Shown here piece by piece: positions 1 to 41,971 of a DNA stretch of 41,971 nucleotides (the first letter of the stretch is position 1; each line of letters starts with the position of its first letter). The DNA is from Pseudomonadales bacterium. Lineage in GTDB: Bacteria > Pseudomonadota > Gammaproteobacteria > Pseudomonadales > Pseudohongiellaceae. The translations under genes were made by a program, and so were the position numbers. The notes beneath the pieces are model-generated. The model was not told the origin of the DNA. It worked only from the letters and a program-made list of their open reading frames with translations, and did no database searches. The stretch spans positions 1 to 41,971 of the forward strand of contig JAJECW010000137.1 of the NCBI GenBank assembly GCA_022821865.1. The letters run 5' to 3'.

Positions 1-21
1 CCGAGCGGCTTTGCCGCTCGG
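1..21. repeat. GC-rich hairpin palindrome at window edge
   Basis: The arms CCGAGCGGC and GCCGCTCGG are perfect complements around a TTT loop. No T-run follows on the plus strand, so it is not a classical intrinsic terminator on that strand. It could end a gene lying left of the window or belong to the hairpin-rich accessory DNA that continues to position 160. Confidence 0.6.
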
Positions 22-79
22 GCGTCTTCATGTGTGGCGCCGCAATGATTCGGGGCATTCATGCTCGGCAGAGAGGGGC

Positions 80-160
80 AGTTCGTAAGCAAAACAAAAC
101 CACGCTTTTGTTTTGCGATAATGAAAAATTCCAGGGAGGGAATTTTTCAGAGAATACTTA
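80..160 (+). repeat. 81-bp double-hairpin repeat, copy 1
   Basis: Two perfect hairpins follow each other. The first (89-116) has 11-bp arms GCAAAACAAAA/TTTTGTTTTGC around CCACGC. The second (123-148) has 10-bp arms GAAAAATTCC/GGAATTTTTC around AGGGAG. The element ends with AGAGAATACTTA. A near-identical copy lies in inverted orientation at 23329-23409. I count three differences (positions 81, 87 and 118), all transitions and all outside stems and loops. It lies about 140 bp upstream of the ATPase gene at 302. The AT-rich stems stand out against GC-rich DNA. It could be a REP-like element, a small mobile element or a structured leader. Confidence 0.85.
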
Positions 161-301
161 GAAAATCTCGGCCAGTATTCGCAAACTATCAAAAATAGGG
201 GGTTATATACATGGTTAGACAACCGGCATTTCATCACGACTGTATCGGCGCAGTGGGCTAAGAGTGTTGTAAAAAGCGCATCATAATGCTATTTTTGCAA
301 C

Positions 302-1474
302 ATGTTTGAGCGTCGTATCCAACAATCTGTCGAAGATCTGCTAGCGGAACAGGCTGCGGTTGCGCTGTTGGGCTCGCGACAGGTCGGGAAGACCACCCTC
401 GCGCTCGAAATCGGTCGTTCGCGCAATGCGGCATACTTCGATCTGGAGAATCCGGCGGATCGGGCGGCGCTTGACAGCCCCGTCGATCTTCTTCCCCGAT
501 TCGAGGATATACTGGTCATCATCGACGAAATCCAGCGTTTGCCGGGATTGTTCGAACCCGTTCGCGGGTTGATCGACAGCTATCGGAGAAAAGGCAGGGG
601 AATCGGAAAATTCCTGTTTCTCGGGTCGGCTTCGATAGATCTGCTGCGACAGACTTCCGAATCGCTCGCGGGGCGCGTGGCCTATCGGGAACTGAATCCA
701 TTCGATCTGATCGAAGTCGCCGGTTCGGGCGACATGGCGATGGAACGACTCTGGCTGCGCGGCGGTTATCCAGATTCGTTTCTCGCCAAATCCGATCGCT
801 CCAGTATGAATTGGAGACGGGATTTTGTCCGCACTTACCTGGAGCGCGACATTCCGCAATTCGATTCCCGGGTGCCGGAAGAAACCTTGCGCCGATTCTG
901 GACCATGCTGGCCCACGGTCAGGGTAGCCTCCTGAATGCCGCAAAACTCGGCTCGGCCCTCGCGATAGATGTCCGCACACTCAATCGGTATCTGGACCTG
1001 CTGGTTGACCTCTTGCTCGTGCGCCGCCTTCAGCCTTGGCACGCGAATATCGGAAAACGTCTCGTCAGATCTCCCAAGATCTATTTGAGGGATACCGGAA
1101 TCCTCCACGGCCTGCTGAATCTTGAATCTCTCAAGGACATGCTGAGCCATCCGATAGCCGGAATGAGTTGGGAGGGATTTGTGGTCGAGAGCATTCTCAA
1201 CGTGGCGCCGCACTGGGTGCTGCCTTTTTTCTATCGAACCCAGCGCGGTGCGGAAGTCGATCTCGTTCTTGAGTTCAGCCCCGAAGAACGCTGGGGCATA
1301 GAGATAAAGCGTTCCATGTCCGCGCCAAATCCGTCCGCAGGATTCCATCGTGGTTGTGAAGATATTGGCGCCAAACGCCGCCTCGTCGTGTATTCGGGCA
1401 AACACACCTATATCCAGGCGGGAAAGGTGGAAACTTTACCGCTGGAGAAGTTCCTTGAGGAACTGGCCCGATGA
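302..1474 (+). CDS. AAA ATPase with C-terminal DUF4143 (PD-(D/E)XK-like) domain
   Basis: This 390-residue protein belongs to the AAA_14/DUF4143 family. The Walker A motif GSRQVGKTT has its lysine at residue 30, and a Walker B-like string (VIIDEIQRL) follows near residue 75. The C-terminal part carries AEVDLVLE and GIEIKRS, giving D320 and E334-x-K336, which fits the D...ExK signature of PD-(D/E)XK nucleases. DUF4143 is, as I recall, assigned to that superfamily; cleavage activity is not established. It closely resembles the gene at 22084-23271, sharing segments such as WLRGG, RTYLERD and GKRLVRSPK. Both have the 81-bp double hairpin upstream. No clear Shine-Dalgarno precedes the ATG. It is alone on its strand, with no visible partner. 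Confidence 0.85.
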   Translation: MFERRIQQSVEDLLAEQAAVALLGSRQVGKTTLALEIGRSRNAAYFDLENPADRAALDSPVDLLPRFEDILVIIDEIQRLPGLFEPVRGLIDSYRRKGRGIGKFLFLGSASIDLLRQTSESLAGRVAYRELNPFDLIEVAGSGDMAMERLWLRGGYPDSFLAKSDRSSMNWRRDFVRTYLERDIPQFDSRVPEETLRRFWTMLAHGQGSLLNAAKLGSALAIDVRTLNRYLDLLVDLLLVRRLQPWHANIGKRLVRSPKIYLRDTGILHGLLNLESLKDMLSHPIAGMSWEGFVVESILNVAPHWVLPFFYRTQRGAEVDLVLEFSPEERWGIEIKRSMSAPNPSAGFHRGCEDIGAKRRLVVYSGKHTYIQAGKVETLPLEKFLEELAR

Positions 1475-1604
1475 GTTGCCGACAAGGTGGCAGGCTCCTA
1501 GACTTGTTTGGTCGGGTTGACTGCGTATCATCTTTGGGGGCGTCCTCATTCTGTGCGCAGAATTACGGAAAAGTCCCTTTTTGTTTGAGAATAACGGAGA
1601 AGTT

Positions 1605-2369
1605 ATGAATCAGCCGGTTTGTCTGGTAATTGGCGCGGGGGCTGGAATAGGCGGGCAGGTGGGAAGGCGGTTTGCCCGGGAGGGGTTTCATGTTGCGCTT
1701 TGCCGCAGGACGGATGGGCAGGGTCTGAACCGACTGGTGGCTGAGATCGAACAGGAGGGTGGGGGCGCTTCGGGTTATCTGCTGAATGTGGTGAAGGAGA
1801 ACTCCATCGAAGAGCGCATCGCGGCAATTGAATCGGACATCGGGCCTATCGAGGTCGTTGTGTACAACCTTGGCGCCCAGGTCGGAGACCGTCCGCTGGA
1901 AGAGACGCCGCTGAAGGTTTTCGAGCTCGGTTGGCGCATGGCCACATTCGGCTTGTTCCGCACGGCTTCCGCGGTGTGCCCGCTCATGGCGAAACGCGGA
2001 GGCGGCACTCTGCTCGTCACCTCGGCAACGGCAGCCATGCGGGGCAATGCCGGGCAGCACTCCCACGCCGCGGCCATGGGCGGCAGACGCATGCTTTGCC
2101 AGTCCCTGAACGCCCAGTACGCCCCCCGAAACATCCACATTGCCCATATTGTGGTGGATGGCGCCGTGGACGCCCCGGACACCCTGGGGAAAATGCTGGG
2201 GCCGGAAAAATTCCAGCAGTTGCGCGAAACCCGGGGCGCCGAAGACGGCCTGTTGCTGCCGGACCAGATAGCTGAAACCTACTGGCATCTATACCGGCAG
2301 CATCGCTCGGCCTGGACCCACGAGATCGACCTGCGTCCCTGGTCCACCCTGCCCTGGTGGAATCACTGA
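1605..2369 (+). CDS. Atypical short-chain dehydrogenase/reductase family protein
   Basis: A 254-residue Rossmann-fold SDR. The nucleotide-binding motif GAGAGIG is at residues 10-16, the NAG-like YNLGA at 87-91 and the usual active-site serine near residue 140 (LVTSAT). The canonical YxxxK is absent: where it should lie the protein reads HAAAM (about 154-158). Oxidoreductase activity by the standard mechanism is therefore doubtful. The C-terminus ([12 protein letters not shown]) resembles a subgroup of SDRs known to vary at this site. ATG 1605 is chosen because AACGGAGAAG lies just upstream; an in-frame TTG at 1581 is less likely. The 3' end overlaps that of gltD by 7 bp, tail to tail. Substrate unknown. 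Confidence 0.8.
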
Positions 2370-3808
2370 AAGCGGCGGCTCAGGAACTCGTCGATTTTCT
2401 CGGCGACCTGACGGCCTTCATAGATGGCGCGCACCACAAGGGACTGGCCCCGGCGGCAATCGCCGGCGGCAAAGACCCTGGCCACATTGGTGCGGTAGTC
2501 GCCGTATTGCGCCTGATAGTTTGAACGCCGGTCGAGTTCGATGCCGAGCGGCTCGCTGACGTAATGTTCCGGGCCAAGGAATCCCATGGACAGCAGGATC
2601 AGGTCGGCTTTCCAGAATTTTTGCGTGCCGGGGATTTCCCGGAACGAGGAATCGACTTCCACGGTAACAATGCCCCGCAGGCTGCCATCGTCATTGCGCA
2701 GGAATTCCTTGCCGGAAATCGAATACACCCGGGGGTCGTCGCCGAATCTGCGGGCGGATTCCTCATGGCCGTAATCGACCCGGAAGATGATCGGCCACTG
2801 GGGCCAGGGATTGTCGGGGCCGCGGTCGCCGGGGGGTTTGGGCATGATTTCAAAATTCACGAGTGAACGGCAGCCGTGGCGCAGGGAAGTGCCGATGCAG
2901 TCGGTGCCGGTGTCGCCGCCGCCGATGACGATCACGTCCCGTCCCTTCGCGCTGATGTAGTCGCCGTCCGCAAGTTCCGAGTCAAGCAGGCTTTTGGTGT
3001 TTTTCAGCAGAAATTCCATGGCGAAATGCACTCCCGGCCCATCCCGCCGGGGGATTTGCAAGTCCCGCGGGGTGGTGGCGCCGGTGGCAAGCAGCAGGGC
3101 GTCATTCCCGGCGAACAATTGCCGCACATCAACGCCATTGGGCCCGCTGCCGCCAATATCGGCGTTTACCACGAAATTCACGCCCTCTTCCCGCAGCAGC
3201 TTGACCCGGCGGTCGACGAGTTCCTTCTCCAGCTTCATGTTGGGAATGCCATACATGAGCAGGCCGCCGATGCGGTCGTCTCGCTCGTACACCGTCACCT
3301 GGTGGCCTTGCAGATTCAGTTGCGCCGCGGCGGCAAGCCCCGCCGGGCCGGAACCAACGATGGCCACCTTGCGGCCGGTATCCGCGGCGCGGGCGCCGGC
3401 GGTGACCCAGCCCATCTCAAAACCCTTGTCGGCGATGGCGCATTCAATATTCTTGATGGTGACCGGCGGCTCGTTGATGCCAAGCACGCAGGCGCCTTCG
3501 CAAGGGGCCGGGCAGACCCGGCCGGTGAATTCCGGGAAGTTGTTGGTCTTGTGCAGGCGGTCTAGAGCGTCTTTCCATCTGCCCTTGTAGACGAGATCGT
3601 TCCACTCGGGAATCAGGTTGTAGACCGGGCAGCCGTCTTCGGATTGACAGAATGGCACGCCGCAGTCCATGCAGCGGGCGCCCTGCACGGTGAGCAGCGG
3701 CTCCTGGCGTTCGGTGTAGATTTCACGGAAATCCACGAGCCGCTCCACGGCGTCGCGGTAAGGAGCGGTTTCCCGCGCGTATTCCTTGAATCCGGTTGGT
3801 TTGCCCAT
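2363..3808 (-). CDS. gltD: Glutamate synthase small subunit (NADPH-dependent)
   Basis: GltD passes electrons from NADPH through FAD and iron-sulfur clusters to GltB for glutamate synthesis from glutamine and 2-oxoglutarate. The N-terminus carries the cysteine-rich 4Fe-4S region (CMDCGVPFC, then [13 protein letters not shown]). A first dinucleotide-binding motif [14 protein letters not shown] and a second GGGDTGTDC follow. ATG 3808 gives 481 residues, close to the family norm, with the usual MGKPTGF start. An in-frame TTG at 3859 would overlap the gltB stop and add 17 residues. It lies directly downstream of gltB on the same strand, so the two probably form one operon. Its stop overlaps the convergent SDR gene. 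Confidence 0.95.
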
Positions 3809-3855
3809 GTCGCTGTCAGAATTCCCTTGGCCCGTTGCCCTGAATCCGTTCACGC

Positions 3856-8421
<4,566 letters not shown>

Positions 8422-8589
8422 GGAAACTCGATCCGGTCTTGCAATGGGTCCACTCCCGGCGCGGATCACCTTGCCTGGGAACATTCATGGAGCGGAGCTT
8501 AATCCAGACCGGCATCGCGAGAACCGGGGACGAGCCTTTACCGTGGCTTCTCGAATACTTCCGGTTCCCTGCGTCCGAGAGGGCCGCCC

Positions 8590-8617
8590 AACATAACACC
8601 AGCGCAAAATTTGTCAA
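8590..8617 (-). promoter_or_regulatory. Sigma-70 promoter for gltBD
   Basis: On the minus strand, TTGACA (8617-8612) and TATGTT (8595-8590) are separated by 16 bp. The -35 box is a perfect consensus match. Transcription would start near 8583, giving a leader of about 160 nt before ATG 8421. Confidence 0.75.
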
Positions 8618-8647
8618 GCGAGGTGCGGGCGGCCCCGAGCCGGATTT

Positions 8648-8660
8648 CGTGAAGTTCACG
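8648..8660. promoter_or_regulatory. Dyad upstream of the gltBD promoter, possible operator
   Basis: CGTGAA and TTCACG form an inverted repeat around one base, about 30 bp upstream of the -35 box. The position suits an activator site. No specific regulator is recognised. The remaining DNA between 8422 and 8729 shows no gene. Confidence 0.4.
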
Positions 8661-8729
8661 ATTTTCGCCCCACCCGCGCTGAAATACGGCGAACTTATGG
8701 GACAGCACACTGGTTGAGCGCGTTGCGAC

Positions 8730-9848
8730 CTACATCAAACCATTTACCGCACGAATCCGGTGGCTTTCGCTGTCGGTGACATAGACCACCCCGTTGCGGA
8801 TGCAAACGCCGTGTGGCCGATTCAGCTTGCAGCCCAGCGGGTCGCCATCGGGGCCGTCGCCGCGCTCGCCATTGCCGAGAATCGTGTCGATCGTGCCCGT
8901 GTCCAGGGACATGCGGCGGATGACGTGATTTTCGGTGTCGACGATGTACAGCGAATTGTCCCGGCTGGACCAGGCAATGCCCTTGGGGCCGTTGAAAGTG
9001 CAGTCCAGCGCCGGGCCGCCATCGCCATCGTAGCCGCGCTCCCCGGTGCCGGCGATGCGTTGCAGGCGGTCGCCCCGCAGGTCGAGCCGGTACACCGCGT
9101 TGCCTTCCCGCAGCACCAGATAGGCCATGCCGTCCGCCGCCACGTCGATGGAGCGCGGCCCGAGCAGGGGCGTGCCGGTCATGGGGCCGCTGTCCGGCGT
9201 CGGCTCGCGTTCCCCGGTTCCGGCGATGGTGCCGATCATGCCGGTTTCGCGGTCCACCCGGCGCAGGCGGCTGTTGCCGATATCGCAGATCAGCAGGTTG
9301 CCCCCAGGGTCGAAGGCAATCGAATGCGGCTGCCGCAATTGTGAGAGCACCGCCGGCTGTCCATCGCCGCCATATCCCGGCTCGCCATTGCCCGCCAGCG
9401 TGGTGACCAGCCCGAGCCGGCCGTCGATTCGACGCACGGTATGGGAATCGCGCTCGACGATGAACAGATTGCCGTCATTCCAGCGGATTTCGTGCGGTGC
9501 CGAGAAAGGCGTTTCCGCCGGAGTGCGGGATTCGGCTTCCCAGCCCTTTTCGCCATTGCCGGCGACCGTGGACAGCCGGTTGGTTTCCAGATCGACCCGC
9601 CGGGTGCGGCCCGTGTCCACCTCGCAGAAATACAGGGCGCCATCGGGGCCGAACACCACCCCGTAGGGATTATTGATCGGCGCCGCGGTTGCCTCCGAAC
9701 CGTCTCGGGGCTCGGCTTCATAGCCCGCGACGCCATTGCCGGCAATCGTCGCCACCGTGCTCCCCTGGGCAAGCAGCGGCCTTCCGGCAAGGCCAATTCC
9801 CGCATACAGACCGGTTTGCAGGAACCGGCGACGAGTCGAATGAATCAT
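8730..9848 (-). CDS. Tat-exported NHL-repeat beta-propeller protein
   Basis: A 372-residue protein from ATG 9848. It begins with a twin-arginine-type signal (STRRRFLQTG) and a hydrophobic stretch ending in LLAQ, so it is probably exported folded to the periplasm. The mature part has about six NHL-like repeats, each marked by an AGNG or AGTG turn (TIAGNGVAGY, TVAGNGEKGW, TLAGNGEPGY, TIAGTGERE, RIAGTGERGY, TILGNGERGD) followed by strands such as NSRLRRVD. This fits a six-bladed propeller. Such proteins bind ligands or act as lyases or lactonases; no catalytic residues can be assigned here. A longer upstream start would displace the signal. It is divergent from the dienelactone hydrolase gene, 145 bp apart. 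Confidence 0.8.
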   Translation of the reverse strand: MIHSTRRRFLQTGLYAGIGLAGRPLLAQGSTVATIAGNGVAGYEAEPRDGSEATAAPINNPYGVVFGPDGALYFCEVDTGRTRRVDLETNRLSTVAGNGEKGWEAESRTPAETPFSAPHEIRWNDGNLFIVERDSHTVRRIDGRLGLVTTLAGNGEPGYGGDGQPAVLSQLRQPHSIAFDPGGNLLICDIGNSRLRRVDRETGMIGTIAGTGEREPTPDSGPMTGTPLLGPRSIDVAADGMAYLVLREGNAVYRLDLRGDRLQRIAGTGERGYDGDGGPALDCTFNGPKGIAWSSRDNSLYIVDTENHVIRRMSLDTGTIDTILGNGERGDGPDGDPLGCKLNRPHGVCIRNGVVYVTDSESHRIRAVNGLM

Positions 9849-9993
9849 GGCGCATACCTCGCTGGCGTGAAACCTGACTATACCGCAACGCGCCGGGAAG
9901 AAAACCTGTGCGCAGGCTCGGGATTCCCCGCTGGCCATTCGTCACGGTTTAGGGTAAAAGGACACTTCAGTTACCGGCTTGGAGGATGCCGCA

Positions 9994-10869
9994 ATGTGTG
10001 ACGAAAGAACGCAGTTCGATGCGGACAAATACCTTCGCGGCGGCGAAATCAGCCGCCGGGATTTTGGACGGGTTTCAGCCACCGTAGGGCTTGGCATGAT
10101 GCTGCCCGGCATGGCCAATGCTCAGGAACTCGGCGAGCGCGACGTGGAAATCACCACCCCGGACGGGGTCGCCGACTGCTACTTCACCTATCCCGTATCC
10201 GGCAGCCACGCCGCGGTGCTCGTCTGGCCCGATATTCTCGGCCTGCGCCCGGCATTCCGCGAAATGGGCCGCCGGCTGGCGTCGGCGGGCTATTCGGTAT
10301 TGACCGTCAACCCCTTTTACCGCAGCGCGCGTTCTCCCGTGGTGGGCGAAGGCGCCAGTTTCAGCCAGCCGGAAACACGGGAAATCGTTCTGCCCATGCG
10401 GCGGGCGCTCAGCGCCGAAACCGATTTCAGCGATGCCAGGGCCTTCGTCTCCTGGCTCGATGAACAGGACGAAGTCGATACCAGCCGCAGCATCGGCGCC
10501 ACCGGCTATTGCATGGGCGGCCCCATGGTCATGCGCACGGTGGCGGTGATGGCGAACCGGCTTGGCGCCGGAGCGACTTTCCACGGCGGCGGCCTCGCTT
10601 CGGATTCCGACGACAGCCCGCATCTGCTCATTCCCGATACCCGGGCGCACATGCTGCATGCGGTTGCGGAGAACGACGACGAAGCCGACCCGGAAGCCAA
10701 GAACACCCTGCGCGCCGCCTATGACGCCGCGGGCATTCCGGCGGAGATTGAAGTCTACGAAGGCACCTTGCACGGCTGGTGCCCGACGGATTCGCAGGTC
10801 TACCATGAAGCCCAGGCCGAACGCGCCTGGAGCCGCATGCTCAACCTTTTCGAGACCGCACTTGCCTGA
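9994..10869 (+). CDS. Tat-exported dienelactone hydrolase family protein
   Basis: A 291-residue alpha/beta hydrolase of the dienelactone hydrolase family. The N-terminus has a twin-arginine motif (SRRDFG, residues 20-25) and a hydrophobic core ending ANAQ near 44. The nucleophile elbow GYCMGG has Cys173, the family's usual nucleophile. An acidic stretch ENDDEAD (about 227-233) should supply the Asp, and LHGW has His260. Start 9994 is chosen because GGAGG lies 8 bp upstream. It probably hydrolyses lactones or esters in the periplasm; the substrate is unknown. It is followed after 35 bp by a membrane protein gene on the same strand, so the two may be co-transcribed. Confidence 0.85.
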   Translation: MCDERTQFDADKYLRGGEISRRDFGRVSATVGLGMMLPGMANAQELGERDVEITTPDGVADCYFTYPVSGSHAAVLVWPDILGLRPAFREMGRRLASAGYSVLTVNPFYRSARSPVVGEGASFSQPETREIVLPMRRALSAETDFSDARAFVSWLDEQDEVDTSRSIGATGYCMGGPMVMRTVAVMANRLGAGATFHGGGLASDSDDSPHLLIPDTRAHMLHAVAENDDEADPEAKNTLRAAYDAAGIPAEIEVYEGTLHGWCPTDSQVYHEAQAERAWSRMLNLFETALA

Positions 10870-10904
10870 ACCGGGGCCTGGAAAGCCAGCATCATTGGCA
10901 AGAC

Positions 10905-11654
10905 ATGACTGATTCCAGCCAGGGGAAGGCTTCGCCGCTGCCCCATGCCGCCGACGCCGCAGGAGACAGCGGCGGCCCGCAGGTCCGGGTGCTGACGCTG
11001 ATCGCGCTGATTCTTGCGGCGCTGGCGCTGCCCGGTTTCGTCCTGCGTTATCAGGCGGCGGGCGAGTTGCAGCTCATCCACAGCCTGCTGTGCGTGTTTC
11101 TGGCGGTCAATCTGCTGATCTGCTACTGGGAAGCCTGCCTGTTCTTCCAGCGCGACTATATCGAGAAGCGCAGCGCATACTGGCGGGAGCGGCAGCAAGC
11201 CGGGGGCGGTCTGGCGATAGCCGAGTTCTTTTTCGGCAAAGTCTCCGCCGCCAGGGTTTTCTCGCCAAAACTGTGGGCCGATGTGTGGGCAACCTACACC
11301 TGCTACGACACCGCCTTTGCCGACCGCAAGAGCTTCGGCTTCAATGCCGATGTGGGCAATGGCTTTGTCACCACGATTCCCACGGTGCTGCTCTATCTGG
11401 CTTTCGCCGGCGGATTCCTGCCAGCCCTGGCCGCTGGCCTGCTCGGCCTCATGCTGTTCTGGCAGCAAACCTATGTGACCAGCGTCTATCTGGCTTCTTT
11501 CTTCATCGCCGGAAGGCACCGGGAAATCAACCGGCGCGAGCTTTGCCTGTGGGTCATTGGCTCGAATTGCCCCTGGGTGCTGTTTCCCCTGCTCGGGCTG
11601 TATGTTTCCCTGTGTCTCGTGCTCGATGGCAACTACGGCGTCCTGGGGCTCTGA
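10905..11654 (+). CDS. Multi-pass inner membrane protein of unknown function
   Basis: A 249-residue protein I do not recognise. The first 25 residues are polar. Hydrophobic segments follow at about 27-49, 55-81, three closely packed between 150 and 200, and a last region at about 214-241, suggesting five or six membrane spans. A soluble loop (about 85-145) is rich in aromatic and charged residues (YIEKRSAYWRERQQ, YTCYDTAFADRKSFGF). It lies 35 bp after the dienelactone hydrolase gene on the same strand and ends 12 bp from the convergent FAD oxidoreductase gene. No catalytic motif is visible. Confidence 0.75.
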   Translation: MTDSSQGKASPLPHAADAAGDSGGPQVRVLTLIALILAALALPGFVLRYQAAGELQLIHSLLCVFLAVNLLICYWEACLFFQRDYIEKRSAYWRERQQAGGGLAIAEFFFGKVSAARVFSPKLWADVWATYTCYDTAFADRKSFGFNADVGNGFVTTIPTVLLYLAFAGGFLPALAAGLLGLMLFWQQTYVTSVYLASFFIAGRHREINRRELCLWVIGSNCPWVLFPLLGLYVSLCLVLDGNYGVLGL

Positions 11655-11666
11655 CAGTTTCCGGCA

Positions 11667-13025
11667 TCAGGCCTTGCGGAAGCGCCAGCCGTACATCATG
11701 CGGCCATAGAAGTTGAACCACTTCTTCGTTTCCGCATCGTCAAAGGGATAATCGGCGCCGAGTTGCCGCGCCGTGGCCAGACCCGAGACAAAACACGTCT
11801 CCTGGCTGTTGACCAGGGTGTGGGCGCCGCAGTGCCAGCTTCGCCGCCGGCCCTGAATGAAGCGGAACAGATGCACCAGCAGCGTGATATGGCGCACATC
11901 GTGGACCACATGCTGGAACCACCAGCGCTTGACGATCTTGCCCTGGTCGATGGGGCTGACGGGATTGTAAGTCACCAGGCAGGGTTTGTCCGAAGGCTTC
12001 GCCCAGGGCTGCTGGTTGTGCATGATGTAGGTGATTTCGTAGTTGTCGGGCCGAGCGCCGTATTGTTCGATGTGGTTGCTGCGGGTTTCCAGCGCCGCGG
12101 CCTCGTTTTCCGGCAGTAGCGAACTGTCCCAATGCACAACGGCGTGATTATGCAATTCGCTTTCGTAGCGAATCGAGGACAGCAGCCAGCCTTCGAACAG
12201 GCTGGCCTTGTCCAGGGCCATCAGGGTCTGGTTGGCATTGCAGGCGAACACCACCTCATCAAAAGTCTCGCGCTCGCCCTTCTCGTCCTCGATGATGACC
12301 TCGTCCTCGCGCCGGAACACCTTGCGCACCGGGCGGTTGAGATGGATCCGGTCGCTGAATTCCGCGGTGAGCTTCCGGTAGATGTTGCGGGTGCCGCCTT
12401 CCCAGGTCTGCATGGGCGTTGCCTTGACGATGTCGAAGAATTCCAGATAGCGGCAGAACAGCGAGGCCGGCATGTCGAAGACATTGGTGGCCATCAGGAA
12501 GTTGACGAACATGGGTTTGAGGACCTTGTAGCGGAAATCGCCGGAGTACCCACCGAAATTGAGCACGGTTCCCATGCTGAGGTAATTGAAGGGATTGAGC
12601 GCATTGAGGAACTTCGACCGGGTCCGGTTGAGGCCCCCGAACCACTGCAGGCGCCCCAGCAATCGCTGGAACCGGTCGATTTCCTCCCGCAACTGCCCGC
12701 TGATGTCGGTGTCGAGGTCGTGGGCGTAGATTCCGCCCCGGTACTTCACGCTATAACTGAACTTCGTGTCCACCAGCTTGACGCCGAGTTGCCGGGTCAG
12801 CAGCAGGATGTGGTGGTACACCGTGGGAATGCAGGCTGTGACCGATATGTCGAAGGGAATCGATGAAGCGTCGGCCTGGGGCATGTCGGCGGTAACGGCA
12901 TTGCCGCCCACCTCCGGGTTGGCTTCAAACACGCGGAAATCAAAGCGGTCGGGATGCTGGTGCAGGGCCCAGGCCGCGCCGAGGCCGGAAACCCCTCCTC
13001 CGACTATGGCTATTTTTCTTGGCAT
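11667..13025 (-). CDS. FAD/NAD(P)-dependent amine-oxidase-like oxidoreductase
   Basis: A 452-residue flavoprotein. The N-terminus carries the dinucleotide-binding motif IAIVGGGVSGLGAAW and the follow-up FEANPEVGGNA, typical of amine oxidase/phytoene-desaturase-like proteins. The best match from memory is the predicted NAD/FAD-binding group of COG2907. The C-terminal FVSGLATARQLGADYPFD resembles its flavin-binding end. Start 13025 is set by GAGGAGG about 6 bp upstream. It follows yggX by 10 bp and is probably the last gene of the asmA-mutY-yggX unit. The substrate is unknown. Confidence 0.8.
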   Translation of the reverse strand: MPRKIAIVGGGVSGLGAAWALHQHPDRFDFRVFEANPEVGGNAVTADMPQADASSIPFDISVTACIPTVYHHILLLTRQLGVKLVDTKFSYSVKYRGGIYAHDLDTDISGQLREEIDRFQRLLGRLQWFGGLNRTRSKFLNALNPFNYLSMGTVLNFGGYSGDFRYKVLKPMFVNFLMATNVFDMPASLFCRYLEFFDIVKATPMQTWEGGTRNIYRKLTAEFSDRIHLNRPVRKVFRREDEVIIEDEKGERETFDEVVFACNANQTLMALDKASLFEGWLLSSIRYESELHNHAVVHWDSSLLPENEAAALETRSNHIEQYGARPDNYEITYIMHNQQPWAKPSDKPCLVTYNPVSPIDQGKIVKRWWFQHVVHDVRHITLLVHLFRFIQGRRRSWHCGAHTLVNSQETCFVSGLATARQLGADYPFDDAETKKWFNFYGRMMYGWRFRKA

Positions 13026-13035
13026 TGCCGCCTCC

Positions 13036-13305
13036 TCACTCCGGCGGGACATAGCCTGCGGCGCGATCGAAGTCCTGGTTGTCGAGGAATTTTTCCATTT
13101 GCCCGGTGAGGTATTTGCGGTCGGCGGCACTGGCGAGGCTTAGCTGCTTTTCGTTGATGAGCATGGTCTGCTGGGCGAGCCATTCGCGCCAGGCTTGCCG
13201 GGATACCGTCTGGAAGATTTGCTGGCCCTTTTCCCCGGGATACGGCGGCGCGGGCAGGCCTGGGAGTTCCTTGCCATATTTTCTGCAATGCACCATTCGC
13301 GTCAT
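13036..13305 (-). CDS. yggX: Probable Fe(2+)-trafficking protein YggX
   Basis: An 89-residue protein with the family signature near the N-terminus (CRKYGKELPGL, PPYPGEKGQ) and the usual ending YVPPE. YggX proteins are linked to iron handling and protection of iron-sulfur proteins from oxidative damage. The start overlaps the mutY stop by 4 bp (ATGA), so translation is probably coupled. MutY itself carries an iron-sulfur cluster, and mutY-yggX linkage is known in other Gammaproteobacteria. Confidence 0.95.
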   Translation of the reverse strand: MTRMVHCRKYGKELPGLPAPPYPGEKGQQIFQTVSRQAWREWLAQQTMLINEKQLSLASAADRKYLTGQMEKFLDNQDFDRAAGYVPPE

Positions 13306-14369
13306 GATTGTTCCTGCTTGCCGGGACTGGTCAGGCTTGCAAGCAGCTTCCTTGCCGGGGCGGCCAATCCCACTTCCGCCGGGTCGGCGATAGAGTACCA
13401 GAGCCAGCGGTCCGAATCAGCCACGGCGTCATGCCGGGATCGCACGCCGTAGCGAAGGGGAGAAATATCCAGATGAAAATGGGTGAAACTGTGGCGGATG
13501 AGGGGGAGTTGCCCCGGAGCCTCAATGGCAATGCAGAATTCCGGCAGGGCTTCGGGCAGGGAGTAGAGCGATCCCCAGACGCCGGTTGGCGGGCGTTTTT
13601 CCAGCAGCACCCGACCGGACTCATCCTGCAGGATATGCATGACAGTCTGGCGGACAGGAAGGATCCGGCCGGGTTTCTTGCCGGGATAGCGATCAACCTC
13701 CCCCTGCATTCTCGCCAGGCAGCGCGGACTGAGCGGGCATTGACCGCAGGCGGGCAGGCTGCGGGTGCAAACCGTGGCGCCGAGATCCATCATGCCCTGG
13801 GTGTATGCCGCGACCTCTCGCCGGGGCACAAGGCATTCCGCCTTCGCCCAGAGTGCGGCCGCTGTCTTGCCGTGTCCGGGGAATCCGGCGACGGCGAAAC
13901 AGCGCGCGAGCACCCGCTTCACATTGCCATCGAGAATCGGTGCCGGTCGACCATGGGCGAGCGCGAGAATCGCCCCGGCGGTGGAGCGGCCGATTCCGCT
14001 GAGCTGTAGCAGTTCTTCCAGATTGTCGGGAATCCTGCCCTGGTGCTGCTCGACAATGCATTGCGCCGCCTTGTGCAAATTGCGCGCGCGGGTGTAGTAG
14101 CCAAGCCCTGTCCACAAATGCAGCACCTGGTCGATGTCGGCGGCTGCCAGGGCCGCCACATCCGGAAATCGCTCTATGAAGCGGAGGAAGTAGGGAATCA
14201 CCGTTGTGACCCGGGTTTGCTGCAGCATGATCTCGGAAACCCAGACCCGGTAAGGCGAGGGATGCTGCTGCCAGGGCAGGTCGTGACGGCCGTTTGACTT
14301 GTGCCAGTCGATGACGGTAGCGGCGAATCCGCGCATTGCCGCTGCCGGGGAATCAGTTGCCGCCGGCAT
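13302..14369 (-). CDS. mutY: A/G-specific adenine DNA glycosylase MutY
   Basis: MutY (355 residues) removes adenine mispaired with 8-oxoguanine or guanine. Seen in order: the catalytic N-terminal region (WVSEIMLQQTRV), the helix-hairpin-helix LSGIGRSTAGAI, the catalytic-Asp region ILDGNVKRVLAR, the 4Fe-4S motif CX6CX2CX5C (CTRSLPACGQCPLSPRC) and a C-terminal NUDIX-like recognition domain (VLLEKRPPTGVWGSLY). Length fits the family. The 5' end overlaps the asmA 3' end by 17 bp and the 3' end overlaps yggX by 4 bp, so a single operon is likely. A second in-frame ATG 33 bp inside the gene is possible. Confidence 0.96.
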   Translation of the reverse strand: MPAATDSPAAAMRGFAATVIDWHKSNGRHDLPWQQHPSPYRVWVSEIMLQQTRVTTVIPYFLRFIERFPDVAALAAADIDQVLHLWTGLGYYTRARNLHKAAQCIVEQHQGRIPDNLEELLQLSGIGRSTAGAILALAHGRPAPILDGNVKRVLARCFAVAGFPGHGKTAAALWAKAECLVPRREVAAYTQGMMDLGATVCTRSLPACGQCPLSPRCLARMQGEVDRYPGKKPGRILPVRQTVMHILQDESGRVLLEKRPPTGVWGSLYSLPEALPEFCIAIEAPGQLPLIRHSFTHFHLDISPLRYGVRSRHDAVADSDRWLWYSIADPAEVGLAAPARKLLASLTSPGKQEQS

Positions 14370-16326
14370 TGTCGCCGATGCGGGAGAATATCCGGCGCAC
14401 TGCGTTGAAGTCCGGCCGGCAGAACTGAACCAGTTCGGCGGTGAAGGACGCCGCGCATTCCACCGGCCAGCTCAGGCCCTGGTAGTTGTTGCTTACCGGA
14501 ATCGTCTGGGTCAGTGGTTCGCCCAGCATGGTCAGCGAGATGTCGTAGTCAAACCGCTCCTCTTGCAGGTCGACCACCCCCGTGCCGGCGGCGCTGAAGT
14601 TGTCCATGCGCAGATTGAAGCCGTGCTCGCTGCCGAGGCCGCCATCGAGGGCGAGATTGCCGCTGACTTCGGCGAAGCGAATCAGGTCGGGCCACTGTTG
14701 AATCGTCTCCCCGTTGGGGCTGAGCGCCGCGATGGAAGTGAAAATCTGCTTGATGAGGCCGATATTCACCAGATTTTCGCTAACCACGAATGAGGTATGG
14801 CCGCTCAGGTTCTCAAACAGTTCGGCTGCGGAGCGGCCATTGGCATTGAGCAGGCCGTCGATGCGCAGCCGCCCGGTAAGCACATCAAGCCGGGTGACGA
14901 GGGGGGCGATTTCGGCGATTGCCAGCTCCTCGCCATGGAACTCGCTGGCGAGGTCGCCGCCGCGGGCATTCCAGCGCAGATTGGCGGAGATATTGCCGCC
15001 AAGCGCGGCGACTGACGGCGCCTCCACATCGAGCACCTGATTCTCGATATTGGTGTAAACCACCAGGTTTTCGAGGCGAAACGGGCCCAGACCCAGGGCA
15101 TCTGCGCTGATCGAACCGCTGAGGTTGAGGTTTTCGAGACCGGGCAACTCCCGGTCGGGCCGCGGCGCGGCGGCTTGTTGCAGCGATGAATCGTCCGCTG
15201 CCGGAGCAGCCTTTGAATGCAGTAGCGCATTGAAGTCTAACTCTCCAATATCCATCTCGTAACGGACATTGGCCGGCAACAGGCCGCCGGCAAAGCGGAT
15301 TTCGATTTCAGCCTCAAGCAAGGGTTCGGCGGAACCGCTGACGGCGGCGCTTGCAGTGAGGCCATTGGCGTCTCCCGTCACTTCGAACGCCAGCGCCGTG
15401 TGCAGGCCCTCATCCGCATCGCCATCGGGCACGGACAGCGGCGCTGGTTGCGGCTCAGGCAGCCAGCCGAGATTCTGCAGCAGCACCCTGGCGTCGAACT
15501 CGCCGCTGGCCAGATTCGCCTGATAGCGGGGATTGCCCCGAAAATCACTGACATCCATGCGGCCCTCAAGCAGCACCGGGAGACTGAATACGCCAAGATC
15601 AGCGATGGACAACTCGCCGCTCTCCGCGTCGGCCGCGATATTGCCCCACAGGCCAACCAGTATTTCGCGGAAACGCTGGTCGCTGGCGTCATACCATTCG
15701 AGTTCGAAGTCGGAGATTGCGGAAAAGGCTTCGCCCCGCAGATTGAGGCCATTGAGTTCCAGACCCAGGTTCCTGAGCACCAGCCGCCGGCCGCGGCCCA
15801 GATCCTGATAATCAAGCTGGCCATTGCTGGCGACTATTCTGGCGGGAAGAACTTCTTCGGAGAAAAGTGGATCGTCGGCGCCTGCCGTCGAGTCGGCAGG
15901 CAATTCGCCAGCGCTTGACACGCTGGTTCCCGCGCCCGATGCCGTCGCGCTCCAGATACTGCCGCCCGCGGCATCGACAAATGCGTTGACTTGAAAGTCC
16001 TCGATTCGAATTTCACTGATGCTCAATTCGCCGCGAAGCAGGTCGCCTCGGTCAACAACCATTTCGATGCGCCCAGCCGAGGCGAGTTCCTGAGGAAAAG
16101 CGGGATTGCGAAGGCGGGCATCTTCCAGCGCAAGCCTGGCCACTGGCAAGAGGTCGAGTTCAATGGCGCCGGCCACTTGCAATTCATGCCCGGTCACCGC
16201 GGCCACATGGGTTTCGAGCAGGGTTCGATACTTTCCCGGGCTGCCCAGCCAAAACGAGATCGTCACGACTCCCGCCACCGCAGCAACTGCGACGCCAGCC
16301 AGGGTTTTCCGCAAGCGATTGAACAT
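14353..16326 (-). CDS. AsmA family protein
   Basis: A 657-residue AsmA-like protein. It starts with a short basic stretch and one hydrophobic segment (LAGVAVAAVAGVVTISFWL), so it is anchored in the inner membrane with a large periplasmic part. The N-terminal pattern (VTGHELQVAGAIELDLLP, LALEDARLRNP) is the AsmA signature. The C-terminal region (LTGRLRIDGLLNANGRSAAELFENLSG, GTGVVDLQEERFDY) matches the AsmA_2 type. The family is implicated in lipid transport and outer-membrane biogenesis. ATG 16326 matches the usual short N-terminus; ATG 16365 is an alternative. The 3' end overlaps mutY, and the gene is divergent from hisB. Confidence 0.9.
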   Translation of the reverse strand: MFNRLRKTLAGVAVAAVAGVVTISFWLGSPGKYRTLLETHVAAVTGHELQVAGAIELDLLPVARLALEDARLRNPAFPQELASAGRIEMVVDRGDLLRGELSISEIRIEDFQVNAFVDAAGGSIWSATASGAGTSVSSAGELPADSTAGADDPLFSEEVLPARIVASNGQLDYQDLGRGRRLVLRNLGLELNGLNLRGEAFSAISDFELEWYDASDQRFREILVGLWGNIAADAESGELSIADLGVFSLPVLLEGRMDVSDFRGNPRYQANLASGEFDARVLLQNLGWLPEPQPAPLSVPDGDADEGLHTALAFEVTGDANGLTASAAVSGSAEPLLEAEIEIRFAGGLLPANVRYEMDIGELDFNALLHSKAAPAADDSSLQQAAAPRPDRELPGLENLNLSGSISADALGLGPFRLENLVVYTNIENQVLDVEAPSVAALGGNISANLRWNARGGDLASEFHGEELAIAEIAPLVTRLDVLTGRLRIDGLLNANGRSAAELFENLSGHTSFVVSENLVNIGLIKQIFTSIAALSPNGETIQQWPDLIRFAEVSGNLALDGGLGSEHGFNLRMDNFSAAGTGVVDLQEERFDYDISLTMLGEPLTQTIPVSNNYQGLSWPVECAASFTAELVQFCRPDFNAVRRIFSRIGDNAGGN

Positions 16327-16434
16327 GCCCAGATTCTGGTGTGCCGCCCCATAAGTTCGCCACATTACAGCGCGTCCCCGCAGTGTGTGGCATGGGTTCA
16401 AAACTCCAGCAGTGTAGCCCAATGCCTTCCAGTA

Positions 16435-16477
16435 CGCGAGAGTTCAAAGTGGGTGTCCCATTCTCGCCATTCTCGCG
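16435..16477. promoter_or_regulatory. Nested inverted repeats and tandem repeat between asmA and hisB
   Basis: CGCGAGA (16435-16441) pairs with TCTCGCG (16471-16477). Inside, TGGG/CCCA (16450-16460) forms a smaller dyad. CATTCTCGC occurs twice in perfect tandem (16459-16476). The site lies between two divergent genes and could be an operator. Confidence 0.35.
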
Positions 16478-16516
16478 TTCAATGACGGTTAATCCATGGC
16501 TGTCCCATGATTGGGC

Positions 16517-16538
16517 TATAATGCCCAGCCTCCTGGGC
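16517..16538 (+). promoter_or_regulatory. Probable his operon -10 box and 5' stem-loop
   Basis: TATAAT at 16517-16522 is a perfect -10 box; the -35 region is poor. GCCCAG/CTGGGC (16523-16538) forms a 6-bp stem around CCTC at about the expected transcript start. No His-rich leader peptide is seen before ATG 16571, so classical his attenuation is not supported. Confidence 0.5.
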
Positions 16539-16570
16539 GACAGTTCCGGCATGACCGGCGAGACGCAATC

Positions 16571-17167
16571 ATGGGCGAGCCAGCGCGCAGCGCCAGCGTT
16601 CAGCGCAAAACGAAGGAAACGCGGATTTCGGTTTCTCTCGATCTCGACGGCGGCGGCCGGTTCGAGGCCGAGACCGGGCTGCCTTTTCTGGAACACATGC
16701 TTGACCAGATCGCCCGGCACGGCATGATCGATCTCGCGATCAAAGCCGAAGGCGATCTGGAAATCGACGCCCACCATACCGTCGAGGACCTCGGAATCAC
16801 TCTCGGCCAGGCGCTGCACAAGGCTCTGGACAAGACCGGCATCCGTCGCTACGGTCACGCCTATGTGCCCCTTGATGAGGCGCTTTCCCGGGTGGTCATC
16901 GATTTCTCCGGACGCCCCGGCCTCGAGTATCACGCCGATTTCGCCCGGGCCATGGTGGGTGGATTCGATATCGACCTGTTTCGCGAGTTTTTCCAGGGCT
17001 TCGTCAATCACGCCTTTGTCACCTTGCATATCGACAATATCCGCGGTCGCAACGCCCACCACCAGATCGAAACGATCTTCAAGGCATTCGGTCGCGCCCT
17101 GCGCATGGCGGTGGCGTTCGATCCGCGCTCGGCGGGAGTGGTCCCCTCCACCAAGGGCAGCCTGTAA
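16571..17167 (+). CDS. hisB: Imidazoleglycerol-phosphate dehydratase
   Basis: A 198-residue monofunctional HisB that dehydrates imidazoleglycerol phosphate to imidazoleacetol phosphate. The metal-binding motifs are present: [12 protein letters not shown], then [11 protein letters not shown], and late in the protein [10 protein letters not shown]. There is no fused histidinol phosphatase domain as in Escherichia coli. It is the first gene of hisBHAF; ATG 16571 was chosen over an upstream in-frame start at 16511, which overlaps the -10 box. hisH follows after 68 bp. Confidence 0.96.
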
Positions 17168-17235
17168 ATCGCCTTGTGTCGCCGCCGCATGCCAGCAACC
17201 CTGCCCGCATCCGTCCGGCATAAAGATCAATTCCC

Positions 17236-17892
17236 ATGAGTACGCTTGCAGTCATTGATTACGGAATGGGCAATCTGCACTCCGTCGCCAAAGCTGTGGA
17301 GCATGTGGCGCGAGAGCTGTCCCTGGAACTCGAAGTGGCGGTTACCGCGGATGCGCAAATCATCGCCCGGGCGGACCGGGTGATTTTTCCCGGCGTCGGC
17401 GCGATTCGCGACTGCATGGCGGAAATCAACCGGCTCAATGTGGGGGAAATGGTCGCCGAAGCCATGCAGACCCGCCCGGTGCTTGCCATTTGTGTCGGCA
17501 TGCAGGCGCTGATGGAGTATTCCGGGGAAAACGGCGGCGTCGATTGCCTCGGCCTGGTTCCGGGGCGGGTAAGGTACTTTGGCGAAGAACTGCGCGATGC
17601 GGCGGGCGTCTGGCTCAAGGTTCCCCACATGGGCTGGAATGAAGTGCGCCAGTTCCGCGAGCACCCCCTGTGGGAAGGCGTTCCCGATGGCAGCCGTTTC
17701 TACTTTGTACACAGTTATTACATACAGACGGAACGGGACGATCTCGTCGCCGGCACATCCCGCTACGGCAAGGAAATGGTCGCCGCCATTGCCGACCGCA
17801 ACATCTTCGCCACCCAGTTCCATCCGGAAAAAAGCCAGAAGGCGGGATTGCGCCTGCTGGGCAATTTCCTTCGGTGGGGCGGCGAAGCCTGA
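17236..17892 (+). CDS. hisH: Imidazole glycerol phosphate synthase glutaminase subunit
   Basis: HisH (218 residues) hydrolyses glutamine and channels ammonia to HisF. Seen: [14 protein letters not shown] at the N-terminus, FPGVGA, the nucleophile cysteine in ICVGMQAL, and the C-terminal catalytic His/Glu in [14 protein letters not shown] and FYFVHSYY are family-typical. It sits between hisB and hisA with 9 bp to hisA, so it is co-transcribed. Confidence 0.96.
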
Positions 17893-17901
17893 GGAAGCAA
17901 A

Positions 17902-18639
17902 ATGCTGGTCATCCCCGCAATAGACCTGAAGGACGGCAAATGCGTGCGTCTGCGTCAGGGCCGCTTCGACAAGACCACTGTATTTTCCCAAGACCCGGTG
18001 GCCATGGCGGGCCGGTGGCGGGATCAGGGCGCCAGACGCCTGCACGTGGTGGACCTCGACGGCGCTGTGGCGGGCGCGCCGGTGAATGCGGACATCGTCG
18101 AGGCCATCGCGGAAAAGTATCCGGACCTGCCGTTGCAAATCGGTGGCGGGATTCGAAACATGCAAATCGCCGAATCGTATATCGCAGCCGGCGTCCGCTT
18201 CATCATCATCGGCACCGCGGCAGTGCGCGAGCCGGAATTCGCGGCTGGCGCCTGTCGGCGTTTTCCCGGCCAGGTCATTATCGGCATCGACGCCAAAGAC
18301 GGCATGGTGGCCACCGGCGGTTGGCTGGAAGTGAGCGAGATCAGCGCGGTTTCCCTGGCCGCCCGTTTCGCCGCCTGCGGCGCCAGCGCAATCGTGTACA
18401 CCGACATCGCCAGGGATGGCATGATGCGGGGAGTCAATGTGGAAGCCACCGCGGCGCTGGCGGCAAGCTCGCAGATTCCGGTGGTCGCATCCGGCGGCGT
18501 AACCGATCTCGGCGATATCAGGCGCCTGAAGCAGGCGGCTGCGACCTGCGGCGGCGCTGGCATCATGGGGGTCATCGCGGGCCGGGCGCTGTATGAAGGC
18601 GCCATCGACCTCGCCGGGGCCCAGCGGGAGGCGGACTGA
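17902..18639 (+). CDS. hisA: ProFAR isomerase HisA
   Basis: HisA (245 residues) isomerises ProFAR to PRFAR in histidine synthesis. The TIM-barrel fold is marked by [17 protein letters not shown] with the first catalytic Asp, the phosphate-binding IGGGIRNM, the second catalytic Asp region [16 protein letters not shown], and the C-terminal phosphate loop VVASGGV. GAGGAAGC lies before the ATG. hisF starts 5 bp after its stop. Confidence 0.96.
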
Positions 18640-18643
18640 GGCT

Positions 18644-19414
18644 ATGGGACTCGCCAGGCGCATCATCCCCTGTCTCGACTGCGACAACGGCCGCGTGGTC
18701 AAGGGCGTGCGTTTCGTCGACATCCGCGACGCGGGCGACCCGGTTGAAGTCTCGAAACGCTATTGCGACGAAGGCGCGGATGAAGTCACCTTCCTCGACA
18801 TCGCCGCGAGTCATGAAGGGCGCGCGACCACGGTCGAAACCGTGCGCGACATCGCCGCCCAGGTCTTCATTCCGCTCACCGTCGGCGGCGGCATCCGCAC
18901 GCTCGACGACATCCGCATGATGCTCAACGCCGGCGCCGACAAGGTGGCCATCAATACCGCCGCGGTCTTCGATCCGCCTTTCGTCCGCGCCGCCTCCGAA
19001 CGCTTCGGCTCGCAATGCATCGTCGTCGCCGTCGACGCCAAACGGGTGGCGGACGGCGCGGAATCCAAATGGGAGATCTTCACCCACGGCGGCCGCAAAC
19101 CCACCGGAATCGACGCCGTCGAATGGTGCAGCCGCATGGTCGACTACGGCGCAGGCGAAATATTGCTCACCAGCATGGACCGCGACGGCACGAAGGAAGG
19201 ATTCGACAACCAGCTCAACCGGGTCGTAAGCAGCACCGTTCGGGTCCCGGTAATCGCCTCGGGCGGAGTGGGCGCGCTTGAACATCTCGCCGAAGGCGTA
19301 CTCGAAGGCGGCGTCGACGCGGTGCTCGCCGCAAGCATCTTCCATTTCCGCGAATTCACCATCGAACAGGCCAAGCGCCACATGGCCGCCCGCGGCATCG
19401 AAGTGCGGTTATAG
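18644..19414 (+). CDS. hisF: Imidazole glycerol phosphate synthase cyclase subunit
   Basis: HisF (256 residues) closes the imidazole ring, making imidazoleglycerol phosphate and AICAR with ammonia from HisH. Seen: [19 protein letters not shown] with the first catalytic Asp, [22 protein letters not shown] with the second catalytic Asp, [15 protein letters not shown] and the phosphate loop [11 protein letters not shown] 18644 fits the 5-bp spacing from hisA. It is the last his gene here; hisI/hisE are not in the window. The gene ends 17 bp from the convergent protease gene. Confidence 0.96.
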
Positions 19415-19418
19415 CGAA

Positions 19419-19437
19419 GCTCTGTTTGTGTCAGAGC
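19419..19437. terminator. Hairpin between convergent hisF and protease genes
   Basis: GCTCTG and CAGAGC form a 6-bp stem around seven bases at the convergent 3' ends. There is no clear T-run on either side. It may act as a weak bidirectional terminator. Confidence 0.35.
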
Positions 19438-20741
19438 ATACTTGGCGGCTCGGTCGGGGTTCGGCGTGGTCGCAGGGTATTGAGGCCTTTCAGCAGGTTG
19501 AGCGCTTCATTGAGCTGGAAGTCGGTGCTGATGACCTCGGCGGCGGACACCAGCGTGGCGGTATCCTGTCCCGCGCCGGTTTCATTCCCGATGCTACCGG
19601 GCAGGTCGGCTTCGGCGAACTGGTTCACATTGCGCGAGCGGCGGGTGATGAAGGCTTCTTCCACCACGATGTCGGGCTCGATGCCCTGGGCCTGTATCGA
19701 GCGGCCTTCGGGGGTGTAATACAGCGAGGTCGTGAGCTTGATCGCCCGTTCCCCGTCGAGCGGCAATACCGATTGCACCGAACCCTTGCCGAAGCTGCGG
19801 GTTCCCATCACCACGGCGCGGCCATGGTCCTGCAGGGCGCCGGCGACGATCTCCGCGGCGGACGCCGAGCCGCCGTTGATCAGCACCACGAGCGGCAACT
19901 CGGGCGCCACGGTGGCGGCCCTGGCGAAATACTCGGTTGCCGACTCCCGCATCCTGCCCCGGGTATACACCACCCTGCCGGAGTCGATGAAGGCGTCAAC
20001 GACTTCCACCGAGGCCCGCAGGATGCCGCCGGGATTGTTGCGCAGGTCGAGCACCATGCCCTTGAGGTTGTCCCCTTCGCCGAGCAGTCTGGTGATTTCA
20101 TCCTGAAAATCGCGCCCGGTATTGAACTGGAAAACCGGAATGCGAACATAGGCGTAGCCCGGCTCGAGCATCCGGCTGCGAACGCTGTTGACGGCGATGA
20201 CTTCCCGGGTGATTTCCAGATCGAAAGGCTCCATCCCGTCCCGGGAAACCGTGATGGTCACATCGGTTCCCGGTTCGCCGCGCATGAGGCTGGCGGCGTC
20301 TTCCGGCAGCATGTCGCGCACCGGCTGATTGTCGATGGCGACGATCAGGTCGCCGGCGCGAACGCCGGCGCGCTGGGCGGGAGTGTCGTCGATGGGGGCG
20401 ATGATGAGGATATAGCCGTCCCGCTGGCCCACTTCCACCCCGAGGCCGCCGAATTCGCCGGTGGTGGTCTCCTGCAACACATCGAATTCGCGTCCTTCGA
20501 CGAAACCGGAATGCGGGTCGAGATTGGACAGCATGCCGCGAATCGCATTTTTCAGCAGGGTGCGATCATCGACCTCCTCCACATAGGACATGCGAATCCG
20601 GTCCAGCGCCTCGGTGAACAGCCGCACGTCATCGAGCGGCAGGGGCAGCGCGTCGTCCTGTGCCTGCGCCGCGCCCGCAAGGGCAAGCAGCAGGCAGGAA
20701 ACAAGGCCATTACGGAAAGGTCCCAATCGATTTCTTGTCAT
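19431..20741 (-). CDS. Carboxy-terminal processing peptidase (S41)
   Basis: A 436-residue S41 protease with a Sec signal (LVSCLLLALAGAAQAQ), so it acts in the periplasm. The order is an N-terminal helical part (YVEEVDDRTLLKNAIRGML, LDPHSGF), a PDZ domain (GGLGVEV, AGVRAGDLIVAIDNQPV) and the peptidase core. The catalytic Ser lies in GGSASAAEIVAGALQD and the Lys in GTRSFGKGSVQS. LRNNPGG is the family's substrate-binding strand. These enzymes trim or degrade periplasmic proteins, often peptidoglycan hydrolases. A 93-bp gap without recognisable features separates it from the upstream ATPase gene. Confidence 0.92.
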   Translation of the reverse strand: MTRNRLGPFRNGLVSCLLLALAGAAQAQDDALPLPLDDVRLFTEALDRIRMSYVEEVDDRTLLKNAIRGMLSNLDPHSGFVEGREFDVLQETTTGEFGGLGVEVGQRDGYILIIAPIDDTPAQRAGVRAGDLIVAIDNQPVRDMLPEDAASLMRGEPGTDVTITVSRDGMEPFDLEITREVIAVNSVRSRMLEPGYAYVRIPVFQFNTGRDFQDEITRLLGEGDNLKGMVLDLRNNPGGILRASVEVVDAFIDSGRVVYTRGRMRESATEYFARAATVAPELPLVVLINGGSASAAEIVAGALQDHGRAVVMGTRSFGKGSVQSVLPLDGERAIKLTTSLYYTPEGRSIQAQGIEPDIVVEEAFITRRSRNVNQFAEADLPGSIGNETGAGQDTATLVSAAEVISTDFQLNEALNLLKGLNTLRPRRTPTEPPSML

Positions 20742-20834
20742 CTGGTTTCGGCCCTATAGCGGAACAGCCCGCGCCAACGCCAATACTTCCAGTTTCTCCA
20801 CCACTTGGCAATTGCCGGGCAGCGGCAACGGGAT

Positions 20835-22022
20835 TCAGGTGCGTGAAGCCGCTTTGCCAAGCAGCCAGGAAATGATCGACGGTATGCCCGGCGCGTAAGC
20901 TTCGGCTTGTTCGTCATAAACGAACAGGCCCGCTCCGACTGCGGTTGCCAGCACATCCCGCGGAGTCTGGCCGGGTTCAAGCCGAGCGGAATCCTGAACG
21001 AGTTGTTCCGCGATTCCGGCTTCAACGGCATGGCTCCGCTCTTTCATTTGCTCTGCAAGGGCCATGAATACCCCGGAATACTGGCCGGTTGCCGAAACCC
21101 GCTCCGCGTAGTACTTGCCGCGCTCTTCGCTGATCATTTCGCTGATTGTCTCGACGGAACAAACTCCGCGGCCTTTGACAAATCCCAGAATAGATTCCGC
21201 GGTGGTTTCGATTGCAATCATCAAGTGTCTCGGAAAGCACTGGGCCTGGTCGGCGATTTCATGTTGCGCTTCCAGGGGCAGGCGTTCCGCAATCGGCGTA
21301 TCGTCCAGGCCGCGTTCACTCAAGGCGAGCGGCAGGCCCTGGCTGAATCCGTTGCGGGCTTCGTCGGTTGAAAGCGTGGGCAGAGTCAGATTCACCGCTC
21401 TGCGGGAAATTCCCATCTCGCGAAGCACGTGTCTGGAGTTCGGCAATCCCGCGCACACAACCATCATCGGAATGTCGGGAAAACCGGCCTGCAGTCGATT
21501 GAGGGCGGTTCTGGCAGCCTTGCCCGTCGCATTCTGGACCTCATCCACGGTGACGAGCAACAGCGTGTCGCGCCACCAGCCTTCGGTCACGGTTCGCCGC
21601 AGTTCGGCATCAATGTCCCGGATACGAAAGTCTCTGCCTTCAAGCAGCTTCATGTTGAATCCGGTTCCCAGCAGGGAAAAGGAGAAGTCCCCTACGTACT
21701 TCCCCACTTTTTCCAGTACGGATTGCCGCGGCGCCGCCGGAAGGGCGAGCATGCTGAACAGGGACTCGTTGTTGCCGGGGAGCAGGGCGCCATTCGCTCT
21801 CGCCCTGGCAACGCGCACTCCCCTTGGGGAAAATTCCTGTCGCAGCCGCCGATACAGGGCATCGAGAAAGTGTGTTTTGCCGATGCCGGGAATTCCATCC
21901 ACCAGTGAAATCCCGGCGAGATTCCCGCCCTGTTCCAGGATTCTCCCCGCGATGCCGGTCAGCCGCTGCAGTTCAGCTTCACGGCCGACAAAGACGTAAG
22001 GCGCATCCCGCTCGCTTCTCAT
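20835..22022 (-). CDS. AAA/STAND-like ATPase with C-terminal helical region
   Basis: A 395-residue P-loop protein. The N-terminus reads FVGREAELQRL, common in ORC/STAND-type ATPases. Walker A is DGIPGIGKTHF (K49) and Walker B LLVTVDEVQ (D160, E161). The C-terminal half is helical and looks like a winged-helix end (AVGAGLFVYDEQAEAYAPGIPSIISWL). ATG 22022 is chosen because the coding match begins there (MRSERDAPYVFVGRE). The open frame upstream only runs antiparallel through the next gene's 3' end in another frame. A TATACT box on the minus strand (22067-22062) could serve it. It lies 61 bp downstream of the DUF4143 ATPase on the same strand. Function unknown; a role in accessory DNA is inferred. 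Confidence 0.75.
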   Translation of the reverse strand: MRSERDAPYVFVGREAELQRLTGIAGRILEQGGNLAGISLVDGIPGIGKTHFLDALYRRLRQEFSPRGVRVARARANGALLPGNNESLFSMLALPAAPRQSVLEKVGKYVGDFSFSLLGTGFNMKLLEGRDFRIRDIDAELRRTVTEGWWRDTLLLVTVDEVQNATGKAARTALNRLQAGFPDIPMMVVCAGLPNSRHVLREMGISRRAVNLTLPTLSTDEARNGFSQGLPLALSERGLDDTPIAERLPLEAQHEIADQAQCFPRHLMIAIETTAESILGFVKGRGVCSVETISEMISEERGKYYAERVSATGQYSGVFMALAEQMKERSHAVEAGIAEQLVQDSARLEPGQTPRDVLATAVGAGLFVYDEQAEAYAPGIPSIISWLLGKAASRT

Positions 22023-22083
22023 GGGTCGTATCCAGCTTGATCCACCAGAACAAGATTTCCAAGTATAACAGCCGATTTCGCAG

Positions 22084-23271
22084 CTACATTGGCAATATTT
22101 CGTTTGCCAGCGTGGCAAGTGGAACCGCCCGGATTCGCTCGTGCAGGCGGTAGACGCGGTCGCCGGGGTAGATGACGTCGATGCGTTCGAGTTCGAGAGT
22201 CTCCAGCGCCGAAAGCATGGAGCGGGTGCGCTTCGGGGCATCGGTGCGTTTGAACTCAAAGCCGAATCTGCGCGTCCCGCGGCTTACCAGCAGGTCGAGT
22301 TCGGCGCCGCCCTGAGTCGCCCAGTACCAGGCGTCGCCGGGAGGAACTTCGAGCAGACGCAGCACCTGCTCCAGCGCGAAACCTTCAAAACTTGCGCCCA
22401 CCTTGGGATGCCCGGCGAGTTCCCGGGGCGTTGTGACCCGGAGCAGGCTGTGGAGCAAGCCTGAGTCCGCGATGTAAACCTTCGGCGATTTGACGATTCG
22501 CTTGCCGGGATTGACGGTCCATGGTCGTAGCTGACGCACCATGAAAGTCGAACCCAGCAAATCGAGATAACGGCGCACCGCGGTGTGGGAAACGCCGAAA
22601 GCGCGCCCGATTTCCGACCCGTTCCAGGTCTGGCCGTGATAATGCGCAAGCATGGTCCAGAAGTCCCCCATGGTGCGGGATGGAATGTTGGATCCAAGGC
22701 CCGGCAAATCCCTTTCCAGAAACGTGCGGGTAAAGTTTCGCCGCCATTCCATGCTCTGCCGGTGGGTGTCCGGCAGATAGGCCCGGGGGAATCCGCCCCG
22801 GAGCCACAGTCGCCGCCAGTTTTCCGGCCCGGTCTCCACCATGTCGAATCCGGGCAACTCGTGAAAGGCGATGCGGCCGGCCAGCGATTCCGATCCCTGA
22901 TGCAGCAATTCCGGCGAGGCGCTGCCCAGCACCAGGAATCTGGCCGGCGAAGGAGAGCGGTCCGCCAGCACCCGCAGTACGGGAAAGAGTTCAGGACGCA
23001 GTTGCACCTCGTCAATGACGATCAATCCGCGCAACGGCTCAAGCGCCAGCATCGGCTCGTCGAACTGGCCAAGGTCACGGGGGTCTTCAAGGTCGAACCG
23101 GGTAGCTTCGCCATTCCAGCCGCGCATCAGGGCATTGGCAAGCGTCGTCTTGCCCACCTGTCGCGCTCCAAGCAGCGCCACCACCGGATTTTCCCCCAGC
23201 AGCCTGATCAGATTGCGCTCATGCAATGTTCTGGAAACTTCACGCATCTGCGGATATTGAACGATTGTCAT
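22084..23271 (-). CDS. AAA ATPase with C-terminal DUF4143 (PD-(D/E)XK-like) domain, second copy
   Basis: A 395-residue relative of the gene at 302. Walker A is GARQVGKTT (K41) and Walker B LIVIDEVQ. The C-terminal motif has D326 (ELDLLVS) and E339-x-K341 (GFEFKRT), so the D...ExK set looks intact. Shared strings with the first copy include RTFLERD, FWTMLAH and GKRIVKSPK; the two look roughly half identical by eye. Either ATG 23271 or an internal ATG 24 bp on could be the start; no strong Shine-Dalgarno precedes either. The 81-bp double hairpin lies 57 bp upstream in the same orientation relative to the gene as at the first copy. Two inverted repeats cover the start region. The downstream ATPase gene may be its partner. 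Confidence 0.85.
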   Translation of the reverse strand: MTIVQYPQMREVSRTLHERNLIRLLGENPVVALLGARQVGKTTLANALMRGWNGEATRFDLEDPRDLGQFDEPMLALEPLRGLIVIDEVQLRPELFPVLRVLADRSPSPARFLVLGSASPELLHQGSESLAGRIAFHELPGFDMVETGPENWRRLWLRGGFPRAYLPDTHRQSMEWRRNFTRTFLERDLPGLGSNIPSRTMGDFWTMLAHYHGQTWNGSEIGRAFGVSHTAVRRYLDLLGSTFMVRQLRPWTVNPGKRIVKSPKVYIADSGLLHSLLRVTTPRELAGHPKVGASFEGFALEQVLRLLEVPPGDAWYWATQGGAELDLLVSRGTRRFGFEFKRTDAPKRTRSMLSALETLELERIDVIYPGDRVYRLHERIRAVPLATLANEILPM

Positions 23272-23301
23272 TCAATTTACAAGGATAACTTTGCCTTATC
23301 C
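23256..23301. promoter_or_regulatory. Two inverted repeats at the start of the ATPase gene
   Basis: GGATAA/TTATCC (23283-23301, 7-bp spacer) lies just upstream of ATG 23271. ATTGAA/TTCAAT (23256-23276) spans the start codon. The placement suggests operators or a start-site stem-loop; no regulator is recognised. Confidence 0.4.
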
Positions 23302-23328
23302 TGTTCGCCGAGCCAGTCTCGCTACCAC

Positions 23329-23409
23329 TAAGTATTCTCTGAAAAATTCCCTCCCTGGAATTTTTCATTACCGCAAAACAAAAGCGTGGTTTTGTTTTGC
23401 TCACGAATT
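23329..23409 (-). repeat. 81-bp double-hairpin repeat, copy 2
   Basis: This is the inverted partner of 80-160. Both stems are identical to copy 1: GAAAAATTCC/GGAATTTTTC at 23341-23366 and GCAAAACAAAA/TTTTGTTTTGC at 23373-23400. Read toward the ATPase gene at 23271, the order of hairpins matches copy 1. The flanks diverge on both sides, so 81 bp appears to be the repeated unit. Confidence 0.85.
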
Positions 23410-23557
23410 CAATGGCTTGCTCCAGTCACGGAGCATAGCTCCGTACCGTTGCGGCCGCGCTCGAAGCTGCGCTTCGAAAACGCTTGCCTTCACCCATCGA
23501 ATTCGGAGGCACTTCCATGTGCCGCAGGGAAGCTCTGACTTAATCAGAGCTTCCCTG
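23404..23557. other. Run of four further hairpins, structured non-coding DNA
   Basis: Directly after the double hairpin come ACGGAGC/GCTCCGT (23428-23444), TCGAAGC/GCTTCGA (23461-23477), GGCAC/GTGCC (23508-23523) and a 14-bp perfect stem CAGGGAAGCTCTGA/TCAGAGCTTCCCTG (23525-23557, loop CTTAA). The first two sit inside an outer inverted repeat, CGAATTCAATGG (23404-23415) against CCATCGAATTCG (23494-23505), with 11 of 12 matching. No open frame with a ribosome-binding site covers it. It may be a structured RNA, a recombination site or a cluster of element ends. Confidence 0.7.
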
Positions 23558-23558
23558 A

Positions 23559-23825
23559 TTGGATGAAATCGATGCCAAGCGGCCCGAACAGGAGCCATGG
23601 GAAAGGCAGCAAAAGGCTATCGATGATGTCGTCCTGGGATTGGGCAACCATGATCGCGGTCGCCTCATCATGGCCTGTGGAACCGGCAAGACCTTCACTT
23701 CCTTGCGAATCGCTGAGCGGATCGTGAAAGATGGCGAGTCAATTTTGTTCGCTGCGCCAAGCATTGCGCTGGTTTCTCAGGCGCGGCGCGAATGGCTGCG
23801 ACATACCCGGCGCAGGCTCCTATAG
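23559..23825 (+). pseudogene. Fragment of a large restriction helicase (type ISP-like)
   Basis: The 88-residue frame reads like the first helicase motifs of a large restriction enzyme: ERQQKAIDDVV, motif I IMACGTGKTFTSLRIAE, then ILFAAPSIALVSQARREW (motif Ia region). This pattern is known from type ISP single-chain restriction-modification enzymes such as LlaGI. Those run to about 1,500 residues, so most of the gene is missing. The fragment is bounded by an in-frame stop overlapping the last hairpin (23556) on the left and breaks after EWLRHTRR on the right. There the 14-bp word at 23808-23821 occurs. The first codon is TTG without a ribosome-binding site. No nuclease or methylase part remains nearby. 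Confidence 0.7.
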
Positions 23826-23894
23826 CTCTCATAAAACTCCGGGGGGAATTCTGGAGAAAGTACAAAAATACATTTTGAAGCCTTCGGTATCCCG

Positions 23895-25103
23895 CTAAAC
23901 CAATTGCGAAAGGAATGTCCTGGCGGGGACGATGGTGGGCTTGTTGCGCTCGAAGCAGTCGGCTTCGATGTAATCGAGATCGAATGCGATCTGGAAGGCG
24001 TGGCTGGCGCCGGTTTGGGATTGGAACAGGGGGAGGGATTTGGAAAGCTCCGCCCGGCCGCTGGTTTTCACTTCGGCGAGAAACCAGGGGCGCTGGTTCC
24101 GGGTGACGAGGAAATCCACTTCGCGTTTTTGCTTGTCCCTGACGAAATGCAGCCCGAACTCGCCGTGGCCGGCCTCGGTCCACCAGTGGGTGGCCTTCAG
24201 CAGGGCGCTGGCGACGAGGTTTTCCGCCCTGGCGCCGGGGTCTTCGATCTGGGACCAGTCCCAGAGATAGAATTTGGGTTCCTTGCGCAAGCCGCGGGTT
24301 ACATTGCGATGCCAGGGGCGCACACTGAAACAGTAATACAGCGACTCGAGCACGGCGGTCCAGCGGCGGATGCTGTCGACCGACGCCCGGACTTCGCGCG
24401 CCAGCTTTGCATGGCTGGTGAGTTGGCCGACGTGTCTTGCAAGATTGATCGCCAGCATTTCCACCTGGCCGAGTTCCTGGATTCTGGTCAGGTCGCGCAG
24501 GTCTTCCCGCAGCAATTGTTCATTGCGCAGTTTTTTCCAGCGTGCGTGGAAGCGGTCATCGGCCTTGAGAAAGGGTTCCGGGAAACCGCCGTGGCGCCAC
24601 AGCGCCCGCCACTGGACTTCGTCGATGGCACCGGGCGGGGAGACCAGCGAGTCCGTATCGCCTGTGTTCAGGCATTCCGCCAGCGAAAGCGGGTGAAGCG
24701 TGTGAGGGAAATAGCGCCCCATGAGGCTGTCGCCGGCGCGCTTGAACACGTCGAGGCGCGCGCTGCCGGTAACGAAAACATGTGCCTGGTTTTCATGCAC
24801 GTCAAAGAACCCCTTGAGGAAGTCCCGCCAGCCACGGTATTTGTGCAGTTCGTCAAAGGCGCAGAAGGGTTTTTCGGCGAGCAGCCGGTCAAGCCCCAGC
24901 AGCCCGGCAACGGCTTCCGGCCCGTCAAGGATTGACCCGCGATGGGTCTGGTTGTCCCAGTTGAAATATTCTCCCGAGGCAAAGCTTTCTCCGAGTTGCC
25001 GGGCGATAGTCGTCTTGCCCACCTGTCTTGGGCCGGAAACCAGCAGCATTTGCCGGTTCTGCCGGAAATGAGCCAGGAAACTCTCCAGGTATCGCCGTTG
25101 CAT
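23895..25103 (-). CDS. AAA ATPase with C-terminal DUF4143 (PD-(D/E)XK-like) domain, third copy
   Basis: A 402-residue AAA_14/DUF4143-type protein, more distant from the other two. Walker A is GPRQVGKTT (K30); the Walker B position reads FCAFDELHK. VFVTGSARLDVF is a sensor-like strand. The C-terminal region has D330 (REVDFLVTR) and E344-x-K346 (LAEVKTS), a clear D...ExK pattern. ATG 25103 is chosen because AAAGG lies just upstream; an in-frame TTG at 25124 is possible. It has its own promoter at 25146-25173. No double hairpin precedes it. Family members are widespread and mostly uncharacterised. Confidence 0.85.
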   Translation of the reverse strand: MQRRYLESFLAHFRQNRQMLLVSGPRQVGKTTIARQLGESFASGEYFNWDNQTHRGSILDGPEAVAGLLGLDRLLAEKPFCAFDELHKYRGWRDFLKGFFDVHENQAHVFVTGSARLDVFKRAGDSLMGRYFPHTLHPLSLAECLNTGDTDSLVSPPGAIDEVQWRALWRHGGFPEPFLKADDRFHARWKKLRNEQLLREDLRDLTRIQELGQVEMLAINLARHVGQLTSHAKLAREVRASVDSIRRWTAVLESLYYCFSVRPWHRNVTRGLRKEPKFYLWDWSQIEDPGARAENLVASALLKATHWWTEAGHGEFGLHFVRDKQKREVDFLVTRNQRPWFLAEVKTSGRAELSKSLPLFQSQTGASHAFQIAFDLDYIEADCFERNKPTIVPARTFLSQLV

Positions 25104-25145
25104 GAATTTGACCTTTTGATGCAATGTCGTAGAAAAATCATGACT

Positions 25146-25173
25146 ATTTTACGCATATGCATCATATGGTCAA
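25146..25173 (-). promoter_or_regulatory. Promoter with internal dyad for the third ATPase
   Basis: On the minus strand TTGACC (25173-25168) and TAAAAT (25151-25146) are 16 bp apart. The spacer contains ATATG-ATG-CATAT, a dyad that could bind a repressor. The start codon lies about 35 nt downstream of the expected transcript start. Confidence 0.6.
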
Positions 25174-25220
25174 GTTTTTAATGTACGGCGGATATGGGCT
25201 CCCAAGGAGATTCTGCGACT

Positions 25221-25340
25221 GCGCTTCGCTCCGCGCGGAATGACAGGGGGGCCTCGCTTCGCGAAGAATGACGGGCCCTTGGCTCCGCTTAGTATGACAT
25301 TGGGGGAGAGCTTCGCTCCGTATAATGTGGCCTTGGGGTG
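25221..25340. repeat. Four degenerate tandem units of about 30 bp
   Basis: Units begin near 25221, 25251, 25283 and 25310. Each has a CTTCGCTCCG-like start, then an AATGACA-like core (GGAATGACAG, AGAATGACGG, AGTATGACAT, ATAATGTGG) and a G-rich end. This resembles a common intergenic repeat type of GC-rich Proteobacteria. The last unit contains TATAAT. Confidence 0.6.
25321..25326 (+). promoter_or_regulatory. Possible -10 box for korAB
   Basis: TATAAT lies 87 bp before the GTG start of korA. The nearest -35-like word, TTGGGG at 25300-25305, is only 15 bp away. The box lies inside the last degenerate repeat unit. Confidence 0.35.
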
Positions 25341-25412
25341 AAGGGCGGAGAGGGGGCGGGATCGCAAATCTGGTAGAATCCCGCCTCTTGCCTTGCCGTT
25401 GGGCATTTTTCC

Positions 25413-27299
25413 GTGGAATTGACCGAAGAAAAGCTGGACGAGCGCCATCTCGACGAACGAGAGGTCGTGGATGTCGTCGTGCGTTTCGCGGGAGATTCCG
25501 GCGACGGCATGCAATTGACCGGCGCCAATTTCACCCTGGCGACGGCTCTCTACGGCAACGATCTGTCGACCTTCCCCGATTTTCCCGCCGAAATCCGCGC
25601 CCCGGTGGGCGCGACTTTCGGCGTTTCGGCCTTTCAGATTTATTTCGGCTCGGAAGACGTCACCACCGCCGGCGACGCGCTCGATGTGCTGGTGGCGATG
25701 AATCCGGCCGCGCTGGCGACCAATCTGGCCAATGTGGTGGACGGCGGCCTGGTGATCGCGGACCGGGGAGCCTTCACCGCCAAGAACCTGGCCAAGGCCG
25801 GCTATGCCGCCAATCCGCTGGATGACGGATCCCTGGCCGGCCACCGGCTGCTGGATATCGACATCTCGGCCCAGGCGCTTGCCGCCGCGGAGCCCTTCGG
25901 GCTGGGCCACAAGGCGAGCCTGCGTTGCAAGAACATGTGGACCCTGGGCCTGGTCATGTGGCTTTTCGACCGCGACCTCGGCGCCACCGTCAATAATCTC
26001 AAGACCAAGTTCGCCAAAAGGCCGGAAATCGCCGGGGCCAATATCGCCGCGCTCAATGCCGGCCACGCCTTCGGCGAAACCGCCGAGTTGCCCTCGGGGA
26101 TTCATGTTTACCGCGTTCCCCAGGCCCGGTCGGCGCCCGGGCTGTATCGCAATGTCACCGGCACCCAGGCGCTGGCCTGGGGGTTGCTGGCGGGAGCCGA
26201 ACTGTCCGGCATCGAGTTGCTGTTCGCCTCGTACCCGATCACGCCGGCGTCCAATCTCCTGCATGAGCTTTCCAACCGCGGGGATTTCCGCGTCGGCACC
26301 TTCCAGGCCGAAGACGAGATCGCCGCGGTCTGCACGGCCATCGGCGCGTCCTTCGCCGGTTCACTGGGGGTGACTTCGAGCGCCGGCCCGGGCGTGGCGC
26401 TGAAATCCGAAGGCATGTCGCTGGCGATTTCCACCGAGTTGCCGCTGTTGGTGATCGACACCCAGCGCGGCGGCCCGTCCACCGGCCTGCCCACCAAGAC
26501 CGAACAGTCCGACCTCAACATGGCCCTGTTCGGCCGCCACGGTGATACGCCGCTGCCGGTGATCGCTCCCGCCACCCCGCCGGAATGTTTCGACATGGCC
26601 CGGGAAGCGGTGCGTCTGGCGACAGGATACATGACGCCGGTGATGCTCCTGTCCGACGGTTATCTGGCCAATGCCGCCGAGCGCTGGAGAATTCCCCGGG
26701 TGGAAGATTTGGCCCGGACACCCGTGAAATTCGCCGGGGATTCCGGGGAATTCCGGCCCTCGAGGCGCGACCCGCAAAGCCTGGCGCGAAACTGGGCGCG
26801 GCCCGGCACGCCGGGGCTCGAACATCGCATCGGCGGCATCGAGAGCGACCACGACAGCGGCAATATCTCCTACGAGCCCGCCAACCACCAGCGAATGACC
26901 GACCTGCGGCAGGCCAAAATCGCCGGCATCGCCCATGACATTCCCTCGCAGGAAGTCGATCAGGGCGCCGCTTCCGGCAAACTGGCCGTGGTGGGCTGGG
27001 GCTCCACCTATGGCGCGATCCACCAGGGCGTCAAGCGCGCCAGGGGGGAGGGGCACGACGTTTCCCATATCCATGTGCGCCACCTGTGCCCCTTGCCGCG
27101 CAATCTCGGCGAATTGCTCGGGGGTTTTGACGCGGTGCTCGTGCCGGAAATGAACACCGGTCAGTTCGCCCGCCTGCTGCGGGCGGAATATCTGCTCGAT
27201 GTGGAAAGCCTGGGCAAGGTTTCCGGGCAGCCGTTCAAGATCGGCGAAATCCTGGCGGCGATCCATGCCAAATGCCGGAAGGAGGGACCGGCGCAATGA
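25413..27299 (+). CDS. korA: 2-oxoacid:ferredoxin oxidoreductase subunit alpha (gamma-alpha fusion)
   Basis: A 628-residue fused gamma-alpha subunit of a 2-oxoacid:acceptor oxidoreductase, most like the 2-oxoglutarate type. The N-terminal gamma part has VVRFAGDSGDGMQLTGANF. The alpha part has FASYPITPASNLLHEL, EDEIAAVCTAIGASFAG, TSSAGPGVALKSEG and DTQRGGPSTGLPTKTEQSDL. The enzyme oxidises a 2-oxoacid to acyl-CoA and reduces ferredoxin. The start is GTG at 25413 without a clear Shine-Dalgarno; no better start precedes the conserved region. The stop overlaps the korB start (ATGA). The substrate is inferred from family resemblance only. Confidence 0.88.
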   Translation: MELTEEKLDERHLDEREVVDVVVRFAGDSGDGMQLTGANFTLATALYGNDLSTFPDFPAEIRAPVGATFGVSAFQIYFGSEDVTTAGDALDVLVAMNPAALATNLANVVDGGLVIADRGAFTAKNLAKAGYAANPLDDGSLAGHRLLDIDISAQALAAAEPFGLGHKASLRCKNMWTLGLVMWLFDRDLGATVNNLKTKFAKRPEIAGANIAALNAGHAFGETAELPSGIHVYRVPQARSAPGLYRNVTGTQALAWGLLAGAELSGIELLFASYPITPASNLLHELSNRGDFRVGTFQAEDEIAAVCTAIGASFAGSLGVTSSAGPGVALKSEGMSLAISTELPLLVIDTQRGGPSTGLPTKTEQSDLNMALFGRHGDTPLPVIAPATPPECFDMAREAVRLATGYMTPVMLLSDGYLANAAERWRIPRVEDLARTPVKFAGDSGEFRPSRRDPQSLARNWARPGTPGLEHRIGGIESDHDSGNISYEPANHQRMTDLRQAKIAGIAHDIPSQEVDQGAASGKLAVVGWGSTYGAIHQGVKRARGEGHDVSHIHVRHLCPLPRNLGELLGGFDAVLVPEMNTGQFARLLRAEYLLDVESLGKVSGQPFKIGEILAAIHAKCRKEGPAQ

Positions 27300-28282
27300 A
27301 TCAGGCGAACCTGACATTAAAGGATTTCGCTTCGGACCAGGAAGTGCGCTGGTGCCCGGGCTGCGGCGACTACGCCATCCTGAAAACCGTGCAGAAACTG
27401 TTGCCGACCCTGGGCCGGCCGAGGGAAAACCAGGTGTTCGTTTCCGGCATCGGCTGCTCCTCGCGCTTCCCCTATTACATGAACACCTACGGCTTCCACA
27501 CCATCCACGGCCGGGCGCCGGCCATCGCCACCGGGGTCAAGCTGGCGAACCCGGAGCTGGATGTGTGGGTGATTACCGGCGATGGCGACGGCCTGAGCAT
27601 CGGCGGCAATCACATGATGCACACCCTGCGCCGCAATCTCGATCTGCAGATTCTGCTGTTCAACAACGAGATCTACGGCCTGACCAAGGGACAGTATTCG
27701 CCGACTTCACGGCTGGGAACCCGCTCGCCGTCTTCACCCGCGGGCTCCATCGACCCGCCTCTGTCTCCCTGCGCCGTGGCGCTCGGCGCCGGCGGCGCCT
27801 TCGTCGCCCGCTCCATCGACACCCACGCCAAACACCTGTCGGCGGTCATCGGCGCCGGGCATGCCCACAAGGGAACGGCCTTTATCGAAATCCTGCAGAA
27901 CTGCCCGATCTACAACGACGGCATCTTCGAGCCGGTGAAGGACCGCGCCACCGCGCCGGATTTCCGGGTGGAAGTCGAGCACGGCAAGCCCATCGTCTTT
28001 GGTCGGGACGGTGAAAAGGCGATTCGTCTGGACCGGGAGCGGCTTTGCCTGGAAGTGACCGGCGCGGACGCCGAAGATGTGCTCGTCCACGACGAAAGCA
28101 ATCCGGTTCTCGCGCAACTGCTCGCGGCCATGGGCGGCCCCGGTTTTCCCATCGCCATCGGGGTTCTTTACCGGCACCGGCAGCCAAGCTTCGACGAAGA
28201 ATTCTCCCGCCGCAAGGGCAAGTCGAAAGAAGGCAATCTCGCCGCCCTGCTGCAAAGCGGCAATACCTGGGTCGTTGACTGA
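27296..28282 (+). CDS. korB: 2-oxoacid:ferredoxin oxidoreductase subunit beta
   Basis: A 328-residue beta subunit carrying thiamine diphosphate and, in this type, a 4Fe-4S cluster. Seen: RWCPGCGDYAIL, SGIGCSSRFPYYM, the ThDP motif GDGDGLSIGGNHMMH, and FNNEIYGLTKGQYSPTS. GGAGGGA lies 10 bp before ATG 27296, and the start overlaps the korA stop, so the two are translationally coupled. The gene ends 6 bp from the convergent secreted-protein gene. Confidence 0.92.
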   Translation: MNQANLTLKDFASDQEVRWCPGCGDYAILKTVQKLLPTLGRPRENQVFVSGIGCSSRFPYYMNTYGFHTIHGRAPAIATGVKLANPELDVWVITGDGDGLSIGGNHMMHTLRRNLDLQILLFNNEIYGLTKGQYSPTSRLGTRSPSSPAGSIDPPLSPCAVALGAGGAFVARSIDTHAKHLSAVIGAGHAHKGTAFIEILQNCPIYNDGIFEPVKDRATAPDFRVEVEHGKPIVFGRDGEKAIRLDRERLCLEVTGADAEDVLVHDESNPVLAQLLAAMGGPGFPIAIGVLYRHRQPSFDEEFSRRKGKSKEGNLAALLQSGNTWVVD

Positions 28283-28288
28283 GAAAAA

Positions 28289-30727
28289 TCAGGGAACGCC
28301 GTAGAGCAACTGGCTGAAATCGCCGATGTGGACGCGGTAGTCGAGTACGCCGTCGCCGTTGGCGTCGGTTTCCTCAAAGCGGAAGTCGTCGGGCCCGATG
28401 GCGGACTCATCGGGCAACTCGCCCTCGAATGCATAAGCGGGCCGAAACCGCCCCCGGCCAGCGATGGTGATCACCCCGGTGTCGAACCAGTCGGTGGAAA
28501 CTTCAAGCCCAAGCGAGGCCAGCAGATCGTAGAGGCTGTCGCTTGCGAACCGGGGGAGGAGTCGTTGTTGCCAGTCGACCTGGCAGGTGTCGAATTCCGC
28601 TTCGCATTCTTCCTTGGAAGTAAAAAATCGGTTGGCGCCAAAATCGTAATGTTCGACAGGACCTCTGAAAGCATTGTAAGGGGAGAAGTAGATGGGGGTG
28701 TAACCGATAGTAAAGGAATGGTCCGGCTGTTCCGGGCCGGTGTTTTCCGGGGCGTCGATGCAAACGGCATAGAGGCAGACTCCGAAGGAAGCTGCTTCAT
28801 CTTCCGCTATTTCCATGGGCGACGCAGTGTAGGAAAAAGTTGCGGATATGCCGGTTTCGCGTCCGGCCAGGAGGATAGCCCCGTTCTCCCGCCCCCGGGT
28901 GGAGAATCCCAAGGCGCTTGCCTGAACCGCAAAAGAGGCTATATCGAGCGACCACGGGACGAGGTGAATCGCCAGGCCCCGGTTGATGAGCAAAATGGAG
29001 CCATCATTGAGGCTGAAACGACCTTCGGGAACATCCTCGGAAACTACTTTGACGCTTGTTACCTGAGTCGCAAACACCAGTTCGCCGATCCGAATCGCAG
29101 TAACGAAAAATTCGTCAATGTATTTCGATTCTGTCGCGCCGCCGAGACCTTCATCAATGATTTCCGAAACACTCACAAACTTGTGGTCCAGGTAATGCTC
29201 GTTCGGGTCGTCTACGATGGAGGTTGCCGTAATATATACATCCCCAGGGATGGGAACACTGATTCCGGTGAACCCCGGATGAACAAATGAGGAGAGGTCC
29301 GAGGTGAGGTTTGCAGCTTCAGAATCCTGCAGTCCGGCAAAGCGCAATGCATTGAGAATCAAGAGTCTGGAGGAAACATCATTTGAAGTTATAACAATAG
29401 GGGAATCATTCGATGATCTGCCTGAACTTCTCAGGCTTAGCTTGTCAGACGAAAGGTCCAATCCCGTGATTTCTACGATATTTGCCAGAAAATCCGGATT
29501 GCTATTGAACAAATCACGTTTGCTCTTCTGCGACAGATCGATGTCGAATTTCTCGGCAAGCGGTTTCATTAATCCATCCAGGGCAACCTGCGAGATACCG
29601 GCAACGTCGTGTTGCGTATCTACATTAAGCACGCCACTGAAAGCCGTGTCAATCAGGCTTTCAATTTCTTCAAGATAAATTGCAGTTTCCTGAATGCTGG
29701 CTGACTCACCTTGTGTGGCAACCAATGCGCTAAACAAGTTTCTGCTGCCTGCCAGAAAATCTCGCACTTCCCCATCAAATTTTCGATGCCCGCCATAACG
29801 CAACCAAGAAAAGTCAATTTCAGTCTGGTTGTATGAGTCTATTGAACTTGTGGCATTTCTAATCGTACTCCAGATTGCCTCTTTTGATATGGTGAACCCG
29901 GACGAAATCATGCGTTCCAGAATTTCCGCTTGCATTCGGACACTTTTCAACAGCAAGAAGGCGTCGGAGTTGTACGCACCGCCCTCAACCAGGTCAGGCG
30001 CAGCAGCGGCACTGAGCTCCGATAAAACTCCAAACTCAGTGGCATCAGCGGCAGTAGGGATGTCTATGGTCACATTCTCCAGCAACTTCTCTGTGTCCGT
30101 AACTATGTTTTTCAATTCGGATTGAGGACCATCGTTATCCCAAACCGAAAATCGTGCAAAATCAGCGAATGCCAATAATCCCGGATCACCATAGATGTTA
30201 CTACTGATTATGCAACGACTTTGCATACAGGACTCAAATCGAGTGTATCCTTCTCCAGGGGCAATGCTCACATGTATCACATACTTTGGATTGTTTTGAT
30301 TGTCATCTTCGGTTGATACGGAAATTCTTGATTCTCCTGTTGAATCTATAGTGATCTGTTGAATGACTTCTGTACGGTCAATATCTTCAATGTCTCCAAA
30401 ACCCGGAAAATCAACATCCTGTACCCATGACTCCCTGAATTGTGCCACCAAAAGGTTTACAGTCAACTCTTCGGCGGGTACCGGGTCTGCCGCCACGTAA
30501 AACACGGCATCCTGTCCCTCCGTAATGTAGCCGCTTCCCGACCTCCAGATTGTAACCTCGGGAAGCTTGTCGTCTGTTGACTGGGCATCCTGGGCTGTTG
30601 TCGCCGAGAAAGGCGCGCAGGTCAATGCCACGGTGAGCAACATGCGGCGGCAATGGGCGCCGACATTCCGGCCTGAAAGCGGGAATGGTTTCGCCAACGA
30701 GGGAAATTGATACCCGGGGAAGGTCAT
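28289..30727 (-). CDS. Large secreted protein of unknown function
   Basis: An 812-residue protein I do not recognise. Near the N-terminus a hydrophobic stretch ends in an AQ cleavage-like site (LLTVALTCAPFSATTAQ), so it is probably exported. Residues after it (VTIWRSGSGYITEGQDAVFYV, LTVNLLV) resemble a Calx-beta or Ig-like strand pattern. The middle is acidic, Ser-rich and partly helical. The C-terminus has DANGDGVLDY, a calcium-loop-like motif. The middle of the gene (about 29.0-30.6 kb) is visibly richer in A and T than its neighbours. ATG 30727 is chosen because a good promoter ends 35 nt upstream; a later ATG (30643) just before the hydrophobic stretch is possible. It is divergent from tkt. 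Confidence 0.7.
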   Translation of the reverse strand: MTFPGYQFPSLAKPFPLSGRNVGAHCRRMLLTVALTCAPFSATTAQDAQSTDDKLPEVTIWRSGSGYITEGQDAVFYVAADPVPAEELTVNLLVAQFRESWVQDVDFPGFGDIEDIDRTEVIQQITIDSTGESRISVSTEDDNQNNPKYVIHVSIAPGEGYTRFESCMQSRCIISSNIYGDPGLLAFADFARFSVWDNDGPQSELKNIVTDTEKLLENVTIDIPTAADATEFGVLSELSAAAAPDLVEGGAYNSDAFLLLKSVRMQAEILERMISSGFTISKEAIWSTIRNATSSIDSYNQTEIDFSWLRYGGHRKFDGEVRDFLAGSRNLFSALVATQGESASIQETAIYLEEIESLIDTAFSGVLNVDTQHDVAGISQVALDGLMKPLAEKFDIDLSQKSKRDLFNSNPDFLANIVEITGLDLSSDKLSLRSSGRSSNDSPIVITSNDVSSRLLILNALRFAGLQDSEAANLTSDLSSFVHPGFTGISVPIPGDVYITATSIVDDPNEHYLDHKFVSVSEIIDEGLGGATESKYIDEFFVTAIRIGELVFATQVTSVKVVSEDVPEGRFSLNDGSILLINRGLAIHLVPWSLDIASFAVQASALGFSTRGRENGAILLAGRETGISATFSYTASPMEIAEDEAASFGVCLYAVCIDAPENTGPEQPDHSFTIGYTPIYFSPYNAFRGPVEHYDFGANRFFTSKEECEAEFDTCQVDWQQRLLPRFASDSLYDLLASLGLEVSTDWFDTGVITIAGRGRFRPAYAFEGELPDESAIGPDDFRFEETDANGDGVLDYRVHIGDFSQLLYGVP

Positions 30728-30768
30728 GAAATTTCCGGCAACCTGCGCACGATAAGGCACAAGCCGCC

Positions 30769-30797
30769 ATTATCGTGGGAACCGGTTGCAACCGCAA
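30769..30797 (-). promoter_or_regulatory. Promoter of the large secreted protein
   Basis: On the minus strand TTGCGG (30797-30792) and GATAAT (30774-30769) are 17 bp apart. A perfect 12-bp palindrome CGGTTGCAACCG (30783-30794) overlaps the -35 box and spacer and could be an operator. A weak divergent candidate for tkt, TTGATA-16-TGGAAT, lies at 30814-30841. Confidence 0.55.
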
Positions 30798-31003
30798 TCT
30801 GTTTGCTTTCGTCTTGATAACAAGGCCGGTTCTGTTGGAATTGGGCTGCGACCGGAGGTGTCCGCGCATGCGGGGTAGTTGCGGCGGCGCGGAAGGGCGT
30901 GTGCCGGGTTCGCTGGCATCCGCCTTGCATCTGCGGGACAATAGCCGCCCCGGGAGCCTGCACCGCAGATCCCCGCCAATCAAGCCCGACCAGGAGTTTG
31001 TTG

Positions 31004-33007
31004 ATGGCCGAAACGGCCTTGCCGCGCAGGCAACTCGCCAATGCCATTCGCGCCTTGAGCATGGATGCCGTGCAAAGGGCGAAGTCCGGCCATCCCGGCG
31101 CCCCCATGGGCATGGCCGACATTGCCGAAGTTCTCTGGAACGACTGGCTCAAGCACAATCCGGGGCATCCGCAATGGTTCGACCGGGATCGCTTCGTGCT
31201 GTCCAACGGCCATGGCTCGATGCTGATCTATTCGCTGCTGCATCTGACCGGCTACCACCTGCCCATGGATGAACTGCGCCAGTTCCGCCAGCTTCACTCC
31301 ATGACGCCCGGCCATCCCGAATTCGGTTATACCCCCGGCGTTGAAACCACCACCGGGCCGCTCGGCCAGGGGCTTGCCAATGCCGTCGGCATGGCGATTG
31401 CGGAAAAGACCCTGGCCGCCCAGTTCAACCGGCCCGGGCACGAGATCGTCGATCATTACACCTGGGTGTTCGCCGGCGACGGCTGCCTCATGGAAGGCGT
31501 CAGCCATGAAGCCTGCTCGCTGGCGGGGACCCTGGGGCTCGGCAAGCTGATCGTGTTCTACGATGCCAACGGCATTTCCATTGACGGCGAGGTCGAAGCC
31601 TGGTTCTCGGAAGACGCCATGGCCCGATTCGCTGCCTATGGCTGGCATGTGCGGGATATCGACGGCCACGACCCGGAGGCGATCAGTCAGGCGATCAAAG
31701 CGGCGAAGGCCGAGACCGGACGCCCGAGCATGATCCAGTGCCGCACGATTATCGGCTATGGCTCGCCCAACAAGCAGGGCACCGCCGCCACCCATGGCGC
31801 GCCGCTCGGCGAAGACGAAGTCCAGGCGGTGCGGGAAGAACTAGGCTGGCCCCATGCGCCCTTTGTGGTGCCGGAGGAAATCGCCGCCGCCTGGAATGCC
31901 ACCGAAACCGGCTTCATGGCGGAAACCGCCTGGAAGGAGAAGCTGGTCGAGTACGAAGAGGAATACCCCGAGCTGGCCCTGGAATTCGTGCGCCGCATGA
32001 AAGGCGAGTTGCCCGGTGATTTTGCCGGGCGCGCCGGGGAATTCATCCGCCAGCGGCAGCAGGACGGCGCCCATATCGCCAGCCGCAAGGCTTCCCAGGA
32101 CTGTATCGAAGCCTTTGGCGCCCTCCTGCCCGAACTCATCGGCGGCTCGGCGGACCTGACCGGCTCCAATCTGACCCTGTGGTCCGGCAGTCGTTCCCTT
32201 GCCGACGCCGAAGACGGCAACTACATCTACTACGGTGTGCGGGAATTCGGCATGACCGCCATCGCCACGGGCATTGCCCTCCACGGCGGCTTCATTCCCT
32301 ATTGCGCGACTTTCCTCATGTTCATGGAGTACGCCCGCAATGCCGTGCGCATGGCCGCGCTGATGAAGCAGCGCAGTATCCTGGTCTATACCCACGATTC
32401 CATTGGCCAGGGAGAAGACGGCCCCACCCACCAGCCCATCGAGCAACTCGCCAATTTGCGCACCACGCCGAACCTGTCGGTATGGCGCCCCTGCGACAGC
32501 GTCGAGGCCGCCGCCGCCTGGCGGGCCGCCATCGAGCGCCGGGACGGCCCCACCGCGCTGGTGTTCACCCGTCAGGCCATCCCCCACCAGGACCGCACGG
32601 ACAAACAAGTGGAGGCGATTTCCCGGGGCGGCTATGTGCTGATCGACTGCGAAGGCGAAGCCGAAGTGGCGGTGATCGCCACCGGTTCCGAGGTCGCGGT
32701 CAGCGCCGAAGCCGTGCGCGAACTGCAAGCCGAAGGCATTGCGGCCCGCCTGATTTCCCTGCCCAGCGTTGATGTGTTCGAACAACAGGATGCGACGTGG
32801 CGCGAAGCGGTGCTGCCCGCGCGCCTGCGCAAGCGCGTTGCGGTGGAAGCCGGCGCGGTGGATTACTGGCGCAAATTCGTCGGCCTCGACGGCTGCGTGG
32901 TCGGCATGACGACATTCGGCGAGTCCGCCCCCGGCGCCGTGCTGATGGAGCATTTCGGATTTACGGCGGAGCGCGTGGCCGCGGCTGCGCGATCACTCCT
33001 GGACTGA
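31004..33007 (+). CDS. tkt: Transketolase
   Basis: Transketolase (667 residues) moves two-carbon units between sugar phosphates using thiamine diphosphate. Seen: [40 protein letters not shown], the ThDP motif [13 protein letters not shown]...[30 protein letters not shown] and the substrate-loop [19 protein letters not shown] 31004 has CAGGAG 7 bp upstream. It leads the operon tkt-epd-pgk-fba; epd begins 17 bp after its stop. Confidence 0.97.
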
Positions 33008-33024
33008 CATCCGCTTCGCCCGCA

Positions 33025-34056
33025 ATGACACTCAGAGTCGCCATCAACGGATACGGCCGCATCGGCCGCTGCGTGCTGCGCGCCGCCTGTGAGGCGAAGC
33101 GTCGCAATGGCCTGCGCATTGTCGCCATCAACGATGTCGCCGACCCCGCCACCATGGTCCATCTGACCCGTTACGACAGCACCCATGGCCGCTTTCCCGG
33201 CGATGTGGAACTCGCCGATGGCAAGCTCGTGGTGGATGGCGAAGCGATCAGCCTGCTTTCGGAGCCGGACGTGGCGGATCTGCGCTGGCCCGATGTGGAC
33301 CTGGTCATGGAATGCAGCGGCGCTTTTCACGATGTGGCCACCGCCCGGCTGCATCTTGCCGCCGGCGCCGGGAGGGTGCTGTTTTCCCAGCCTGCCCGGA
33401 GCGATGTGGATTTCACCATTGTCTATGGCGTCAACCACGAGCGGATTCCGCCCGGGTCCCGGATCTTGTCCAACGCCTCCTGCACCACCAATTGCATCGT
33501 GCCGGTGCTCAAGGTGCTCGATGAGGCATTTGGCATCGAGGCGGGCGCCATCACCACGATTCACTCGGCGATGAATGACCAGCCGGTCATCGACAGTTTC
33601 CACCATTTCGACCTGCGCAAGACCCGCGGCGCCATGCAGTCGATCATTCCCGTGGAGACCGGGCTGGCCAGGGGCATCGTCCGCATCCTGCCGCAGCTGG
33701 CCGGCAAGCTCCAGGCCCAGGCCATCCGCGTGCCCACGGTCAATGTTTCCGCCATGGATCTGAGCCTGCGCTTTTCCCGCGCCGCCGCGGCGGCGGAGGT
33801 GAATCAGGCCATCATCGACGGGGCTCGTCATCTTCCGGAAAAGGTTCTCGGTTATACTCGCGAACCGCTGGCTTCCTGCGACTTCAATCACGATCCGCGC
33901 TCAGGGGTGGTGGACCTGAACCAGACCGGAGAAGTCTCCGGCCTCGTCAAGCTTTTTGTCTGGTTCGACAATGAATGGGCCTACGCCAACCGCATGCTCG
34001 ATGTAGCCGAATACCTGCATAAGCAAGCACCGCTCGAATGGGAAACCGATGACTGA
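33025..34056 (+). CDS. epd: Erythrose-4-phosphate dehydrogenase (GAPDH family)
   Basis: A 343-residue member of the glyceraldehyde-3-phosphate dehydrogenase family. The Rossmann motif INGYGRIGR and the catalytic cysteine in SNASCTTNC are present. The following [18 protein letters not shown] and [14 protein letters not shown] match Epd rather than GapA, which has a different string there. Epd oxidises erythrose 4-phosphate for pyridoxal-phosphate synthesis. The epd-pgk-fba order is known from E. coli. A role as GAPDH in this organism cannot be excluded. It overlaps pgk by 8 bp. Confidence 0.85.
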
Positions 34057-35236
34057 CTCCTTTCTGCGCATGGAACAGGTGGAACTTGCCGGCAAGCGCG
34101 TGCTGATCCGGGAAGACCTCAATGTGCCATTGGCCGACGGAAAGGTGGTCAACGACAGCCGCATCCGCGCCGCCCTGCCCACGATTGAGTCGGCGCTGGC
34201 GGCCAATCCGGCACAGCTCCTGCTCATGTCCCATCTCGGCAGGCCGGTGGAAGGCGAGCCGGTCGCCGCCCAGGAGGGGTTCTCCCTGGCGCCGGTGGCG
34301 GCCCGGCTGTCCGAATGGCTCGGGGCCGAGGTGCCGCTACTTGCGGATTATCTGGATGCGGAACCAGCCCTGTCCGATGCCCGGGTCTGCCTGCTCGAGA
34401 ACGTGCGGCTGAACCGCGGCGAAAAGGCCGCCGACCCCAGGCTTGCGGCAAGCTATGCGGCGCTGTGCGATGTATTCGTCATGGACGCCTTCGGCACGGC
34501 CCACCGCGCCCAGGCCAGCACCAGCGGCGTGGCGCGGATCGCCGAAACCGCCTGCGCCGGGCCATTGCTCGGCCGGGAACTCGACGCCATCGCCCGGGCC
34601 ATGAGCCAACCCGCAAGACCCTTGCTCGCCATCGTTGGCGGGGCCAAGGTTTCCGGCAAACTGGAACTGCTGCGCAATCTGTCCGGGTTGGCTGATTATC
34701 TGCTGGTGGGTGGCGGCATCGCCAATACCTTCCTGCTTGCCGCGGGGTATCCCGTGGGGCGCTCGCTGTGCGAAACCGAACTTGTGGGAATCGCCCGGCA
34801 ACTCATGAACAAAGTCGATATTCCCCTGCCTGTTGACGTTTCCGTGGCGGGGGAGTTCGGCGCCGATGCACAAGCTACGGTGAAAGCCGTCCATGAAGTT
34901 GGCGCAGACGACCTGATTCTCGATATCGGCCCGGAAAGCGCCCGCCGCAATGCCGGGTTGATCGCCGCCATGGGAACCATCCTCTGGAACGGCCCCATGG
35001 GCGTGTTCGAGTTCCCCGCCTTTGCCGCCGGAACCGAAAGCCTCGCCCGGGCCGTGGCCCAAAGCCCCGCCTTCAGCCTTGCTGGCGGCGGCGAAACCGT
35101 TACCGCCATCGAGCAGTTCGATGTGGCGGGCGGAGTATCCTTTATGTCCACCGGCGGCGGCGCCTTTCTCGAAGCCGTGCAAGGCGCCGCGCTGCCAGCC
35201 ATTGCCGCTCTCGCCGAGAGGGCGAGTATCCGCTAA
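34049..35236 (+). CDS. pgk: Phosphoglycerate kinase
   Basis: Pgk (395 residues) interconverts 1,3-bisphosphoglycerate and 3-phosphoglycerate with ATP. Seen: [44 protein letters not shown], the kinase region [21 protein letters not shown] and the C-terminal [12 protein letters not shown] and [11 protein letters not shown]. The start overlaps the epd stop by 8 bp, so translation is probably coupled. fba follows after 32 bp. Confidence 0.97.
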
Positions 35237-35268
35237 CTTCAGCCAATCAGCATTCCACGGGAGGAGCC

Positions 35269-36324
35269 ATGGCCCTGATTACACTGCGACAACTGCTCGA
35301 CCACGCCGCCGAGAACGACTACGGCGTGCCCGCCTTCAACGTCAACAATCTGGAGCAGGTGCGGGCCATCATGCAGGGTGCCGACGCCGCCGGCAGTCCG
35401 GTGATCCTGCAGGCCTCCGCCGGGGCGCGCAAGTACGCCGGGCCCAATCTGCTGCGGCACCTGATCCAGGGCGCCGTGGAGGAATTCCCCCATATCCCCA
35501 TCGTCATGCACCAGGACCACGGCGTCTCGCCGGCGGTGTGCCAGCGTTCGATTCAGCTTGGCTTTACTTCGGTCATGATGGACGGCTCACTCGGCGAGGA
35601 CGGCAAGACGCCGATGGATTTCGAGTACAACGTCCGCGTCACCCGCCAGGCGGTGGAAATGGCCCATGCCTGCGGGGTCTCGGTGGAAGGCGAGATCGGC
35701 TGCCTCGGCTCGCTGGAAACGGGAATGGCGGGAGAAGAGGACGGTATCGGCGCCGAGGGCAAGCTCACCATGGAGCAATTGCTCACCGATCCCCAGGAGG
35801 CCGAGGATTTTGTCGAGGCCACTGGTGTCGATGCGCTTGCCATCGCCGTGGGCACCAGCCATGGCGCCTACAAGTTCAGCCGCCCGCCCACGGGCGACAT
35901 CCTCGCCATTGACCGGATCAAGGAAATCCACGCCAAGATCCCCGCAACGCATCTGGTGATGCATGGCTCTTCCTCGGTGCCCCAGGAATGGCTCCAGGTG
36001 ATCAACGAGTTCGGCGGCGAAATCCCGGAAACCTATGGCGTGCCGGTGGAAGAAATCCAGGAAGGCATCCGTCATGGCGTGCGCAAGGTCAATATCGATA
36101 CCGATCTGCGGCTTGCCTCAACCGGCGCGATCCGCCGCTTTCTCGCCCGGAACCGGTCGGAATTCGATCCACGCAAGTTTCTCACGCCGGCAACCCATGC
36201 CATGCGCGACATCGTCAAGGCCCGGCTTGAAGCATTCGGCTGCGCCGGCATGATCGACCGCATCGGCAAGATTTACAATCTCGAGGAAATGTCGGTTCGC
36301 TACGCCAATGGGACAGGACACTAG
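35269..36324 (+). CDS. fba: Class II fructose-bisphosphate aldolase
   Basis: A 351-residue zinc-dependent aldolase. Seen: [20 protein letters not shown] with the catalytic/zinc residues, [48 protein letters not shown] and KVNIDTDLR. It resembles the longer class II type found with Calvin-cycle or gluconeogenic operons. GGGAGGAGCC precedes the ATG. It is the last gene of the tkt-epd-pgk-fba unit. Confidence 0.95.
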
Positions 36325-36485
36325 TGCCATGTTCAACTGCGGGGACGCCCGGCGCCATCTGGTGAATGAGTCGGCGAGGTATCGCGAGCCGGTCATCGCC
36401 GGGCCCCTGTTCTGATTTCTCCAGGCGGTTCGGCAAAATGTGCAGCAATTTGGCGGCAATAGGGGTATCATTGCGCGCCCGTCAC

Positions 36486-36500
36486 AAAACCCGGGGTTTT
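36486..36500 (+). terminator. Possible terminator after fba
   Basis: AAAACCC and GGGTTTT are complementary around a central G, and the 3' arm ends in four Ts. A usable hairpin would have an AAAACC/GGTTTT stem and a CGG loop. It lies 160 bp after fba. The rest of 36325-36560 shows no gene. Confidence 0.35.
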
Positions 36501-36568
36501 CCTGGAAAAACTCGGTGCTTGTAACAATTCGTTGCCATAATTGTCTGCCCCGGGACTCGCGGATTCAG

Positions 36569-36639
36569 TATAGAATCGCGGGGAACAACAGCGAGGGCTG
36601 TCAGGGGAGAGGTTCTCCGGCGCGAATTTCGCGGGAGAA
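36569..36639 (+). promoter_or_regulatory. Cold-shock gene -10 box and structured leader
   Basis: TATAGA (36569-36574, continuing AAT) is a -10-like box, without a convincing -35. A leader of about 110 nt follows. Within it TTCTCC-GG-CGCG pairs with CGCG-GGAGAA (36613-36639) around AATTT. Long structured leaders are typical of cold-inducible csp genes, so RNA-level control is plausible. Confidence 0.45.
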
Positions 36640-36689
36640 AAACCGAATCGCAAAGGCGGTTCACCAATTTTTGGACTCAAGAGAGAGAT

Positions 36690-36899
36690 ATGTCAGAGCT
36701 AGTCGAAGGTACAGTAAAGTGGTTCAATGATGAGAAGGGATTCGGCTTCATTGAACGCCAGGAAGGAAAGGATGTCTTCGTACATTTCAGCGCCATCAAT
36801 GGCACTGGTCGCCGTACCCTGCACGAGGGCCAACGGGTCAGCATGCAGGTAAGCCAGGGCCAGAAAGGTCCCCAGGCGGAAAACGTAACTCCGCTGTAA
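36690..36899 (+). CDS. Cold-shock domain protein (CspA family)
   Basis: A 69-residue single-domain cold-shock protein that binds single-stranded nucleic acid. Both RNA-binding motifs are present: KGFGFI (RNP1) and DVFVHF (RNP2). The start [11 protein letters not shown] is family-typical. AGAGAGAT precedes the ATG. It is monocistronic, with a hairpin after its stop. Confidence 0.95.
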
Positions 36900-36913
36900 A
36901 TCGCTTCAGGCCG

Positions 36914-36941
36914 GCATCCGCCAGTGTGAACTGGCGGATGC
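36914..36941. terminator. Shared hairpin between csp and rpiA
   Basis: GCATCCGCCAG and CTGGCGGATGC form an 11-bp perfect stem around TGTGAA, between the convergent 3' ends. There is no T-run on either strand, so it may stop transcripts weakly or protect 3' ends. Confidence 0.55.
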
Positions 36942-36961
36942 AGCTTGACCTGTTGCCGCTT

Positions 36962-37648
36962 TCAGATGGAGGGGAGCAGCGTGCGAACGCCGTGGTTCCC
37001 CGCGAGCAGCAACCGGTCCGCGGGTCGGCGCACGAACAGCCCGTTGCACACCACGCCGGCGATCTGGTCGAGTTGCGACTCCATTTCCCGTGGGTCGCGC
37101 AAGTCCAGGTTGTGCACGTCGAGAATCTGGTTGCCGTTGTCGGTGGTAACGCCGTCGCGGTATACCGGCATGCCTCCCAGCGCCGTGATTTTACGCGCCA
37201 CATGGCTGCGCGCCATGGGAATCACTTCCACCGGCAGCGGAAACCTGCCCAGCACCGCCACGAGTTTTGATTCGTCGGCGATGCAGACGAATTCGCGCGC
37301 CGCGGCGGCGATGATCTTTTCCCGGGTCAGCGCGGCGCCGCCGCCCTTGATTAATTGCAGGTGATGATTGGCTTCGTCGGCGCCGTCCACATAAAAATCC
37401 ACATTGCCCGCGGTATTGAGGTCCATGACCTCGATGCCGAGCGCCTTCAGCCTGCGGGCGGATTCCTCCGAACTCGAAACCGTCCCTTCGATCCGCTCGC
37501 GCAGGTCGCGCTGCCCGCCGAGGGCGGCAATGAAATGATTGACTGTGGAGCCCGTGCCGATGCCGAGTATGGAGCCGCGCTCGAGTTGCGGCTCCACATG
37601 GCGCAACGCGGCCACAGCCGCCTGCTGCTTGAGTTCATCCGGCGTCAT
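36962..37648 (-). CDS. rpiA: Ribose-5-phosphate isomerase A
   Basis: RpiA (228 residues) interconverts ribose 5-phosphate and ribulose 5-phosphate. Seen: [13 protein letters not shown] (phosphate loop), [20 protein letters not shown] with catalytic Asp, and [14 protein letters not shown] with catalytic Lys/Glu. The start overlaps the psd stop by 4 bp. It works with tkt, encoded 4 kb away, in the non-oxidative pentose phosphate pathway. Confidence 0.96.
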
Positions 37649-38475
37649 TTGCTCAATCTCCCGATACCGCGGCCCATTCTCAGACTATCTCCCGGCGCCA
37701 GTCCAGCCTCGAATTCCACCGCTCCGGGAGGAAACAGCAGGATCACTGTGGAGCCGAGTTGGAATCTGCCCATTTCGTCTCCGGCGGCAAAGGTCAAATT
37801 CCGATCCGTGAATGATTGCCCGTGCTTGCGCGGGGAACCCTCTTCATCCCAGGCCGTGCGGATGCCGGCGACGATCATGGCGCCCACCATGACGACCACG
37901 AAGCGGCCGCAGTCGCCATCGAATACGCTGACCAGCCTTTCATTGCGGCAGAACAGGCCGGGAATCCGTGCCGTGCTCGCATCGTTGACCGAGAACAGTT
38001 TGCCGGGGATGTAACGGCTTTGCAGCAATCGGCCGGCCAGGGGCAGGTGTACCCGATGATAATCCCTGGGCGAGAGATAGATCGTCATGAAGCTGCCGCC
38101 GACCAGTTCCCGTGCCAGTGCTTCATCCCCCCCGAGCAGGCGCGCGGTGTCGAATTCGACCCCCTTGGCCTGCACCAGCGTCTCGCCGATGGTCCCGGAT
38201 TGACTGAGCGCGCCGTCCGCCGGGCAAAGCACCGCGCCCTCGCGCCGCTCAAGCGGTCGGGCGCCCGCCTTGAGCGACCGGGTAAAAAACTCGTTGAAGC
38301 AGCGGTAACTCGCCGGGTCCGGGTCGCGCGCCTCGCTCATGTCCACCCGGTAGCGGCGGATAAAGAGCCGGATCAGCAGACCCGCCAGGGCTTCATTGCG
38401 GCCCAGGGCGCCGGCGATATTGGTCAGCAGCCGCTGGGGCAGGAGGTATTGCAGGGCAACAAACAGGCGCTGCAT
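37645..38475 (-). CDS. psd: Phosphatidylserine decarboxylase proenzyme
   Basis: Psd (276 residues) makes phosphatidylethanolamine at the inner membrane. The self-cleavage site that creates the pyruvoyl group is LGST ([10 protein letters not shown]) near the C-terminus. Also seen are [29 protein letters not shown] and [16 protein letters not shown] 38475 ([13 protein letters not shown]) fits the family; an upstream start is less likely. It lies 7 bp after the rhodanese gene, on the same strand. Confidence 0.95.
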
Positions 38476-38482
38476 GGCGGCG

Positions 38483-39298
38483 TCAGCTTTCCACCGGCGT
38501 ATCGTCGGCATTGCCCCATTCCGACCAGGAGCCATCGTAGGCGCGGATATCGAGCCCCAGGGCCTTGCCCGCCACGTAGGCCAGACCCGAGCGGTGATGG
38601 GACTGGCAGTGGGTAATGACTTTCCTGCCCGCCCCGATGCCGAGTTGTTCCAGGCGCTGCCGCAATTCGGGCAAGGGTTTCAGGCGGAAGTCATTGTGCC
38701 GGTCCATCAGTTCGAGCCAGTCGAGATTGACCGCGCCGGGGATGTGTCCATTGCGGCGGGCGGTGGCGCGCAGGCCGAGATACTCTTCCGCGGAACGGGC
38801 GTCCCAGACGATGCTGTCCGGGTCGTCGAGCTGGTCGAGCACCTGCTGCTTGTCGGCAATGGGAGCGCGGTCGATTTGCGCCTGGTAGGGCTTGGCTTGC
38901 CCAGGGCTTGGCCCGGATTCCAGCGGCAGTCCCGCCGCGGCCCAGGCAAGCGCGCCGCCATTGAGCAGGCTATAGCGGCGGTGGCCCAGCACGTCCAGGG
39001 TCCAGATCAGCCGCCCGGCCCAGCCGCCGCCCTCGTCGTCGATGGCAATGACATGGCGATCCGCATCGAGGCCAAGGCGGGAAAACAGCGCGCTCAGGCG
39101 CTCCGCTTCCGGCAGCTTGCCCGTGGCGGGGGCAATCCCGGAAACGAGTTCGCCGGGCTGTACCAGCAGCGAACCGGGCACATGATGCGCCAGATACGCC
39201 TGGGGCTGGCAGACCGTCACCAGCAACAGCGACTCGTCCGGCAGCGACGGCGCCAGATCCGCGGGTTCCAGAAGCAGGGGCAGACGTTCTTCAGTCAT
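38483..39298 (-). CDS. Two-domain rhodanese-like sulfurtransferase
   Basis: A 271-residue tandem-rhodanese protein. The first domain is non-catalytic (VIAIDDEGGGWAGRLIWTL). The second carries the catalytic cysteine in ITHCQSHHRSG, which resembles the RhdA active-site loop of Azotobacter. VWDARSAEEYLGL and GHIPGAVNLDW are typical of the domain. Its neighbours psd and rsgA match an arrangement known in Pseudomonas. ATG 39298 is chosen because conserved sequence begins there. The long upstream open frame runs through the 161-bp palindrome and is not coding. The palindrome starts 12 bp upstream of this ATG, leaving little room for a normal ribosome-binding site. Confidence 0.88.
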   Translation of the reverse strand: MTEERLPLLLEPADLAPSLPDESLLLVTVCQPQAYLAHHVPGSLLVQPGELVSGIAPATGKLPEAERLSALFSRLGLDADRHVIAIDDEGGGWAGRLIWTLDVLGHRRYSLLNGGALAWAAAGLPLESGPSPGQAKPYQAQIDRAPIADKQQVLDQLDDPDSIVWDARSAEEYLGLRATARRNGHIPGAVNLDWLELMDRHNDFRLKPLPELRQRLEQLGIGAGRKVITHCQSHHRSGLAYVAGKALGLDIRAYDGSWSEWGNADDTPVES

Positions 39299-39310
39299 GT
39301 GGGGAGTCTG

Positions 39311-39471
39311 GGAGCCTGCGCCGTAGGAATTCACGGCTGCAAATCCGCACCCGTCCACGCCCCTGGCCGCTCGATTTCGTTGCATATTCACCAATATTCG
39401 CCTCAATCGACCGGCCAGGGGCGCGGCGATAGCGAATTTTCGCTTTCGCGAATTCCTACGGCGCAGGCTCC
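39311..39471. mobile_element. 161-bp three-tier palindrome, MITE-like
   Basis: Three inverted repeats share one centre near 39391. The outer arms are 22 bp and perfect (39311-39332 and 39450-39471, ending GGAGCCTGCG/CGCAGGCTCC). The middle arms are 17 bp with one mismatch (39358-39374 and 39407-39423). The inner pair is ATATT/AATAT (39384-39397). Two unpaired segments of about 25 bp separate the tiers. There is no coding capacity. The layout fits a miniature transposable element or a large foldback RNA. It separates the rhodanese and rsgA genes. Confidence 0.65.
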
Positions 39472-39500
39472 TGGTCCGGCAGGCGTCGCGGCAAACAATC

Positions 39501-40448
39501 TCATTGCAGGCTGTCCACAATCCGGCCAAAACTGCGCAGCCGCTCGGGGCTGATGGCCCCGGCTTCGGCGGCGGCAAGCACCGCGCAACCCGGTTCCATC
39601 CGGTGCGAACAATCGCGGAATCTGCATTGTTCGGCCAGGGCTCTCAATTCGACGAAACCTTCGATCACCTCGTCCACCCGCAAATGCCCCAGGCTGAACT
39701 CGCGCACGCCGGGAGAGTCAATCAGGTCAAACCCCGGCAAATGAAACAGCCGGGCGGCGGTGGTGGTGTGGGCGCCGCCGCGCTGATAGGCGTCGAGGGC
39801 GCCGGTCTCCGCCAGTTTTTCCTTGCCGAGCCGGTTCAGCAATGAAGACTTGCCGACTCCCGACTGGCCCACCACCACGGCGGTCAGCCCCGCGAGCCTG
39901 TCCGCCAGGGCTTCCACCCCGGCGCCGGTCAAGGCCGAGACTGCAAAAAGATCGAACTCCAGTTCGCGGTAAATCTCTTTCATCCGCGCCAGCAAGGGCG
40001 GATTCGCCGGCGGCAGGTCGGTCTTGTTCAATACCAGCAAACATTCGAGCCCGAGATTCTCGATGGCCACCAGATAGCGGTCAATGACGCTCATCTCGGT
40101 TTCCGGCGCCGTGGCGAACATGGTCAGCACGATATCGATATTGGCGGCAATAGGGCGGAAGCGGCCGCCGGCGTCGGCCCGACCAAAAGCGTTGCGGCGC
40201 GGCGCAAGACCGGTAACCACGCCCGCGCCGTTCGCATCGGGCTCCCACCGGACCCGGTCCCCGGTCACCAGGGGCGGCAGATTGGCCCTGGCGTGGCAGA
40301 GCGCCACCTCGCCGGATTCGCCTTCCACCGCAAGCCGCTTGCCGAGATGGCTGATGATGGTTCCCGAAAGCGCCTCGCCGGAAGCGGCCTCCCTGCGCCT
40401 GGCAATACGGCGTTGCTGCTGCCTGCTGAGTCTGCGCCCCGACGGCAT
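39501..40448 (-). CDS. rsgA: Ribosome small-subunit-dependent GTPase A
   Basis: RsgA (315 residues) is a circularly permuted GTPase in late 30S subunit assembly. An OB-fold comes first (GTIISHLGKRLAVEG). The GTPase motifs appear in permuted order: NKTD (G4), then GQSGVGKSSLLN (G1), GGAHTTT, and DSPGV (G3). The C-terminal zinc region has CRFRDCSHRMEPGCAV. The gene usually found divergent from rsgA in related genomes, orn, is not present here; the hsdM region occupies that side instead. Confidence 0.96.
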   Translation of the reverse strand: MPSGRRLSRQQQRRIARRREAASGEALSGTIISHLGKRLAVEGESGEVALCHARANLPPLVTGDRVRWEPDANGAGVVTGLAPRRNAFGRADAGGRFRPIAANIDIVLTMFATAPETEMSVIDRYLVAIENLGLECLLVLNKTDLPPANPPLLARMKEIYRELEFDLFAVSALTGAGVEALADRLAGLTAVVVGQSGVGKSSLLNRLGKEKLAETGALDAYQRGGAHTTTAARLFHLPGFDLIDSPGVREFSLGHLRVDEVIEGFVELRALAEQCRFRDCSHRMEPGCAVLAAAEAGAISPERLRSFGRIVDSLQ

Positions 40449-40748
40449 GATTCAGCCGCGACTGCCGGAGATGTTTGCGAGTATCATGCGTGGATTATTG
40501 CACAGTTATCAGCGAATTCCCGTAATCACGCGAATATCCGTTCGAACAGAATCATGAGCCGTTCTTGGTCAATCGGTATGTTGGATCGAAGTGGCAGTGA
40601 TATGCTTCCTGCCGCCCCCGTACGCTCCGGTCGCAACGGACTGCAAGCGGTTGCCGATGCGCAGCATTGGACGAACTTGGAAGTTAAGGCCAACAGTGGC
40701 TGAAGTTTGCGTGCGGAATGATCTGACTTCTGGCGGCGGACCAAAAAG
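40449..40748. other. Divergent intergenic region, no gene seen
   Basis: 300 bp between rsgA and hsdM. Short open frames here lack ribosome-binding sites and recognisable content. An AATAAT word on the minus strand could be an rsgA -10 box, without a clear -35. Composition changes toward the hsdM side, consistent with an island boundary here. Confidence 0.4.
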
Positions 40749-41971
40749 ATGAAACAGGAAAAGATCACTCTTACCCAGCTTGAGTCCTTCCTCCTTAAGG
40801 CCGCCGACATACTGCGCGGCAAGATGGACGCCTCGGAATTCAAGGAGTTCATCTTCGGCATGTTGTTCCTGAAGCGGCTTTCCGACGAATTCGACCGTAA
40901 GCGCGAGCAACTCCGAAATAAGACGTTCGCGCACCTCAAGGACAAGCCGGACCTCGTCGACGAGTTGCTCGAAGACAAGACATCCTACGGTGAGACCTTC
41001 TTTGTTCCGAGAAGAGCCCGTTGGCACGAGACTTGGGAAGACGTGAACGGTGATCTCGTGCCAGCCATGAAGGATCTCAAGCACGACATCGGAAACATGC
41101 TTAACAAAGCCATTGCGGCTATTGAAGACGAAAACGATGCGCTCGAAGGAGTGCTGAAGAACAACATCAACTTCAACGCTGTGAAGGGCAAGACCAAGAT
41201 TCCGGATCAGAAGTGGAAAGATCTGCTCGACCACTTCAGCCAACCCGGATTCGTCCTCGTCAACGACAACTTCGAGTTTCCCGACCTGCTCGGCGCCGCC
41301 TACGAATACCTCATCAAATTTTTCGCGGACAGCGCCGGCAAGAAAGGTGGTGAGTTCTATACCCCCGGCGAGGTCGTCCGACTGCTGGTCCAACTCACGC
41401 GGCCAGAAGCCGGCAACACAATCTATGACCCTGCCGTCGGTTCTGGCGGCTTCCTCATTCAGTCCCACCAGTACGTGGAAGAGCAGGGTCAGAACGCCGA
41501 CGATCTCGCTCTCTACGGCCAGGACTCCAATGGCACGGTCTGGTCGATCTGCCGCATGAACATGATCCTTCATAACATCACCCGATCCACCATCGAGAAC
41601 GGTGACACGCTGGAGGATCCGCTCATCCTCAACAACGGGCAGATCCGCAAGTTTGACCGTGTACTTGCCAATCCTCCGTTCTCGCAGAATTACAGCCGCG
41701 CAAATATGAAGTTCACCAACCGATTCCGCGAGTGGTGCCCGGAAACCGGCAAGAAGGCGGACTTGATGTTCGTGCAGCACATGCTTGCCAGCCTCAAGTC
41801 CAATGGTCGGATGGCAACGGTCATGCCGCACGGTGTCCTGTTCCGAGGTGGCAAGGAAAAGCTCATCCGCGAGATTTTTATCAACGACGACTGCATCGAG
41901 GCCATCGTCAGCCTGCCGCCCGGACTCTTCTACGGCACAGGCATCCCCGCTTGTGTGCTGGTATGCAACAA
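40749..41971 (+). CDS. hsdM: Type I restriction-modification DNA methyltransferase subunit, partial
   Basis: The first 407 residues of HsdM; the frame runs off the window edge without a stop. The N-terminal helical domain ([33 protein letters not shown]) is typical of type I M subunits. [15 protein letters not shown] leads into the SAM-binding motif DPAVGSGGF (residues 227-235). The catalytic motif for N6-adenine methylation is NPPF (308-311). HsdM with HsdS recognises and methylates DNA; HsdR would cleave it. hsdS and hsdR must lie beyond the edge. There is no strong Shine-Dalgarno before ATG 40749. Confidence 0.95.

Follow-up and report, generated by a model that had tools for sequence, protein, structure and literature searches.

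A dispersed five-hairpin element of Pseudomonadales that moves like an IS5-type MITE and carries predicted CsrA-type hairpins

BOX, RUP, Correia and ERIC are small mobile intergenic repeats that are able to act in RNA, and BOX is also modular; to our knowledge, none of the four is described with paired CsrA-type loops. Several A(N)GGA-loop hairpins on one RNA are a feature of CsrB, RsmY and RsmZ. The published part of this recognition code used here comes from excerpts of two papers, which give RUACARGGAUGU as the SELEX site of CsrA, with short stems favoured among the ligands (PMC7652899), and an ANGGAN hexaloop on a stem, its N looped out or variable, as the high-affinity site of RsmE (PMC4005645). 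IS5-type MITEs are short, non-coding and multicopy, with imperfect terminal repeats and 4-bp YTAR duplications, YTAR being the target motif of IS5 (PMC10359306, in excerpt). Here we describe an element found as an inverted pair in a stretch of 41,971 nucleotides (the window) from a bacterium of the Pseudohongiellaceae, order Pseudomonadales (contig JAJECW010000137.1). It shares all these traits of IS5-type MITEs; unlike them, it has a body made almost entirely of conserved hairpins with compensatory changes, its size classes differ by whole hairpins lost or gained, and no autonomous partner was found for it. Like CsrB, RsmY and RsmZ, it places A(N)GGA loops together on one RNA, and some of its relatives stand in tandem (L302, L306, L318 and L323). 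Unlike these RNAs, it is dispersed in the genome and mobile, has two GGA hairpins per unit and gave no match to their Rfam families in the window and the 12 loci scanned. We favor, with a probability of roughly 0.6, the reading that it is a small non-coding MITE-like element, moved in trans, whose read-through RNA would show two CsrA/RsmA-type hairpins acting as recruiters or decoys.

The original prediction had placed an 81-bp double-hairpin unit at positions 80-160 and, inverted, at 23329-23409, each time upstream of an AAA_14/DUF4143 ATPase gene. This pair is real, as a repeat search of the window returned a single inverted pair (82-161 and 23328-23407) of 80 nt that is 98% complementary. 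Reading both copies also bore out the three transitions reported between them, all outside stems and loops (positions 81, 87 and 118 of copy 1). The two hairpins fold as claimed (-23.5 kcal/mol, an energy reached by none of 200 shuffles; z -4.56), and at both places the ATPase gene is the next one downstream in the orientation of the element (Table 1). The 81-bp unit is, nevertheless, only the 3' part of a longer element, which at 23 kb is 223 bp long, a size class also found among other copies. The left-hand 4-mer of copy 2, TCAG at 23555-23558, is one base off the right-hand TTAG. Upstream of the truncated copy 1, positions 1-81 are unlike the element, and the match of the covariance model R1 at 3-157 had its first half fitted to an unrelated hairpin.

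Table 1. Element copies, their hairpins and the downstream genes in the window.
Feature	Position	Strand	Basis or detail
Copy 2, complete 223-bp element (H1-H2-H3 with 72-nt insert-H4-H5-right end)	23332..23554	-	R1 covariance model, 150.8 bits, E 6.1e-52, model 1-151
H1 of copy 2, includes left terminal repeat GGAAGCTCTGATTAAG	23528..23554	-	R1 match; alignment A1 columns 1-27
H2 of copy 2, loop ATGGAA at 23513-23518 (ANGGAN, CsrA-type)	23506..23525	-	R1 match, loop columns
H3 of copy 2, extra 72-nt insert replacing the GNRA loop of the 151-bp form	23404..23505	-	R1 match
H4 of copy 2, stem and loop CCACGC near-invariant	23373..23400	-	Alignment
H5 of copy 2, loop AGGGAG at 23351-23356 (ANGGAN, CsrA-type)	23340..23367	-	R1 match, loop columns
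Right-hand target 4-mer of copy 2, TTAG (YTAR)	23328..23331	-	Row L003
Copy 1, 5'-truncated element (H4, H5 and right end only)	82..157	+	Sequence reading, repeat search
H4 of copy 1	89..116	+	Fold
H5 of copy 1, loop AGGGAG at 133-138	122..149	+	Fold
Right-hand YTAR 4-mer of copy 1, TTAG	158..161	+	Sequence reading
AAA_14/DUF4143 ATPase downstream of copy 1 (bystander)	302..1474	+	Start codon 144 bp past copy 1 end
AAA_14/DUF4143 ATPase downstream of copy 2 (bystander)	22084..23271	-	Start codon 60 bp past copy 2 end

A second palindromic repeat family (GGAGCCTGCGCCG ... CGGCGCAGGCTCC) lies at 39311-39471 of the window, with a single end at 23808-23820, and was also seen at loci L145, L168, L203 and L206; its sites, too, resemble CTAG. 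Allowing one mismatch at most, its end sequence occurs in 93 of 365 loci, a non-random set, and the five-hairpin element is often found at its edge and once inside it.

Within the genome of origin, a pattern for the H4-H5 junction core (up to three mismatches) matched 81 times on the forward and 69 times on the reverse strand, for a total of 150 copies, and its reversed control gave 0 matches there. Many near-identical copies were also retrieved from this genome by BLAST, with a copy number that is a lower bound because 40 of 211 candidates were scored. Strong BLAST matches came from the genome of origin and from 5 of the 36 other congeneric genomes examined, matches elsewhere being short and weak only (13 of 58 at E <= 0.1). 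The standard form measures 151 bp and consists of five hairpins, namely H1 (GGAAGCTCTGA...TCAGAGCTTCC), H2 (GCGGCACANGGATGTGCCGC), H3 (CGAATTC...GAATTCG, with a mostly GNRA loop), H4 (GCAAAACAAAA-CCACGC-TTTTGTTTTGC) and H5 (TGAAAAATTCC-ANGGAN-GGAATTTTTCA), followed by GAGAATAC; the element ends are GGAAGCTCTGATTAAG and GTATTCTCTGA. Among 85 measured copies, 52 were of 151 bp, 13 of 223 bp and 12 of 99 bp, the others being a few bases off or singletons. The 223-bp form carries a 72-nt insert in the H3 loop, the 99-bp form is H1-H4-H5, and there are shorter forms as well, measuring about 85 and 72 bp. Many contigs of the draft genome start or stop at or inside the element (among about 100 of the 150 places listed), as expected since it is a repeat. 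A phage or plasmid origin was rejected: two pattern scans of viral_contigs gave 0 matches, and the phage and plasmid searches gave no convincing match, the latter returning two 30-base Mycolicibacterium matches at E 8e-3.

Both ends could be recognised in 85 of 173 copies, 81 of which had both flanking 4-mers. The left 4-mer was identical to the right one in 41 of these 81, against 12.5 ± 2.8 with shuffled pairing (18/43 versus 5.2 in the genome of origin and 23/38 versus 8.0 in other genomes). CTAG and TTAG were the commonest targets, and 54 of the 81 copies had a YTAR motif on the left side and 47 on the right. The terminal inverted repeats, GGAAGCTCTGATTAAGTC and GTATTCTCTGAAAAATTC, are imperfect, with 12 of 18 positions matching by eye. 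Uninterrupted sites, in which the element is removed and one 4-mer kept, were found for L167 of the genome of origin in two other species (L158 and L106), for L279 in L286 (and L135) and for L336, also of the genome of origin, in L156, where one base of the 4-mer differs; the uninterrupted site of L145 consisted of copies of another repeat family. Flanks aligned poorly on the right side for L122 versus L057, and small further indels lay near some insertion junctions. Because of the 4-bp YTAR duplications and the uninterrupted sites in related species, it is well supported that the element moved like an IS5-type MITE. Target duplications were present in copies of all three main sizes, so only the element ends seem to be needed for movement. 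A YTAR site can also hold a stop codon, which accounts for gene ends at the start of the element: among 31 codirectional upstream genes called, 11 had their end no more than 5 nt from where a 151-bp element starts, and for 7 of these the two positions coincided. At one site (L010 and L197, from two genomes), the element lies behind the same gene end in opposite orientations, as a 223-bp and a 151-bp copy, as if the site had been hit twice.

The 4-bp length of the target duplications indicates a DDE enzyme, and we infer a DDE transposase of IS5-like specificity acting in trans; the searches turned up no transposase flanked by the ends of the element. No matching end pair was seen around any of the 7 PF01609 transposase loci of the genome of origin, nor around the 30 loci examined among 45 PF01609 matches in 8 related genomes, and PF13546 gave 0 matches in 14 genomes. 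Across 947 kb of loci, 9 end pairs were spaced 0.3-3.5 kb apart, none with identical 4-mers, and were read as ends of separate copies; these PF01609, PF13546 and end-pair searches thus brought up no autonomous partner. Draft assemblies often lose IS copies. An integron attC origin, prompted by a 140-bp repeat of Saccharophagus (PMC2386152, in excerpt), was set aside, as the copies in genome G298 are far apart on the chromosome and have separate hairpins.

Conservation of the hairpins was assessed in an alignment (A1) gathered by H4-core and BLAST searches, not by loops. From 92 complete copies, 44 of 135-165 bp below 95.5% identity were retained and 43 were used, L035 being left out for its aberrant left end. 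In these 43 diverse copies, 97.2% of cells pair, and changes on both sides were found in 15 of 54 pairs against 5.6 after shuffling (54 cells against 9.2; 0 of 500 shuffles as high), with slid-structure controls showing 5-6 such pairs. Compensated variation was found in H1, H2, H3 and H5 and none in the nearly invariant H4, and the fold of one copy reached a z of -10.8. That the 151-bp form has five hairpins conserved as structure is well supported. Together with the mobility described above, signs of both selection on structure and recent spread, proposed as alternatives in the original prediction, were found.

The loops of H2 and H5 read ANGGAN. Departures from the majority base made up 10 of 343 cells (2.9%) in the eight A-GGA columns, 82 of 171 (48%) in the four N columns and 192 of 970 (20%) in the other unpaired columns (H1 loop, linkers and tail). 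The contrast was significant by cells (Fisher P 6.6e-17, with cells that are not independent because the copies are related) and by columns (Mann-Whitney P 2e-4). Three of the four N positions (columns 38, 129 and 133) are the three most variable of the whole element by entropy. Conservation is not confined to the GGA loops, as 5 of 258 cells were off majority in the H4 loop and 7 of 129 at the fixed H3-loop positions, and H4 with its loop is as conserved as the GGA loops. The H2 consensus fits ACANGGAUGU, 13 of 43 copies having A and not U at the last loop position, and H5 of the diverged copy L301, GUACAGGGAUGU, has the full published CsrA consensus. The stems of H2 and H5 are long, in contrast to the short ones favored in SELEX. 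In the short forms, H5 is possibly kept only through the abutting right end. Judging from sequence and structure, we predict that the element binds CsrA and mediates regulation by it.

Diverged relatives extend this pattern beyond the closely related copies. Of 84 genomes from the genus, 17 had matches to model R1 at E <= 0.01 (36 candidates scored per genome, so that copy numbers are lower bounds). In seven of these 17, the loci that were read proved to be diverged forms, which keep the order H2-H3-GCGAG-H4-CGAC-H5 but have other stem sequences, H2 being lost or rearranged in L305 and L320; ten diverged sequences showed changes on both sides in 32 of 43 pairs. A second model, R2, built on the diverged forms, matched 19 of 293 genomes of the order at E <= 1e-4, from 12 of 118 genera, 13 of the matching genomes having at least two matches (copy numbers again being lower bounds, from 11 candidates scored per genome). 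In 43 aligned R2 matches (A3), 14 of which came from the loci behind R2 and all of which were aligned by fitting to the model, 40 of 43 pairs had changed on both sides, in 462 cells against 120.5 after shuffling and at most 88 in slid controls. These matches, found with a model already holding the loops, had A(N)GGA in 33 of 40 H2 and 36 of 42 H5 loops (one H5 row masked by N being omitted), leaving 7 and 6 loops, respectively, without the motif; column by column, H2 has C 97%, A 95%, N, G 95%, G 95%, A 93%, N, G 97%. Three diverged loci (L325, L341 and L342) have an extra 5' hairpin whose end recurs at the 3' end of the unit (CTATTAAC...GTTAATAG or GTTAAT), which suggests that these forms, too, may be mobile with terminal repeats.

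Tandem arrangements, seen in L341 in addition to the four loci named above, comprise two or more whole or partial units. In L305 and L321, a terminator-like hairpin with a T run was noted by eye about 60 nt or less past the element. A known RNA family, CsrB, RsmY and RsmZ included, was rejected, as Rfam 15 gave no match in the window at the gathering score; for 12 loci, a limit of E 0.5 let through ivy-DE and sR17 alone, each scoring under the gathering threshold.

A single csrA match is present in the genome of origin (G000:C40:38590-38745, E 8.9e-25). Its product has 69 residues from the first ATG, and its best matches are solved CsrA/RsmA chains, also including 2jpp and 2mf*, which we take to be RsmE-RNA complexes. 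Because csrA occurs in many bacteria, its presence lends weak support to the CsrA reading. A 72-bp copy (H1 and H5, loop AGGGAG), flanked by TTAG and TTGG, lies at L290:1315-1386 and ends 114 nt before the csrA start; one such copy among about 150 could be chance. The same short copy creates a 48-codon open reading frame (within L290:1350-1500) that runs from H5 (ATGAAAAATTCC...) to a stop immediately ahead of the start codon of csrA. Orientation was examined in 79 copies of the genome of origin with enough 3' flank, duplicates removed, with neighboring genes called by a simple codon-score script. Six of the 79 lay inside a called gene, and 45 were intergenic with both neighbors called. Of these 45, 26 stood between codirectional genes (18 sense, 8 antisense), 13 between convergent genes and 6 between divergent ones. 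The order-wide set gave the same 18 sense and 8 antisense, with 4 convergent and 4 divergent, so that the sense excess had a P of 0.076 in each set and 0.008 when pooled. Gene 3' ends counted alone showed no orientation bias (31 sense versus 30 antisense).

The proximity to ATPase genes in the window had suggested a cognate leader RNA or a substrate site specific to AAA_14/DUF4143 ATPases, and the two copies do precede such genes by less than 150 bp, with the same orientation. Counted over the genome, which is rich in AAA_14/DUF4143 proteins, however, 150 core copies face 26 DUF4143 matches, 25 of them above the cut-off and three in the window (the third at 23895-25124), and copies dispersed elsewhere cannot serve this family; by the original prediction's own standard, this count goes against the ATPase-specific reading. 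The 26 loci (match ±1.5 kb where the contig allows) span 85.9 kb, for which 3.8 cores would be expected, and 5 of them have a core (P 0.33 for at least 5). In two of the five, the core is upstream of a window gene, in one (L090) upstream of a match below the cut-off, and in the other two 3' of the gene (L071 and a locus sharing window copy 2). In L090 (72-700, G000:C82), the copy lies directly upstream of an open stretch that holds only the C-terminal end of DUF4143 and is apparently a gene remnant. Cores thus stand upstream of 2 of 25 above-cut-off matches, or 3 of 26 with this remnant; for the remaining 23, no core was seen upstream as far as 1.5 kb from the match or the contig end. With a roughly estimated chance of 3-5% per gene, P is 0.18-0.38 for at least 2 of 26 and 0.04-0.14 for at least 3, a weak excess at most that is about the level of chance, and we consider a role specific to these ATPases extremely improbable. 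The REP-like hitch-hiker offered as the other option fared differently, in that a dispersed repeat is what we found and the REP/BIME type is not. The palindromic, intergenic and multicopy nature of the element would suit movement by a RAYT (Y1_Tnp) transposase, and Y1_Tnp genes occur in two order-wide carriers (G051 and G197). Yet Y1_Tnp gave 0 matches in the genome of origin (G000) and in seven carriers of the same genus (G020, G029, G032, G036, G091, G111 and G112), being found in 3 of 13 genomes searched, in one of them below the cut-off; together with the transposon-like 4-bp duplications indicative of a DDE enzyme, this makes the RAYT explanation very unlikely. Overall, the original interpretation was partly supported.

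A more serious competitor, although still an unlikely one, is a neutral MITE whose hairpins and loops are kept only by the needs of its transposase or by arm-to-arm correction during palindrome replication, with no role in RNA. Arm-to-arm correction can yield paired changes without selection and could add to the compensatory signal, and terminal repeats, discrete sizes, YTAR duplications and the even split of orientations at gene 3' ends all sit well with neutrality. What a neutral MITE does not predict is a near-fixed A-GGA beside the most variable N in two separate loops, nor that most of these loops outlast the replacement of their stems in other genera. Both observations argue for the mobile element with CsrA/RsmA-type hairpins. 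According to this model, a DDE transposase of IS5-like specificity would move the 99-, 151- or 223-bp element in trans, with duplication of a 4-bp YTAR target. When transcription reads through from a neighboring gene, at whose stop codon the element often lies, the resulting RNA would display H2 and H5 as two CsrA/RsmA binding hairpins. Each transcribed copy could then recruit CsrA to that mRNA, and all copies together would form a set of dispersed CsrA decoys.

Global RNA-binding regulators are usually thought to gain their targets mutation by mutation. No mobile CsrA hairpin element was reported in the open-access PMC literature, among the matches listed, and the structured family described here had no match in Rfam 15 where scanned (the window and 12 loci). 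More tentatively, the element may belong to a mobile family spanning the Pseudomonadales, with paired CsrA docking hairpins as conserved cargo, that wires new transcripts to CsrA by inserting at stop codons or between genes while its approximately 150 copies titrate the protein, so that a mobile repeat would have become part of the Csr system throughout the genome, the csrA leader included. If true, a transposable element with ready-made CsrA hairpins would put sets of genes under CsrA at once, its copies would buffer CsrA by their number, and the retention of both structure and loops by a dispersed repeat across genera would be explained.
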